A stretch of 58,472 nt of DNA from Lachnospiraceae bacterium (GTDB taxonomy: Bacteria; Bacillota; Clostridia; Lachnospirales; Lachnospiraceae), in contig JAGBEV010000054.1 in the NCBI GenBank assembly GCA_017936785.1, positions 1 through 58,472 of the forward strand. The letters are read 5' to 3'. The notes beneath the pieces are model-generated. The model was given only the letters and a program-made list of their open reading frames with translations. It was not told where the DNA came from and made no database searches. Every line of letters starts with the position of its first letter. Position 1 is the stretch's first letter. Positions 1 through 58,472 of the stretch are shown here, piece by piece. Both the position numbers and the translations under genes were made by a program.

Positions 1-361
1 AGCAAGCACAATGAGAAAGTGGCTGAGGTGGAAGTACCTGTTGCTGGGAGGAGGCGTTACCTTCTGGATTTATATGCTGAGACCGATATTTTCAAGATTT
101 TTCCTGTTCTGGATAAACGGAGCTGTAAATGGATATACAGCATATGTACTGTCTGCTGTTATCACCATAGGAACAGCATATGGTCTGTGCAGAAAAATGA
201 GGGATAAAGATAATATAAAAAAGGAAAACGGGAGGGCAGCGTGGATAAGAAGGGAAATCATTCGGTTGTTTCAAATGTCGGCAGGCTGTGGGGTTATGAT
301 ATTTTTTATAAACCTCAACAGAATGTATGATTTCTTCCTGCGGGCTTTTTTGGGATGGTAA
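1..361 (+). CDS. C-terminal part of a membrane protein, tandem paralogue of the next gene (5' end outside window)
   Basis: Family not recognised. The frame is open to the window edge and ends at TAA 359-361. The residues match the last ~116 residues of the next gene at about 80% identity by eye. The ATG at 11 aligns with an internal ATA codon of that gene (1214-1216) and has no ribosome site, so it is probably internal and the true start lies upstream. The fragment has two or three hydrophobic segments and a basic cytoplasmic-looking loop. Together with the next gene it forms a tandem duplication. Confidence 0.6.
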   Translation, partial: ASTMRKWLRWKYLLLGGGVTFWIYMLRPIFSRFFLFWINGAVNGYTAYVLSAVITIGTAYGLCRKMRDKDNIKKENGRAAWIRREIIRLFQMSAGCGVMIFFINLNRMYDFFLRAFLGW

Positions 362-424
362 AGATTATGGTGTAAACTAAAGAATTGATAATATGCCAAT
401 AATAAAAGGATGCAATAGTATAAA

Positions 425-1564
425 ATGAAGAGTGTGATTAGGAAATGGAAGAAAATTTCGGAGAAAAGAAGTCCTTACCGATTTGTCATAAAACTAATAC
501 TGCTGGCATTGTGTGGATATCTGATGATACAGGTGTCTATAGAGGCTAAACGGATTGAGGAAAAAGATTATCTTCCCGATATGCAGACAACAATGGATTA
601 TTTAAATAAATATGTGCGTTATAGATATAACCATGACTGGGACAAATTAGGTCATGATTTGCGGCAAGGAGAGAGGTTAAGTTATGAAATATTGTTAAAA
701 AGGGATAAGCGTATAGTGGAAATCTTGTTCTATAAGAGTGTTGGAAAATTTGGAAGGGAGTTTTTCGGCTTTATGTTTCCCGCAGGAGAATATAAATACC
801 TCATATGGGAAACAGTTGATTATGAAGATCAGGAACTAACCATCAGAATTGCCTATAATGGTGATTCTCATATTAGTTTTAGTTTTGGAAAAGATGAGTC
901 TTATGATATATTTGATATCCAATATGAAAACGGCACATATATTCCGAATCCGGAGCTTGAAGAGCAGACAGGAATAACAACTGAAGAGGCTGTGGCATGG
1001 GCAGAAGATATCAGGCATATATTCGAGGAAGAAGTAGAACGGATGCATGTCTATGAGGTCAACAAGTCCAGAAAGACCAGAGGACGGATTGCGAACATTG
1101 GACTGTTTATTTTCCTCTGCTATATGGCGTTGAAATGGAGGGCAGCCAGGAAAAAAGTAAAAACAGAAAGTAAACCCATGGAACAATGTGTGGGAGAGAT
1201 AACAGCAAACACAATAAGAAAATGGCTGAGATGGCAGTATCTGCTGCTGGGAGGAGGCGTTACCTTCTGGATTTATATGCTGAGACCGATATTTTCAAGA
1301 TTCTTCCTGTTCTGGATAAATGGAACTGTAAATGGATATACAGCATATGCAATGTCTGTTGTTGTTACTCTGACAGCAACATATGCTTTGTGCAGAAAAA
1401 TGAAGGAAAGAGACGATATAAAGAAAGAAAATGGAAAGTCAGCATGGATAAGAAGGGAAATCATTCGGTTGTTTCAAATATCGGCAGGCTGTGGGGTTAT
1501 GATATTTTTTATAAACTTAAGCAGAATGTACGATTTCTTCCTGCGGGCATTTTTGAGGTCCTAA
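425..1564 (+). CDS. Membrane protein of unknown function, second tandem copy
   Basis: 379 residues, family not recognised. A basic N-terminus is followed by a membrane segment near residues 20-37. A mostly polar, probably extracytoplasmic domain of about 180 residues follows (to ~residue 215). A second membrane segment lies near 220-240, and the C-terminal third has three further hydrophobic segments. That C-terminal third is the part duplicated in the fragment just upstream. The ATG is preceded by an AAAAGGA-like site at a rather long spacing. No enzymatic motif is visible. It could be a sensor-like or transport accessory protein, but the sequence does not decide this. Confidence 0.65.
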   Translation: MKSVIRKWKKISEKRSPYRFVIKLILLALCGYLMIQVSIEAKRIEEKDYLPDMQTTMDYLNKYVRYRYNHDWDKLGHDLRQGERLSYEILLKRDKRIVEILFYKSVGKFGREFFGFMFPAGEYKYLIWETVDYEDQELTIRIAYNGDSHISFSFGKDESYDIFDIQYENGTYIPNPELEEQTGITTEEAVAWAEDIRHIFEEEVERMHVYEVNKSRKTRGRIANIGLFIFLCYMALKWRAARKKVKTESKPMEQCVGEITANTIRKWLRWQYLLLGGGVTFWIYMLRPIFSRFFLFWINGTVNGYTAYAMSVVVTLTATYALCRKMKERDDIKKENGKSAWIRREIIRLFQISAGCGVMIFFINLSRMYDFFLRAFLRS

Positions 1565-1625
1565 ATTCGGGTCCTGTTTACTTTACCAGATTATAAAAAA
1601 ATATAAAGTTTTTGAAAATTGGGGA

Positions 1626-1654
1626 TTGACAATATTTTAACTCTGCTATATACT
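1626..1654 (+). promoter_or_regulatory. Sigma-A promoter for amt
   Basis: TTGACA at 1626-1631, a 17-base spacer, and TATACT at 1649-1654. Transcription would start near 1661, giving an untranslated leader of about 155 bases before the amt start. Confidence 0.75.
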
Positions 1655-1665
1655 TCATTACAAGC

Positions 1666-1798
1666 AAAGGCGCTGAGAATATTCTCAGTGCCTTTTTATT
1701 TTGAACAGAGGGATTTTCGGTTCAAAACAAATTTGGAATGTAAGGTTTTTGTTGCCACAAAAGAGTGGAAAGTGGGAGCAGGGACTTTACATTTTTTT
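1666..1798 (+). promoter_or_regulatory. Structured leader of amt with terminator-like hairpins
   Basis: Three inverted repeats lie between promoter and gene. The first (1666-1695) is a near-perfect 15-base-arm dyad, AAAGGCGCTGAG with its complement, ending in five T. The second pairs TTTTGAAC 1699-1706 with GTTCAAAA 1720-1727 around a 13-base loop. The third pairs AATGTAAGG 1737-1745 with CTTTACATT 1785-1793 and runs into seven T just before the ribosome site. This arrangement suggests transcription attenuation. ANTAR-protein antitermination is known for nitrogen genes in Clostridia and is one candidate; the regulator cannot be identified here. Confidence 0.6.
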
Positions 1799-1815
1799 AT
1801 TGAGGAGGAATGATT

Positions 1816-3564
1816 ATGACAGAAGAAATTATGAGCGCCGTAAGCGGCGAAGTGTTCGGCGTCTGGTTTTTGATCGGAGCCGCACTGGTATTCTGGATGC
1901 AGGCAGGATTTGCCATGGTAGAGACCGGCTTTACCAGAGCAAAAAATGCAGGTAACATCCTGATGAAAAACCTGATGGACTTTTGTATCGGTACAGTAGT
2001 GTTCATCCTGATTGGCTTTGGATTGTTGTTAGGTGAAGATATGGTTGGGCTGATCGGTAAGCCCGGCTTTGACATCTTTACAAATTATGCGGAATTTGAC
2101 TGGTCTAATTTCGTATTCAACCTAGTATTCTGTGCAACGACCGCCACTATCGTTTCCGGTGCCATGGCTGAAAGAACAAAATTTTTATCTTATTGTATAT
2201 ACTCCGGTGTGATTTCCGCTTTGATCTATCCTATTGAAGCACATTGGATCTGGGGCGGCGGCTGGTTAGCTCAGTTAGGCTTCCATGATTTTGCAGGCTC
2301 CTGTGCAATTCATATGGTTGGTGGTATTTCCGCTTTGATCGGTGCCAAATTGTTAGGACCCCGTATCGGAAAATTCACAAAAGACAAAGATGGTAAAATA
2401 ACAAAAGTAAATGCATTTCCCGGACATAACCTTCCTATCGGCTGCTTAGGTGTATTTATCTTATGGCTTGGCTGGTACGGATTTAACGGTGCGGCATGTA
2501 CCAGTGTTGAACAGTTAGGATCTGTATTTGTAACCACCACCATAGCTCCTGCTATTGCAACTGTAGTATGTATGATCTTTACATGGATCAAATATGGTAA
2601 ACCTGATGTTTCCATGTGCTTAAATGCTTCTTTGGCAGGTTTGGTTGCCATTACTGCACCCTGTGATGTTACAGACGCAGCCGGTGCCATCGTGATCGGC
2701 GCTGTTGCAGGTCTTTTGGTAGTATTTGGTGTATGGTTCCTTGATTACAAACTGCATGTTGATGATCCGGTTGGTGCGGTTGCAGTTCACTGCTTAAACG
2801 GTATCTGGGGAACCATTGCAGTAGGTTTATTTGCAACAACTTCCGCACCTGGAAATGATACATTTGTAGGTTTGTTCTACGGTGGCGGATTTACATTACT
2901 TGGAAAACAGTTAATTGGTTTTGCAGCAGTAGCAGCATGGACAGCTGTTACCATTACCATTGCATTCCTGGTTATCAAAGCAACTGTAGGTTTGAGAGTC
3001 AGTGAAGAAGAAGAAATTGTTGGTCTGGATTCCTGCGAACACGGTCTTGCATCTGCATACTCCGGATTCAGTATTATGGATATTTCCAACACTATGACAA
3101 TGGATGTAAACGAAAATACAAACCTTGGTACAGACAACTACGAAGAAGCATCTAAGGCTCAGAAAGCAGCAGCCGTCAAAGTAGTGGAAACACCTGTTGC
3201 TTCTGCAAGCGGAATCTACAAAGTAGTTATTATTGCTAAACTGACCAGATACGAGAAAGTAAAGAAAGCAATGAACGATCTTGGCGTAACTGGTATGACA
3301 GTTACTCAGGTAATGGGTTGCGGTGTTCAGAAAGGTGCCGGAGAGATGTATCGTGGTGTAGAAATGGATGCGACTCTCTTACCAAAAGTAAAACTGGAAA
3401 TCGTTGTCAGCGAGATTCCTGTTGCTACAGTTATTGAAGCTGCTAAGAAAGCCCTTTACACCGGACATATCGGTGATGGCAAGATCTTTGTATACAACGT
3501 AGACAAAGTTGTTAAGATCCGTACAGGCGAAGAAGATTTCGCAGCTTTACAGGATGTAGAATAA
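1816..3564 (+). CDS. amt: Ammonium transporter fused to a C-terminal PII (GlnK) domain
   Basis: Residues 1 to ~400 are an Amt/Mep/Rh ammonium channel in the cytoplasmic membrane, with about eleven membrane segments and the family signature around FMVETGF-type and GAxAERxxF motifs. After a ~60-residue linker, residues ~466-580 form a complete PII signal protein. This includes the T-loop with its conserved tyrosine (GEMYRGVE) and the LPKVKLEIV strand. PII domains sense 2-oxoglutarate and ATP/ADP and plug the Amt channel; here plug and channel are one polypeptide. Such fusions are known in Clostridia. The ATG at 1816 is chosen because GAGGAGG 1802-1808 lies 7 bases upstream; the ATG at 1810 is only 1 base from it. 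Confidence 0.95.
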   Translation: MTEEIMSAVSGEVFGVWFLIGAALVFWMQAGFAMVETGFTRAKNAGNILMKNLMDFCIGTVVFILIGFGLLLGEDMVGLIGKPGFDIFTNYAEFDWSNFVFNLVFCATTATIVSGAMAERTKFLSYCIYSGVISALIYPIEAHWIWGGGWLAQLGFHDFAGSCAIHMVGGISALIGAKLLGPRIGKFTKDKDGKITKVNAFPGHNLPIGCLGVFILWLGWYGFNGAACTSVEQLGSVFVTTTIAPAIATVVCMIFTWIKYGKPDVSMCLNASLAGLVAITAPCDVTDAAGAIVIGAVAGLLVVFGVWFLDYKLHVDDPVGAVAVHCLNGIWGTIAVGLFATTSAPGNDTFVGLFYGGGFTLLGKQLIGFAAVAAWTAVTITIAFLVIKATVGLRVSEEEEIVGLDSCEHGLASAYSGFSIMDISNTMTMDVNENTNLGTDNYEEASKAQKAAAVKVVETPVASASGIYKVVIIAKLTRYEKVKKAMNDLGVTGMTVTQVMGCGVQKGAGEMYRGVEMDATLLPKVKLEIVVSEIPVATVIEAAKKALYTGHIGDGKIFVYNVDKVVKIRTGEEDFAALQDVE

Positions 3565-3611
3565 ACATCAATAAGCGTTTATCTAATCCCTTAGTTTAAC
3601 ATATACAAGAG

Positions 3612-3644
3612 CAGGTCCCGGATGCTTCCACCATCCGGGATCTG
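3612..3644. terminator. Shared hairpin between convergent amt and ppiB
   Basis: CAGGTCCCGGATG (3612-3624) pairs with CATCCGGGATCTG (3632-3644), a 13-pair stem with a 7-base loop. The flanking T tracts are weak on both strands. It sits between the ends of two convergent genes and probably serves both. Confidence 0.7.
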
Positions 3645-3651
3645 TTCCGTT

Positions 3652-4185
3652 TTAGAATCCTGCCAAAATCTTATCCGGTTCCGGATATTCCACACCAAAT
3701 GTTTCCACCGTCATAGATTTGATCTTCTGCTCTTCCATAGGTCTGTCAGAATAATCCGTTGCAGTTTCCGCAATTTTATTGACCACATCCATTCCTTCAA
3801 TGACCTTGCCGAATGCTGCATACTCGCCATCTAAATGAGGAGAAGTCTTGTGCATGATAAAGAACTGGCTTCCTGCAGAATTGGGATGCATAGCCCTTGC
3901 CATGGACAGAACTCCTTCGGTATGTTTGAGATCATTTGCCACACCGTTGTGTGCAAATTCTCCTCTGATGGAATAGCCGGGGCCGCCCATGCCTGTTCCG
4001 TCGGGACAGCCGCCCTGGATCATAAAACCACGGATTACCCGGTGGAAGATCAGACCGTTATAAAATCCCTGATTGATCAGACTGATAAAATTATTGACGG
4101 AAACAGGAGCAATATCCGGATATAATTCTGCCTTCATCACATCTCCGTTTTCCATCGTAATGGTTACAACTGGATTTTGTGCCAT
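3652..4185 (-). CDS. ppiB: Peptidyl-prolyl cis-trans isomerase, cyclophilin type
   Basis: 177-residue cytoplasmic cyclophilin that isomerises Xaa-Pro bonds. Characteristic stretches are FHRVIRGFMIQGG, GSQFFI, and the FGKV segment near the C-terminus; the active-site arginine of FHRV is present. The frame extends upstream to 4281, but the ATG at 4185 is preceded by AAGGAGGAATC at ideal spacing and matches usual family starts (MAQNP...), so the longer form is rejected. It is monocistronic with its own promoter. Confidence 0.95.
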   Translation of the reverse strand: MAQNPVVTITMENGDVMKAELYPDIAPVSVNNFISLINQGFYNGLIFHRVIRGFMIQGGCPDGTGMGGPGYSIRGEFAHNGVANDLKHTEGVLSMARAMHPNSAGSQFFIMHKTSPHLDGEYAAFGKVIEGMDVVNKIAETATDYSDRPMEEQKIKSMTVETFGVEYPEPDKILAGF

Positions 4186-4225
4186 TGTATGATTCCTCCT
4201 TAAAAAACTTTTAAACTTCCTGTTT

Positions 4226-4254
4226 ATTGTAGCGGAAATGGAGGTCCACGTAAA
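4226..4254 (-). promoter_or_regulatory. Promoter of ppiB
   Basis: Read on the minus strand: TTTACG (complement of 4249-4254), 17-base spacer, TACAAT (complement of 4226-4231), about 40 bases before the ppiB start. Confidence 0.55.
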
Positions 4255-4355
4255 GAAAAAACCAAGAAATAAAAGGTGCATATAAGGGAACTTGTGTTAT
4301 ACTACAAATATAGGGTACGTGCACGGAAACGAAAAAAGGGGATTTTTGTGCTATT

Positions 4356-5252
4356 ATGTGGAAAAAGGAATGGAATATTAAAATAAATGAAATATGGTAC
4401 GATTTTTCAGAATGTGTACCGGAAACGGAAATAGATCATTGGAAAGATAACCTGAAAAAGGAATCGGGAGCAGGAAGCCCGGCAGGCGGGACAGCTTTGA
4501 AAGAGTGTCCTGACGGAGAGCTAACCGGTAAAAATCCCAATGTGCTTTTGGTAACAGACAGTACAAAACGATGTAAAGAAGCCATGAAGACAGGAGTTCC
4601 TTTTCTGCTTTATCTGCACAGTAAAAATCAAGAGGAAAGCTTTGAAGGAATCCCTTTTGCGGTGATGGAACTGAAAGATGTTACCCTGTCTTATGCGGAG
4701 AAAATTTTTCAACGCTTTCGAAATATTCCCTGGACTATTCTGGAAACAGACAGATGTATTATCAGGGAAATAACCGAAGATGATCTGGAAGAGCTGTATC
4801 AAATTTATGAAGAGCCTTCTATCAGTCTTTATACGGAAAATCTTTATGAAGATCCTCAAAAAGAACGGGCTTATATCAGGGATTATATTGAGCAGGTCTA
4901 TAAATTCTGCGGATATGGGATATGGGCAGTTATTCATAAGGAAAGCGGACGAATGATCGGAAGGGCAGGACTTGCATGCCGTGAAGGATTTGATACGCCG
5001 GAGCTGGGTTATGTGATAGCCGTGCCTTACCAGCGCCGGGGATATGCAGCGGAGGTCTGCAGAGCCATATTGGATTATTCTGCTTCAGAGCTTGGATTTT
5101 CACAGATCAGGGTGCTTTTTCATCATGAAAATGTGGCATCCCTCCGATTATGCCAAAAACTGGGATTTCAAAGAGATGGGGAAATGCTCATGGATGGGGA
5201 GAACATGCTGCAATATATTTATAAGGGAACAGTGAAGAATGAAGACAAATAA
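4356..5252 (+). CDS. GNAT-family N-acetyltransferase with an extra N-terminal domain
   Basis: 298 residues. The C-terminal ~165 residues form a RimJ/RimL-like GNAT domain, beginning at a TDRCIIRE strand and containing the acetyl-CoA pyrophosphate loop QRRGYA and the late N-x-x-S-L-x-x-x-x-K-L-G-F motif. The first ~125 residues are not recognised. They contain a predicted Asp/Ser-rich Rossmann-like stretch resembling response-regulator or phosphatase folds (LLVTDS, then FLLYLHS, then FAVMELKDV), but there is no decisive motif. Substrate unknown. The gene overlaps the next by 14 bases, so it is probably co-transcribed with the sugar-sensing locus. The ribosome site is weak. Confidence 0.8.
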   Translation: MWKKEWNIKINEIWYDFSECVPETEIDHWKDNLKKESGAGSPAGGTALKECPDGELTGKNPNVLLVTDSTKRCKEAMKTGVPFLLYLHSKNQEESFEGIPFAVMELKDVTLSYAEKIFQRFRNIPWTILETDRCIIREITEDDLEELYQIYEEPSISLYTENLYEDPQKERAYIRDYIEQVYKFCGYGIWAVIHKESGRMIGRAGLACREGFDTPELGYVIAVPYQRRGYAAEVCRAILDYSASELGFSQIRVLFHHENVASLRLCQKLGFQRDGEMLMDGENMLQYIYKGTVKNEDK

Positions 5253-6330
5253 AACAACAGGTAAAGATAAAGGAATACGTAAAAGCCTCTTTGCAGTAAC
5301 CACATTTTCCCTGTTGGGACTGATGGTGCTGGTGACTTTAAGTGCCATTATGTTTTTTAAATTACAGCTGGATGACGTGGAAGCTGCTGAAATTGATGAA
5401 ACTTATGAGCAATATGACAGATATTTTGCCCTGATAACCAGCAATGACAGGGCGGATTTCTGGCAGGAGGTTTACGAAGGAGCCAAAGAGGAAGGGGAGG
5501 CTTCGGGCAATTATGTGGAACTTTTTGCAGGCGGTCTGGGACCGGAATATTCTGTGGAAGAGCGTATGGAAATAGCAATTGCATCTCGGGTGGACGGAAT
5601 TATTGTAGAAGGTGAAGACAGCCATACATTGCGCAATGAAATAGAAAAAGCAAAAGAAGAAGGAATTCCTGTAGTAGTTGTCAGTCAGGATATTACAGAA
5701 AGTGACCGCATCAGTTTTGTGGGGATCAGCCGCTATGATCTGGGGCAGACTTACGGCAGACAGACCTGCAAGCTGGCAAGGGAAATTTTGGATAACCGCA
5801 GTGAGAATGATGGGGCCGGCAACAATAAACTTCAGATCATGGTGCTGATCGGCCAGGAGGCGGAAAGCGACGGACAGAACCTTTTAATGTCAGGGATCAG
5901 GGCGGAAATAGCCAGGGATGACATGCTGGAAAATAAAACTACATTAGAGACTTATCCCATAGATGATTCCGGTGCCTTTACTGCAGAAGAATCCATTCGG
6001 GATATCTTTATGGGAAAAGAAAATGTTCCGGATATTCTGATCTGCCTGAACGAAATTCATACTACCTGTGCTTATCAGGCTGTTATTGATTACAATAAAG
6101 TGGGAATTACCAATATTATCGGCTATTATGATTCGGAAACTATTTTAAACGGAGTGGATAAGGAGATCATCTATTCCACAGTTTCCATGGATACAAGGCA
6201 GATGGGGCAATATTGTGCGACAGCGTTGTCTGAATATCTGGATTCCGGATATGTCAGTGAGTATTTTACGGTAGATACTTATGTGGTAAACAAGTCCAAT
6301 ATCAGCGAATATTTGGGAGGGAAGGAATGA
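5239..6330 (+). CDS. Membrane-anchored sugar-binding sensor protein (XylFII-like)
   Basis: 363 residues. A single uncleaved-looking membrane segment lies at residues ~20-42 after a Lys/Arg-rich N-terminus. It is followed by a type-1 periplasmic binding fold (Peripla_BP_4) from ~60 to 350, with the usual alternating beta/alpha pattern around VDGIIVEG and IPVVVVSQD. There is no lipobox cysteine. The stop overlaps the start of the histidine kinase by 4 bases. In clostridial XylFII-LytS-YesN systems such an anchored binding protein carries sugar information to the LytS kinase; that role is inferred here from order and architecture. The ligand is unknown. Confidence 0.8.
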   Translation: MKTNKTTGKDKGIRKSLFAVTTFSLLGLMVLVTLSAIMFFKLQLDDVEAAEIDETYEQYDRYFALITSNDRADFWQEVYEGAKEEGEASGNYVELFAGGLGPEYSVEERMEIAIASRVDGIIVEGEDSHTLRNEIEKAKEEGIPVVVVSQDITESDRISFVGISRYDLGQTYGRQTCKLAREILDNRSENDGAGNNKLQIMVLIGQEAESDGQNLLMSGIRAEIARDDMLENKTTLETYPIDDSGAFTAEESIRDIFMGKENVPDILICLNEIHTTCAYQAVIDYNKVGITNIIGYYDSETILNGVDKEIIYSTVSMDTRQMGQYCATALSEYLDSGYVSEYFTVDTYVVNKSNISEYLGGKE

Positions 6331-7832
6331 AAAAAGCGGGAAATAAATTTTCAAATCTGCCTATCCAGACAAAGCTGGTCATGGTTTACTGCCTTACCAC
6401 CCTGTTGATCCTTGCAGTTAATATGTTTATGTACCGCAATATCAACGGAATGCTCCACCGTCTGGACCGGATTTATGTCAGCAACATCAATCTGAATCAG
6501 TTATCCGATTCTTTAGAACAGGTTCAGAGCAGCTTGAATAACTATCTGAATACTAAGACTACCGATGCCATGGATGGTTATTATAAGGCTTATCAGGACT
6601 ACACAAGCCAGATTGAAGAATTGTCTGATGAAGTGACCGGAAACGAATCCCAGAGAATGGAACGGAATATCAAACAGATGTCCATGAAGTATCTGGAGCT
6701 GACGGATCTGGCAATTGAGGCAAAGCGCGGGCGCAATGTGGAAAAATACAGGACCTATAGTGATGAAGCGGATACGATCTACAAATATATCAGTACCTAT
6801 ATTAACAGCCTCAATAATGAGCAGTTCAAAAGCAATTCTGCCAACTACTCCGTGTTATCCGTATCTCTGCGTTATGTGGAGGTCATAAATACGGTGGTTT
6901 TTGTAGCGGTGGCGTTCAGCAACATTCTGCTGGTTATGATGGTAATACGTAATATAACAAAACCTTTGAAATCTTTGTCAGCTGTTGCAGACCAGGTTGC
7001 AGGAGGTAATCTGGATGTGGAACTGCTGGAAGTAAGCTCCCAGGATGAGGTAGGTGTAGTAAGCAATGCCTTCAATCAGATGATCGTCAGCATCCGCAAT
7101 TATATTGAGCGGTTGACCAACAGTATGGAAAATGAGCGGACGCTGAAAGAAAAAGAACTGAAAATGGAAACCCATTTAAAAGATGCCCAGTTAAAATACC
7201 TGCAGGCTCAGATCAATCCGCACTTTCTGTTCAATACCCTCAATGCAGGAGCACAGCTTGCCATGATGGAGGATGCGGACCGGACCTATGAATATATTCA
7301 GAATATGGCGGATTTCTTCCGGTACAATATCAAAAAGAATCATGACACGGTAACTTTACGGGAAGAACTGGAACTGATAGATAATTACATTTACATTCTC
7401 AATGTGCGTTTTTCCGGAGAGATACATTATGAAAAGGATGTGGACATATCTCTGGAAAATCTGACCATTCCTGCAATGATTCTGCAGCCTGTGGTTGAAA
7501 ACAGTGTCAATTACGGAATTCGGGATATTACATGGGAAGGTAAAATTGAACTTTCCGTGTATCGGGAAGGGAATTATGCCTATATCCGCATTGATGATAA
7601 CGGCATAGGAATGGAACCGGAAAAAATTCAAAAGATCATGTCTTCCGAATTAAAGGAAGCGGATGTAAACCGGGATTCTAATGGAATCGGACTGGATAAT
7701 GTGATCGGGCGGCTGAAATTATTTTATGACAGGGATGATGTTTTTGAAATTTCCAGCCCCGGGCGTGACCAGGGAACACAGGTAACGATCCGTATCCCTT
7801 TAAAGGAAGAAAAGGAGGCGGCATATGTATAA
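6327..7832 (+). CDS. LytS/YesM-type sensor histidine kinase
   Basis: 501 residues. Membrane segments at ~18-36 and ~190-208 flank a helical extracytoplasmic domain. A HAMP linker follows at ~209-262, then the His_kinase region with phospho-acceptor His299 in QINPHFLFN, then an HATPase with the N-box VVENSVNYGI, the DDNGIGM motif and NGIGLDNV. It lies between its presumed binding-protein partner and the cognate regulator, overlapping both genes by a few bases, so the three are translated together. It likely autophosphorylates in response to sugar-bound sensor and phosphorylates Asp55 of the next protein. Confidence 0.9.
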   Translation: MKKAGNKFSNLPIQTKLVMVYCLTTLLILAVNMFMYRNINGMLHRLDRIYVSNINLNQLSDSLEQVQSSLNNYLNTKTTDAMDGYYKAYQDYTSQIEELSDEVTGNESQRMERNIKQMSMKYLELTDLAIEAKRGRNVEKYRTYSDEADTIYKYISTYINSLNNEQFKSNSANYSVLSVSLRYVEVINTVVFVAVAFSNILLVMMVIRNITKPLKSLSAVADQVAGGNLDVELLEVSSQDEVGVVSNAFNQMIVSIRNYIERLTNSMENERTLKEKELKMETHLKDAQLKYLQAQINPHFLFNTLNAGAQLAMMEDADRTYEYIQNMADFFRYNIKKNHDTVTLREELELIDNYIYILNVRFSGEIHYEKDVDISLENLTIPAMILQPVVENSVNYGIRDITWEGKIELSVYREGNYAYIRIDDNGIGMEPEKIQKIMSSELKEADVNRDSNGIGLDNVIGRLKLFYDRDDVFEISSPGRDQGTQVTIRIPLKEEKEAAYV

Positions 7833-9432
7833 GATCATGTTAGCAGATGATGAAGGAATCGTAATAGATTCCCTGCGTTTTATCATAGAAAAAGAATTTG
7901 GAGACCAATGTCAGATCGAATCGGCAAAAACAGGGAGAAATGTCATAGAGCTGGCAGAACATTTCCGGCCGGACATTGCCTTTATGGATATTCAGATGCC
8001 GGGAATCAATGGAATTGAAGCCATGAGGGAAATCCGGCAGAATAACGGCAATACTATTTTTATTGTCATGTCTGCATACGACAAATTTGATTATGCAAAA
8101 GAAGCCATCAACCTGGGTGTTTTGGAATATCTCAATAAGCCTGTAGAAAAAAATAAGATCATAGAAGTCTTGAAACGTGCCATGTCCATTATTGACAGGG
8201 AAAGAGAGAAACGCAGTCAGGATCTTATGATCAGGGAAAAGATGGAGACCGTTGTGCCCATTATAGAAAATGGTCTGATCTACAGCCTGCTGTTTCAGGA
8301 ATATTTTGAAGAGGATGTGGAAAATTTCAAGAATCTTTTGGAAATCAAAGATGATTACTGTTACATGGGTGTCCTTGTTTTTGGTGAGAGCCAGATCGGT
8401 AACCATATGACCAACATAGTAGGGACCTCGGTGCGGGTGCAGAATCATTATAATGAAGTGCGTGAGATCGTCCGCGGTTATTTTAACTGCATTATGGGTT
8501 CTGTAATGGCAAATAAAATAGCAGTGCTCATACCGGTTTCCGAGGAGAGAAATGATTATAATGAACGAATTGCCATGATCGATAAGGCAAGGGAAATGGT
8601 GCGCAAGCTCCGCAGCCGTATGGATGTATCTTTCCGGATGGGATTTGGACATACAGGGAGATTGTGTGATGCCATGAAATCCTATAATGAAGCTCTCCGT
8701 GCCCTGATCCAGTCAGACGGAAGCGTGGCTCATGTGGATGACATTCCTGTAGGCTGTGATTATGAAGAAAATTATCCTGTAGAAACAGAGCGTGAGATTT
8801 TTGAACAGACGGGAAAAGGCAATATAGAACAGCAGCATTCGGCAGTAAACCGGTATTTTGACTGGATGATAGAAAACTATGGAGACTGCGAAACGGATAT
8901 TATGCTGAAGGTATTGGAGTTTGTGCTCCGTGCTGAAAAGATTGGTTATGAAGGAAGCTCCAGGACCTACCGTTTCCGTTCACGTCAGGATTATCTGCCT
9001 ACCCTTATGGGAATGAGAGGGGATATGGAACGGCTGAGAGGCTGGTTTGTAGACAAAATGGATGCGGCAGTCCGGGATGTGGCAAATAATAAGGAAGCCC
9101 AGTCCAATGGCATCATAGCAAAGGCAAAAGCCTATATTAACACTAATTTCCACAAGGAGATCTCTCTTGATGATGTGTCCAGAGAGGTAGAGATCAGCCC
9201 CTATTATTTCAGCAAAATATTTAAGGAAGAAACAGGACAAAACTTTATTGAATATGTCACGGCTATTCGTATGGATAAGGCGAAGGAACTGCTGGAGCAG
9301 TCCACCCTTTCCATGAAGGAAATCTGTGCCCAGGTGGGATATTCCGATCCCAATTACTTCAGCAGGACCTTTAAAAAGAATGTTGGAGTGACACCTACGG
9401 ATTATAAGGAGGGAAAAAATAATGAAAAATGA
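7825..9432 (+). CDS. YesN-type response regulator with AraC DNA-binding domain
   Basis: 535 residues. The N-terminal receiver domain contains acidic residues in LADDEG, phospho-acceptor Asp55 in FMDIQMPG and the conserved Lys in NKPVEK. A central ~260-residue region is typical of YesN-like proteins. The C-terminal ~100 residues are an AraC/XylS double helix-turn-helix (DVSREVEISPYYFSKIFK; the second helix includes QVGYSDPNYFSRTFKK). It pairs with the preceding kinase and is the likely activator of the downstream sugar transporter genes. The start overlaps the kinase stop by 8 bases with GGAGGCGG-like ribosome-site sequence just ahead. Confidence 0.9.
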   Translation: MYKIMLADDEGIVIDSLRFIIEKEFGDQCQIESAKTGRNVIELAEHFRPDIAFMDIQMPGINGIEAMREIRQNNGNTIFIVMSAYDKFDYAKEAINLGVLEYLNKPVEKNKIIEVLKRAMSIIDREREKRSQDLMIREKMETVVPIIENGLIYSLLFQEYFEEDVENFKNLLEIKDDYCYMGVLVFGESQIGNHMTNIVGTSVRVQNHYNEVREIVRGYFNCIMGSVMANKIAVLIPVSEERNDYNERIAMIDKAREMVRKLRSRMDVSFRMGFGHTGRLCDAMKSYNEALRALIQSDGSVAHVDDIPVGCDYEENYPVETEREIFEQTGKGNIEQQHSAVNRYFDWMIENYGDCETDIMLKVLEFVLRAEKIGYEGSSRTYRFRSRQDYLPTLMGMRGDMERLRGWFVDKMDAAVRDVANNKEAQSNGIIAKAKAYINTNFHKEISLDDVSREVEISPYYFSKIFKEETGQNFIEYVTAIRMDKAKELLEQSTLSMKEICAQVGYSDPNYFSRTFKKNVGVTPTDYKEGKNNEK

Positions 9433-10492
9433 ATTTCCCCATAAACTGTCCAAAAGAAAAGTTGTTCCGGCTTTTTTGTGCATGATGCTGTTAAGCATGC
9501 TTATGGCATGTGCAGCTCCCAAACAGGAGGAAACTGCTGAAAAGGCAGATGACGGAAAAATCCAGGTCGGTATTTGTTTTGATTCCTATCTCATAGAGCG
9601 TTGGGAAAGGGACAGGGACGTATTTGTGTCTACGGCAAAAGAGCTGGGAGCAGAAGTAAATGTGCAAAATGCAAATGGCGATCCCAAGGAGCAGATTGAC
9701 CGGATAGAATATCTGATTGAAAAGGAAATGGATGTTATCGTTATTGTATGTATTGATTCTGATGGCCTGACGGAAGTGGTGCAGAAGGCGAAGGATGCGG
9801 GGATCATCGTTATTGCATATGACAGGATGATCCATAATGCAGATGTGGATCTGTATATATCCTTTGACAATGAAAAAGTGGGAACCATGATGGGAGAAGC
9901 CATGGTGGAAGCGGGAATGTCCAACAAAAAAGTGCTTATGCTGTCAGGACCTACGGCAGATAACAATGTGACCATGGTAAACAGCGGCTTTACACAGGTG
10001 ATGGAAGATCATGATATAGAAGTGGTAGATATCATGTATGCTGATAACTGGAAACCGGAATATGCTTCGGATTATATTTATGAGCATCCGGAGGTACTGG
10101 ATGAAGTGGATGGAATTATGTGCGGTAATGACAGTCTTGCTACCCAGGCAGTCAGGGTGCTGGCAGAAAAGAGAAAAGCGGGAAAAATATTGGTCACCGG
10201 ACAGGATGCGGAATTGGAAGCTTGTCAGAGAATCGTTGAGGGAACCCAGTTGATGACAGTTTATAAGCCGGTAGAAAACCAGGCAAAAGCCGCAGCGGAA
10301 TGCGCAATTGCCATGGCGAAAGGAGAACCGGTGGAAGGCATCAACGGAACGGTTTCCGATGGAAGTTATGAAATTCCCAGCATCGTGCTTGAGCCCATTG
10401 CCGTGAATGCAGACAATATGGATGCAACGATCATAGAAAGCGGTTTTCATCTCAGGGATGAAGTTTACCTGAATGTAACAGAGCGAAGATAA
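9422..10492 (+). CDS. Sugar-binding lipoprotein, second binding protein of the sensing operon
   Basis: 356 residues. A lipoprotein signal ends in a lipobox around LLSMLMACAA, so it is anchored to the outer face of the membrane. The mature part is a Peripla_BP_4 sugar-binding fold similar to xylose/ribose-binding proteins (VGICFDSYLIERWERD, VIVIVCIDSDGL, VIAYDRMI, and the hinge-region TGQDAELE). It overlaps the regulator gene by 11 bases and is in the regulatory operon, about 200 bases before the transporter's own binding protein. It may load sugar to the sensor, or be a second uptake receptor. The ligand is probably a pentose or other monosaccharide. Confidence 0.85.
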   Translation: MKNEFPHKLSKRKVVPAFLCMMLLSMLMACAAPKQEETAEKADDGKIQVGICFDSYLIERWERDRDVFVSTAKELGAEVNVQNANGDPKEQIDRIEYLIEKEMDVIVIVCIDSDGLTEVVQKAKDAGIIVIAYDRMIHNADVDLYISFDNEKVGTMMGEAMVEAGMSNKKVLMLSGPTADNNVTMVNSGFTQVMEDHDIEVVDIMYADNWKPEYASDYIYEHPEVLDEVDGIMCGNDSLATQAVRVLAEKRKAGKILVTGQDAELEACQRIVEGTQLMTVYKPVENQAKAAAECAIAMAKGEPVEGINGTVSDGSYEIPSIVLEPIAVNADNMDATIIESGFHLRDEVYLNVTERR

Positions 10493-10542
10493 ATAAGACT
10501 AGCACAAAATTGTTATTTTGAAAAAAGACAACAAAAAAATGC

Positions 10543-10625
10543 TGTTTGCGTGTAATTTTGCTCGTGCACGCTATTAAAAAAATACAGAATTTAGCAAACA
10601 TTTACTATTTGACCTGTGTTATATT
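10543..10625 (+). promoter_or_regulatory. Candidate activator site and promoter of the sugar ABC operon
   Basis: TGTTTGC 10543-10549 and its exact complement GCAAACA 10594-10600 are 51 bases apart, about five helical turns. A TATATT box at 10620-10625 has no good -35 hexamer; the right arm lies where the -35 would be. This is what an AraC-type activated promoter looks like, but no experiment or family consensus confirms it. A long leader (~70 bases) follows with a small AGTCT/AGACT stem at 10650-10668. Confidence 0.35.
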
Positions 10626-10696
10626 GATATCGTAGCAAGGGGGCAGTAAAGTCTCCGAAGGAAAGACTATAATATAATATAAGGGAGGATTTCTAA

Positions 10697-11827
10697 ATGA
10701 GAAAGAAATTACTTAGTGCATTACTTAGTGTTGCTATGGTAGCTTCCCTGTTAGTAGGATGTGGCAATGGCGCATCTGAAACAGAAGCACCTGCAGCAGA
10801 CACAGAAACAGAAGCACCTGCAGATGACGAAGGCAGTGCATCAGGCGGCGGACAGTTGATCGGTGTATCAATGCCCACAAAAGACTTACAGCGTTGGAAT
10901 CAGGACGGCGAGAACATGAAGGCTGAATTGGAAGCAGCAGGCTACACAGTAGACCTTCAGTTTGCCAGCAACGATATTCCCACACAGGTTTCCCAGATCG
11001 AAAACATGATCGCAGGCGGATGTGAATTATTAGTTATCGCTTCCATCGATGGTGATTCCTTAGGAACCGTATTAGAGCAGGCAAAAGAAAAAGATATCGA
11101 CGTTATCGCTTATGACCGTTTGATCATGAACTCCGATGCAGTTACCTACTATGCAACATTTGATAACTATTTAGTAGGTCAGAAACAGGGTGAATTCATC
11201 GTTGAGCAGTTAGACCTTGACAATGCAGCAGGTCCTTTCAACATGGAAATCGTAACAGGTGACCCTGGTGACAACAACGTAAACTTCTTCTATGGCGGCG
11301 CTATGGATGTGTTACAGCCTTACATCGACGAGGGCAAATTAGTTGTTAAATCCGGACAGGTAGAAAAAGCAGACGTTGCTACAGCTAACTGGGCAACAGA
11401 TGCAGCACAGTCCAGATTTGAAGCAATTATCTCTTCTTACTACTCTGATGGAACAAACTTAGACGTAGTACTTGCTTCCAATGACTCTACAGCTCTTGGT
11501 GTTGTAAACGCTTTAGAGGCTAACTATACAGGTGAATGGCCTATCGTAACAGGTCAGGACTGTGACGTTGCTAACGTTAAGAACATCATTGCAGGAAAAC
11601 AGTCCATGTCCATCTTCAAAGATACTCGTACTTTAGCTAGTAAAGTAGTAGAGATGGTTGATGCAATCATGAAAGGTGAAGAAATTGCAGGTCTTGATAC
11701 AGAGACATATGATAACGGTACAGGCGTTATTCCTTCTTACCTTTGCGAGCCTGTATTCGCTGATGTAAATAACTACAAAGAACTCTTAATTGATTCCGGT
11801 TACTACTCAGAAGGCGATTTGCAGTAA
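10697..11827 (+). CDS. chvE: Monosaccharide ABC transporter substrate-binding lipoprotein (ChvE family)
   Basis: 376 residues. Signal peptide with lipobox around LLVGCGNG, then an acidic Thr/Glu/Ala-rich spacer, then the ChvE/XylF-type binding fold (IGVSMPTKDLQRWNQDG, LVIASIDGDSL, VIAYDRLI, VLASNDSTALGV, VTGQDCDV). It captures a monosaccharide outside the cell for the permease encoded downstream. A GGGAGG ribosome site is well placed. Codon use is more biased than in its neighbours (frequent GGT, GAC and TTA in runs), fitting high expression of a binding protein. The exact sugar cannot be read from the sequence. Confidence 0.9.
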   Translation: MRKKLLSALLSVAMVASLLVGCGNGASETEAPAADTETEAPADDEGSASGGGQLIGVSMPTKDLQRWNQDGENMKAELEAAGYTVDLQFASNDIPTQVSQIENMIAGGCELLVIASIDGDSLGTVLEQAKEKDIDVIAYDRLIMNSDAVTYYATFDNYLVGQKQGEFIVEQLDLDNAAGPFNMEIVTGDPGDNNVNFFYGGAMDVLQPYIDEGKLVVKSGQVEKADVATANWATDAAQSRFEAIISSYYSDGTNLDVVLASNDSTALGVVNALEANYTGEWPIVTGQDCDVANVKNIIAGKQSMSIFKDTRTLASKVVEMVDAIMKGEEIAGLDTETYDNGTGVIPSYLCEPVFADVNNYKELLIDSGYYSEGDLQ

Positions 11828-11851
11828 TTCAAATTTCATAAATGAAATGAT

Positions 11852-11875
11852 GCAGGCGGGATTTATCCCGCCTGC
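11852..11875 (+). promoter_or_regulatory. Stable hairpin between binding-protein and ATPase genes
   Basis: GCAGGCGGGA and TCCCGCCTGC form a 10-pair stem with a TTTA loop, without a following T tract. In ABC operons such hairpins protect the upstream binding-protein mRNA or reduce read-through, allowing more binding protein than ATPase. Confidence 0.65.
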
Positions 11876-11945
11876 TGAATTCATAAACAGTATTTTTCAA
11901 CATTCTAAAATTTTTAGCAAAAATTAGATATTGGGAGGGATACAA

Positions 11946-13478
11946 TTGGCGAAAGTATTACTTGAAATGAAAAATATCACCAAAACTTTCCCTGGAGTTA
12001 AGGCTCTTGACAACGTTAACTTAAAAGTGGAAGAGGGCGAGATTCACGCTCTCGTAGGTGAGAACGGTGCTGGTAAATCCACACTGATGAATGTTTTAAG
12101 CGGTATTTATCCATACGGATCGTATGAAGGCGATATCGTTTATGACGGTGAAATTTGTAAATTCAATAAGATTAAAGACAGCGAAGAAAAAGGTATCGTA
12201 ATCATCCATCAGGAGCTGGCGCTGATTCCTTATATGACAATCGGTGAAAATATGTTCCTTGGTAATGAACGAGGCAGTAAATTCGCTATTAACTGGAATG
12301 AGACTCACGGGCTTTCTGAAAAATATTTAAAGATGGTTGGTTTAAAAGAGTCCTCCAGAACATTGATCAAAGATATTGGTACAGGTAAACAGCAGTTGGT
12401 AGAAATTGCAAAAGCCCTTGCCAAAAATGCAAAGCTTCTTATTTTGGATGAACCCACAGCTTCCTTAAATGAGACGGATTCCAAGGCTTTATTGGATCTG
12501 CTGTTGAAATTCAAAAAAGAAGGCATGACTTCGATTATTATTTCTCATAAATTAAATGAGATTTCCTATGTAGCAGATAAAATTACGGTTATCCGTGACG
12601 GTTCTACCATTGAAACTCTGGACAAAGAGAAGGATGATATTTCTGAGGATCGTATTATCAAAGGCATGGTAGGTCGTGACTTAACTGACCGTTTCCCTAA
12701 GAGAACGGAAAAACATATTGGTGACATCAACATGGAGATCAAGGATTGGACAGTATACCATCCGATCTATACCGAGAGGAAGGTTGTTGATAATGTCAGC
12801 ATGAATGTACGCAAAGGCGAGGTTGTAGGCATTTCCGGTCTGATGGGTGCAGGACGTACCGAGCTTGCCATGAGTGTATTCGGACACAGCTACGGTACCG
12901 GCATTTCCGGTAAGGTTTATATTAACGGAAAAGAAGTACATATGAGAAACGTCAGTGAAGCTATTAAAAATAAACTGGCATATGTAACAGAAGACAGAAA
13001 AGGAAACGGACTTGTTCTTTCCAATTCCATTAAGATCAATACAACTATGGCAAATCTGGGAGCTGTCAGCAAAAATACAGTAATCAATAAGGATAAGGAA
13101 TATGCCGTAGCAGTTGATTATAAAGAAAAATTAAGAACAAAATGCCCAAGTGTAGAGCAGAATGTAGGTAACTTATCTGGTGGTAACCAGCAGAAAGTAC
13201 TCCTTGCAAAATGGATGTTTACAGATCCTGATGTATTGATTTTAGATGAGCCTACCCGTGGTATTGACGTAGGCGCTAAATATGAAATTTACTGTATCAT
13301 CAATCAATTGGTTGCTGAAGGTAAATCGGTTATCATGATTTCTTCCGAGCTTCCGGAAGTTCTCGGTATGTGTGACCGCATCTATATCATGAACGAAGGA
13401 AAGATGGTAGGTGAGGTTTCCGCAGAGGAAGCATCCCAGGAAGTAATCATGTCTCATATTTTGAAATCCAGCAAATAA
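11946..13478 (+). CDS. mmsA: Monosaccharide ABC transporter ATP-binding protein with two ATPase domains
   Basis: About 510 residues, with two ABC ATPase domains in tandem as usual for the xylose/galactose (XylG/MglA/GguA) class. The first domain has Walker [10 protein letters not shown], signature GTGKQQL and Walker [10 protein letters not shown]. The second has the degenerate Walker [12 protein letters not shown], signature LSGGNQQKV and Walker [12 protein letters not shown]. It powers sugar import from the cytoplasmic side. TTG at 11946 is chosen as start because GGGAGGG lies 6-7 bases upstream; a TTG at 11931 precedes that site and is rejected. Confidence 0.93.
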
Positions 13479-13500
13479 ATAGTAAAGGAGCGTAAATAAA

Positions 13501-14670
13501 ATGGATAAAGCAAAAGTTATGACATTTGTCAAAAAATATACCATGATCATGGTATTGGTTATAGTTACTGCTTTCTTTGGTATTGCTACACAAGGTAAGC
13601 TGTTTCTTCCTCAGAATATTACAAACTTAATTTCTCAGAATGCATATGTATTCGTATTGGCAACAGGTATGCTGCTTTGTATCCTGACCGGTGGTAACAT
13701 CGACCTTTCCGTAGGTAGTGTTGTTTGTTTTGCCGGTGCAGTTGGCGCAACCATGATGGATAAAGGTGTTAATTCCGTAGCTGCAGTTCTTGCAATGCTG
13801 GCTGTAGGTCTTGTGATTGGCTGTATTCAGGCTGTATGTATTGCCTACATCCATGTGCCGCCGTTTATTACAACTCTGGCAGGTATGCTTGCCTTCAGAG
13901 GTCTTTCCAACGTAGTATTAAACGGTATGACAGTTTCCGTCAAGGATGAAACCTTCCAGAAAGTTTTTGGCGGTGGTGCAAATTGTTATGTCCCTGATGT
14001 ATTCGGAATGGAAGGATTTAACCTGACATGTATGCTGGTAGGTATTATCGCATGTGTGATCTATATTGCAATGCAGGTTAAGAACCGTGTTACAAGGGTG
14101 AAAAAGGGTTATGAAGTTGACTCTTTAGCAGGTATGATTATAAGGACTGTTGTCATCTGTGCAGTAATCTGCCTGTTTTCCTTCAAACTGGCTCAGTACA
14201 AGGGTATTCCTACAGCTTTGATCTGGGTATTGATCGTAGTTTTGATCTATGGTTATATTACATCTAAGACAACAATCGGTCGTTACTTCTATGCAGTCGG
14301 CGGTAACGAAAAAGCTACCAAGCTTTCCGGTATCAATACAAACAGGGTTTACTTCTTAGCTTATGCTAACATGGGTCTTTTAGCAGGTCTTGCAGGTATT
14401 CTTACCATTGCCCGTCTGACAAGTGCTCAGCCTACATATGGTCAGAACTACGAAATGGATGCTATCGGTTCCTGTTTCATCGGTGGTGCTTCCGCATACG
14501 GCGGAACCGGTACAGTGCCCGGCGTTATCATCGGTGCTGTATTGATGGGTATCATCAACCTGGGTATGTCCATCATGGGTGTAGACAGTAACTATCAGAG
14601 GGTAGTTAAAGGTGTTGTATTGTTATTAGCAGTTATCTTCGATGTAACAACAAAGAAGGAAGGCAAATAA
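13501..14670 (+). CDS. mmsB: Monosaccharide ABC transporter permease
   Basis: 389 residues of the BPD_transp_2 (XylH/GguB) family, with about ten membrane segments. Recognisable segments are the LTGGNIDLSVGS motif near residue 60, FITTLAGMLAFRG, and the ATPase-coupling loop around GRYFYAVGGNEKATKLSGI. It carries the extra central insert with two membrane segments seen in the ChvE-associated subgroup. It follows the ATPase gene by 22 bases with an AAAGGAG ribosome site and completes the transporter operon. Confidence 0.93.
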   Translation: MDKAKVMTFVKKYTMIMVLVIVTAFFGIATQGKLFLPQNITNLISQNAYVFVLATGMLLCILTGGNIDLSVGSVVCFAGAVGATMMDKGVNSVAAVLAMLAVGLVIGCIQAVCIAYIHVPPFITTLAGMLAFRGLSNVVLNGMTVSVKDETFQKVFGGGANCYVPDVFGMEGFNLTCMLVGIIACVIYIAMQVKNRVTRVKKGYEVDSLAGMIIRTVVICAVICLFSFKLAQYKGIPTALIWVLIVVLIYGYITSKTTIGRYFYAVGGNEKATKLSGINTNRVYFLAYANMGLLAGLAGILTIARLTSAQPTYGQNYEMDAIGSCFIGGASAYGGTGTVPGVIIGAVLMGIINLGMSIMGVDSNYQRVVKGVVLLLAVIFDVTTKKEGK

Positions 14671-14716
14671 TATTTGCTGTTATATACTTAAAAGATATAC
14701 TCCAATATCTAATTTA

Positions 14717-14750
14717 GAGGGGTCCCGCATCTTCGCATGCGGGGCCCCTC
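14717..14750 (+). terminator. Terminator-like hairpin after the sugar ABC operon
   Basis: GAGGGGTCCCGCAT 14717-14730 pairs with ATGCGGGGCCCCTC 14737-14750 (14 pairs, one G-U). No strong T tract follows (CAATTTATG), so termination may be partial or factor-assisted. Confidence 0.65.
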
Positions 14751-14847
14751 CAATTTATGAGGTCCAAAAAACTGAATTTATTTTCCCTTTATGTAGCAAA
14801 CTTGTTTCAACTATGCTAAAATACGGAATGTGGAGAGGTTTGGCATT

Positions 14848-16191
14848 ATGAAGACATCCAATGATTTAACGGTGGGTAAGCCTATCCGGGTAATTCTATT
14901 ATTTACACTGCCTATTATTGCAGGTAATCTGTTTCAGCAGATGTACAATGTGGTGGATACGGTTATTGTAGGTCACATTTTGGGAGAAGAGGCACTGGCG
15001 GCTGTGGGAGCCACATCTGCTTTGTATGGGTTGTTTACCAGCATAGCCGTAGGTATGACCAATGGATTTTCCATTGTAATAGCCAGATATTTTGGAGGCA
15101 GGGATCAAAAGCGGATGAGCAGGGCTGTAGGGCATACTATTATATTGTCTTTGGTCATTGCAATGGTCATGACGATCATTGCGGCACTATTTGTAAAACC
15201 ACTTTTAATTTTTTTGCGGACACCAGAAGAGGTTCTGGAGCAGTCCTATAATTATATTATCATTGTGTTGGCGTTTTTTGTCATAACCATGCTTTTTAAT
15301 ATGTTTTCGGGAATTCTGAGAGGAATCGGAAACAGTTTTATGCCTTTAATATTTCTGATCATCAGTACGGTCTGCAATGTGATACTGGATGTTATCCTGG
15401 TAAAATTTGCCGGAATGGGAATCAGGGGAGCCAGTACGGCAACGGTCATTGCCCAGTTGGTTTCGGTTATTTTATGTATTGTTTATATCAGGATGAAATG
15501 CCCTGAACTTCATGTGGAAAAGGCTGACTTTAAATGGGAGCATGGTGTTGCCGGAGATCTGTTTACTACAGGGTTGTCCATGGCAATGATGTTTTCCGTT
15601 GTATCCATAGGTTCCATTGCGCTGCAGAGTGCCATTAACAGTCTTGGGGCAATTACCATTGCAGCTCATACGGCGGCGCGTAAAATCGGAGAAATGCTCA
15701 TGATTGCTTTCAGCCCCTTGAGCGTGGCGGCATCTACTTTTTCCGGACAAAACCTGGGAGCCGGCAAAAAGGAACGAATATGGCAGGGAATCAAAGCTGC
15801 CTTCCTTATTGCATTTATGATTGCGGCAATGGGCAATGTGCTGATACTTGTGGCGGCAGAGCCACTGGTACGGGCAGTGACAGGAAGTGAAAATCAGGAA
15901 TTGATCCGCCTGGCGGTTTATTATTTACATATTAATCTGCCCTTCTATTTTGCGCTGGCAATTCTGGTCATATTGAGAAGCGCCCTTCAGGGTCTGAACA
16001 GAAAAGCAGTTCCTTTGACGGCAAGTGCCATTGAGCTTATAGGAAAATTTGTAGTTGCAGGAATTCTGGTGCCCAGGATCGGCTATCTGGGTGTCTGTAT
16101 ATCGGAACCGATCATCTGGATTCTGGGAGGCATTGTGGTAGCTGTTGATTTTTACGGAACTATGAAAAAATTTAGAAAAAATGAGGCATAA
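14848..16191 (+). CDS. MATE-family efflux transporter
   Basis: 447 residues with twelve predicted membrane segments arranged as two six-helix halves. The N-terminal LTVGKPIRVILLFTLP entry and NxxQxxYNxVDTxIVG motif identify a NorM/DinF-like MATE protein, a cation-coupled exporter of drugs or metabolites. ATG 14848 is preferred because GGAGAGG 14832-14838 precedes it at about 9 bases; an in-frame GTG at 14830 overlaps that site. The substrate is unknown. It stands alone between the sugar transporter and thioredoxin. Confidence 0.9.
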   Translation: MKTSNDLTVGKPIRVILLFTLPIIAGNLFQQMYNVVDTVIVGHILGEEALAAVGATSALYGLFTSIAVGMTNGFSIVIARYFGGRDQKRMSRAVGHTIILSLVIAMVMTIIAALFVKPLLIFLRTPEEVLEQSYNYIIIVLAFFVITMLFNMFSGILRGIGNSFMPLIFLIISTVCNVILDVILVKFAGMGIRGASTATVIAQLVSVILCIVYIRMKCPELHVEKADFKWEHGVAGDLFTTGLSMAMMFSVVSIGSIALQSAINSLGAITIAAHTAARKIGEMLMIAFSPLSVAASTFSGQNLGAGKKERIWQGIKAAFLIAFMIAAMGNVLILVAAEPLVRAVTGSENQELIRLAVYYLHINLPFYFALAILVILRSALQGLNRKAVPLTASAIELIGKFVVAGILVPRIGYLGVCISEPIIWILGGIVVAVDFYGTMKKFRKNEA

Positions 16192-16332
16192 TAAAAATAA
16201 TACCTTTAGATAAATTTATTTGCAGTATATGAATGGGAAATAAGGAAAAGAATAGAAATGATAAATTAAGATCATATCAGCAAATATGATAATATCAGAA
16301 ATTGAGGACATATCAGAAAGGAAGAATGAGAA

Positions 16333-16644
16333 ATGGCAGCATTAGCATTAACGGGAAACAATTTTGAAGAGACAATTAAAAATGCGGATGTGGCACTGGT
16401 GGATTTTTGGGCAGCATGGTGCGGACCGTGCCAGATGCAGGGACCGGTCGTGGAAGAACTTGCGGAAAAGAGAAAAGATGTAGTAGTCGGCAAGGTAGAT
16501 GTGGAGAAGGAATCAGATCTTACCGTTAAGTTTCAGGTAAGCAATATTCCGGCACTGGTGTTTTTTAAGAACGGCGAAATGGTTAAAAAGGTGATCGGAT
16601 TTCATAATCTGGAAGAGATCGAAGAGATTTTAAATAATCTTTAA
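16333..16644 (+). CDS. trxA: Thioredoxin
   Basis: 103 residues, normal family length. Active site W-C-G-P-C with Cys30 and Cys33, and the cis-proline loop NIPAL opposite it; both define a functional dithiol-disulfide oxidoreductase in the cytoplasm. A GAAAGGAAG ribosome site precedes the ATG. It appears monocistronic; the upstream gap carries three copies of ATATCAG whose meaning is unclear. No thioredoxin reductase gene is adjacent. Confidence 0.95.
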   Translation: MAALALTGNNFEETIKNADVALVDFWAAWCGPCQMQGPVVEELAEKRKDVVVGKVDVEKESDLTVKFQVSNIPALVFFKNGEMVKKVIGFHNLEEIEEILNNL

Positions 16645-16709
16645 GATTCATCCTGTAGGATATGTTAATGGGATACTATCTTTTGGCATTGGATGCAGGT
16701 AAAAGAAAA

Positions 16710-16730
16710 GGTCCCGCCAAAGGCGGGACC
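16710..16730 (+). terminator. Hairpin after trxA
   Basis: GGTCCCGCC, AAA, GGCGGGACC: a perfect 9-pair stem about 65 bases after the trxA stop. There is no T tract, so it may be a weak terminator or mRNA-stabilising structure. Confidence 0.55.
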
Positions 16731-16876
16731 CCAAGGTGAAAGAATAACAATCAGGATTGTTACTCATCCTGCCAAAATCATAACAAAGAATATGTTAAAA
16801 TCCTAGAGTGATAGTGCCCACATTTTTTGAACTTTTTTTAGATATTTTCACGAAAACAGTTTTGGAGAGGAATCAT

Positions 16877-18367
16877 ATGTTATTCAATTCCCTGAATTAT
16901 CTGGTGTTTTTTCCCATAGTTGTGCTTTTGTATTTTGCCATACCCGGTAAATACTTAAAGCTGCGCAATTTGTGGCTGTTAGCTGCAAGTTATTTTTTCT
17001 ATATGAATTGGAATGCAGCCTATGCGCTGCTTTTATTTGGTTCCACTCTTATTACATACCTGGCAGGGCTGGGAATCGGGATGGCTGTAAACAGAAATAA
17101 GACCTCTCTGGCAAAATGGATTCTTGGCGGCAGCTTTGTGATCAATCTGGCGATTTTGTTTTTTTATAAATATGCTAATTTTTTTGTAGAGAACTGTAAC
17201 CGGATTTTGGGACTTGCAGGACGAAAAGAGCAGCTTCCTTTTCTGGATGTGCTTCTCCCTGTAGGCATTTCCTTTTACATTTTTCAGGCATTGGGCTATA
17301 CCATGGATGTGTACAGAGGCAAAACTCATGCCACGAAAAATCTGTTTCGCTATATGCTGTTCGTTTCTTTCTTCCCCCAGCTTGTGGCAGGACCTATTGA
17401 ACGAAGCAGCAATCTGTTAGGGCAGTTTGAGGAAGAACATCGGTTTGATGTGGACCGGGTGCGGCAGGGGCTGCTCATTATGCTGTGGGGCTTATTTATG
17501 AAAATCGTCATAGCGGATAATATAGCCGTTTATGTGAATGCAGTATATGGCGGTTATATGGGCTATACGGGGGCAGAGATCATACTTGCCACGGTGTTGT
17601 TTGCTTTTCAGATCTATTGTGATTTCGGTGGATATTCTTATCTTGCCATCGGCAGTGCCAAAGTATTGGGCTTTACTCTGATGGAAAATTTCCATGCGCC
17701 TTATCAGGCAGTCAGTGTAAAGGACTTTTGGAAAAGGTGGCATATTTCCCTGACAGGATGGTTCCGGGATTATCTCTATATTCCTTTAGGCGGCAACCGA
17801 AAAGGAAAGCTTCGCAAATATATCAATACTTTTATTGTGTTTTTTGTCAGCGGCATGTGGCATGGGGCAGCATGGTCTTATGTGATATGGGGAGCCTTAA
17901 ACGGAATTTATCTCATTATAGAGGAAGCTACAGCCGGATTTCGAAAGCGGATTAAGGAAAAACTGCAGGTGGATGAAAGCCGCTTCAGTTACAGGCTGGG
18001 ATGCGGACTTGTGACATTTGCACTGGTGGATTTTACATGGCTGTTTTTCCGGGCAGAAGGTGTGGGACAGGCATTGGATATTATCAGGCAGACAATAGTC
18101 AGCCTTCAACTGCCGCAGATATTTGGACTTGCAGTAAACAGAATGGGATTTAGTATGCAACAGCTAACTGCTTTACTGGTGGCATTTATCCTTTTGGCAG
18201 TTGTAGATGTGATGACAGATAAAGGAAAAGATGTCTGCAGTCTGGTTTTGAAGCAGGGGATCTGGTTCCGGTGGCTGGTCTATCTGGGACTGCTTTTTAT
18301 GATCATGATGTACGGAGCTTATGGTCTGGAATATACCCAGACAGAATTTATTTATTTCCAGTTTTGA
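16877..18367 (+). CDS. MBOAT-family O-acyltransferase (AlgI/DltB-like)
   Basis: 496 residues, about ten or more membrane segments. The opening MLFNSLNYLVFFPIV and the membrane-buried catalytic histidine His329 in MWHGAAW are typical of AlgI-type MBOAT proteins, which pass acyl groups (usually acetyl) across the membrane to a surface polymer. The PQLVAGPI segment is also conserved. ATG 16877 is chosen over 16808 because GAGAGGAATC lies directly ahead and the family begins here. The next gene encodes its likely extracytoplasmic partner. The acceptor polymer is unknown. Confidence 0.92.
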   Translation: MLFNSLNYLVFFPIVVLLYFAIPGKYLKLRNLWLLAASYFFYMNWNAAYALLLFGSTLITYLAGLGIGMAVNRNKTSLAKWILGGSFVINLAILFFYKYANFFVENCNRILGLAGRKEQLPFLDVLLPVGISFYIFQALGYTMDVYRGKTHATKNLFRYMLFVSFFPQLVAGPIERSSNLLGQFEEEHRFDVDRVRQGLLIMLWGLFMKIVIADNIAVYVNAVYGGYMGYTGAEIILATVLFAFQIYCDFGGYSYLAIGSAKVLGFTLMENFHAPYQAVSVKDFWKRWHISLTGWFRDYLYIPLGGNRKGKLRKYINTFIVFFVSGMWHGAAWSYVIWGALNGIYLIIEEATAGFRKRIKEKLQVDESRFSYRLGCGLVTFALVDFTWLFFRAEGVGQALDIIRQTIVSLQLPQIFGLAVNRMGFSMQQLTALLVAFILLAVVDVMTDKGKDVCSLVLKQGIWFRWLVYLGLLFMIMMYGAYGLEYTQTEFIYFQF

Positions 18368-18399
18368 GAAAATGATATATGGCTGATAGGGAGAGTGCC

Positions 18400-19341
18400 A
18401 TGAAAAAGAAATTGCTTTTTGGGGTCAAGTGCATAATTATGCTGGGCATCGTTATCTTATTTTGTTTTCAGATCGTCATGCCCCAGTATCTGAATAATTA
18501 TCAGGCGTCGCTCATAGATAAAAATGAAAGATTGTGTTCCATTGAAGGTCCTAAGATCGTTCTGGTAGGAAACTCCAATCTGGCATTTGGAATAGATTCC
18601 CGGGCTATTGAAGAGGCTTTTGGAATGCCTGTAGTCAATATGGGAATGCACGGCGGCGTGGGAAATCCATTTAATGAACAGGCGGCACTGCAAAATGTCT
18701 GTGAGGGGGATATTGTGATCTTAAGCTACAGCAATTTTGACGATGGAGACGTGATCAAAAATCAGGAGCTGGCATGGATCACCATTGAAAATCATCCGGA
18801 TCTGTGGAAATATATCAGACCCAAGGACTGGCCGGATATGATAAAAGCATATCCCACCTATTTAAAGGATTGTCTGGATCTTTGGAGCCAGGGGATCGGA
18901 AATAAGGACAGCGGTGATGAATACAGCCGCCTTCAGTTCAACGAATACGGTGATAATATTTATGACAGACCGGTGCTTTTGCAGGAGACGGATTTCAGTC
19001 AGGTGCATATTCCCCAGGTGGGGGATGCCACCATTGACCGCATCAATGAATTAAATGCACAGCTAAATGAAAAAGGCGCTACTCTTTTCATGACGGCATA
19101 TCCTACACCGGTTTGTGAATACACACCCCCAAGAGAAGAATATGTGGCTTTTTCAGATCAAATTGAGGAAAGGCTGGATTGTCCATTGATTTCCCGCTAC
19201 GAAGATTATATGATAGATAAGGAGCTTTTTTATAACACTTATCTTCATTTGAATAATGAGGGAGTCCGGGTACGGACGGAATTGCTGATCGCAGATCTGG
19301 AGAAATATCTGGAGCAGGCTGACAAGAAAACATCAGAATAA
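18400..19341 (+). CDS. SGNH-hydrolase-like partner of the MBOAT acyltransferase
   Basis: 313 residues. One N-terminal membrane segment (residues ~8-27) anchors an extracytoplasmic domain. Ser59 in LVGNSNLAFGIDS takes the place of the SGNH block-I serine, and a late N-T-Y-L-H-L-N segment supplies the block-V type Asp/His region. By analogy with DltD and AlgJ/AlgX it probably finishes acyl transfer to the surface polymer. It starts 33 bases after the MBOAT stop; ATG 18400 follows AGGGAGAG closely, while ATG 18379 has no ribosome site. The family assignment is by motif and context only. Confidence 0.7.
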   Translation: MKKKLLFGVKCIIMLGIVILFCFQIVMPQYLNNYQASLIDKNERLCSIEGPKIVLVGNSNLAFGIDSRAIEEAFGMPVVNMGMHGGVGNPFNEQAALQNVCEGDIVILSYSNFDDGDVIKNQELAWITIENHPDLWKYIRPKDWPDMIKAYPTYLKDCLDLWSQGIGNKDSGDEYSRLQFNEYGDNIYDRPVLLQETDFSQVHIPQVGDATIDRINELNAQLNEKGATLFMTAYPTPVCEYTPPREEYVAFSDQIEERLDCPLISRYEDYMIDKELFYNTYLHLNNEGVRVRTELLIADLEKYLEQADKKTSE

Positions 19342-19403
19342 AGAAGGATAAAATGTGTAAATAGCCAAAGAAAAGAGAGAAACACAGGAGCAGGAGGCGC
19401 AAT

Positions 19404-20591
19404 ATGATTGTACAAAAATATAGAGATATGCTGGGAATGAAGTCGGTCATTCGGGAGATTTCCGGCTATGCTACTGAAAGAGGAAAAGAAATCGGATATG
19501 AAAATGTATTTGACTATAGTCTTGGAAACCCCTCGGTGCCGGTTCCCGAAAGATTTAACAAGGTGATCAAAGAACTGCTGGATACAAGAGAACCCATTGC
19601 TTTGCATGGTTACAGCCCCAGTCATGGTCTGCCGGAGGTAAGGGAAAAAATCGCCGCTTATTTGAGCGGGCGCTTCGGGCTGCCTTATGAGATGGAAGAT
19701 ATTTTTATGACCAGTGGTGCTGCAGGCTCTATTGCTCATGCTGTAAGGGCAGTTGCAGAACAGGGAGATGAGATCATTACCTTTGCGCCCTATTTTCCGG
19801 AGTATGGTCCCTATATTGCAGATACAGGAGCCGTTTTGAAGGTAGTTCCTGCAGATACGGAAAGTTTCCAGATCAATTTTGAGGCTTTTGCTTCCATGTG
19901 CAATGAGAAAACTGCAGCGGTATTGATCAATACACCCAATAACCCATCTGGAATTGTATATTCCACAAAGACCATTGAGAAGCTGGCAGAAATCTTAAAG
20001 GAAAAAGAAGAGCAGTTCGGACACCCTATCTATATTATTTCAGATGAGCCCTATAGGGAAATCGTATTTGAGGGAGTGGATGCACCTTGTGTATCCCGCA
20101 TTTATGATAATACTCTCATGTGTTATTCTTTTAGTAAATCTTTGTCCATTCCCGGTGAACGTATCGGTTATGTGGCAGTGAATCCCAATTGCAGGGATGC
20201 AGCATTGATTGTGGATATGTGTACACAGATTTCCAGAGGGATCGGACATAACTGTCCATCTTCCCTGATCCAGTTAGCAGTAGCGGAAATGCTGGAGGAG
20301 ACTTCGGAGCTTTCCGTTTATGAAACCAATATGAACATTCTTTATAAAGAGCTGACAGCATTGGGATTTACCTGTGTAAAGCCGGGCGGAACATTTTATA
20401 TTTTCCCCAAAGCCCCAATAGAGGATGCAAAGAAATTCTGTAAGGATGCGTTAAAATATGACCTGTGTCTGGTTCCCAGCGATACTTTCGGATGTCCGGG
20501 ATATTTTAGGATGGCATACTGCATCCAGACGGAAAAGGTAGAACGTTCCTTAGAAGCGATCCGCAAGATTGCCAGGGACTACGGAATGTAA
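19404..20591 (+). CDS. PLP-dependent aminotransferase, class I/II
   Basis: 395 residues, fold type I aminotransferase of the aspartate/aromatic group. Visible are the NTPNNPSG motif, ISDEPYR with the PLP-pyridine Asp, and the Schiff-base lysine Lys245 in SFSKSLSIPGERIGY. It moves amino groups between amino acids and 2-oxo acids in the cytoplasm; the specific substrate cannot be read. AGGAGCAGGAGG precedes the ATG. It starts a run of same-strand genes (patatin, uppP) with short gaps, probably one transcript. Confidence 0.9.
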   Translation: MIVQKYRDMLGMKSVIREISGYATERGKEIGYENVFDYSLGNPSVPVPERFNKVIKELLDTREPIALHGYSPSHGLPEVREKIAAYLSGRFGLPYEMEDIFMTSGAAGSIAHAVRAVAEQGDEIITFAPYFPEYGPYIADTGAVLKVVPADTESFQINFEAFASMCNEKTAAVLINTPNNPSGIVYSTKTIEKLAEILKEKEEQFGHPIYIISDEPYREIVFEGVDAPCVSRIYDNTLMCYSFSKSLSIPGERIGYVAVNPNCRDAALIVDMCTQISRGIGHNCPSSLIQLAVAEMLEETSELSVYETNMNILYKELTALGFTCVKPGGTFYIFPKAPIEDAKKFCKDALKYDLCLVPSDTFGCPGYFRMAYCIQTEKVERSLEAIRKIARDYGM

Positions 20592-20608
20592 AAAGAGGTG
20601 GAATTTGC

Positions 20609-21544
20609 ATGGAAATAAAAAAGCATAAAGTAAATCCGGAGGGAGAGCAAAAGATTTTAAAATGCGCAGGAAAAGCCATTGAAAAGGAGCAGATGATCAA
20701 GGGCGGTCTGATCCTGGAAGGCGGCGGCATGAGAGGAATTTATACTGCCGGAGTTCTGGATTATTTTCTGGAACAGAAGCTGTTCTTTTCCGATTGCTAT
20801 GGTGTCAGTGCAGGGGCATGTCATCTGTGCAGTTATCTGTCGGGGCAAAAGGGCAGGGCTTACCGTGTTTTTGTGAATTATCTGAAGGATAAAGAATACT
20901 GCAGTCTCCGCAGTCTGATCACCACCGGGGATCTGTTTGGGGCAAAGATGTGCTATGATACCATCCCCAATAAATTAGACCCCTATGATTATGATGCTTT
21001 TACGGCTTATCCGGGGAGAGCCTATGCGGTTGTGACCAACATTATGACAGGAAAAGCGGAGTATAAACCCCTTAGGGAGATGCATAGAGATATAATAGCA
21101 GTCAGGGCATCAGCTTCCCTGCCGCTGATTTCCAACAATGTCTATATTGACGGCATTCCTTATCTGGATGGAGGAATTGCAGACTCTATTCCGATTATCC
21201 GTTCTTTAAAAGATGGAAATAAAAAGAATGTGATCATTATGACTAAGGAAATGGGATATCGGAGAAAACCCACTTCCCATATGGAAGCCATCAGGATACG
21301 CTATCACAAATATCCGGCACTTGTAAGAGATATGGCAAGGCGGCATATTGCTTACAATAAAACCCTGGATTTTATTGAGGAACATGAGAAAAAGGGGCAT
21401 ATTTTTGTGATCCGTCCTAAAGTCAATCCCAATGTGGGCAGGCTGGAAAGGGATGAAACCAAGCTGAAAGCACTTTACGAAACCGGTTATGAGGATGCAA
21501 AAGAGTCCCTGGAAGATTTGAAAAAATATTTGAATTTAAGTTAG
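20609..21544 (+). CDS. Patatin-like phospholipase
   Basis: 311 residues. The patatin signatures are complete: oxyanion loop EGGGMRGIY, nucleophile Ser67 in GVSAG, and catalytic Asp187 in LDGGIADSIP. It is a predicted cytoplasmic or membrane-associated lipid acyl hydrolase, similar to the YjjU group. No signal peptide is seen. The first ~30 charged residues before the conserved start are unusual; an internal ATG at MIKGGLIL could be an alternative, but AGAGGTGG precedes the longer start. Confidence 0.9.
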   Translation: MEIKKHKVNPEGEQKILKCAGKAIEKEQMIKGGLILEGGGMRGIYTAGVLDYFLEQKLFFSDCYGVSAGACHLCSYLSGQKGRAYRVFVNYLKDKEYCSLRSLITTGDLFGAKMCYDTIPNKLDPYDYDAFTAYPGRAYAVVTNIMTGKAEYKPLREMHRDIIAVRASASLPLISNNVYIDGIPYLDGGIADSIPIIRSLKDGNKKNVIIMTKEMGYRRKPTSHMEAIRIRYHKYPALVRDMARRHIAYNKTLDFIEEHEKKGHIFVIRPKVNPNVGRLERDETKLKALYETGYEDAKESLEDLKKYLNLS

Positions 21545-21553
21545 GAGAATCCT

Positions 21554-22390
21554 ATGGTAGAAATTTTAAAAGCGATATTGTTCGGAGTTGTAGAAGGAAT
21601 TACGGAGTGGCTTCCTATCAGCAGTACAGGCCATCTGATCCTGTTAAATGAATTTGTCACACTGGATGTAAGTGAAGAATTCTGGTCCATGTTTGAGGTG
21701 GTCATTCAGCTGGGAGCGATCCTTGCCGTAGTAGTCCTCTTCTGGAATCAGATTTTCCCCTTCTATTTCGGAGAAAAGGCAAAGGAAAACGGCGGCATCA
21801 TCAGAAAGGATGTTTTTGTACTGTGGTTTAAGATTGTGGCAGCATGTGTTCCTGCGGCAATTGTAGGTCTTGCCTTTGATGATGTACTGGAGGAGTATTT
21901 CTACAATTACCAGACGGTTGCTATTATGCTGATCCTATTCGGAATTCTTTTTATTATAGTGGAAAACTTTAATAAGGGAAAAAAGCCGAAGATCAGAAAA
22001 TTAGCAGATATTACTTATACCACGGCAATTATGATCGGGGTGTTCCAGCTGATCGCAGCTGTATTTCCGGGGACCTCCCGTTCCGGTGCTACCATCGTAG
22101 GAGCGCTGCTCATCGGGGTTTCCAGAACAGTAGCGGCAGAATTTACCTTCTTTCTGGCAATTCCGGTCATGTTCGGAGCAAGCCTTTTGAAGATTGTGAA
22201 ATTTGGTTTTCACTTTACGGGAATGGAAATGGCAATCCTTTTAACGGGAATGATCGTGGCGTTTATTGTATCCATAGTAGTCATTAAATTCCTGATGGGT
22301 TATATCAAAAAGCATGATTTCAAAGTGTTTGGCTGGTACAGGATCATTCTGGGTATTCTGGTCCTGGGATATTTTATGATCGCTGGATAG
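21554..22390 (+). CDS. uppP: Undecaprenyl-diphosphatase
   Basis: 278 residues, eight membrane segments. It carries both family motifs: EGITEWLPISSTGH near the N-terminus and PGTSRSGATI in the middle. The enzyme removes a phosphate from undecaprenyl diphosphate so the lipid carrier can be reused for peptidoglycan and other surface polymers, and gives bacitracin tolerance. The ribosome site TTAGGAGAA overlaps the patatin stop codon, so the two are translationally close. It runs convergently into the next gene with only 13 bases between. Confidence 0.96.
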   Translation: MVEILKAILFGVVEGITEWLPISSTGHLILLNEFVTLDVSEEFWSMFEVVIQLGAILAVVVLFWNQIFPFYFGEKAKENGGIIRKDVFVLWFKIVAACVPAAIVGLAFDDVLEEYFYNYQTVAIMLILFGILFIIVENFNKGKKPKIRKLADITYTTAIMIGVFQLIAAVFPGTSRSGATIVGALLIGVSRTVAAEFTFFLAIPVMFGASLLKIVKFGFHFTGMEMAILLTGMIVAFIVSIVVIKFLMGYIKKHDFKVFGWYRIILGILVLGYFMIAG

Positions 22391-22403
22391 AAAAGTATCT
22401 GTT

Positions 22404-23048
22404 TTAAAGCTGATTTAAGTAGCGGTATATGCTGGCTTTTGAAATGCCGGTGTATTCCGCTATTTCTGTTATGGCGCCTTTCATATGGAAGACACCCCGG
22501 TTGTTCAATTCTCTGATGAAGGTTTGTTTTTCCCTTTTGCTCAGGTGCTCCGGCAGTGTGCTGGAGTTGAACAGTTTATAAGAACACATTTCACAGATCT
22601 CTTTGGGAGAATTGGTAAACAGCTCTACAATCTCGGATTCTTTTTCCTCTTCATTTAACTGGTAATTTTCTTTTACAAAATTCACAATGCTCTGGGCAAA
22701 GCGGTTGTATTTCTCGGTACAATGGTTGATACAGAGCATTCCCAAAAGTTCGCCTTTTTCATTTTTGATAAACATTGTGGAGCAGCGAAGTTTCTCTCCG
22801 TTGGCGGAAATGCCGTCATAGTTGTATTTATAGTCAGTTTTTTGATATTCCCTGGTGAAAATAAAATTGAGTGCCAATGCACTTAAAGGTGCGGAGGTGG
22901 TTCTTCCGCTGATATGTTCATTGGCAAGGGCAATGATCTTGTATTCGTCATTGACGAAGCTGTGCAGAACGATTTCGTAGTCGGGACCTAGTGCTTTTCC
23001 CAGAAATTCTACTAAGGCAATATATTGTGTTTTCCAAAAATCTTCCAT
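22404..23048 (-). CDS. YheO-type PAS/HTH transcriptional regulator
   Basis: 214 residues. The N-terminal ~115 residues are a YheO-like PAS domain (DYEIVLHSF, LLGMLCIN). The C-terminal ~65 residues form the HTH_22-type DNA-binding domain ending in TEIAEYTGISKASIYRYL. Relatives include DauR, which controls D-amino-acid genes. It is divergent from the sulfur amino-acid cluster and is its probable regulator, which is inferred from position. Start at 23048 follows a modest GGGTGG site. Confidence 0.82.
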   Translation of the reverse strand: MEDFWKTQYIALVEFLGKALGPDYEIVLHSFVNDEYKIIALANEHISGRTTSAPLSALALNFIFTREYQKTDYKYNYDGISANGEKLRCSTMFIKNEKGELLGMLCINHCTEKYNRFAQSIVNFVKENYQLNEEEKESEIVELFTNSPKEICEMCSYKLFNSSTLPEHLSKREKQTFIRELNNRGVFHMKGAITEIAEYTGISKASIYRYLNQL

Positions 23049-23082
23049 TCTTAATCCACCCTTTCTTTACACAGACAATAAA

Positions 23083-23379
23083 ATTTTCTCACAATTGTCC
23101 AATTGGATAAAATTACCGTTCAATCATAGCATACAAATGAGAAAATGTATAGAAAAATGAGAAAATATTCTCAAATGTGAAAAAATATGGAAATAAAATG
23201 AGAAAATAATTGTAAAAAATAGAACAAAATGAGAAAAAATATTGTGAAAAATACACAAGAGAAAGATGGAATTATGAGAAAATAAAAAGCTCAAATTGAG
23301 AGAAAAAAGTAGGAAAATGAATACTGTTTTTTAAAAAATCCAGGAAAAAGGCAGATTTATACGTAAAAAATGAGAAAAT
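23083..23379 (+). repeat. Array of ATGAGAAAAT direct repeats in a divergent control region
   Basis: Exact ATGAGAAAAT copies lie at 23137-23146, 23157-23166, 23198-23207, 23274-23283 and 23370-23379. A copy with two extra A is at 23229-23240, and an inverted TGAGAAAAT at 23083-23091. Start-to-start distances 20, 41, 31, 45 and 96 are mostly near multiples of the ~10.3-base helical turn for the first four. Two 8-base palindromes, ACAATTGT and CCAATTGG, adjoin at 23091-23106. The stretch between the two divergent genes holds no gene I can support; the array is a candidate operator for the YheO-type regulator. Confidence 0.6.
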
Positions 23380-23429
23380 CCATTATAAAAAGGCTCTCAA
23401 AATAGAAAAAACAGGAAGATTTTGGGTTA

Positions 23430-23458
23430 TTGACAAATAAATCCGGGAGAAATATAAT
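23430..23458 (+). promoter_or_regulatory. Perfect consensus promoter of the sulfur amino-acid cluster
   Basis: TTGACA 23430-23435, 17-base spacer, TATAAT 23453-23458. Transcription should start near 23465, leaving a ~140-base leader. Confidence 0.85.
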
Positions 23459-23523
23459 GGCTACATCAAGTGAGACAAAATCTATCAAAAATAATAAAAA
23501 TGAAATAATGTTAGTTTGAGACG

Positions 23524-23567
23524 AATGCAAAGATGTATTTCCATAAATATGTCTTTGCATTTTTTTT
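23524..23567 (+). terminator. Intrinsic terminator inside the cluster leader (attenuator)
   Basis: AATGCAAAGA 23524-23533 pairs with TCTTTGCATT 23552-23561, with extra ATTT/AAAT pairing inside, followed by eight T (23560-23567). It lies between the consensus promoter and the first gene at 23604, so most transcripts would stop here unless termination is relieved. Two TGAGAC copies (23471-23476, 23517-23522) lie in the RNA ahead of it. Confidence 0.75.
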
Positions 23568-23603
23568 ATACCCCAGGGGGTAAAGATAAGAGGATAAAAA
23601 AGT

Positions 23604-24242
23604 ATGGAAGAAAAGAAAATGTGTTTCAGCTGTGTTGACTGCGGATTGAGAAATTGTGACTCAGGGAAGAAGACCTATCCCAAGTTCTGTCTGTCTCAGG
23701 GCTTAGATCCAAAAGTCAGGGAAGCGGTCAAAGAAAAATACATAAAAGATAAAGAAAATAACAGGATCATGCAGGCAAGCGCCGAGGTGGAATGTGATTA
23801 TTATTGTAAGCTGACCCGGGTTCAGGAAACTGTAGAATGGGCAAAGCGCCTGGGAGCAAAAAGGATCGGAATCGCTTCCTGCGTGGGACTTTTAAATGAA
23901 AGCCGGGTTCTGGCAAAAATCCTTCGTGCCCATGGTTTTGAAGTCTATGGCGTGGGCTGCAAGACAGGAGAAATCCCCAAAACGGAAATCGGGATTGATG
24001 CAAGATGTATGGAAGTGGGAGCAAATATGTGCAATCCCATTCTGCAGGCGGAATTGCTGGCAAAAGAAAATACGGATATCAATATTGTCATGGGACTTTG
24101 TGTAGGGCATGACAGTCTGTTTTATAAATATTCCAAGGCACCGACTACTACGCTGGTGACCAAGGATCGTGTTTTAGGTCATAATCCGGTAGCTGCGCTG
24201 TATACGGCGGACACCTATTATGAAGATAAATTGTTCCATTAA
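23604..24242 (+). CDS. DUF1847 cysteine-rich protein
   Basis: 212 residues with many cysteines, including N-terminal C-x-x-C-x-x-C-type spacing (SCVDCGLRNC), a mid CDYYC, and later CxxGLL, GCKTGE, ARCMEVGANMCNP and GLCVGHDS segments. This matches the DUF1847 family of presumed metal-binding cytoplasmic proteins of anaerobes. The biochemical role is not established. As first gene of the cluster it shares the attenuated transcript with sulfur amino-acid transport and breakdown genes, which suggests a link to sulfide, thiol or metal chemistry. AGAGGA precedes the ATG. Confidence 0.85.
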   Translation: MEEKKMCFSCVDCGLRNCDSGKKTYPKFCLSQGLDPKVREAVKEKYIKDKENNRIMQASAEVECDYYCKLTRVQETVEWAKRLGAKRIGIASCVGLLNESRVLAKILRAHGFEVYGVGCKTGEIPKTEIGIDARCMEVGANMCNPILQAELLAKENTDINIVMGLCVGHDSLFYKYSKAPTTTLVTKDRVLGHNPVAALYTADTYYEDKLFH

Positions 24243-24272
24243 CCAATGATTCATTTACAGGAGGAGAAAATT

Positions 24273-25154
24273 ATGAAAAAGAAACTATTGGCATTACTGA
24301 TGGCAGCTGCAATGACTGCATCTCTGGCAGCATGTGGCAGTGAAAGCGCACCGGCAGAAGGCACAAATGATGCGACCCAGGAAACAGAAGCAGCCGAATC
24401 CCAAGGCGGAACAGAGGAAAGTGAAGCATCGGGAGATGTAAAAACCGTTGTTGTTTCCATGGATGGAGCAACAGCTCCCTTTAACTATCAGGATGATAAC
24501 GGAGATCTGGTAGGATATGAGGTAGAGGTTTTGGAAGAGATTGCAGAGAGAGCAGGAGATATTGAGTTTGAATATAATATCACAACCTGGGACGGTATTT
24601 TTGCAAGCGTGGATTCCGGTAAGGCAGATATGATCGTTAATAATATTACAAAGAAGCCGGAACGTGAAGAAAAGTATCTGTTCTCCGATTACTACTACTT
24701 TACCAACCATACAGTTATCGTTGTTCCTAAAGGAGATACCACGATCCAGACCATCGATGACCTTCAGGGTAAATCCGTTGAGTCCGAAGCAGGTGTAGCA
24801 GTTACACTTTTCCTGGAGGAATATAATGAGCAGCATCCTGATAATCCTATCAATATTTCCTATACAGATGCAGGTATTTCCAGCATCATCAGCAACGTTG
24901 CTACAGGAAGATATCCCGCATGTATTTATGCACAGACTTATGTTGATGAAGTAGTAAAACAGCTGGGCATTGAAGTTGACTGCATCTCTATCCCCAATGA
25001 AGATGAAATTCAGTCCTCTGAAGCATGGTTCTTATACAGCCAGGACAATGAAGAGTTAAAAGCAGAGATCGATCCTATCCTGAAAGAAATGAAGGATGAC
25101 GGAACTTTAGCTGAGCTTTGTGAAAAATGGATGGGTGCTGACTATACAGAATAA
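24273..25154 (+). CDS. Polar amino-acid ABC transporter substrate-binding lipoprotein
   Basis: 293 residues. Lipoprotein signal with lipobox around SLAACGSE, a Glu/Thr/Ser-rich spacer, then an SBP_bac_3 fold (FNYQDDNGDLVGYEVEVLEEI, DMIVNNITKKPERE, and the late LAELCEKWMG). It delivers a polar amino acid to the permease and ATPase encoded in the same cluster. Neighbouring C-S lyases make cystine, cystathionine or another sulfur amino acid the likely ligand. ATG 24273 follows AGGAGGAG at good spacing; the in-frame ATG 24246 does not. Confidence 0.9.
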   Translation: MKKKLLALLMAAAMTASLAACGSESAPAEGTNDATQETEAAESQGGTEESEASGDVKTVVVSMDGATAPFNYQDDNGDLVGYEVEVLEEIAERAGDIEFEYNITTWDGIFASVDSGKADMIVNNITKKPEREEKYLFSDYYYFTNHTVIVVPKGDTTIQTIDDLQGKSVESEAGVAVTLFLEEYNEQHPDNPINISYTDAGISSIISNVATGRYPACIYAQTYVDEVVKQLGIEVDCISIPNEDEIQSSEAWFLYSQDNEELKAEIDPILKEMKDDGTLAELCEKWMGADYTE

Positions 25155-25205
25155 CAGCATGCCATGGAAAATGATACAACTACAAAAGGTGTCATAAAAA
25201 TATGA

Positions 25206-25955
25206 ATGAAGGGAATGAAAAAGATGTCTAATATTTTTGACCCATCCTATATAGGAGAATTTATTCCCAGACTATTAAAGGCATTGCCGGTTACATTGGA
25301 GATGACTATCGTTGCGGCAATCGGCGGTCTGGTACTGGGGTTTTTGATCGCAATTGTCAAGATAAAAAAGATACCGGTCTTATTGCAGATCTGTACCGTA
25401 TATGTTTCATTTATGAGAGGTACGCCTCTTCTGGTACAGCTGTTTTTGTCCTATTACGGGCTGCCCATCATATTGCAGGCGGTCAATCTGGAATTGGGGA
25501 CGAACATTGATGTAAACGGAATACCCGCCATTGTATTTGTATTTACTTCTTTTGCATTAAATGAAGCGGCATACAACTCAGAGACCATCAGGGCGGCAAT
25601 CCTGTCCGTGGATAAAAATGAAATCGAAGCTGCCATGTCTATCGGCATGACCAGCTTTCAGATCATGAGGCGGGTAACGCTGCCCCAGGCTCTGGTAGTC
25701 GCACTGCCTAACTTTGGCAATAGTTTGATCAGTTTATTAAAAAATACGTCCCTGGCATTTACCGTATCCGTAGTGGATATTATGGGTATGGCAAAGGTGG
25801 CAAGCGGAAGAAACCTGAGATTTTTTGAAGTATATATTGCTGCAGCGATCATCTACTGGATCGTCTGCCTTGTAATAGAATTTGCTTCCAAACGTCTGGA
25901 GGTTAAGATCGATATTAAGAGAAAAAAGGTAGCACAGGCTAACAAATATGAGTAA
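25206..25955 (+). CDS. Polar amino-acid ABC transporter permease
   Basis: 249 residues of the HEAA/BPD_transp_1 amino-acid permease group, about five membrane segments. The PVTLEMTIVAA start, FMRGTPLLVQL motif and the ATPase-contact EAA loop (EAAMSIGMTSFQIMRRVTLPQA) are clear. It lies between its binding protein and the C-S lyase. Start choice is uncertain: three in-frame ATGs occur at 25206, 25215 and 25224, and GAAGGGA best fits the last. Confidence 0.9.
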   Translation: MKGMKKMSNIFDPSYIGEFIPRLLKALPVTLEMTIVAAIGGLVLGFLIAIVKIKKIPVLLQICTVYVSFMRGTPLLVQLFLSYYGLPIILQAVNLELGTNIDVNGIPAIVFVFTSFALNEAAYNSETIRAAILSVDKNEIEAAMSIGMTSFQIMRRVTLPQALVVALPNFGNSLISLLKNTSLAFTVSVVDIMGMAKVASGRNLRFFEVYIAAAIIYWIVCLVIEFASKRLEVKIDIKRKKVAQANKYE

Positions 25956-25966
25956 GGGATGATCTT

Positions 25967-27112
25967 ATGAAAAGATTTGATTTTGATACACCGGTAAACA
26001 GAAAAGGAACCTGTTGTGAGAAATGGGATGAACAGGGAGGAGATTTTATCCCTCTCTGGGTTGCCGATATGGATTTTAAATCACCCGAACCTATTTTAGA
26101 GGCAGTAAAGAACAGAATGGATCACGGGGTTTTCGGTTATACGGAATATGACTGGGAACTGACGGATACTATCGTAGAATATTATAAGAAATATTACGGT
26201 TATGAGATCGATCCGGAATGGATCGTCTGGGTTCCCAGCGTTATGCCGGGAGCAAATATTGCCTGCAGGTGCGCAGGCGGGAAAATCATGTACAATACGC
26301 CTATGTATCCTCATATCAGAAGGCTTCCTGAGGAAGCCCATTGTCCTTATCAGGAAATCCCTTTATGTAAAAAGGACGGCATCTATACTTTTGATATGGA
26401 AGCCATGGAAGCAGAACTGGAAAGAGATGTAAAGGTGTTTGTACTCTGCAATCCCCATAATCCGGTGGGAAGGGTGTTTACCAAAGAAGAACTGGAAGAA
26501 ATTGTGGAATTCTGTGAGAAGCATGATCTGTTATTGATATCCGATGAGATCCACAGCCAGTTGATATTTGAGGGAACCCATATTCCGGCATTTATGATAA
26601 GTGAAAAGGCAAAGATGCGCTCCATTACTTTGACCAGTGCGGCAAAAACTTACAATATACCGGCGATTCCTTTTGCCTTTGCCATTATTCCCAATGAGGA
26701 GATCAGAAAGCGCTATAAGGATATTGCGAAAGGGCTGTTTGCAACACCTGACGCATTGACGGCAAAGGCGGTAAAAGCAGCATATACCCAGTGTGATGAC
26801 TGGCGGGAAGCGCTGATCCATTATCTGAAAGAAAACAGAGATTATCTGGAGGAAAGAATTTCCGGGATTCCGGGACTGAAAGTAAATCATAATGAGGCAA
26901 CTTATCTTTCCTGGATCGATGCCACAGGACTGAATGTGGATAATCCCTGGGAGTTTTTCAGAAAAGAAGCTGGAGTTAATTTTTCCAACGGAGAGGATTT
27001 TGGATATCCGGGGTATCTGAGACTGAATTTCGGATGTACCAAAGCATTATTAAAAGAAGCTTTGGATAAAGTGGAAGGAGCAGTTAAAAGCTGTCAGGTC
27101 AGAACCCAATGA
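25967..27112 (+). CDS. MalY/PatB-type C-S lyase (aminotransferase class I/II fold)
   Basis: 381 residues, PLP enzyme of the MalY/PatB group. It shows IPLWVADMDF near the N-terminus, NPHNPVGR, SDEIHSQL, and Schiff-base Lys227 in TSAAKTYNIP. These enzymes cleave cystathionine, cysteine and related thioethers to a thiol, pyruvate and ammonia. Compared with usual members, the stretch before the conserved NTPMYPH strand is a few residues short and the usual P-G-D turn is replaced by CAGGK. It follows the permease by 11 bases, fitting breakdown of an imported sulfur amino acid. Confidence 0.88.
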   Translation: MKRFDFDTPVNRKGTCCEKWDEQGGDFIPLWVADMDFKSPEPILEAVKNRMDHGVFGYTEYDWELTDTIVEYYKKYYGYEIDPEWIVWVPSVMPGANIACRCAGGKIMYNTPMYPHIRRLPEEAHCPYQEIPLCKKDGIYTFDMEAMEAELERDVKVFVLCNPHNPVGRVFTKEELEEIVEFCEKHDLLLISDEIHSQLIFEGTHIPAFMISEKAKMRSITLTSAAKTYNIPAIPFAFAIIPNEEIRKRYKDIAKGLFATPDALTAKAVKAAYTQCDDWREALIHYLKENRDYLEERISGIPGLKVNHNEATYLSWIDATGLNVDNPWEFFRKEAGVNFSNGEDFGYPGYLRLNFGCTKALLKEALDKVEGAVKSCQVRTQ

Positions 27113-27146
27113 AACAGACAGATAAAAAGAAGGCGAAGAATGTGTC

Positions 27147-28466
27147 ATGAATCAGAGCATTATTTCCCAAAAGAAGTTTGCTGCGGCAGCAATTCCCTTT
27201 ATCTTTTCCAATATGACCCAGCCGCTGTTAGGAGCAGTAGATGTGGCAGTTGTAGGCAGACTGATGGATTCCAGTTATATTTCAGGCGTTTCCGTAGGTG
27301 TGACCATATTTAATACCATCTATTGGATCTTTGGATTTCTGCGTGTCAGCACTACGGGATTTGTTGCACAGGCAATGGGCAGGAAAAGCAGGGAAGATGA
27401 GATCAAAGCTGTACTGAGACCTCTGGTGATCGCATTAGCAGTGGGAGTTATCATTGTTTTGGTGCAGAGTCCTCTTTGGAATATATGTGAAGATTTTTTA
27501 TGCAGCGATACAAAGGTTGCCGCTCAGGCGCATATTTATTACAGCGTATTGATATGGGCGGTCCCTCTTGTATTTATAAATTATGTATGCCTGGGCTACA
27601 TCATGGGAATCGGACTTTTAAAGCAGGCGGTGATCCTGCAAAGCATTGGCAATGTGGTCAATGTGGCGCTGGATCTGCTGTTTGTGAACGGCATGGGCAT
27701 GCAGGTAATGGGGGTTGCGGCTGCAACCCTCATATCCCAGATCGTAACAGCGGCTTTTGGCATCTATCTGGTCTGCCGCCATGGGAAATTTACATGGGAA
27801 GACACAAAGACAGAAGGTATCTGGGACAGGACGGAAGTTAAGAACATGCTTTTAGTCAATGCGGACATGATGATCCGTACCACATGTCTGGTGTTCGTCA
27901 GTAATCTGTTTGTAAAATACGGCGGACAATTCGGATCCGACGTTTTGGCGGCAAATTCCGTTATGGGGCAGATCATTGACTTTATGACATACGCCTATGA
28001 AGGGCTGGGAAATGCCGCAAGTACTTTTTCAGGCAGAGCGTGGGGAGAAAAAAATCCCCTATTTATGAAGGAAGTCGTAATAAAGACCCTTCAATGGTCA
28101 GTGGTATTGATCATACTTTCGCTTCTGATCTTTCATATATTGAAAAATCAGATCATCGGATTGTTTACAGATATTCCATCTGTAGTAGCGGAAGTAAATA
28201 AATATATGGAAATGGTTTACTTATTTCCCTTTGCGGCATGTCTGGGATTTTCCGTATACGGTGTTTTTTCGGGGGCAACAATGCCCCGACCGGGAAGAAA
28301 CGCTTTGATCATTGCCACGGTCATATTTATCTTATTGGCAAAAGTATTGATGCCCTCTTGCGGCAACGGAGGTCTTTGGGTGGCAAGGATCAGTTACTTT
28401 GCGGGAAGAACTGTTTTTATTCTTCCTTATATGAACAGGTTGAAAATTGAGAAAGGCTCGGTGTGA
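27147..28466 (+). CDS. MATE-family transporter of the sulfur cluster
   Basis: 439 residues, twelve membrane segments, DinF-like branch of the MATE family (opening QKKFAAAAIPFIFSNMTQPLLGAVDVAVVGR). It is only distantly similar to the MATE protein at 14848-16191. Its place between two PLP sulfur enzymes suggests export of a product or toxic by-product of that pathway; substrate unknown. The ribosome site is weak. Confidence 0.88.
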   Translation: MNQSIISQKKFAAAAIPFIFSNMTQPLLGAVDVAVVGRLMDSSYISGVSVGVTIFNTIYWIFGFLRVSTTGFVAQAMGRKSREDEIKAVLRPLVIALAVGVIIVLVQSPLWNICEDFLCSDTKVAAQAHIYYSVLIWAVPLVFINYVCLGYIMGIGLLKQAVILQSIGNVVNVALDLLFVNGMGMQVMGVAAATLISQIVTAAFGIYLVCRHGKFTWEDTKTEGIWDRTEVKNMLLVNADMMIRTTCLVFVSNLFVKYGGQFGSDVLAANSVMGQIIDFMTYAYEGLGNAASTFSGRAWGEKNPLFMKEVVIKTLQWSVVLIILSLLIFHILKNQIIGLFTDIPSVVAEVNKYMEMVYLFPFAACLGFSVYGVFSGATMPRPGRNALIIATVIFILLAKVLMPSCGNGGLWVARISYFAGRTVFILPYMNRLKIEKGSV

Positions 28467-28469
28467 AAA

Positions 28470-29663
28470 ATGAAAGATCAATGGGATTTTGATACGGAGG
28501 TGCTGAACAGGGGGGCTTATATCAATGGAGATACCAGCACACCCGAAACAGCTCCCATCTATATGACAACGGCATTTAATGTGGAGGATCTGGATGCTCT
28601 CTATGAAAGGTATGCCAATAAGGATTTCTGCTATAACAGAAACAGAAATCCCAACAGGCGTGCTTTGGGAGAATTGATGAGCTATGTGGAAAACGGAGAA
28701 GAATCCGTGGTATGCAGCTCGGGAATGGCAGCTATTTCCACGGCGGTATTAGCAATGGCTAACCAAAATGCGAAAATTGTTTCTTCTGATACTCTGTATG
28801 GGGAAACACTGGAAGTGTTTGATGATATTTTAAAAATATACGGCGTGGAAACTACATATGTGGATTTTACCAATCCGGATGCGGTAAGGAATGCTGTTAA
28901 TGATGAAACTACCATTGTCTACACAGAAACGGTTTCCAATCCTATGATATCCGTCGCAGATATTGAAAAGATCGCAAAGATCGCCCATGACCATGGCGCT
29001 TTGCTGATCGTGGATAATACCTTTGTGACGGCAGTAGGCTACAGACCCCTGGATCACGGAGCGGATCTGGTAGTCAACAGTCTGACCAAGTTTGCCAACG
29101 GTCACAGCGATGCAGTATGCGGTTCCGTAACAGGAAGAAGTGAATTGATGAAAAAAATCTATCACTTCCAGATACTTTTGGGAACTACGGCAGATCCGGT
29201 TTCCTCCTGGATGGTGCAGAGAGGTATGCGTACCATGTCCCTGCGGGTGGAGAGGCAGATGGAAAATGCTGCAAAGCTGGCAGAATTTTTTCATAAGTCT
29301 CCTTATGTCAGAAAGGCGATGCATCCGTCACTGGAAAGCCATCCACAGCATGAACTCGCCTTATCCATGTTCGGCTCGGGAGAAAGATGTACAGGTATGC
29401 TCAGTATCTATCTTCCTGAGGATATGGATAAATTACAGGAATTCATGAGACGGTTAAAGCTGGTACATTATGCGATGACCCTTGGAGGCTTTCGTACCAC
29501 CATCGCCCATCCGGTTTCTTCCTCCCATTACGATATGCCAAAGGAAGAGCGGGAGAAAATCGGAATCACGGATGGCCTGTTAAGGATTTCCGTGGGAATA
29601 GAAAATATCAATGATCTGGTAGCGGACTTTACTCATGCTTTGGAAGTCTATGAAGAGCAGTAA
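28470..29663 (+). CDS. Cys/Met-metabolism PLP enzyme (cystathionine gamma-lyase or methionine gamma-lyase type)
   Basis: 397 residues. Motifs of the Cys_Met_Meta_PP family are present: NRNPNRRALGELM, SSGMAAIST, DNTFVTA, and Schiff-base Lys207 in NSLTKFANGH. These enzymes eliminate or exchange the gamma substituent of cystathionine, homocysteine or methionine. Sequence alone does not separate lyase from synthase. The start lies 3 bases after the MATE stop, so translation is probably coupled. With the MalY/PatB enzyme it gives the cluster two routes for breaking C-S bonds. Confidence 0.88.
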   Translation: MKDQWDFDTEVLNRGAYINGDTSTPETAPIYMTTAFNVEDLDALYERYANKDFCYNRNRNPNRRALGELMSYVENGEESVVCSSGMAAISTAVLAMANQNAKIVSSDTLYGETLEVFDDILKIYGVETTYVDFTNPDAVRNAVNDETTIVYTETVSNPMISVADIEKIAKIAHDHGALLIVDNTFVTAVGYRPLDHGADLVVNSLTKFANGHSDAVCGSVTGRSELMKKIYHFQILLGTTADPVSSWMVQRGMRTMSLRVERQMENAAKLAEFFHKSPYVRKAMHPSLESHPQHELALSMFGSGERCTGMLSIYLPEDMDKLQEFMRRLKLVHYAMTLGGFRTTIAHPVSSSHYDMPKEEREKIGITDGLLRISVGIENINDLVADFTHALEVYEEQ

Positions 29664-29690
29664 AAGGAAAAAGCGAAAGAGGTGCATATT

Positions 29691-30455
29691 ATGGAAAAAG
29701 AGAATGTGGTAATCAGTGTAAAAGATCTGTATATGTCTTTTGGAGATCTGGAGGTTTTAAAGGGTGTCAGCATGGATATCAAAAAGGGAGAGGTAGTTGC
29801 GATCCTTGGTCCCAGCGGTTCCGGTAAAACAACCTTCCTAAGGTGTATCAATTTCCTTGAAAGGGCGCAGAAGGGCACTGTCAATGTCAGCGGTCTGGAA
29901 GTTGACTGTGAAGAGGAAGGACATGCAAAGAAAAAGAAAATGATCGAGCTGAGACGGAAAACAGCCATGGTATTCCAAAACTACAATCTCCTGAGCCATC
30001 GCACTTTGGTAGAAAATGTTATGGAAGGGCTGGTCATCGTAAGAAAGATGGATAAGAAAGAGGCTTACCGGAGAAGTAAAGAAATGCTGGAAAAGGTTGG
30101 ACTGGGTGAGAGGCTCAATTATTATCCGCATATGCTTTCCGGCGGACAGAAGCAGCGTGCAAGTATTGCAAGAGCTCTGGTCCTGAATCCGGACGTTATT
30201 CTCTTTGATGAACCTACATCGGCGCTGGACCCGGAATTAGTAGGCGAGGTTTTGGATACCATGCGCAAGATCGCAGAGGAAGGCATGACCATGATCGTGG
30301 TCACCCATGAGATCGGATTTGCCAGAAATGTTGCTTCCAGGATCGTATTTATGGATAACGGGGTTATCGTAGAAGAAGGAAATCCCAAAGATGTCATAGA
30401 ACATCCCCAAAATCCCAGAACACAAAAATTCCTGAGCAAGATGGGAAATAAATAA
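29691..30455 (+). CDS. Polar amino-acid ABC transporter ATP-binding protein
   Basis: 254 residues, GlnQ/TcyN type. Walker [11 protein letters not shown]-loop FQNYNLLSH, signature [15 protein letters not shown], Walker [14 protein letters not shown] and switch His in VTHE are all present. It energises the permease at 25206-25955; placing the ATPase gene after the enzymes, not next to the permease, is unusual but keeps one transcript. ATG 29691 is preferred to GTG 29682 because AAAGAGG lies 7 bases ahead of it. Confidence 0.93.
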
Positions 30456-30502
30456 ACTCTTATAAATGAATGAGAGATCACAAAGGAAAGAAGGAATGTG
30501 AC

Positions 30503-31117
30503 ATGAGCGAAAAATTTGTTGTTACCATTACAAGAGAATTCGGCAGCATGGGAAGACCTATAGCAAGACTGATGGCGGAAATGCTGGATATTGAGTATTA
30601 TGACAGGGACATTGTGGATGAAACGGCAAAAAGTCTGAATCTGCCGGTATCCGTTGTAAGCAATGAAGAAGAAGCTGCCAGGAATTTTTTTAATATGAAA
30701 TATCCTTTGGGAAGAGGAACCTCGGAAATACAGGATAATATCTTCAGTGCCCAGCAGAAGGTCATGAATGAGCTGGTGGATAAACATTCCTGCATTATTG
30801 TAGGAAGATGCTCCGATTATCTGTTTAAGGATCATAAGAACAGCCTGCATATTTATATTTATGCACCCTATGAAAAAAGGCTGGAAAACTGTGTGAATTC
30901 CCTTTTCTTAAAACCGGAGGAAGCAAAGAAGACCATTTCTGAAGTAGACAAGGCGAGAACCTATTATCATATGCATTACGCAGGCTATCTTCCTTATGAT
31001 TATAAGCATAAGGATCTTATGATCGACAGCAGCATTCTGGGAATCAATGGCACAGCAGAATACCTGGTGGATATGATAAAACGCAGGTTCCGGCTGGATG
31101 AAGAAAAGAGCGGCTGA
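30503..31117 (+). CDS. Cytidylate-kinase-like P-loop protein
   Basis: 204 residues of the Cytidylate_kin2 family. The opening TITREFGSMGRPIARLMAEML holds a variant nucleotide-binding loop, YYDRDIV follows, and IIVGRCSDYL is the second conserved strand. These short proteins are common in Clostridia, often beside unrelated operons, and their substrate is generally unknown; true Cmk activity is not implied. ATG 30503 is chosen because GAAAGAAGGA precedes it. It closes the sulfur cluster. Confidence 0.8.
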   Translation: MSEKFVVTITREFGSMGRPIARLMAEMLDIEYYDRDIVDETAKSLNLPVSVVSNEEEAARNFFNMKYPLGRGTSEIQDNIFSAQQKVMNELVDKHSCIIVGRCSDYLFKDHKNSLHIYIYAPYEKRLENCVNSLFLKPEEAKKTISEVDKARTYYHMHYAGYLPYDYKHKDLMIDSSILGINGTAEYLVDMIKRRFRLDEEKSG

Positions 31118-31161
31118 GATACAGTTTAGTTAAAAGGATTGCCTTTACCAGTGGTCAGGAT

Positions 31162-31190
31162 TTGACAAGAAGTATTTTTTAGGGTACACT
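31162..31190 (+). promoter_or_regulatory. Promoter of the DUF6465 gene
   Basis: TTGACA 31162-31167, 17-base spacer, TACACT 31185-31190, about 85 bases before the start codon. Confidence 0.65.
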
Positions 31191-31273
31191 CATGAATTAA
31201 GAGAGAACCATTTACTAAACGAGGATGCAAAATCTTGTCATACATGTTAAATGTGTTTAAAGGAGGAATTAAC

Positions 31274-31750
31274 ATGGCAGAGGTAAAAAAAGCGGCAGCT
31301 ACAGCAAAGCCTGCAGCAAAAGCAATTGCAGCAACAAAAGCAGCAGTCGAGGTAAAGGAAGCTGTAAAGGCACCTGCAGCAGAGCCTGCAAAGAAGGAAA
31401 CTGTTAAGAAGGAAGCACCTGCAAAGAAAGCAGCTGAAAAGAAAGCGCCTGCAAAAAAAGCAGCGGCTGAAAAGAAAGCGCCTGCAGCAAAGAAAGAGAC
31501 AGTAAAGAAGACAACTGTCAAGAAAGCAGCACCGGCTAAAAAAGAAGCTGTAAAGGCAACTGTTAATTTGCAGTTTGCAGGAAAATCTTACACAGATGCA
31601 GATTTGATCAAAATCGCAAAAGATGTTTGGAAATATGATCTGGGTAATAAGGTTTCTGACTTCAAGAGCGTGGAATTATATGTAAAACCGGAAGAAAGCC
31701 GTGCTTACTATGTAATTAACGGAGAAACAACAGGAAGCTTTGCAATTTAA
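31274..31750 (+). CDS. Lys/Ala/Pro-rich DUF6465 protein
   Basis: 158 residues. Residues 1 to ~95 are low-complexity Ala-Lys-Pro-Glu repeats (units like KKAPAKKAA), resembling histone H1 tails and strongly basic. Residues ~97-158 form a compact domain (VNLQFAGKSYTDADLIK ... VELYVKPEESRAYYVING) of the DUF6465 type. A nucleic-acid or cell-wall polymer contact through the basic tail is plausible but not shown. AAAGGAGG precedes ATG 31274; the frame upstream to 31235 has no such site. It has its own promoter and terminator. Confidence 0.85.
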   Translation: MAEVKKAAATAKPAAKAIAATKAAVEVKEAVKAPAAEPAKKETVKKEAPAKKAAEKKAPAKKAAAEKKAPAAKKETVKKTTVKKAAPAKKEAVKATVNLQFAGKSYTDADLIKIAKDVWKYDLGNKVSDFKSVELYVKPEESRAYYVINGETTGSFAI

Positions 31751-31776
31751 TGGTACTGATTTAAAATGAAATGAAG

Positions 31777-31809
31777 AGACCGCCATAAGGAAAGTACTTA
31801 TGGCGGTCT
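31777..31809 (+). terminator. Terminator after the DUF6465 gene
   Basis: AGACCGCCATAAG pairs with CTTATGGCGGTCT, 13 perfect pairs with a 7-base loop, followed by TAGTTATTTTA. Confidence 0.8.
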
Positions 31810-31900
31810 TAGTTATTTTAAAGAAAATAAAAATGAAAAAACAAAACTCTTAGTTGATGTGTCATACTTAAGGTAGCTGTTTAGGAAAATCGGCAAAATC

Positions 31901-31925
31901 TATACTAATAGTATCAAAAGATACT
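31901..31925 (+). promoter_or_regulatory. -10 box and inverted-repeat operator before the XRE gene
   Basis: TATACT at 31901-31906 is followed at once by AGTATC-AAAA-GATACT (31910-31925), a perfect dyad at the likely transcription start. It suggests autoregulation by the XRE protein encoded next. No convincing -35 is seen. Confidence 0.45.
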
Positions 31926-31942
31926 GTATGGAGGAGCTGCCG

Positions 31943-32263
31943 ATGGACCTGGTGGGAATGGGCAAAAGGATCAGACAAAAAAGATTGTCCAAGTCAATGA
32001 CGCAGGAAGAGCTTGCGGAACGGACTAATCTGACCGTTGCATATATTGGAATGATCGAACGAGGGGAGAGAACGCCCAGTATGGAAACCTTTGTTCAGAT
32101 AGCCAATGAATTAAATGCCACTGCAGATGAGCTTTTGTGTGAAAATCTTCGCAAGGGCTATCTCATACGTCTTGCAAAATATGAAGAGAAGCTCTCTCGT
32201 TTAAGCGAGCAGGAAACTAAAAAGATATATTCCGTAATGGACGCATTGCTGGGAATGTCTTAA
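31943..32263 (+). CDS. XRE-family helix-turn-helix regulator
   Basis: 106 residues. The HTH_3 domain spans residues ~5-60, with the classic MTQEELAERTNLTVAYIGMIERGERTP pattern (helix-turn-helix), then a short helical tail. It sits directly ahead of the agr-like two-component genes, on the same strand, with an 81-base gap. It could control that locus or its own promoter. ATG 31943 is chosen because GGAGGAG lies 6 bases ahead; ATG 31928 overlaps that site. Confidence 0.85.
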   Translation: MDLVGMGKRIRQKRLSKSMTQEELAERTNLTVAYIGMIERGERTPSMETFVQIANELNATADELLCENLRKGYLIRLAKYEEKLSRLSEQETKKIYSVMDALLGMS

Positions 32264-32273
32264 TATTATGCTA

Positions 32274-32335
32274 TCTCTTTGCAAAATCAGTAAAAATATG
32301 TAATATTAGTAAGTAAACTGTAAGTTGCAAAGAGA
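32274..32335 (+). promoter_or_regulatory. Inverted repeat covering the ribosome site of the agrA-like gene
   Basis: TCTCTTTGCAA 32274-32284 and TTGCAAAGAGA 32325-32335 are exact complements, 11 pairs with a 40-base loop. The right arm contains the AGAGAGG ribosome site of the next gene, so folding would hide it. The repeat could equally be an operator for a dimeric regulator such as the upstream XRE protein. Confidence 0.5.
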
Positions 32336-32344
32336 GGTGTAAGT

Positions 32345-33070
32345 ATGAAAAAAGTTCTGATTCTTGAGGATAATCGAATTGTTGTGGAGACCTTGAAGGA
32401 AATTGTCAAGGATGTTGACCGGAGAGTGGAGATTATTGCGGTTAAGTCTATGGCAGAAGCCCGCAGACTTGCAACTGAAGAAGAATTCAATTTATTCATT
32501 GTAGATATCATCCTGAATCAGGAAAATCCCAATGACGCATCGGGGCTGGATTTCATCAGCTTCATCAGGGAAATTAAGAAATATGATTTTACTCCTATTA
32601 TTATAGCCACATCTATAGCCGATTCTAAATTGTACGCTTATGATACTTTAAATTGTTTTCGCTATATAGAAAAACCTTTTGATGTCGAACAGGTAAGATC
32701 GACAATCGAAAGGGCTTTTCAGGTACCCCAAAAAACCAGAGAGGATAAATACATACACCTGAGAGACGATAATACCATTCAGGCGCAGAAAGTCAGTGAA
32801 ATCGTATACATTTATTATAAAGAAAGAAAGCTGACCATCAGAAGTGTGGATGGGACTTCCTTTTTTTATTATAAATCTATCAGGGGGATCAAACGGCAGT
32901 TAGTAGATAACCGTTTTTTGCAATGTAACCGGAATACTTTGATAAATTGTAATTTTGTGTTGAAAATTGATATAAAAAATAATAAAGTCATATTAAAACA
33001 GGATTATGGCGAAGTAGCTTTGGGCAGCATTTATAAAAAGAAAATTATAGAGGAGTTTGCGTATGATTGA
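32345..33070 (+). CDS. AgrA-like LytTR response regulator
   Basis: 241 residues. Receiver domain (1 to ~125) with ILEDNR acidic pocket, phospho-acceptor Asp54 in FIVDIIL and the Lys in EKPFD. The LytTR DNA-binding domain covers ~140-240 (VSEIVYIYYKERKLTIRS, FLQCNRNTLINCNFV). It binds paired repeats with a CAGTT-type core in known relatives (AgrA, VirR). It overlaps the kinase gene by 8 bases. The likely targets are the mirrored operators at 35190-35328. Confidence 0.9.
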   Translation: MKKVLILEDNRIVVETLKEIVKDVDRRVEIIAVKSMAEARRLATEEEFNLFIVDIILNQENPNDASGLDFISFIREIKKYDFTPIIIATSIADSKLYAYDTLNCFRYIEKPFDVEQVRSTIERAFQVPQKTREDKYIHLRDDNTIQAQKVSEIVYIYYKERKLTIRSVDGTSFFYYKSIRGIKRQLVDNRFLQCNRNTLINCNFVLKIDIKNNKVILKQDYGEVALGSIYKKKIIEEFAYD

Positions 33071-34337
33071 GAAAGTGTATTTGTTATTTGAAGTTTTGGC
33101 AATGATGTTGGGGCTTTGGACGTTGCATGGGTCTAAAAAGAAACCGGGGATTGCGGCGATCATTTATGTATTTGCCCACATGATCATTATGGCATCTGTT
33201 GAACTTGAATGGCTGCCGGCTGTTTATTCAAATTTGCTTTATTTGGGATTGATCGTTCTGTGTATTTTTGAATTTGAGGACAGGGTATATGAATCATGTA
33301 TTTATGTCATAGTAAATACGGCTCTTGTTGGTGCAGTACAAATAGTATGCGGAATGTTTATTTGCCTTCTTTTTGAAAATTTGTATACAGGAGTGTTTAT
33401 TAACTTTTTAATAAATGCTGTTACTTGTGCTATTATGGCACTGATATTTTGGAAAGTGAAACTGCATAAATATGTAGAACTCATAATAAAAAGTAATATC
33501 ATTGGGAAACTGATACTATTGGGTGGTATAATTGCATGTGCATATATGATGTGGCTGACTAAAATAGAAATGAAGATCTATTGGAGAGATGCAGTTTTAA
33601 TTACCAGCATTGTGATTTTTGTTTTTGCAGTGGTCTTTCAATGGCAGAATGAGAGATGGAGCAATAAACAGAGAGAGGAAGAGTTAAAGGCATACGAGAA
33701 GTACAATCTGATTTATAAGGACCTGATCAGTGAGGTTAGAAGAAGGCAGCATGATTTTACGAATCATATTCAGGCGGTTTTCAGCATGAACATGTTTGCA
33801 ACAGATCTGGACAAGCTGATCAGGGAACAGAATGAGTATTGTTCCAAGATCATGCTTGAGAATACGACCAATAAGCTGCTGCGGGAGGACATACCTTCGG
33901 TTCTGGCAGGATTTTTATATACAAAGATTTCCCAGGCGGAAAAGGAAAATATTCAGGTAAAATATAGAATCAACATCAGCGATATTGAAAAGCGCATATC
34001 CTTTTCCGAACTGGTGGAAATACTCGGAAATCTCTTTGATAATGCCATAGAAGCCAACCGCATCATCGAAGAGAAGAATAAGAAGATCAATTTCTTTATC
34101 AATCAGGGGGAAGAAAGCCTGATGATTGAAATATCCAATCCATATTGCTGGGAAGGGAACAATAAGATGGATGACATGATTGAGGAAGGGAAAAGTACCA
34201 AAGGTAACGGAAGAGGACTTGGACTGGCAAATGTTACAGAAATCGTAGAAAAATATCATGGAATATTTGAAGTGAAAAATTTGGGAGATGGGGATGAAGA
34301 ATTTATTGTTTTCCGCATACATATATCTTTAATATAA
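33063..34337 (+). CDS. AgrC-like GHKL sensor histidine kinase
   Basis: 424 residues. Five or six membrane segments fill residues ~1-190. A coiled region and the dimerisation helix carry the phospho-acceptor His230 in RRQHDFTNHI, the AgrC-type HDxxNH motif. A GHKL ATPase follows with the N-box ILGNLFDNAIEA and the G-box GRGLGLANV. It likely senses the cyclic peptide made by the convergent agrBD genes and phosphorylates the LytTR regulator. ATG 33063 is preceded by AGGAG at 7 bases; an upstream TTG at 33057 is unlikely. Confidence 0.9.
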   Translation: MIEKVYLLFEVLAMMLGLWTLHGSKKKPGIAAIIYVFAHMIIMASVELEWLPAVYSNLLYLGLIVLCIFEFEDRVYESCIYVIVNTALVGAVQIVCGMFICLLFENLYTGVFINFLINAVTCAIMALIFWKVKLHKYVELIIKSNIIGKLILLGGIIACAYMMWLTKIEMKIYWRDAVLITSIVIFVFAVVFQWQNERWSNKQREEELKAYEKYNLIYKDLISEVRRRQHDFTNHIQAVFSMNMFATDLDKLIREQNEYCSKIMLENTTNKLLREDIPSVLAGFLYTKISQAEKENIQVKYRINISDIEKRISFSELVEILGNLFDNAIEANRIIEEKNKKINFFINQGEESLMIEISNPYCWEGNNKMDDMIEEGKSTKGNGRGLGLANVTEIVEKYHGIFEVKNLGDGDEEFIVFRIHISLI

Positions 34338-34342
34338 AAAGT

Positions 34343-34384
34343 AATGCCCTGACTATCCACAGTACGTCGGATAAGCAGGGCATT
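34343..34384. terminator. Bidirectional terminator between agrC-like and agrD-like genes
   Basis: AATGCCCTG 34343-34351 pairs with CAGGGCATT 34376-34384, with TATCC/GGATA pairing inside. T-rich sequence follows on both strands. It separates the convergent halves of the agr locus. Confidence 0.75.
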
Positions 34385-34395
34385 TTATTGCCGGA

Positions 34396-34417
34396 ACAAT
34401 CTGTTTTTACAGATTGT
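34396..34417. promoter_or_regulatory. Hairpin at the 3' end of agrD-like gene
   Basis: ACAATCTGT 34396-34404 and ACAGATTGT 34409-34417 form a 9-pair stem with a TTTT loop, touching the agrD stop codon. There is no T tract on the minus strand beyond it. It may protect the agrBD mRNA end. Confidence 0.45.
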
Positions 34418-34554
34418 CATACTTCGGGAAACTCAGGTTCGCCAAAACATAGAAAACAATACTGCCCATAAATTATAAAGATTCCATAGGCAAGACAGAA
34501 ATTGACGAACCCCTTTCCAACAGAATTAAGCATTTTGTGTAGATTTTTTTTCAT
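34417..34554 (-). CDS. agrD: AgrD-like autoinducing peptide precursor, 45 residues
   Basis: Too short for standard gene calling. The start ATG (complement of 34552-34554) follows AAAGGAGT at about 8 bases and overlaps the end of agrB by 29 bases; stop TGA is the complement of 34417-34419. The peptide has the AgrD plan: a basic amphipathic N-terminal helix (MKKNLHKMLNSVGKG), a hydrophobic middle, Cys33, and the acidic C-terminal tail GEPEFPEV that resembles the conserved E-P tail of AgrD. Five residues from Cys33 to Phe37 (C-F-L-C-F) fit the standard five-membered thiolactone ring. Gene order next to agrB supports it. The exact mature peptide is inference. Confidence 0.85.
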   Translation of the reverse strand: MKKNLHKMLNSVGKGFVNFCLAYGIFIIYGQYCFLCFGEPEFPEV

Positions 34555-35122
34555 AATGAAAACTCCTTTCTTTGGTATATTGTAAGCTTTTAGCAATAGC
34601 TAACTGAATGGAATGGAAAATGATGATCCAAAATCCTGTGGTCAATAGATAATTCACAGGAAAAAGATATAAAATAACGGCATATATAAAAACGATCATA
34701 AATACATTTACCTGAATGCGTGCAAAAAGACCCTTGTCCTCGATCCGGCATTTGGGGTTTCTGACAGGTCCGATATAGTAATTGACCAGCATACAGATCA
34801 TCAGGGCAACAAGCATTACCGGTTTGGAAATCTCCAGCAGTCCCGGCATGAAATAAATGGAAGAAACCAATACACCCAAGGAAAATAAAAAGCAGGTAGT
34901 ATAGTGCTTTAAATGCAGTCCGCCCTGATTCCCCCGGAGTAAGAGCAATAATGCCATATCCCACAGAAATGCCGCAGTCTTTCCCATATAGAGGAAAAAG
35001 AAGAAAAAAATCATGATTTTCGAAATGTCATAAAACAAACCTTTCAGTGAGAACTTCAAATAGGCTCTGTCACGGTCTGACAAAGAGTAGCTTGTCTGAA
35101 GTTTATCTAAGATCATTTCCAT
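34526..35122 (-). CDS. agrB: AgrB-like peptide-processing membrane protease
   Basis: 198 residues, four to six membrane segments. The AgrB cysteine-protease signature is present: His70 and Cys77 in GGLHLKHYTTC, with the same seven-residue spacing as in staphylococcal AgrB, preceded by RGNQGG. AgrB cuts the AgrD precursor and closes the thiolactone ring. ATG 35122 is preferred because the longer TTG start at 35143 lies upstream of the AAAGGAG ribosome site. The gene overlaps the agrD-like gene by 29 bases, so the two are translated together. Confidence 0.93.
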   Translation of the reverse strand: MEMILDKLQTSYSLSDRDRAYLKFSLKGLFYDISKIMIFFFFFLYMGKTAAFLWDMALLLLLRGNQGGLHLKHYTTCFLFSLGVLVSSIYFMPGLLEISKPVMLVALMICMLVNYYIGPVRNPKCRIEDKGLFARIQVNVFMIVFIYAVILYLFPVNYLLTTGFWIIIFHSIQLAIAKSLQYTKERSFHYEKKSTQNA

Positions 35123-35160
35123 GGCTGTCCAATCTCCTTTCAATAATTCAAATCAATGGA

Positions 35161-35228
35161 ATTATATAGCAGAAAAAATGCAACTATTTATTTTTTTACA
35201 CTAACTGGTTGTTTGGGGTCATAAATTG
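35161..35228 (-). promoter_or_regulatory. LytTR-type operator and promoter of agrBD
   Basis: On the minus strand, CCCCAAACAACCAGTTAGTG then a run of seven A (complement of ~35190-35218) is followed, 41 bases from CAGTT to box, by TATAAT (complement of 35161-35166). No good -35 is present, as expected for an activator-dependent promoter. A second weaker half, CAATTTATG (complement of 35220-35228), lies 21 bases upstream of the CAGTT half. Confidence 0.6.
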
Positions 35229-35290
35229 TTTTTTTTCTTTTTTTAAGAAAAAATCATAACGAAAAAATAGTAATAAAAGGGCGGTTTTTT

Positions 35291-35357
35291 AAACTTGTGC
35301 CCCCAAACAGGCAGTTTAAGTAAAAAAAGTAAGGATTTTGGAATTTTTATTTATAAT
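35291..35357 (+). promoter_or_regulatory. Mirror-image LytTR-type operator and promoter toward DUF4392 gene
   Basis: CCCCAAACAGGCAGTTTAAG (35301-35320) then TAAAAAAA repeats the agrBD operator in the other direction. TATAAT at 35352-35357 is 40 bases from CAGTT at 35312. The upstream half AAACTTGTG (35291-35299) is again 21 bases before the CAGTTTAAG half. This predicts that the LytTR regulator also drives rightward transcription. Confidence 0.6.
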
Positions 35358-35361
35358 AAAA

Positions 35362-35445
35362 AAGTTATGCTCTTAAAAAAACAGCCCTTAAGACCATAGC
35401 CGGGGTGGTATCACGGGCGTTTGTGTGAGAAAATGGAAATAACTT
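35362..35445 (+). ncRNA. Candidate structured leader RNA ahead of DUF4392 gene
   Basis: Closing stem AAGTTAT 35362-35368 with ATAACTT 35439-35445 encloses nested pairings: GCCC with GGGC, and GACCA with TGGTATC around the sequence TAGCCGGGG. An alternative TCTTAA/TTAAGA stem competes. There is no T-tract terminator. It begins right after the rightward TATAAT box. It is not recognised as a known riboswitch. Confidence 0.35.
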
Positions 35446-35490
35446 CATATAATAGTTTCAGCAAATAAAGAAAAAGGGGAAGTGGCGGAT

Positions 35491-36552
35491 TTGACACGAC
35501 AGGAATTAACAGAATGGAATGTAGGAGAAAATTTGGATCAGATCATGAATCTGGACCCCAGGGGATATGGGGTATGCCGTATTCTCTATGAAGGCAGCAG
35601 GGAATATACAGGAAAGCCGCTGACCATAAACGGAGGAGAGCGTCTGATAGAAAAGGTGAAGGCAAAGGATCTGGTCTATATCATGACCGGATTTGTTCTC
35701 TCCCCCTTTATGAAGGCGGAGACGGATGGTGCGATCGGTGCGGTTTTATTAGCGAGAGCACTGGTCCATACCATGGGTGCAAAGCCTGTGATCATATGTC
35801 CTGAGGAGGCAGTAAAAGCAATTGCTGCCTGTGTACGGACGGCAGGGTTGAAAGCTTTTGAAAATGTGGATGAGGTCATGGAAACAGATTCTTCTATAGG
35901 AATTCTTTCTTTTACAAAAGATCAAAAAGAGGCGCAAAGAGATGCCGGGGATATGCTTGACCGTTATAAGCTGCCTTCAGCAGTCATAGCTATTGAGGCT
36001 CCCGGAGCAAATGAAAAGGGAGAATACCACAATGCCATAGGTCTTAATGTGACGGCATTGGAGGCGAAGCCGGATGTATTATTCCGTATGCTGTGCCAAA
36101 GAGGTGTTATGAGTCTGGCGATCGGGGATCTGGGCAATGAAATTGGCATGGGAACCATCGGAGCCCATATCAGAAAAAAGATTCCCTATACGGACAGGGA
36201 AGAATGCCGGTGCGGCTGTCAGGGAGGGATTCTGGCAGATACCAAAGCAGAGCATATCATTACTGCTGCTACATCGGACTGGGGATGTTACGGTTTGATA
36301 GGAGCTTTGGCATATCTGAAAAAAAATATGGATATTATGCAGACACCGGAGCTGGAGGCAAGAATCATAGAAACGGCATGTGAAAGGGATCTGATCGATA
36401 TGAATGGTCCCGGTTTTCAGGGAATTGACGGTTTCGGTGTGGAAATGAATGTAAATGTTGTCAGATTAATGCGGTCCTGTGTGGAATATGCTATGGAATA
36501 TGAGAAAACGGGAGAGCATTGGTTTGATGGAGTGATAAAGAAAAATTATTGA
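35491..36552 (+). CDS. DUF4392 protein, related to D-glutamate cyclase
   Basis: About 353 residues. It matches the DUF4392 family: a GGERLIEKV helix near residue 40, FVLSPFMKAETDGAIGAVLLARAL, AIEAPGANEKGEYHNAIG, and the Cys-rich CRCGCQGG near the middle. The eukaryotic relative converts D-glutamate to 5-oxo-D-proline; activity here is inferred from family only. The start is uncertain: GTG 35482 has AGGGGA only 1 base ahead, while TTG 35491 has it at 10 bases and is used here. Its upstream region carries the mirrored agr-type operator, so it may belong to the quorum-sensing regulon. Confidence 0.75.
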   Translation: MTRQELTEWNVGENLDQIMNLDPRGYGVCRILYEGSREYTGKPLTINGGERLIEKVKAKDLVYIMTGFVLSPFMKAETDGAIGAVLLARALVHTMGAKPVIICPEEAVKAIAACVRTAGLKAFENVDEVMETDSSIGILSFTKDQKEAQRDAGDMLDRYKLPSAVIAIEAPGANEKGEYHNAIGLNVTALEAKPDVLFRMLCQRGVMSLAIGDLGNEIGMGTIGAHIRKKIPYTDREECRCGCQGGILADTKAEHIITAATSDWGCYGLIGALAYLKKNMDIMQTPELEARIIETACERDLIDMNGPGFQGIDGFGVEMNVNVVRLMRSCVEYAMEYEKTGEHWFDGVIKKNY

Positions 36553-36615
36553 CTTATAAGAAGATTCATGCTATATTAACTGTACTACATAAAGCAATAC
36601 AGATAATACAGTTAA
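36549..36615 (+). promoter_or_regulatory. Promoter and operator of the GntR-ABC operon
   Basis: TTGACT 36549-36554, 17-base spacer, TATATT 36572-36577. A perfect inverted repeat TTAACTGTA (36576-36584) and TACAGTTAA (36607-36615), with a 22-base spacer, begins in the -10 box and covers the transcription start. This is the expected place for repression by the encoded GntR protein. The -35 box overlaps the stop of the previous gene. Confidence 0.75.
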
Positions 36616-36632
36616 AAAGAAAGGAGGACAGT

Positions 36633-37004
36633 ATGATTCAAATCGATTATCGAAGTGAACAACCAATCTATGAGCAGATCATAGAACAGATCAAGCTATA
36701 TGTTATAAAAGGACAACTGTCAGGAGGAGATGCCATACCTTCTGTCAGAAAGATGGCGCAGTCTCTTGGAGTAACACCGTCAACAGTGGCAAAGGCATAT
36801 CAGGAGCTGGAGCGCCAGAAGGTTATTGAGACCATCCGTGCCAAGGGAACTTTTATTGCACAGAACATAGATGTTTCTATGGGAGAAGAACAGATGGAAA
36901 GAATACGCCAGAGAATGAAAAGTGAAATATTGGAATTAAAAAGAAATGGCTATTCAGCGGAAGATGTGGTGAATTTGGCAAAGGAGATATATGAGTCGAT
37001 ATAG
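36633..37004 (+). CDS. GntR-family (YtrA-type) regulator
   Basis: 123 residues, short YtrA class: an N-terminal winged HTH (PIYEQIIEQIK, SGGDAIPSVRKMAQSLGVTPSTVAKAYQELE) and only a short helical tail, without the ligand domain of larger GntR proteins. Such regulators normally repress the ABC transporter genes that follow them, often with induction by cell-wall-active peptides. AAAGGAGG precedes ATG 36633; the longer frame from 36549 includes the promoter and is rejected. Confidence 0.92.
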   Translation: MIQIDYRSEQPIYEQIIEQIKLYVIKGQLSGGDAIPSVRKMAQSLGVTPSTVAKAYQELERQKVIETIRAKGTFIAQNIDVSMGEEQMERIRQRMKSEILELKRNGYSAEDVVNLAKEIYESI

Positions 37005-37013
37005 GAGGGCGTT

Positions 37014-37901
37014 ATGATCAAAGTTGAAAAAGCGGGAAAAGCTTATAACAAGGTTATGGTCATGAAAAGTATAGATATGGTAGTGGACAGAGGAGAAATC
37101 CATGGAATCGTAGGTCCCAACGGTGCTGGAAAGACCACTTTGTTAAAATGCCTTGCCGGTATTTACCGGACGGATGAAGGCAGAATATCTTATGATGGAA
37201 AAGAAATTTATGATATGCCGGAAGTAAAACAGAAGGTCGCTTATGTTTCGGACAGTCAGGAATTTATTTCCATTTATTCCGTTTCAGGAATAATAAAATT
37301 GTACCAGAATTTTTATGGTAATTTTTCAGTGGAAAAATTTGATGAATTGAATGAGAAATTTCAATTGAATAAGAAAAAGACTATTGGAAATCTGTCAAAA
37401 GGGCAAAAAATGAAGCTGGCATTTATGCTGGCAGTTGCACAGGGGTCGGAATATCTGATCATGGATGAACCGGAAAGCGGTCTGGATGTGGAGAGCCAGC
37501 AGCTTTTTCGAAATATCCTGATCGATGAGGTGGATAAAAGACAGTTGGGAGTTGTGGTATCAAGCCATAATCTGACCGGCATAGAAAAGCTTTGCGACAG
37601 CCTTTCCATTATGAAAGAGGGGAAGGTCATTTGGCAGGGGGAATTGGATAAGCTGATGGAAGGCGCCCAGAAATGGCAGGCAGTATGGAGCAATCCCCAA
37701 ATGCCCGAAGAAGCCTCAGGTCTGCAGATCCGGGTATGCGGTCAGATCGGCAAGCTGATGGAATTTTATACCCTGGGAGATAGAGAAGAAAATATAGAAC
37801 TGCTGCGGGAATATGGAGCGGAAGAACTGGAAGGCAGACAAATTACCCTGGAAGAGATTTATTGCCTGATGAAGAATCATAAAGGAGGAGACGGTATATG
37901 A
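37014..37901 (+). CDS. ABC transporter ATP-binding protein
   Basis: 295 residues. Walker A GPNGAGKTT, a variant signature LSKGQKMKLAFML, Walker B LIMDEPESGLD and switch His in SSHNL. The C-terminal ~90 residues form an accessory tail as in YtrB/BcrA-like exporters. It follows the regulator by 9 bases and overlaps the permease by 4 bases (ATGA), so stoichiometric translation is expected. Probably an exporter or lipid/peptide-stress system. Confidence 0.9.
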   Translation: MIKVEKAGKAYNKVMVMKSIDMVVDRGEIHGIVGPNGAGKTTLLKCLAGIYRTDEGRISYDGKEIYDMPEVKQKVAYVSDSQEFISIYSVSGIIKLYQNFYGNFSVEKFDELNEKFQLNKKKTIGNLSKGQKMKLAFMLAVAQGSEYLIMDEPESGLDVESQQLFRNILIDEVDKRQLGVVVSSHNLTGIEKLCDSLSIMKEGKVIWQGELDKLMEGAQKWQAVWSNPQMPEEASGLQIRVCGQIGKLMEFYTLGDREENIELLREYGAEELEGRQITLEEIYCLMKNHKGGDGI

Positions 37902-38839
37902 GTGATTTGAAAAAATTGTTCAAAAGAGACAAAATATTTTTGCTATGCCTTGCTGGAATTGTGGGATTGATCCTTGTATTCGGGTTTTTCAATATTCATA
38001 GGAGTCTGGAGGAACACAGGGAATGGCAGAAAGCGCTGTCTGCAGGTGCTAATGCAGATCTTTTAACATCCTGGGGGCACAGTTTCAACGATGTCTGGGA
38101 GCAGGGGGTTTTGGATTATGATTATCTGAGCATGATAGAGATCATCTTTATAGTCATAATAGGTGCACAGATCATAAAATGGAGCCGGCTGGAAGGAAAA
38201 AATGGCAGGGAATTTCAAAATCTTTTACCTGTAAAATCCGCAAGTCATATTACATTTGATCTTATTTGCGGAATCCTGTTTTTCTGGGTGACGGTTATTT
38301 TTAGCGGTTTTTTGCTGACGTTTTTGGTCCGTCAGTCCGGATTTGAGTATATCAGCAAAAGCTATTGGGATATGTGGAAGGAACTGTTAAGAGAGATTGT
38401 AGTATTTTCCTTTTCCTATTCTCTTATCGTTTTTGCCAGGAAAATTACCAATCAGATATACGGAATGTTTTTTGCAGTATTTGTTATCTGGTATACAATG
38501 ATGCTCATTGGATTGATCGTGGATCAACCAATTGGTTTTATATGGGACTGGTATACTTCAGAGAGAAATGGGGAATATATGATCCTGCTGCTTTTAACGG
38601 CTGTTCTCGTATTTTTGGCATATTGGTGTGATAAAAAAAGAGATATTGCAGGAGGCGGAACCTTCTCCTTTAAAACAGTGCATTATCTAATGCTTATAGC
38701 AGTTTGTGCAGATATGTCATATACATTTTATGATACAGGTTTCATAAAAGGGCAGATACTCAGGATGATGGTTTCCATTCTGTTAGCAGGGGGAATTTCT
38801 GTGGGAATAAACTATCTGATGAAAGCTAAAAAAATCTAA
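37898..38839 (+). CDS. ABC-2-type membrane protein
   Basis: 313 residues with about six membrane segments: one near residues 14-33 followed by an extracytoplasmic loop, then segments at ~80-100, 125-150, 165-190, 200-220 and the C-terminus. No sequence motif fixes the substrate. Its translational overlap with the ATPase gene and shared operon with a YtrA-type regulator identify it as the permease of that ABC system. Confidence 0.85.
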   Translation: MSDLKKLFKRDKIFLLCLAGIVGLILVFGFFNIHRSLEEHREWQKALSAGANADLLTSWGHSFNDVWEQGVLDYDYLSMIEIIFIVIIGAQIIKWSRLEGKNGREFQNLLPVKSASHITFDLICGILFFWVTVIFSGFLLTFLVRQSGFEYISKSYWDMWKELLREIVVFSFSYSLIVFARKITNQIYGMFFAVFVIWYTMMLIGLIVDQPIGFIWDWYTSERNGEYMILLLLTAVLVFLAYWCDKKRDIAGGGTFSFKTVHYLMLIAVCADMSYTFYDTGFIKGQILRMMVSILLAGGISVGINYLMKAKKI

Positions 38840-38852
38840 AGAGTATATTTCA

Positions 38853-38885
38853 AAGGGTTGCTTCAAATGGAGCAGCCCTTTTTTG
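38853..38885 (+). terminator. Terminator of the GntR-ABC operon
   Basis: AAGGGTTGCT pairs with AGCAGCCCTT (one G-U), 8-base loop, followed by six T. Confidence 0.85.
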
Positions 38886-38925
38886 GCGATTTATTTTTTT
38901 TTAATAAATAATTCCAATTAAGCTG

Positions 38926-38997
38926 TTGACAATAGAAATGGGTAGTGATATGTTAGGTACAGAAAAGATATTAGCACTCTATTTAAATGAGTGCTAA
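38926..38997 (+). promoter_or_regulatory. Heat-shock promoter with CIRCE operator
   Basis: TTGACA 38926-38931, 17-base spacer, TATGTT 38949-38954. The CIRCE element is perfect: TTAGCACTC (38971-38979), 9-base spacer, GAGTGCTAA (38989-38997). HrcA, encoded next, binds CIRCE and represses the operon until heat or misfolded protein titrates GroEL. Confidence 0.95.
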
Positions 38998-39073
38998 CAA
39001 AACAATAGGAACTGCATAGTCTGTATATTATAGAAGAAAGCAGCAGATGGGATTCGGGGAAGGAAGTGACGGC

Positions 39074-40120
39074 GTGGAATTGGATGAAAGAAAAATGAAA
39101 ATCTTGCAGGCGGTCATCAAGAATTATTTAGAGACCGGCGAACCGGTAGGAAGCCGTACGATCTCCAAATACACCGATCTGAATTTGAGCTCTGCTACCA
39201 TTCGTAATGAAATGGCAGATCTGGAGGAAATGGGGTATATCATACAGCCCCATACTTCAGCAGGACGAATTCCTTCCGATAAGGGCTACAGATTATATGT
39301 AGATACCATGATGGAACAGATGGATACGGCAATGCAGGAAAAGACCAGGGAAGTGGAAGAGTTAAAAGATCTTCTTCTGGAAAAAGAAGAAAAAATGGAT
39401 CAGCTCTTAAAACAGGTTGCCAGGACGCTGGCTGTTAATACCAATTATGCTTCCATGATCTCCGCTCCCAGTTACAATGGGAACAAATTGAAATTTATCC
39501 AGTTGTCCAGAGTGGATGCCACCCAGTTGGTTGCGGTCATTGTTTTGGAAGGGAATATTATCAAAAATAATATGCTGACCGTTTCTGAGGAGCTGGATGA
39601 TGAAACCCTGCTGAAACTGAATATTTTGTTAAATACCCATTTAAACGGTCTGCCTATTGAAGAGATCAATTTAGGGCTGGTGGCAAGGCTGAAACAGCAG
39701 GCAGGTATACACAGTGATATCGTAGGAGAAGTGATCGATGCAGTTGCAGAGTCCATCAAAGCGGATGATGACCTGCAGATCTATACATCGGGAGCCAATA
39801 ATATTTTTAAGTATCCTGAATTGGCAGACCAGCAGAAGGCAAGCCAGATCATCAGTACCTTTGAAGAAAAGCAGATGCTGACAACTCTGGTACAGGATAC
39901 GCTGGCAAAGGAAGACAATACGGGGATTCAGGTTTATATCGGTGATGAGACGCCGGTTTCTTCCATGAAGGATTGCAGCGTGGTAACGGCAACTTATGAA
40001 CTTGGAGAAGGGATGAAAGGAACCATCGGTATCATCGGACCCAAGCGTATGGATTATGAAAAGGTAGTGGGTACATTGCAGAACCTGATGAAACAGTTGG
40101 ATGATTTGTATAAAAAATAG
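39074..40120 (+). CDS. hrcA: Heat-inducible transcription repressor HrcA
   Basis: 348 residues. The winged-helix N-terminus (GEPVGSRTIS, LSSATIRNEMADLEEMGYI, HTSAGRIPSDKGYRLYVD) is textbook HrcA, followed by the dimerisation and inserted domains. It represses its own operon through CIRCE. GTG 39074 gives the usual family start (ELDERKMKILQAV) and has GGGAAGGAAG upstream; ATG 39047 lies ahead of that site and is less likely. Confidence 0.95.
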   Translation: MELDERKMKILQAVIKNYLETGEPVGSRTISKYTDLNLSSATIRNEMADLEEMGYIIQPHTSAGRIPSDKGYRLYVDTMMEQMDTAMQEKTREVEELKDLLLEKEEKMDQLLKQVARTLAVNTNYASMISAPSYNGNKLKFIQLSRVDATQLVAVIVLEGNIIKNNMLTVSEELDDETLLKLNILLNTHLNGLPIEEINLGLVARLKQQAGIHSDIVGEVIDAVAESIKADDDLQIYTSGANNIFKYPELADQQKASQIISTFEEKQMLTTLVQDTLAKEDNTGIQVYIGDETPVSSMKDCSVVTATYELGEGMKGTIGIIGPKRMDYEKVVGTLQNLMKQLDDLYKK

Positions 40121-40153
40121 TATTGAGATCAGAACATAGAAAGGGATGAAATA

Positions 40154-40828
40154 ATGCCGGATATGGAAAAAGAAGTACAGGAACAAACTACAGCGGAAAC
40201 TGAAGAAACGGCAGAAAAAGAAATGGATATGGAAGCAGCTTCCCCTGATGAAAATCAATCTGATGTGAAGGAAGAAGCTGAACCGGAAGAAAATGCCGAA
40301 GCAGAAGGAACAGCTGAAGAGCCGGAAACGGAAGGAGAGGGCTTAAAAGCGGATGGAAAGAAGCTTTTTGGCAAGAAAGATAAAAAGAAGGACAAAGCCC
40401 AGGAGAAGATAGAGGAGCTTGAAGATAAGGTAAAGCGCCAGCTGGCAGAATTTGAAAACTTCCGTAATCGTTCCGAAAAGGAAAAAACGGCTATGTTCGA
40501 GACCGGAGCAAAGAGCGTTATTGAAAAGATCCTTCCGGTGATCGACAATTTTGAAAGAGGGCTTATGGCTGTACCGGAGGACGAAAAAGAAAGTCCTTTC
40601 GTGGATGGCATGAACAAAATATATAAGCAGATGGTAACTGAACTGGAAGCCATCGGAGTCAAGCCCATTGAGGCTGTCGGTTTGGAATTTGACCCGAATC
40701 TGCACAATGCAGTCATGCAGGTGGAGTCAGAGGAGTATGAATCCGGAGTAGTGGCGCAGGAGCTGCAAAAGGGATACACCTACCACGATCTTGTGGTAAG
40801 GCACAGTATGGTAGCAGTAGTACAGTAA
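40154..40828 (+). CDS. grpE: Nucleotide exchange factor GrpE
   Basis: 224 residues. An acidic, Glu/Ala-rich N-terminal tail of about 70 residues is longer than in many relatives. A Lys-rich hinge, the long dimerisation helix (QLAEFENFRNRSEKEK) and the C-terminal beta domain (GVKPIEAVGLEFDPNLHNAV, GYTYHDLVVRHSMVAVV) follow. It releases ADP from DnaK. Second gene of the CIRCE-controlled operon. Confidence 0.96.
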   Translation: MPDMEKEVQEQTTAETEETAEKEMDMEAASPDENQSDVKEEAEPEENAEAEGTAEEPETEGEGLKADGKKLFGKKDKKKDKAQEKIEELEDKVKRQLAEFENFRNRSEKEKTAMFETGAKSVIEKILPVIDNFERGLMAVPEDEKESPFVDGMNKIYKQMVTELEAIGVKPIEAVGLEFDPNLHNAVMQVESEEYESGVVAQELQKGYTYHDLVVRHSMVAVVQ

Positions 40829-40856
40829 ACAATTAAAATTTTAATAAGGATTTTAA

Positions 40857-42749
<1,893 letters not shown>

Positions 42750-42841
42750 AATAAACAGAGCGAAATAAATTATGATAAGAAACCGGGGAAGCATTGTTTT
42801 ATGACAGTGCTTTTCTCGGGTATTAGATTAGAGGAACAGTT

Positions 42842-44002
42842 ATGGCAGAACAGAAAAGAGACTATTACGAAGTCCTTGGAGTAGACAAAAATGCGGATGA
42901 TGCCGCGATCAAAAAAGCATATCGTGTCCTTGCCAAAAAGTATCATCCTGATATGAATCCGGGAGATGCGGAGGCAGAAAAGAAATTTAAGGAAGCGTCC
43001 GAAGCATATGCGATCCTTAGTGATCCGGAGAAGAGAAGACAGTATGACCAGTATGGTCATGCGGCATTTGAAGGTGCCGGCGGTGCAGGTGGATTTGATT
43101 TCAGCGGTATGGATTTTACTGATATTTTCGGCGACCTGTTCGGAGGCATGTTTGGCGGCGGAAGCAGAAGAACCAACAATGGTCCTATGAAAGGAGCTAA
43201 TGTCCGTACCAGCGTCCATGTTACTTTTGAAGAGGCGTGTTTCGGTGTAGAAAAGGAAATCGAACTGACCTTAAAGGATGAATGTAAGACCTGCCGGGGT
43301 ACAGGAGCAAAACCGGGGACAACTAAGGAAACCTGCAGCAAATGCGGCGGTAAGGGTCAGGTTGTATTTACCAGCCAGTCTTTCTTTGGAACTGTCCGTA
43401 ATGTGCAGACCTGTCCCGACTGCGGCGGTACAGGAAAGATCATCAAAGAGAAATGTCCGGACTGCCATGGAAGCGGATATATTGCAAGCAGAAAGAAAAT
43501 ACAGGTTTCCGTTCCCGCAGGTATTGATGCAGGACAGAGTATCCGTATCAGGGATAAAGGTGAGCCGGGTACAAACGGCGGACCGAGAGGCGATCTGTTA
43601 GTGGAAGTGCTGGTACAGAGGCATCCGATCTTCCAGAGACAGGATTACAATATTTTCTCTACAGTGCCCATTTCCTTTGCAGTAGCGGCATTGGGCGGAG
43701 AAATATTGATCGATACCATTGACGGTCGTGTGGCATATGATGTGAAGGCAGGAACCCAGACGGATACCAAGGTCAGGTTAAAAGGAAAAGGTGTTCCCAC
43801 TTTACGGAATAAAGAAGTGCGCGGCGATCACTATGTTACATTGGTAGTGCAGACACCTACAAAGCTGTCTGCGGAGGCAAAGGAACTTTTACGCAAGTTT
43901 GATGAAGAAACGGGCAATTCTCTGGAGGCGGTGAAAAACGCCGGGGAGAAGAAAGGTTCGGGAGAAACGAAGGATAAAAAGAAAAAAGGATTTTTTAAAT
44001 AA
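42842..44002 (+). CDS. dnaJ: Co-chaperone DnaJ
   Basis: 386 residues. The J domain contains the HPD tripeptide (YHPDMNP). A Gly/Phe-rich linker follows, then four zinc-binding CxxCxGxG repeats ([32 protein letters not shown]) and the two C-terminal substrate domains. It stimulates DnaK ATPase and delivers clients. The 92-base gap after dnaK holds a small AAGCA/TGCTT stem but no terminator, so co-transcription is likely. Confidence 0.97.
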
Positions 44003-44007
44003 TGCAG

Positions 44008-44050
44008 CGTCCCGGGAATAGGGTTTTGATTCCCGGGACGTTATTTTTTT
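44008..44050 (+). terminator. Terminator of the heat-shock operon
   Basis: CGTCCCGGGAAT 44008-44019 pairs with ATTCCCGGGACG 44029-44040, 12 perfect pairs, followed by TTATTTTTTT. Confidence 0.92.
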
Positions 44051-44103
44051 GCCCGGAATCAGAAAATAATAAACTGATACTCCGAAGCCGGGCTTTGACG
44101 GGA

Positions 44104-44676
44104 TCAGAAGGTAATACCCTGACCGGTGTTGGGGATAAGGAAGGAGATGAGGTAGTCCAGAAGGAAGAGGGTCAGGAAGAAATAAGTAGAACGTTTGCGG
44201 AGTTTGAGGGGGAGTCCGGACCATAGGCGTGACAGGCGGGGAGAGAGGAAGCAGATCCAGAGGGAACCGGCGAAGCCGAAGCCAAGGAAGGAGAGCAGGG
44301 AGATGTAGCCTTCAATGTGGAAGGGGAGGGTGGAATAGTCCCAGTAGCGGGTGTGCCAATAGGTGGACAGGGCAAGACCGGTAATGAGCTCTAAGAGGCT
44401 GCCGAGAATGGCAGAGAGGAAAAATGTGACTATTGGACGGGAAGAAAAACGGTTTAGGAGCAGGGAGAGAAACAGGGCGCCAAAACCGTAGACGGGCAGC
44501 CAGGGACCGTAGAGAAAACCTCGGTTGCAGAGGGTGCCGTTCAGGATGCAGGTCAGGAGAACTTCCCAGATATAGCCTGTGACGGAGGCAACAAAAAAGA
44601 AGAAAACGGATTGGTAAAAGAGGGATGGGGAGAGTTTGGAAAAAAGATGTTTTAGTAGTGGAAATTTGTTTTTCAT
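44104..44676 (-). CDS. Putative ABC-transporter permease of the CmpB/DUF1113 type
   Basis: 190 residues with five or six membrane segments. The signature GYIWEVLLT ... NRGFLYGPWLPVYGFGA and the later ELITGLALSTYWHTRYWDYS match the family called putative ABC-transporter type IV (PF06541). Biochemical role is not established, and no ATPase gene is adjacent. The gene is isolated on the minus strand between the heat-shock operon and the RHS gene. No ribosome site is obvious. Its coding strand is notably poor in A and rich in C/T-ending codons compared with neighbours. Confidence 0.8.
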   Translation of the reverse strand: MKNKFPLLKHLFSKLSPSLFYQSVFFFFVASVTGYIWEVLLTCILNGTLCNRGFLYGPWLPVYGFGALFLSLLLNRFSSRPIVTFFLSAILGSLLELITGLALSTYWHTRYWDYSTLPFHIEGYISLLSFLGFGFAGSLWICFLSPRLSRLWSGLPLKLRKRSTYFFLTLFLLDYLISFLIPNTGQGITF

Positions 44677-44760
44677 GGGAAAAGTATGTGTAAAAGAGAA
44701 AAAAATATACTGAAAATGTGCAATTTATACCATATATGGAAATAGTTGCTCTTTACTTTT

Positions 44761-44769
44761 TGATATAAT
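44761..44769 (+). promoter_or_regulatory. Extended -10 box upstream of the RHS gene
   Basis: TGA-TATAAT at 44761-44769 matches an extended -10 (TGnTATAAT); no good -35 is seen. About 90 bases of leader would precede the start. Confidence 0.4.
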
Positions 44770-44863
44770 GTGCCTTAAAAGATGAAAACAGTTACAAGTT
44801 TTTATCAGAAGCAGCAAATACGAAAGATAAAACATTCAAATGTATGTGGATGGGGGAAAACAA

Positions 44864-47800
44864 ATGAAAAGAAACATTCTATTGATTCTGGGAACAAGTC
44901 TATATTTTTTTACGCAGTCAATTTCAATTTACGCAGCAGCTTATGAATATGATGATTTAGGAAGGGTGACCAAAGCCGTTTATGAGGACGGCAGAAGGAT
45001 TATACAAAAGATAAAATTAAGTAATAGCATAAGAAATAATATCAAAAAGGGAATTGCCATGGTGCTATTGGTAACTATGCTTCCCTTTTCCAGCTTTGCG
45101 CAAATTGGCACAGTGCAAGCCAATGCAGCGGTATTATCGTCAAACGGGCTGGAGGGGCAGGAACAAAATGCCTATGAAACAGAAAATGTAGTGCCGGGGA
45201 CAGAAATGACAGAGGAGATTCATACCTATGGAGGAGAAGATATAGATGCCTTTGTCAATGATGCAGTGCAGGGTCAGTTTCCTGAAGATCTGGAAGATGT
45301 GGTGATTGGGGAAGATAATGTATTGACCGGGGATTTAACTGTTATGAACCTGAACCTGGAAGGAGGAACCGTAGATCTACAAGGGAATACGCTTTATGTA
45401 TGCGGGAATTTTATACAGAGCGGCGGCGTATTAAATGTAAACGGCGGTCGTGTGGTAATATTGGGAGATTATAGAATTCAGAGCATAGCCCGGGCAGTTG
45501 AAACAGATGAAAATGAAGGGAATACAGATGAAAACGAAGCAGATACAGATACCAGGGAAGATGAAGTTGAATACATACCATCAAAGGGCATATTGTGCCT
45601 GAATCAGGAAAAAGATTATCTGCTTGTTATGGGAGATTTTTATACAGATTCGGAAATAAGCCATTCAGGGTATTTGGATAATGGCATTATGGAAGTAAAA
45701 GGAAATTTTACACAATATGCTACAACAGGGGCAGCAAATTTTTGTTCCGGCGATCAGTTCCAACTATATCTGACGGGAACCAAGGAACAGAAGCTGGAAA
45801 TGGCTGACAGGCTGTATGCCGGGGACTGCATTGCAAATCTGGTCATGGAAAATGGAAGTGAGCAGGGAGTTACGCTGGTAAACAGACCTTATGTGGCAAA
45901 GAATATAACAGCCAATGGAGGTGTTGTAAACGGGTGCATCGGCATAGGAGGGAGCACCATATTTACAGAAGACTATTTTGATGGGGGGATTTTTGTTTTC
46001 ACCGGAGGAAAAATCAGTAAAGAACTGACCATAGGGGAAGATCTGATTCTTGAAAAGAACAGAGGGGCACTATACTTAACCGGACAATTGGAGGTTATGG
46101 GAAATGCCCTGATCAGTCATGTCATAGCCCCCACAGGAGGAAGTCTGATCGTAGATGGAAATATGACAGTCAGTGATAATGAAGAAGGATACAGCTGCGG
46201 AATATTTATGAATGATGCATGCGCTCATATATTAGTCAGGGGAGATTATATTCAAAAGACAAGGGGACAGCTTCCTATGTCTAAAGGAATTCTGGAAGTC
46301 CGGGGCAATATGACAGTTGACGGTACTTTTATGCCTTCTGAGAGCCAGAAGGTCATCCTTTCCGGGGAACAGGCGCAATATGTGGAGGCAGATAATGGAG
46401 CAGCATTTAATATATTAGAGCTGCAAAACTACAGTAAAGAAGGCGTTATCTTTGGAAACTTTGTCACATGGAAGAAGCTGATACAAAACGGCTGCAAAGT
46501 GACTATGGGGGAAAACAATGGTTATACAGGATATACGCTGGAAGAAGATGAGATTATCTCCGGAGAATTTGTTTTGACCGGAGGAACTCTGGACTTAAAC
46601 GGGCATACCATGACCATAAGCGGCGATCTGATCCAGAGTGCAGGAACCATTATTTTAAATGGCGGAGAGCTGGTTGTGGAAGGGGATTACCGCAGACAGA
46701 AAAGAATAAAAGATAAAAATGGCAATGTTGATTATCAAACAACAACAGCAGCTCTGAAAATGAAAAATGCAAATGATCATCTGTTGGTAAAGGGAGATTT
46801 TTATGATAGTTCCTCTGCTGAAAGTATGGATGAAATTTCAGCAGGATGTCTGGAATTAAAGGGAGATTTATATCAGTCAGATGAGGGAAGCGCATATAGC
46901 TGGAGATATCCACAAGGACATCAGCTGTTGATAAGCGGAACAGAAAAACAGATATTGCATTTTAAGAATGGCGACGGGAGAAAGCCGGAACTGTATGATT
47001 TCAAGATCACGAATACGTCAGATGAAGGAGTCATTATTGAAGGGACTCCATGGATAGACGGAAAATGTGAATCATCAAGAGACAGCCATATTGAGGGACT
47101 GGTATATAAAGCGTCATATGAATCTGAATGGGGTGGCTATTACGGCGGTGATCTGGGAATTTTAGACTGCCTTAATCTGAAAAACAACTTTGAGTTAGGG
47201 GGAAATCTGTATCTGCAGGACAGACTGAATGTATATGCGGATCTTACCGTTGATGGCAATATTCATATGTTTGATGATACTGAGTGGAAGTGCAACGGAT
47301 ATATTTATTTAAGTGAAGGAAACCTGGTTGTTAAGGGGGATGTGGAAGCACAAAGTGCATATTATTATTCGGGAATTCAGCTTTGTACAGACAACGCTTA
47401 CGCATTGATTGAAGGAGATTACAGGATTCTGGGTATGAAAGACGGCTTTGAACTGTATTCCTATGCCGGAGTGCTGGAAGTAAAGGGAAATATTGATTTT
47501 AAGGGAGAAGTTGTCCATAAAGGAAAGATTATTTTAAGCGGAACAAAACAGCAGACTGTACGTGTAGGGAAAGATACGGAAATCCATGAGCTGGAAGTGG
47601 TAAATGGCAGTGAGGAAGGCGTTTGCCTGGATAGCTTTGTCTATGCAAAAACCTGGAATATAGGAGAAAACCTCGTAACCTACAGGGGGGATAAATGTAT
47701 TTTTGGCGATAATCTGACAGAAGATACCATAATTGACGGGAATGTAGTTCTATTGGGCGGAGTATTGGCACTAAATGGTCATAAATTGCAGGTAAACGGG

Positions 47801-50800
47801 AATCTTACACAGATGGCGGGAGATGTAAGGGTCAATACAGGCAGACTTTATATAAAAGGAGATTATTGTCTGGGGATTCCGGATGATGAATTACCTGATT
47901 ATAATACGAGAACATTCGGCATGCTGTATATGGACAATGCAGAGGATTATGTATGTGTAGAAGGAAATTTTAGTGCAAATAAAGAAAAAGGCACATGGAT
48001 CGGTTTAAATGCCGGTGTTCTTGAAATCAGGGGAAATATGGATTATAATCATGCCCTTTCCGGCAGGAATGAACATATTCTGCTTTTAAAAGGGAATAAA
48101 AAGCAGACGGTCACTTTTAACGGAACCGATTCCCGAAGTGGAAGCGGATTTAAAAATCTCACTTTGGATAATCAAAGTGAAGAAGGAATCGTATTTGTTA
48201 ATCGGCCATATTTCACAGGAAAGATTGTGGACAAGGAAGAAAATCATGTGTCCGGTGTCATTGATATAGGCTCCATGAGCCAGTTGGAAAACGGATATTT
48301 CGGCGGAAGTATTTATTATCAGAACTCTTCCCCTGGAACAGATCAGGATATCCATATCGGGGAAAATTTGTTGGTGGATTGTTCCTATCCCATAACTTTA
48401 AACAGCCAGTTGAAAATTGACGGAGATTTGGATTTAAACGGAATCTTAAAAGTAAATCATGAAAAACTGCTTGTGGGGGGAGATCTGACCATAAAGCAGA
48501 ACAACAACAGCTATGTCATCAATGGGATCAATATGGTCAATGATGATGATTATGTATTGGCAGGAGGTAATTTTGTCAACCGCTCCTCAAGAGTACAGAC
48601 CATGGAAGCGGGAGTATTGGAGGTTAAGGGAGATTATACAGAATATTTCGGAATCTTTTATGGGAATAAGCATAAGATCACTTTCAGCGGATCAGAAAAG
48701 CAGACCATACAGCAAATAGGAAAATTTCATATTCTGGAACTGAAAAATACAAGTGAAGATGGAATATTTTCAGAAGCTGCCCTAAAGTATGACGAACTGA
48801 TCGGAAACGGATGCAGACTGATCATCGGTGATGAGAACAATGTTACCGGATTCATTTTGGAAGATGACTATATTATGGCAGAAGACTTATATCTGGTAGA
48901 CGGTACCATGGATTTAGCAGGTCATACCCTGATCGTACAGGGAGATCTGATATTGCAGGAGGGAACCATTAAAGTAAACCATGGCAAACTGATCGTGGAG
49001 GGAAATTTCAGACAGCAGAAGAGGAAAACTCTGGAAAACGGTTATGAATATTCCCAAAGTGCAGGTTATCTGTATATGGATAATACAGATGATTACATGA
49101 AGATTGCAGGAGACTGTATCCTCATGCCTCCTTTTGGCAATGGGAGCCATATGAAGGGAACTGTGGAAATCGGGGGAGATTTGGACAGCAGGGGAAGCTA
49201 TGCTTTTAAGAATGACGGAACTCTTATTTTGAACGGAACAGAAAAACAGACTATATTATCTACGTATGATATAAAGCTGGGGAATCTGAAAGTAGAAAAT
49301 CAATCCATAGAAGGTATTGATATTGCATCCGATCTTGTCATAAGCGGAGAGGTATCTGATGCAGAAATGAAGACAGGCGGCGAGGGCATTGTAAAAATAA
49401 CGGATCTGAATTGTCTGGAAGAAGGAAAGTTTGGCGGAAATATTTCTCTCAGACAGAAATGTACCATTGAAAAAGATATAGATATTAAAGGCTGCCTGAC
49501 AATTCAGTATGATAAGCTGACCGATCCGGATGAGGGAACAAGGTGCGGGGAGCATACCGTTCATGCAGGTGAATTGATAGTTAGGGAAAGCCTGTATCTG
49601 GAAAAAGCACAGGTATATGTGGAAAATGATCTTTTGGCAGAGAGCAGAGGCGCTCTTTTAATGGACGATTCCGACAGTTATCTGTTAGTAAACGGGAATG
49701 CGGAATTTACGGGAGACGGAAAATCAGTATGGACAGCAGGAACTCTGGAATTAAAGGGTGATTTGGTACAAACCGGTGAAAAGCAGAATTTTACTGCATC
49801 TGACGAACACCGCACCATTTTAAGCGGCAGCAGGAATGATAAAGGGGAAGATCTGACTCAAAGGATTCATCTGGATGCTTCGGATAACAACAGGTTTCAC
49901 ACGTTAGTCCTGAAAAAAGATCTGTATACCTGTTATGAGTTTGATACCGTTCCTGAGGATATTGCAGATGAAGTTATTTATGAGCTTGCTACCACGCTCT
50001 ATCCAAGACCGGTTACCCGGATTACGGCGGAACAGATCACACCCTTTTCCGTTACCATAGGATTTGACGGTAAGTGGAGTGAAGGAGAAACAGCGGGATT
50101 TGCCGTTTATCGTGATGGCGTTCTGGCTGGAACTACAGGAACAAAAAGCTATAAGGATACGGGGCTGGAACCGGGAAAAACCTATACTTATACGGTGCTG
50201 CCCTATAATGAAGATAAAAATTATGCAAAGGAATCTCCGGAATTTTCCGTGCAGACTGACAGTGACGGACAGCCGCCGGAGAAGGTTCAGAATCTCAGAG
50301 TCAGTATGAGGACGGGATCAGCAGTTACCCTTACATGGGACAGAGGAAAAGACAATGTGGGCGTAACGGGATACAGACTTTACCGTGATAATGAACTGAT
50401 CTATGAGGGCAGTGATCTTCAATATGAGGATAAGGGGCTGGAAAATAAAATTGTATATCAATATCAGATAGAGGCAGTTGACGGCAGTGGAAATGTATCA
50501 GAAAAATGTGATACCGTCGACGGCGTTGTTTTCGTGCCCAGGATTCTTTCTGTAGAGCCTGAGGACTATGGAGTGATCGGCGGAAATACTGCAAAATTCC
50601 AAGTTACATTCTCCGGAGAGGGAAGGAGTAAAGGAAATGCAGTTAAGATTGAATATTATGACAATGATTATTATGAATGGAAGCCCATAACGAAAACATC
50701 CATTGGGCAGAAGGAAGAAAGCGGAGCTGTATTGACTGCCGGCTATGTTTGGAACATGGAAAATCTGGAATTGGGCAGAGAAGTGGATATCCGCTATACA

Positions 50801-53800
50801 TTAAGGGATAAAGACGGAAATGAAACGGAAAAGATCGTTACCTATACTGTGGACAGAGAAGCTCCCCTGGCACCTAAAAATGTACATGCCTCTGATGAAG
50901 GGGGAACTGTCATCATCAGTTGGGAAAAAGGCGGAAGCGCCGATTGTGCAGGTTATAAAATATACCGGGTACAGTCTGATGCAGGAGAGGGAATCCTGTT
51001 GGCTGATATAGATGGGAAAAACAGCACCTGGTATGAGGACGTGAACGTAGAGGACGGAAAGACTTATGAGTATTATGTCCGTGCCTATGATAACTTTGAT
51101 CAATTGGGATCAATGTCCAATGTGGCACAGGTAACGGTTCAGGAGGATACCCTGGCGCCGAGAATGGTTTCCATGACACCTGACCCGGGTAAGGTGGGCG
51201 GAATTATGACTTTAACTCTGGAAGGAAAGGATAACAGACAGGTTACGGAATTTGAATTGTATATCAGGAAGGACGGAGTAACAGAATGGGAACCGCTGGT
51301 ACAGATTCCGGCAGAAACGGACAAAGGAACCTATTTGTGGAATACAGCACTATATGAAGAAGGCACTTACTATATCAAAGCGGTTGCAGTGGACCGGGCA
51401 GGAAATAAAAGTGAAGCTTTGTTTATGCGCCGCTATGAGGTTGATAATACGGGAATTGCCAAAATTATACTTGCAGAATGCAACGTAGGAAGTACAGCAA
51501 TCCAGCTGACATGGGAAGATGTGACGGAAGATGATTTTGCATATTTTCAGGTAGAAGAGTTCAGGGATGGAAAATGGCAGAGCGTTGGACAGGTTGCGGA
51601 TACACTGGGAATCCGGATCGAAAACCTGCAGCCGGGTTCTTCATATACATACCGGGTACTGGGAGTTGACAAGCTTGGAAATCAAGGAATCCCTTCTGAT
51701 GAAATTACACTGACTACCACAGAAGATACTGTTTTGCCTGTAATCAGTGCCATCCTGCCCATTTCTTCTTACTACGGAGAGAAGATCCCTTTATCCATGA
51801 CAGTGGAGGATAATGGAGGCGTGGCTTATGGTATCTTTTCCTATAGTGAAAATGGTGAGGATTACAGTGAGCTTGCCAGAGTAAATGCCGGAGGCAGCAC
51901 AAAGGAAAAGATCGATTATATCTGGGATGCTTCAGCACTTCCGGAAGGTGATATTTATGTCCGCTTTGAAGCATATGATAATGCAGGAAACCACAATTCC
52001 CTTTATGAGGAAAAGGAAATTGAAAACCTGTATAAAATTGACCATACAGCGCCGGGAAAAGTCACAGGTCTTTCTGTGACAGGAGAAGAAGGTGTGATCG
52101 ATCTGAAATGGGGACAGGTCAGTGAAAATGATATTGCCGGATTTCAGATATACCGCGCAAAGGAAGGAACGGGAAAATTTACCTGTATTGAAGAAAAAGT
52201 TACTTCCTATGAATATCATGATAGAAAAGTACAGGAAAATGTGACTTATATTTATCAGATCGCAGCGGTGGATATAGCCGGAAATGTAGGAGAAAGGTCA
52301 GAAAAAGTATATGGAACAGTAAAAAGAGATGAAACAGCCCCTGAGGTCACAGGTATTTCCCCTTCTGACGCTATGCTGGGAAGGGAATCTGTTTTACAGG
52401 TTCTTGCCCTGGATAATGCGTCCCTGCAGTCCATTGAGATGGATTACCGCAGGGCAGACTCCGATGATGAATGGGAAGAAATAGCGCACATTCCTGCATC
52501 AGGCAGGGATTACTATAAGGAAATTCCGTGGAATGCAGAAGGTCTTCAGGAAGGAATCCAATATGAAGTGCGTGCAAGGGCAATTGATAAGGCGGGAAAT
52601 GAAAGTGACTATATTTACCGTACCTATACCTTTGATCTGACAGCTCCGGCGGCACCGGTACTGGAAAGTAAAAGCGGCAGTTTCCGCATAGAACTTCTCT
52701 ACAGTGCCAACGAGGAGGAAGATTTTGAGTGCTATAGGATTTACCGTAAGAGATATGGGGAAAATGATTATACCTGTATCCAGAGCGGAACGGAAACGGA
52801 ATATGTAGATAAAGTCGAGGACACGGAAAGCGTGTACTATTATAAAGTGTGCGCCTATGATATTTACGGCAATTACAGTGAATCCAATATAGTGACTGAC
52901 CATGCAAATTTTGTGGATGATATTGCCCCTGAGGCAGTGCTTCCGGAAAGTATCGGCGGAATGACAGGAGAGGAAATTTCCTTTGACGGAGTGCTGTCTA
53001 CGGATAATATCAGGATCAACCGCTATGAATGGGATTTTGGAGACGGGACTACGGCATCAGGGGCAAGACCTGTACATGCTTATGCAGAGGAGGGCAATTA
53101 TACGGTAGTACTGACTGTCAGCGATGCCCAGGGAAATAAATCTGTTACTACATCTACGGTGGAAGTAATAAAGGCTGACAATAAAGGAACAGTTCAGCTT
53201 CAAGTGACTTCCGGCTATGGAATTGGAATTTCCGGTGCTTATGTTTATGTAAAGACCGGGGAAGGAAAGAATGATTTTAAAAAGCTACGCTGCAATTCCA
53301 ACGGATATGTAAATATTGTAGGAACCCAGGGCACCTATGAGGTATCGGCTTTTGCAGAGGGCTTTCTGCCTCAGGAAAGTGTCATATTCATAACACCGGG
53401 AGAAAAAACCAGCAGATCCATTACCCTGCAAAAGGGAGAGGTAGTAGTTGGGAAAATCTCCATGCACAGGATGTCTATAGATGAAATGATAGAAAAGGGA
53501 GTGAATCTAAGCAGTCCTTCTAATTATCATACCTATCAATTCTCGGTAGAACTACGATTTTCAGAAAGCCCCCTTCCGGCTTATATTGAATATCAAGGAC
53601 CTTTGGAAAAGGAAGAAATCATTGGAAATATAAGTTATTCCAATACCCATATACAGGCAGCGCTGTTGCCGCCGTGGAAACATATTAACGGAAGCAGAGT
53701 TATAGCAGAATCCCAGGAAATACCCCCTGCTGTGGCTTATATCAAGACGACCCAGACAGTAAGCTGGCTAAAGGATATGTACCTTGTGGAGCTGGGCATT

Positions 53801-56800
53801 AACAATAATGCTGCCAGTGGGTTTACCATTCATGATGCTTCTGCCACACTGGAACTGCCCCGGGGGCTTTCTCTTGCCACTACCCAGTCAGGACAGACGC
53901 TGGTAAACCGGATGGGAAGCATTGGAGGACAACTGCAGGGAAAAACTTCATGGATCGTAAAGGGAGATGAATCGGGAACCTATGAGATCGGGGCAAGATT
54001 TCATGGGATCATGAGCCCCTTTGAGGCACAGCTGGATTCCAGATTTGTGTCTCAGATGGAATATGAAGTGCAGACCGGAGAGGGACTGAATATTTATGTA
54101 TATCCTGAAGAAGCCTATTATCCCGGAGAAAAGTATTATATCCACTTTGAGATAAAAAATGAATCCGCCAGACCTTTTTATAATGTCAAAACATCCATAG
54201 GAAACTTTCAGCTTCCTGAGATGGTAGGAGAAGTGATCGTAAAGGATTGGAAGACCAAGGAGGTCATTGAATATGACCGGTGGGAAGGAGACATCCATAT
54301 TACGGACCTTGACCAGAAAGCCATTCCGGTGGTGTCTAAGGGGGCAAGGCTGGAATGCGGCATTCTTTCTCCCGGCGCAAGCATCTGGGGAACTTATTGT
54401 GTGGTTCCCCAGGGCAATGAAGAAAGCTATTACCCTTATGTGGGAAGTCTGGTAGAAGAGTTAAGAGGAGCCAATCTGGGTGTCAGAGTAACTGTAAATC
54501 CTATATCCAGCCATATTGTAAAGTGCCTGCAGTTTATGGACCCCAAAACAGGTACCATCTACGGAGATCCTGTGGATCTTACCACAGGGGCATTTATGCA
54601 GGATGTTTCAAGCTTCAACGTTGATGGAGCATCCAGACTTTCTCTGGGCATTCATTACAATTCCCTTGCTGCGGAATACAAAGGACAATGCGGATACGGA
54701 TGGACTCATGATTATGAGCAGCATATTGAAGATCATGGTTCCTTTGTGGATCTGTATTTAAGTTCTTATGCAAAGGTTACCTTTATCAGTGAAGCAGCGG
54801 ATGACCATGTTGTCTACGGAAAGGTGGAAGACGGCAGGATCATCATTGACCGGGAAGCGGTATATGAAGATGTCTTTTATCCTACATCCCAAGCCTTGAA
54901 CGGGTGGAGTCTGTCCAGAACAGAGGAAGGATATGAAGTGATATCCAAAGACCGGGAAATTTACCGGTTTGATCAGGAGGGCAGAATCAGTGAGATTACA
55001 TCTTTGGACGGCAAAGGCGTCGCACTTGCTTATGAGGGTGGAAAGACGACCATAAGGGATCAGGTTTCAGGAGAGAAATTGTATCTGTTTTACAATGAAG
55101 AAGGTATGATCAGCCGGATCGGTGACGATCATGGGCGAACCATGACCCTTGCTTATGACGGAGAAAATCTTACATCTCATACAGGGGCTGACGGACAAAT
55201 TACACAATATGTTTATGACGGTAGTCACAGGCTTCTCTATGGAGTAGATGGAAAAGGTATCACATATGTGGAAAACACCTATGATGATAAAGGGCGTATA
55301 GTGGAACAAAAGGAAGCCGGAATAGGAAATGCGGCAAAATATTCCTATGAAGACAGGGAAGATGGCAGCATGACTGTAAATGTCTGCGGCTATGACGGAC
55401 AGACGATGTCCGTGACTGTAAACGGAAAGGGAGAAAAAATACAGGAAGTGGATGCCGGGGGAGCGGTTACCTCCTATACCTATGATGATAGGGGAAATCT
55501 GCTGAGGGAGACCGACGGAAAAGGAAATACGGAATCCTATGAGTATGATGAAAATAACAATCCGGTTACCTATACAGATAAGAACGGGCAGACAACATCA
55601 CTGGTCTATGATGAGAACGGTAATGTCACATCCAGACGGAATGAAGATGGAAGCGGTATCAGCTTTGCCTATGATGAGAATGGAAGAATCATACGGAATA
55701 TCAGCTCTCTGGGAGCTGTTACAAGGTATGCCTATGATGATCAGGGAAATGTGATCAGACAGATCACCGATGGTCTGGGGACCTTGTCCATGACCTATGA
55801 AGGGGGAAAACTGACCGGAATTACAGATTACAACGGCAATACTACCATTTACGGTTATGATGCCTATGGAAACCGCACATCTTGTACTGATGCAATGGGG
55901 AACAACACTTCTGTTACCTATGACGAAGCCGGAAAAGCATTATGGGAAACCACAACAGACGGCAGCCTTATTACGTATGAATATGATGCCAAGGGACAAA
56001 AGATCAAGGAGACTATATGTGGAAAAACCGGCGGAACCAGAACGATTTCCTATACTTATGACGGAGCAGGGCGCATAACAGCCATGATAGGAGAAGAAGG
56101 AACAACTGCATACACTTATGACGGAGAAGGAAATATTATATCCATAACTTATCCGGACGGCAGCAAAGATACCATGGCTTATGATCAAGCCTCCAATCTG
56201 ATCAAAGCCACTACGGCAGCAGGACTTACCACCGAATACAGCTATGACCTGCAGGGCAATAAGATACAGGAACGGACGGGGGAAAACCAGACCGCCTATG
56301 AATATGACCCAGAAGGAAGGATCAGCAAAATAATACAGGCAGACGGTGAAGAAATAGTATATACTTATGATGAAAGAGGAAACTGTATCAGTGAAACGGA
56401 TGGAAAGGGCAGAAGCTATACCTATACCTATGATGCTGCCTCCAACCTGATCACTGAAACAGACCCCTGCGGCAGCAGGACCTGCTATACTTATGATCTG
56501 TACGGAAGGTGTATTCAGGTTACCGATCCCAAAGGAAACAGCACAAGCTATGCCTATGATGGAAACGGAAACTGCATCCGCCGGACCGATGGAGCAGGAA
56601 CCGTAACAGAGTTTACCTATGACAGCCTGAACCGTCTCATTACAGCCGGCGTACAGACAAAACAAGGAAACGTGACCACAGCATTTGCATATGATGAAGC
56701 CGGAAGGGTGACAGCCGTTACTGACGGAGAAGGAAATACCACCAGGGCTGCTTATGACAGCTTTGGAAACCTGGTATCCCTGACGGATGCACAGGGAAGG

Positions 56801-58472
56801 ATTGTGGAAAGCAATACCTATGACAACCTGGGCAGGCTGACGGAAACCACCGATGCTCTGGGCAGTGTGACTGCCTACAGCTATGATAAAGCAGGTAACG
56901 TGACAAGGATCGTAGAATGCTTAAACAGCGAGGTGCAGGCAGAAACAGGATTCCTTTATGATGCAGATGGAAGGCTTCTTGCCGTTATGGATGCAGAAGG
57001 AGGGAACACAAGCCAGACCTATGATGCGTCGGGAAATGTCACTTCCGTAAAGGATGCTGTGGGAGGCACCACCAGCTACAGTTATGACTCCATGAACCGG
57101 GTAACGGAGATCGTCAATGCCATCGGGGCAACGAGTACCTACACCTACAACGGGGAAGGTCTCCTTGCTGAAAGCAGGAATGCCAAAGGCGACAGGACCT
57201 CTTATGAGTATGATGCTGTAGGAAGGATCACCAGACAGAAAGATAAAGCAGGCATCATCAGCTATACCTATGATGAAAACGGAAATGTGCTGGCCGTAAG
57301 GGACGAAAGCGGCACCATCACAAGAACCTATGACGAACTGAACCGTGTTACCAGCGTAACGGATTACAGGGGTGACACCGTTTCCTATGCCTATGACCAG
57401 TTAGGAAACCGCATAAGCATTACCTATCCCGGCGGGGAGATCGTACGCTATACCTATGACAAAGCGGGAAACCTGAAGACGGTCACAGATCCCTGGGGCA
57501 GTGTGACTTACTATACTTATGATGAAAACGGCAGGCTGACGGAAACCGTAAGGGGAGACGGCAGCAGGGAAACAAGAGAATATGATGGGGCAGGTCATCT
57601 GACAGCATTGAAAGATGTTGCTGCGTCCGGAGAAGCCATCAATGATTATTCCTATGAGTATGACGGCAGAGGGAATATCATCCGGATTACCGGAATGGAT
57701 GCAGGAGTATCTGCGTACACGGACGGAACATCGGGAGCAGACGGAGTTGTGGTCAATGGAGATGGGACAGTAACAGTATCCATAGCAATGACCTATGATG
57801 AAGACAACCGCCTGCTGACCTATAACGGACAGGCTGTGGAGTATGATGCAGACGGCAACATGACAAGGGGACCCTTAAAGGGCGGCATGGCAGAATTTAC
57901 CTATGACTGCCGAAACAGGCTTGTAAAGGTCAAAGAGGAAGATGGTTCCGTCACAGCCTATGAGTATGATGGGGAGAATGTAAGGACGGCAGTCATTACA
58001 AACGGCATCCGTACGGAATACACTACAGACCGTGAAAGCACCTACAGCCAGACACTTGTAAGGACTGCGTATGAAAAGAATGTATTCGGATTCTATACGG
58101 AGAAAAAGGAACAGATCATTTATACCTATGGAACAGGTCTGGTCAGTGAAAGGAGAGATGAGGGAGATTTCCATACCAGGGAATATTATTACCACTATAA
58201 CCATTTAGGTTCCACAATGGCATTAAGTGACAGGGAAGGAAATATTGTTTACCGGTTTGTGTATGATACCTATGGTGAACTGAGAGATATCCAGAATAGC
58301 GATAGAGTGAGCCTGAAAACGGCGGAGGAAGCGCAGGAGATTACAAAGGATGCAAGCGTTGCAGAGTTAGCCAATGCTGCAGGAATTGAGTATCTCTATA
58401 ACGGTAAGTACGGTGTAAGCACAGACAGAAATGGTCTGTATTACATGAGGGCACGCTATTATGACCAGGATA
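44864..58472 (+). CDS. Giant secreted YD/RHS-repeat protein, probable polymorphic toxin or wall-associated protein (3' end outside window)
   Basis: One open frame from ATG 44864 to the window edge, at least 4,536 codons with no stop. Order of parts: a signal peptide (1-25), one YD-type repeat (27-45), a second secretion-signal-like segment (58-88); eight ~190-residue repeats (~130-1690); alternating FN3-like and Ig-like domains (~1705-2680); a PKD domain with YEWDFGDGT (~2686-2770); a carboxypeptidase-regulatory-like domain (~2776-2865); a conserved linker region; DUF6531 (VDLTTGAFMQ, ~3235); YD repeats (~3400-4440); and the start of the RHS core ending in YYMRARYYDQD. Gram-positive relatives such as WapA are Sec-exported and carry a variable C-terminal toxin, which lies beyond the window here. 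The GGGGG-type ribosome site is weak. Confidence 0.9.
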   Translation, partial: MKRNILLILGTSLYFFTQSISIYAAAYEYDDLGRVTKAVYEDGRRIIQKIKLSNSIRNNIKKGIAMVLLVTMLPFSSFAQIGTVQANAAVLSSNGLEGQEQNAYETENVVPGTEMTEEIHTYGGEDIDAFVNDAVQGQFPEDLEDVVIGEDNVLTGDLTVMNLNLEGGTVDLQGNTLYVCGNFIQSGGVLNVNGGRVVILGDYRIQSIARAVETDENEGNTDENEADTDTREDEVEYIPSKGILCLNQEKDYLLVMGDFYTDSEISHSGYLDNGIMEVKGNFTQYATTGAANFCSGDQFQLYLTGTKEQKLEMADRLYAGDCIANLVMENGSEQGVTLVNRPYVAKNITANGGVVNGCIGIGGSTIFTEDYFDGGIFVFTGGKISKELTIGEDLILEKNRGALYLTGQLEVMGNALISHVIAPTGGSLIVDGNMTVSDNEEGYSCGIFMNDACAHILVRGDYIQKTRGQLPMSKGILEVRGNMTVDGTFMPSESQKVILSGEQAQYVEADNGAAFNILELQNYSKEGVIFGNFVTWKKLIQNGCKVTMGENNGYTGYTLEEDEIISGEFVLTGGTLDLNGHTMTISGDLIQSAGTIILNGGELVVEGDYRRQKRIKDKNGNVDYQTTTAALKMKNANDHLLVKGDFYDSSSAESMDEISAGCLELKGDLYQSDEGSAYSWRYPQGHQLLISGTEKQILHFKNGDGRKPELYDFKITNTSDEGVIIEGTPWIDGKCESSRDSHIEGLVYKASYESEWGGYYGGDLGILDCLNLKNNFELGGNLYLQDRLNVYADLTVDGNIHMFDDTEWKCNGYIYLSEGNLVVKGDVEAQSAYYYSGIQLCTDNAYALIEGDYRILGMKDGFELYSYAGVLEVKGNIDFKGEVVHKGKIILSGTKQQTVRVGKDTEIHELEVVNGSEEGVCLDSFVYAKTWNIGENLVTYRGDKCIFGDNLTEDTIIDGNVVLLGGVLALNGHKLQVNGNLTQMAGDVRVNTGRLYIKGDYCLGIPDDELPDYNTRTFGMLYMDNAEDYVCVEGNFSANKEKGTWIGLNAGVLEIRGNMDYNHALSGRNEHILLLKGNKKQTVTFNGTDSRSGSGFKNLTLDNQSEEGIVFVNRPYFTGKIVDKEENHVSGVIDIGSMSQLENGYFGGSIYYQNSSPGTDQDIHIGENLLVDCSYPITLNSQLKIDGDLDLNGILKVNHEKLLVGGDLTIKQNNNSYVINGINMVNDDDYVLAGGNFVNRSSRVQTMEAGVLEVKGDYTEYFGIFYGNKHKITFSGSEKQTIQQIGKFHILELKNTSEDGIFSEAALKYDELIGNGCRLIIGDENNVTGFILEDDYIMAEDLYLVDGTMDLAGHTLIVQGDLILQEGTIKVNHGKLIVEGNFRQQKRKTLENGYEYSQSAGYLYMDNTDDYMKIAGDCILMPPFGNGSHMKGTVEIGGDLDSRGSYAFKNDGTLILNGTEKQTILSTYDIKLGNLKVENQSIEGIDIASDLVISGEVSDAEMKTGGEGIVKITDLNCLEEGKFGGNISLRQKCTIEKDIDIKGCLTIQYDKLTDPDEGTRCGEHTVHAGELIVRESLYLEKAQVYVENDLLAESRGALLMDDSDSYLLVNGNAEFTGDGKSVWTAGTLELKGDLVQTGEKQNFTASDEHRTILSGSRNDKGEDLTQRIHLDASDNNRFHTLVLKKDLYTCYEFDTVPEDIADEVIYELATTLYPRPVTRITAEQITPFSVTIGFDGKWSEGETAGFAVYRDGVLAGTTGTKSYKDTGLEPGKTYTYTVLPYNEDKNYAKESPEFSVQTDSDGQPPEKVQNLRVSMRTGSAVTLTWDRGKDNVGVTGYRLYRDNELIYEGSDLQYEDKGLENKIVYQYQIEAVDGSGNVSEKCDTVDGVVFVPRILSVEPEDYGVIGGNTAKFQVTFSGEGRSKGNAVKIEYYDNDYYEWKPITKTSIGQKEESGAVLTAGYVWNMENLELGREVDIRYTLRDKDGNETEKIVTYTVDREAPLAPKNVHASDEGGTVIISWEKGGSADCAGYKIYRVQSDAGEGILLADIDGKNSTWYEDVNVEDGKTYEYYVRAYDNFDQLGSMSNVAQVTVQEDTLAPRMVSMTPDPGKVGGIMTLTLEGKDNRQVTEFELYIRKDGVTEWEPLVQIPAETDKGTYLWNTALYEEGTYYIKAVAVDRAGNKSEALFMRRYEVDNTGIAKIILAECNVGSTAIQLTWEDVTEDDFAYFQVEEFRDGKWQSVGQVADTLGIRIENLQPGSSYTYRVLGVDKLGNQGIPSDEITLTTTEDTVLPVISAILPISSYYGEKIPLSMTVEDNGGVAYGIFSYSENGEDYSELARVNAGGSTKEKIDYIWDASALPEGDIYVRFEAYDNAGNHNSLYEEKEIENLYKIDHTAPGKVTGLSVTGEEGVIDLKWGQVSENDIAGFQIYRAKEGTGKFTCIEEKVTSYEYHDRKVQENVTYIYQIAAVDIAGNVGERSEKVYGTVKRDETAPEVTGISPSDAMLGRESVLQVLALDNASLQSIEMDYRRADSDDEWEEIAHIPASGRDYYKEIPWNAEGLQEGIQYEVRARAIDKAGNESDYIYRTYTFDLTAPAAPVLESKSGSFRIELLYSANEEEDFECYRIYRKRYGENDYTCIQSGTETEYVDKVEDTESVYYYKVCAYDIYGNYSESNIVTDHANFVDDIAPEAVLPESIGGMTGEEISFDGVLSTDNIRINRYEWDFGDGTTASGARPVHAYAEEGNYTVVLTVSDAQGNKSVTTSTVEVIKADNKGTVQLQVTSGYGIGISGAYVYVKTGEGKNDFKKLRCNSNGYVNIVGTQGTYEVSAFAEGFLPQESVIFITPGEKTSRSITLQKGEVVVGKISMHRMSIDEMIEKGVNLSSPSNYHTYQFSVELRFSESPLPAYIEYQGPLEKEEIIGNISYSNTHIQAALLPPWKHINGSRVIAESQEIPPAVAYIKTTQTVSWLKDMYLVELGINNNAASGFTIHDASATLELPRGLSLATTQSGQTLVNRMGSIGGQLQGKTSWIVKGDESGTYEIGARFHGIMSPFEAQLDSRFVSQMEYEVQTGEGLNIYVYPEEAYYPGEKYYIHFEIKNESARPFYNVKTSIGNFQLPEMVGEVIVKDWKTKEVIEYDRWEGDIHITDLDQKAIPVVSKGARLECGILSPGASIWGTYCVVPQGNEESYYPYVGSLVEELRGANLGVRVTVNPISSHIVKCLQFMDPKTGTIYGDPVDLTTGAFMQDVSSFNVDGASRLSLGIHYNSLAAEYKGQCGYGWTHDYEQHIEDHGSFVDLYLSSYAKVTFISEAADDHVVYGKVEDGRIIIDREAVYEDVFYPTSQALNGWSLSRTEEGYEVISKDREIYRFDQEGRISEITSLDGKGVALAYEGGKTTIRDQVSGEKLYLFYNEEGMISRIGDDHGRTMTLAYDGENLTSHTGADGQITQYVYDGSHRLLYGVDGKGITYVENTYDDKGRIVEQKEAGIGNAAKYSYEDREDGSMTVNVCGYDGQTMSVTVNGKGEKIQEVDAGGAVTSYTYDDRGNLLRETDGKGNTESYEYDENNNPVTYTDKNGQTTSLVYDENGNVTSRRNEDGSGISFAYDENGRIIRNISSLGAVTRYAYDDQGNVIRQITDGLGTLSMTYEGGKLTGITDYNGNTTIYGYDAYGNRTSCTDAMGNNTSVTYDEAGKALWETTTDGSLITYEYDAKGQKIKETICGKTGGTRTISYTYDGAGRITAMIGEEGTTAYTYDGEGNIISITYPDGSKDTMAYDQASNLIKATTAAGLTTEYSYDLQGNKIQERTGENQTAYEYDPEGRISKIIQADGEEIVYTYDERGNCISETDGKGRSYTYTYDAASNLITETDPCGSRTCYTYDLYGRCIQVTDPKGNSTSYAYDGNGNCIRRTDGAGTVTEFTYDSLNRLITAGVQTKQGNVTTAFAYDEAGRVTAVTDGEGNTTRAAYDSFGNLVSLTDAQGRIVESNTYDNLGRLTETTDALGSVTAYSYDKAGNVTRIVECLNSEVQAETGFLYDADGRLLAVMDAEGGNTSQTYDASGNVTSVKDAVGGTTSYSYDSMNRVTEIVNAIGATSTYTYNGEGLLAESRNAKGDRTSYEYDAVGRITRQKDKAGIISYTYDENGNVLAVRDESGTITRTYDELNRVTSVTDYRGDTVSYAYDQLGNRISITYPGGEIVRYTYDKAGNLKTVTDPWGSVTYYTYDENGRLTETVRGDGSRETREYDGAGHLTALKDVAASGEAINDYSYEYDGRGNIIRITGMDAGVSAYTDGTSGADGVVVNGDGTVTVSIAMTYDEDNRLLTYNGQAVEYDADGNMTRGPLKGGMAEFTYDCRNRLVKVKEEDGSVTAYEYDGENVRTAVITNGIRTEYTTDRESTYSQTLVRTAYEKNVFGFYTEKKEQIIYTYGTGLVSERRDEGDFHTREYYYHYNHLGSTMALSDREGNIVYRFVYDTYGELRDIQNSDRVSLKTAEEAQEITKDASVAELANAAGIEYLYNGKYGVSTDRNGLYYMRARYYDQD
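45140..49950 (+). repeat. Eight tandem ~190-residue repeats in the RHS protein
   Basis: A marker motif of the form (L/I/F)(S/N/T/K)G(T/S/N)(E/K)(K/Q)Q recurs at protein residues 303, 499, 690, 891, 1075, 1274, 1456 and 1653 (first codons 45770, 46358, 46931, 47534, 48086, 48683, 49229, 49820); the second and last copies are degenerate. Spacing is 196, 191, 201, 184, 199, 182 and 197. Each unit also contains strands of the type GGxLDLNGHTLxVxGDL and GxLEVKGDY, a pattern suggestive of a beta-solenoid. Confidence 0.75.
55090..58200 (+). repeat. YD-repeat block of the RHS protein
   Basis: Dozens of ~20-residue units of the form (Y/T)xYDxxGnxxxxTDxxG, from about residue 3410 to 4445. They build the hollow beta-cage shell known for RHS/Tc-type proteins. 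Base composition is richer in G and C than the N-terminal repeats. Confidence 0.9.

Follow-up and report, generated by a model that had tools for sequence, protein, structure and literature searches.

The region between agrB and a DUF4392 gene in the 58,472-nucleotide stretch of Lachnospiraceae DNA analysed here (the window; contig C35 of an assembly of 3,413,772 bases in 66 contigs with a contamination value of 8.77%) carries two outward-facing putative LytTR operators, which, with a probability of roughly 0.7, mediate agrBD autoinduction on one side and serve a promoter towards DUF4392 on the other, with the two rotationally phased arms being filled cooperatively. In our reading, the predicted pair forms a rotationally aligned activator element that works cooperatively, not a plain copy of the staphylococcal P2/P3 promoters. 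The recurring unit, which was absent from the original prediction for this DNA, seems to be the rotationally phased pair, and as a form of LytTR or agr promoter the phased mirror pair is possibly new.

On the basis of the observed sequence, geometry, recurrence and, in strong pairs, phase, we infer binding and activation by a peptide-responsive regulator as well as cooperativity. The AgrD peptide would act through the GHKL kinase on the LytTR regulator, and a dimer of the phosphorylated regulator would occupy the two 9-bp half-sites of each operator, where it would substitute for the missing -35 contact of a TATAAT box 41-42 bp downstream. One arm would autoinduce agrBD, and the other would start transcription towards DUF4392. 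Since the rotational relation between the arms appears to be fixed, the two dimers are likely to touch or jointly bend the DNA and would fill cooperatively, which would result in a sharper switch.

The window encodes, in this order, an XRE regulator (31928-32260, +) adjoining the agr locus, an AgrA-like LytTR response regulator (32345..33070, +; PF00072 and PF04397, 32345-33067), which is the presumed activator, an AgrC-like GHKL histidine kinase (33063..34337, +; PF14501), which is the presumed peptide receptor, agrB and an agrD-like gene on the minus strand, and, on the plus strand, the DUF4392 gene followed by genes for a GntR regulator and an ABC transporter ATPase. The agrB gene (34526..35122, -; PF04647, E 5e-21) probably starts with the ATG at 35122, with the open reading frame reaching a TTG at 35143, and its product contains His70 and Cys77, which are invariant across 21 aligned AgrB proteins and which we take to be the catalytic residues. 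According to domain matches, the parts of an agr system encoded in the window are this AgrB with its His and Cys, the AgrC-like kinase and the LytTR regulator. The agrD-like open reading frame of 45 amino acids (34417..34554, -), which overlaps the end of agrB, has an AgrD-like shape with the C-terminus CFLCF-GEPEFPEV and no Pfam match at E 0.001; its GEPEFP tail also adjoins agrB in the related genomes G001 and G007. The far-side gene (35482..36552, +) encodes a DUF4392 or D-glutamate-cyclase-like C-terminal domain protein, in which PF14336 (GLUCM-like_C, E 5e-81) spans residues 18-331 and for which D-glutamate cyclase activity is predicted. Pfam thus confirmed the earlier assignment of this gene as well as those of AgrB, the LytTR regulator and the GHKL kinase. 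The only two relatives of the window AgrB returned by the named genome collection stem from Lachnospiraceae metagenome-assembled genomes and are 42-43% identical. Further to the right, positions 36549-36640 hold a promoter-like TTGACT-17-TATATT of the GntR regulator and ABC transporter genes, near which an AACTGT/ACAGTT inverted repeat was noticed by eye.

The motif CCCCAAACANNCAGTT indeed occurs in two exact copies of opposite orientation, as had been claimed, at 35203-35218 (-) and 35301-35316 (+). The predicted agrB-side operator (35200..35229, -) consists of the distal 9-mer ACAATTTAT (35221-35229) and the proximal 9-mer CCAGTTAGT (35200-35208), separated by a 12-bp spacer containing CCCCAAACA, and the predicted mirror operator (35290..35319, +) consists of the distal TAAACTTGT (35290-35298) and the proximal GCAGTTTAA (35311-35319). 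The stretch between the proximal 9-mers covers 35209..35310, the first bases of these 9-mers being 103 bp apart. A TATAAT box follows each operator; counted from the first base of the proximal 9-mer, it lies at 42 bp in the agrBD promoter (35161..35166, -) and at 41 bp in the rightward promoter (35352..35357, +). Because the -35 positions, assuming a 17-bp spacer, read AAATAG at the agrBD promoter and GTAAGG at the rightward promoter, both lack a good -35 element, and the distance from CAGTT to TATAAT, given as 40 or 41 bases by the original prediction, was measured as 41 and 40 bases. The 21-base pitch of the half-sites was likewise found, but their register was not, since the AgrA consensus fits one base earlier; in the former register both sites score lower (14/22 each) than with ACAATTTAT/CCAGTTAGT and TAAACTTGT/GCAGTTTAA.

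The window arms are inverted copies of each other, with 50 of 69 aligned columns identical and a score of 54 compared to 26.0 ± 4.0 in dinucleotide shuffles, a score that was equalled in none of 1000 such shuffles. The spacer CCCCAAACA is identical in both arms (35210-35218 and 35301-35309), and a similar CCCCAAAAACA is present in the agrB arms of G001 and G007; excerpts of the literature on LytTR repeats describe no conserved spacer. At up to three mismatches, CCCCAAACANNCAGTT has 14 matches in the window compared to a shuffled mean of 5.27 (sd 2.24, largest 12). A genome-wide motif search recovered the two window sites but no further genomic targets: in the whole assembly (3,413,772 bases), CCCCAAACANNCAGTT at up to one mismatch yielded only the two window copies, and the longer pattern TTNNGNCCCCAAACANNCAGTTNNNGTAAAA at up to three mismatches yielded the same two sites and no others. 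Exact matches in other genomes were set aside, as the motif occurred in three of 299 genomes including its own and the other two matches, lying inside coding sequence, were taken as chance.

The half-site consensus of AgrA is [TA][AC][CA]GTTN[AG][TG], and CAGTT is the core of known LytTR sites, the VirR box included. We scanned every window position on both strands (116,802) for this consensus, placed twice at 21-bp pitch and followed by a TATAAT 41 or 42 bp further on, the latter offset being derived from the window sites themselves. The agrB site turned out to be the single best position and the only one with 20/22; the mirror site came next with 18/22, a score reached by five positions in all. 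The repeats are imperfect and match 7+7 (agrB side) and 6+6 (mirror) of the 8+8 consensus positions. Both sites resemble AgrA/VirR-type operators in having two 9-bp direct repeats at 21-bp pitch, with a LytTR regulator encoded alongside, and in being placed 41-42 bp from a TATAAT with a weak or absent -35.

In the excerpts of the papers cited here, LytTR operators are defined as two 9-bp direct repeats with a spacer of about 12 bp (PMC6193735, PMC4064291), the repeats lie mostly 12 bp apart and most often 10 bp upstream of the -35 element (PMC6193735), and the RgaR repeats are located at G-51 and G-72 (PMC10602386). The 41-42 bp offset agrees with this site geometry as given there (PMC6193735, PMC10602386). 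The AgrA consensus is a guide only, because LytTR sites share no common consensus sequence according to the excerpt of PMC4847170. The proposed LytTR-type operators were upheld by their first and joint second rank in the window scan and by the recurrence of the geometry upstream of agrB in some relatives, and we regard the window sites as very probably being such operators. As each of them would serve a TATAAT without a -35, agrBD is probably autoinduced by the adjoining LytTR regulator, so that the predicted positive-feedback promoter is well supported in this form.

The genus was sampled with nine genomes including the own one, six of which had an AgrB match. In G001 and G007, operators face both ways in the same intergenic position, and in each of the four the half-site begins 42 bp from the -10; across the three congeneric genomes, the proximal 9-mer starts 42 bp from the -10 in five of six operators and 41 bp in the sixth. 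According to the automated pair search, the phased pair is absent in G006 and G008 and only weak in G002 of the same genus. Beyond the genus, an AgrB search in 397 family genomes led to 18 genomes with one sequence and to 65 with a profile, and a search in 83 relatives of G283 led to nine genomes. The automated search for outward-facing operator pairs, which included an arm-similarity term, was applied to 94 regions (29 close, 65 distant) with 40 shuffles each. L139, L146, L180, L184, L199 and L206 (short or truncated by the edge of a contig) and L152 (the same gene as L104, which was kept among the 29 close regions) were excluded, three profile rows with internal stop codons were left out, and the distant regions were bounded by the profile match and not by a verified start codon.

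Twelve regions exceeded z 4.5, namely G283, G000, G405, G404, G001, G039, G007, G119, G426, C6, G195 and G403; among the 65 distant regions, this applied to one (G119), and six exceeded z 2. A stricter rule-based pair search in all fetched DNA (938,376 bases from 216 partly overlapping sources, mostly agr neighbourhoods) resulted in 23 rows representing eight distinct pairs, all eight of which lie upstream of agrB. In a plain inverted-repeat test of 23 regions (22 agrB regions and C6), no more than 1% of shuffles equalled or exceeded the score of seven, with 0/1000 each for the window, G283, G039 and C6, 5/1000 for G007, 7/1000 for G183 and 2/200 for G271. The arms of G001 are not significant as an inverted repeat (52/200 shuffles, z 0.7), and G183 and G271 are significant inverted repeats, yet no operator stands out in their consensus scans. 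Mirror pairs at all agrB loci can be dismissed, the best inverted repeat reaching z 4.4 among 71 more distant agrB regions, one of which (L146, placed downstream of agrB) is void.

On contig C6 of the same genome, a mirror operator pair with the phase seen in the window (L051 7403-7464 and 7483-7544) is located between an orphan LytTR regulator, 45% identical to that of the window, and a WXG100/YukC/FtsK T7SS operon.

The distance between the arms, measured from first base to first base of the proximal 9-mers, is 103 bp in the window, 92 bp in G001 and G007, 93 bp in C6, 72 bp in G283 and G404, 73 bp in G405, 71 bp in G403, 61 bp in G039, 61 bp in G412 (hand-set register) and 52 bp in G426, and all of these distances fall within 8.0 to 10.0 modulo 10.5. 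The pairs in this list were compiled by hand, mostly from scan output, and for G412 and the left arm of C6 the register was likewise chosen by hand or by alignment. In the automated pair search, all twelve regions above z 4.5 have a distance modulo 10.5 between 8.0 and 10.0, compared to 24.6% of 4,350 best pairs obtained after shuffling the 29 close regions; the shuffle best pairs are evenly spread, which does not support a scoring artefact as the origin of the phase. A simulation with the seven hand-listed lineages, two of them with hand-set registers, gave a p of 1.8e-4 at period 10.5, which is largely post hoc, and of 3.6e-4 when the period could take its best value from 10 to 11. The phase idea goes back to the distances of the first five lineages, for which p was 6.5e-4, or 0.028 when the C6 register shifts by one base, and was then retained with seven. 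The lineages above z 4.5 found after the idea had been formed, G426 (52 bp), G195 (72 bp) and G119 (41 bp), are all in phase. For C6, the automated run gave the same distance as the hand list, and without the arm-similarity term the chosen distance was 101 bp (6.5 modulo 10.5). The automated pair of G412 (53 bp, z 3.9) is out of phase, and this region fits at 61 bp only with the hand-set register. Since only four of the next ten regions (z 2.5 to 4.5, including G412) lie in the phase window, which is near chance, the phase signal is confined to strong pairs, for which a common helical phase appears likely but not established.

The staphylococcal P2/P3 layout, to which the original prediction likened the region, would in its plain form mean two independent LytTR-activated divergent promoters, for agrBD and for a quorum-controlled effector (DUF4392 in the window, the giant proteins of G001 and G007), whose arms do not touch and whose phase reflects chance or shared ancestry. 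We consider this rather unlikely, although it accounts for the TATAAT at the right distance on both window arms and for the far arms of G001 and G007, which precede giant FN3-domain open reading frames: one of more than 2866 amino acids with FN3 and PKD domains in G001 (L014 1401-10001) and one of 2068 amino acids with FN3 domains in G007 (L015 172-6378), both with a signal-like N terminus by eye and both candidates for quorum-controlled surface proteins. In S. aureus, P2 and P3 likewise diverge and have AgrA sites of their own, and direct repeats precede each of the two suboptimal promoters (PMC4227749, excerpt); the window shares with them the divergent promoters in the agr intergenic region and the direct repeats upstream. 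However, in G405, G403 and C6 the far arm faces nothing but the 3' end of a same-direction LytTR regulator gene, and one phase is common to the twelve strongest pairs, with no phase preference in shuffles. The far-side gene is not conserved either, being DUF4392 in the window, a second LytTR response regulator in G283, a 137-amino-acid protein without Pfam match in G404 and a methyltransferase gene followed by a radical-SAM gene in G412; for G039 and G426 no far-side gene was identified. The pair persists even where a far-side gene is lacking, which points to the second operator serving the first.

Further differences from S. aureus are that kinase and regulator of the window form a separate, convergent operon, that the far-side gene is DUF4392, that no RNAIII-like RNA was found in the window, and that the arms are mirror copies with a phase as in the strong pairs of other genera, the phase being compared among these pairs only. 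Regarding the RNA, no Rfam family reached its gathering score in the window, which leaves room for an undescribed RNA; around the pair, two sub-threshold matches (E 0.26 and 3.7) were obtained. The right-hand leader folds no better than shuffles (z 0.41), and an RNAIII-like or riboswitch leader on the right was rejected on these grounds; a T-box reading of GGGGTGGTATCACGGGC near 35402 found no support in the Rfam search around the pair. Of the P2/P3 analogy, which is only partly supported, the rightward promoter stands as a sequence, but no RNAIII-like RNA was seen and the far-side gene varies between genomes that retain the pair.

Alternatively, the right-hand operator could be mainly architectural and help the agrB operator, with DUF4392 being transcribed from its own promoter outside quorum control, which we regard as improbable. 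A second promoter candidate, GTGAGA-17-TATAAT (35425..35453, +; 10/12 in the consensus scan), is nearer to the DUF4392 start codon than the predicted quorum-controlled promoter, and DUF4392 may be driven independently from there; promoter-like sites in that region number 8 compared to 6.7 ± 2.2 in shuffles, no excess over chance. The lack of a good -10 in the outer arm of C6 would also suit an architectural role, as would the DUF4392 relatives described below. Against it, the right arm of the window has a perfect TATAAT at 41 bp, which would be superfluous for architecture alone, and among the eleven listed pairs an outer -10 at 41 or 42 bp matches at least 4/6 positions in ten and at least 5/6 in nine.

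At a cut-off of E 1e-25, 11 of 394 family genomes, the own one included, encode DUF4392. For eight homologues from other genera (48-55% identity), flanks of at most 1.5 kb were fetched and contained no agr gene, which does not support a conserved partnership between DUF4392 and agr; in G328, the homologue and an AgrB match share a contig at a distance of 9.9 kb. A carboxyltransferase gene (PF02682) follows the homologue in seven of the eight cases, the eighth (L106) stopping at the contig edge, and a class IV aminotransferase gene (PF01063) precedes it in six of the eight. Most of these relatives (L105, L107-L112) are found inside apparent amino-acid operons of the aminotransferase/carboxyltransferase type, and these neighbours suggest a role of the homologues in D-glutamate breakdown through 5-oxoproline. 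The window copy stands alone outside such an operon, and a search of the own assembly, run without a positive control, found no PF02682-type carboxyltransferase.

Binding of another protein, such as the XRE regulator, or of the LytTR regulator as a repressor is very improbable: an XRE gene lies beside the window locus and, by eye, beside the C6 regulator, and the CCCCAAACA spacer kept in both arms is unexplained by LytTR half-sites alone, but the half-site pitch, the -10 distance and the missing -35 fit LytTR activators in particular.

Extending the cooperative reading of the window pair, we tentatively propose, at somewhat below even odds, that mirror-image helix-phased LytTR pairs constitute a separate type of promoter architecture, found in Lachnospirales agr systems and at a T7SS promoter, in which two dimers touching across 4 to 10 helical turns would form a cooperative switch and the outer arm would be free for any gene or for antisense negative feedback on the regulator gene, as in G405 and G403. 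In these two genomes (L211, L212), the outer promoter has a perfect TATAAT and runs antisense into the 3' end of the adjoining LytTR regulator gene, which would make negative feedback possible.

With the C. difficile RgaR and C. perfringens VirR sites, the window operators share the 21-bp pitch (RgaR G-51/G-72). Unlike these single operators, for which the excerpt of PMC10602386 reports agr loops that are not closed, the presumed regulator sites are here located at agrB itself. The LytTR regulatory systems HdrRM and BrsRM likewise have 9-bp repeats, mostly separated by 12 bp and often located some 10 bp from the -35, and show positive feedback, but they differ from the window in having one repeat pair per operon and a membrane inhibitor instead of peptide and kinase (PMC6193735, excerpt). 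Among the matches listed in our literature searches, titles and abstract openings contained no description of LytTR operators in a helix-phased or mirror arrangement, nor of such a pair in the control of T7SS or of agrBD in Lachnospiraceae. A closed autoinduction loop is predicted in a Lachnospiraceae agr system, contrary to the suggestion, made from C. difficile and C. perfringens in the excerpt of PMC10602386, that Agr systems of clostridia generally lack autoregulation. The phased pair lends itself to asking if LytTR dimers on the two sides of a divergent promoter cooperate, and it represents a sequence signature for spotting quorum-controlled genes in uncultured relatives.

Two minor observations concern the agr loci of relatives. 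The locus of G002 (L016) lies near an FtsK/SpoIIIE-domain gene and that of G008 (L018) near a YwqH-like gene with a Pfam score under its cut-off, and these neighbours hint at a link between agr and T7SS. In G039 (L093), agrB is followed by an AgrD-like open reading frame of 47 amino acids with a Ser at the expected ring Cys (SSLILF-GEPEYP), and the signal is therefore possibly a lactone.
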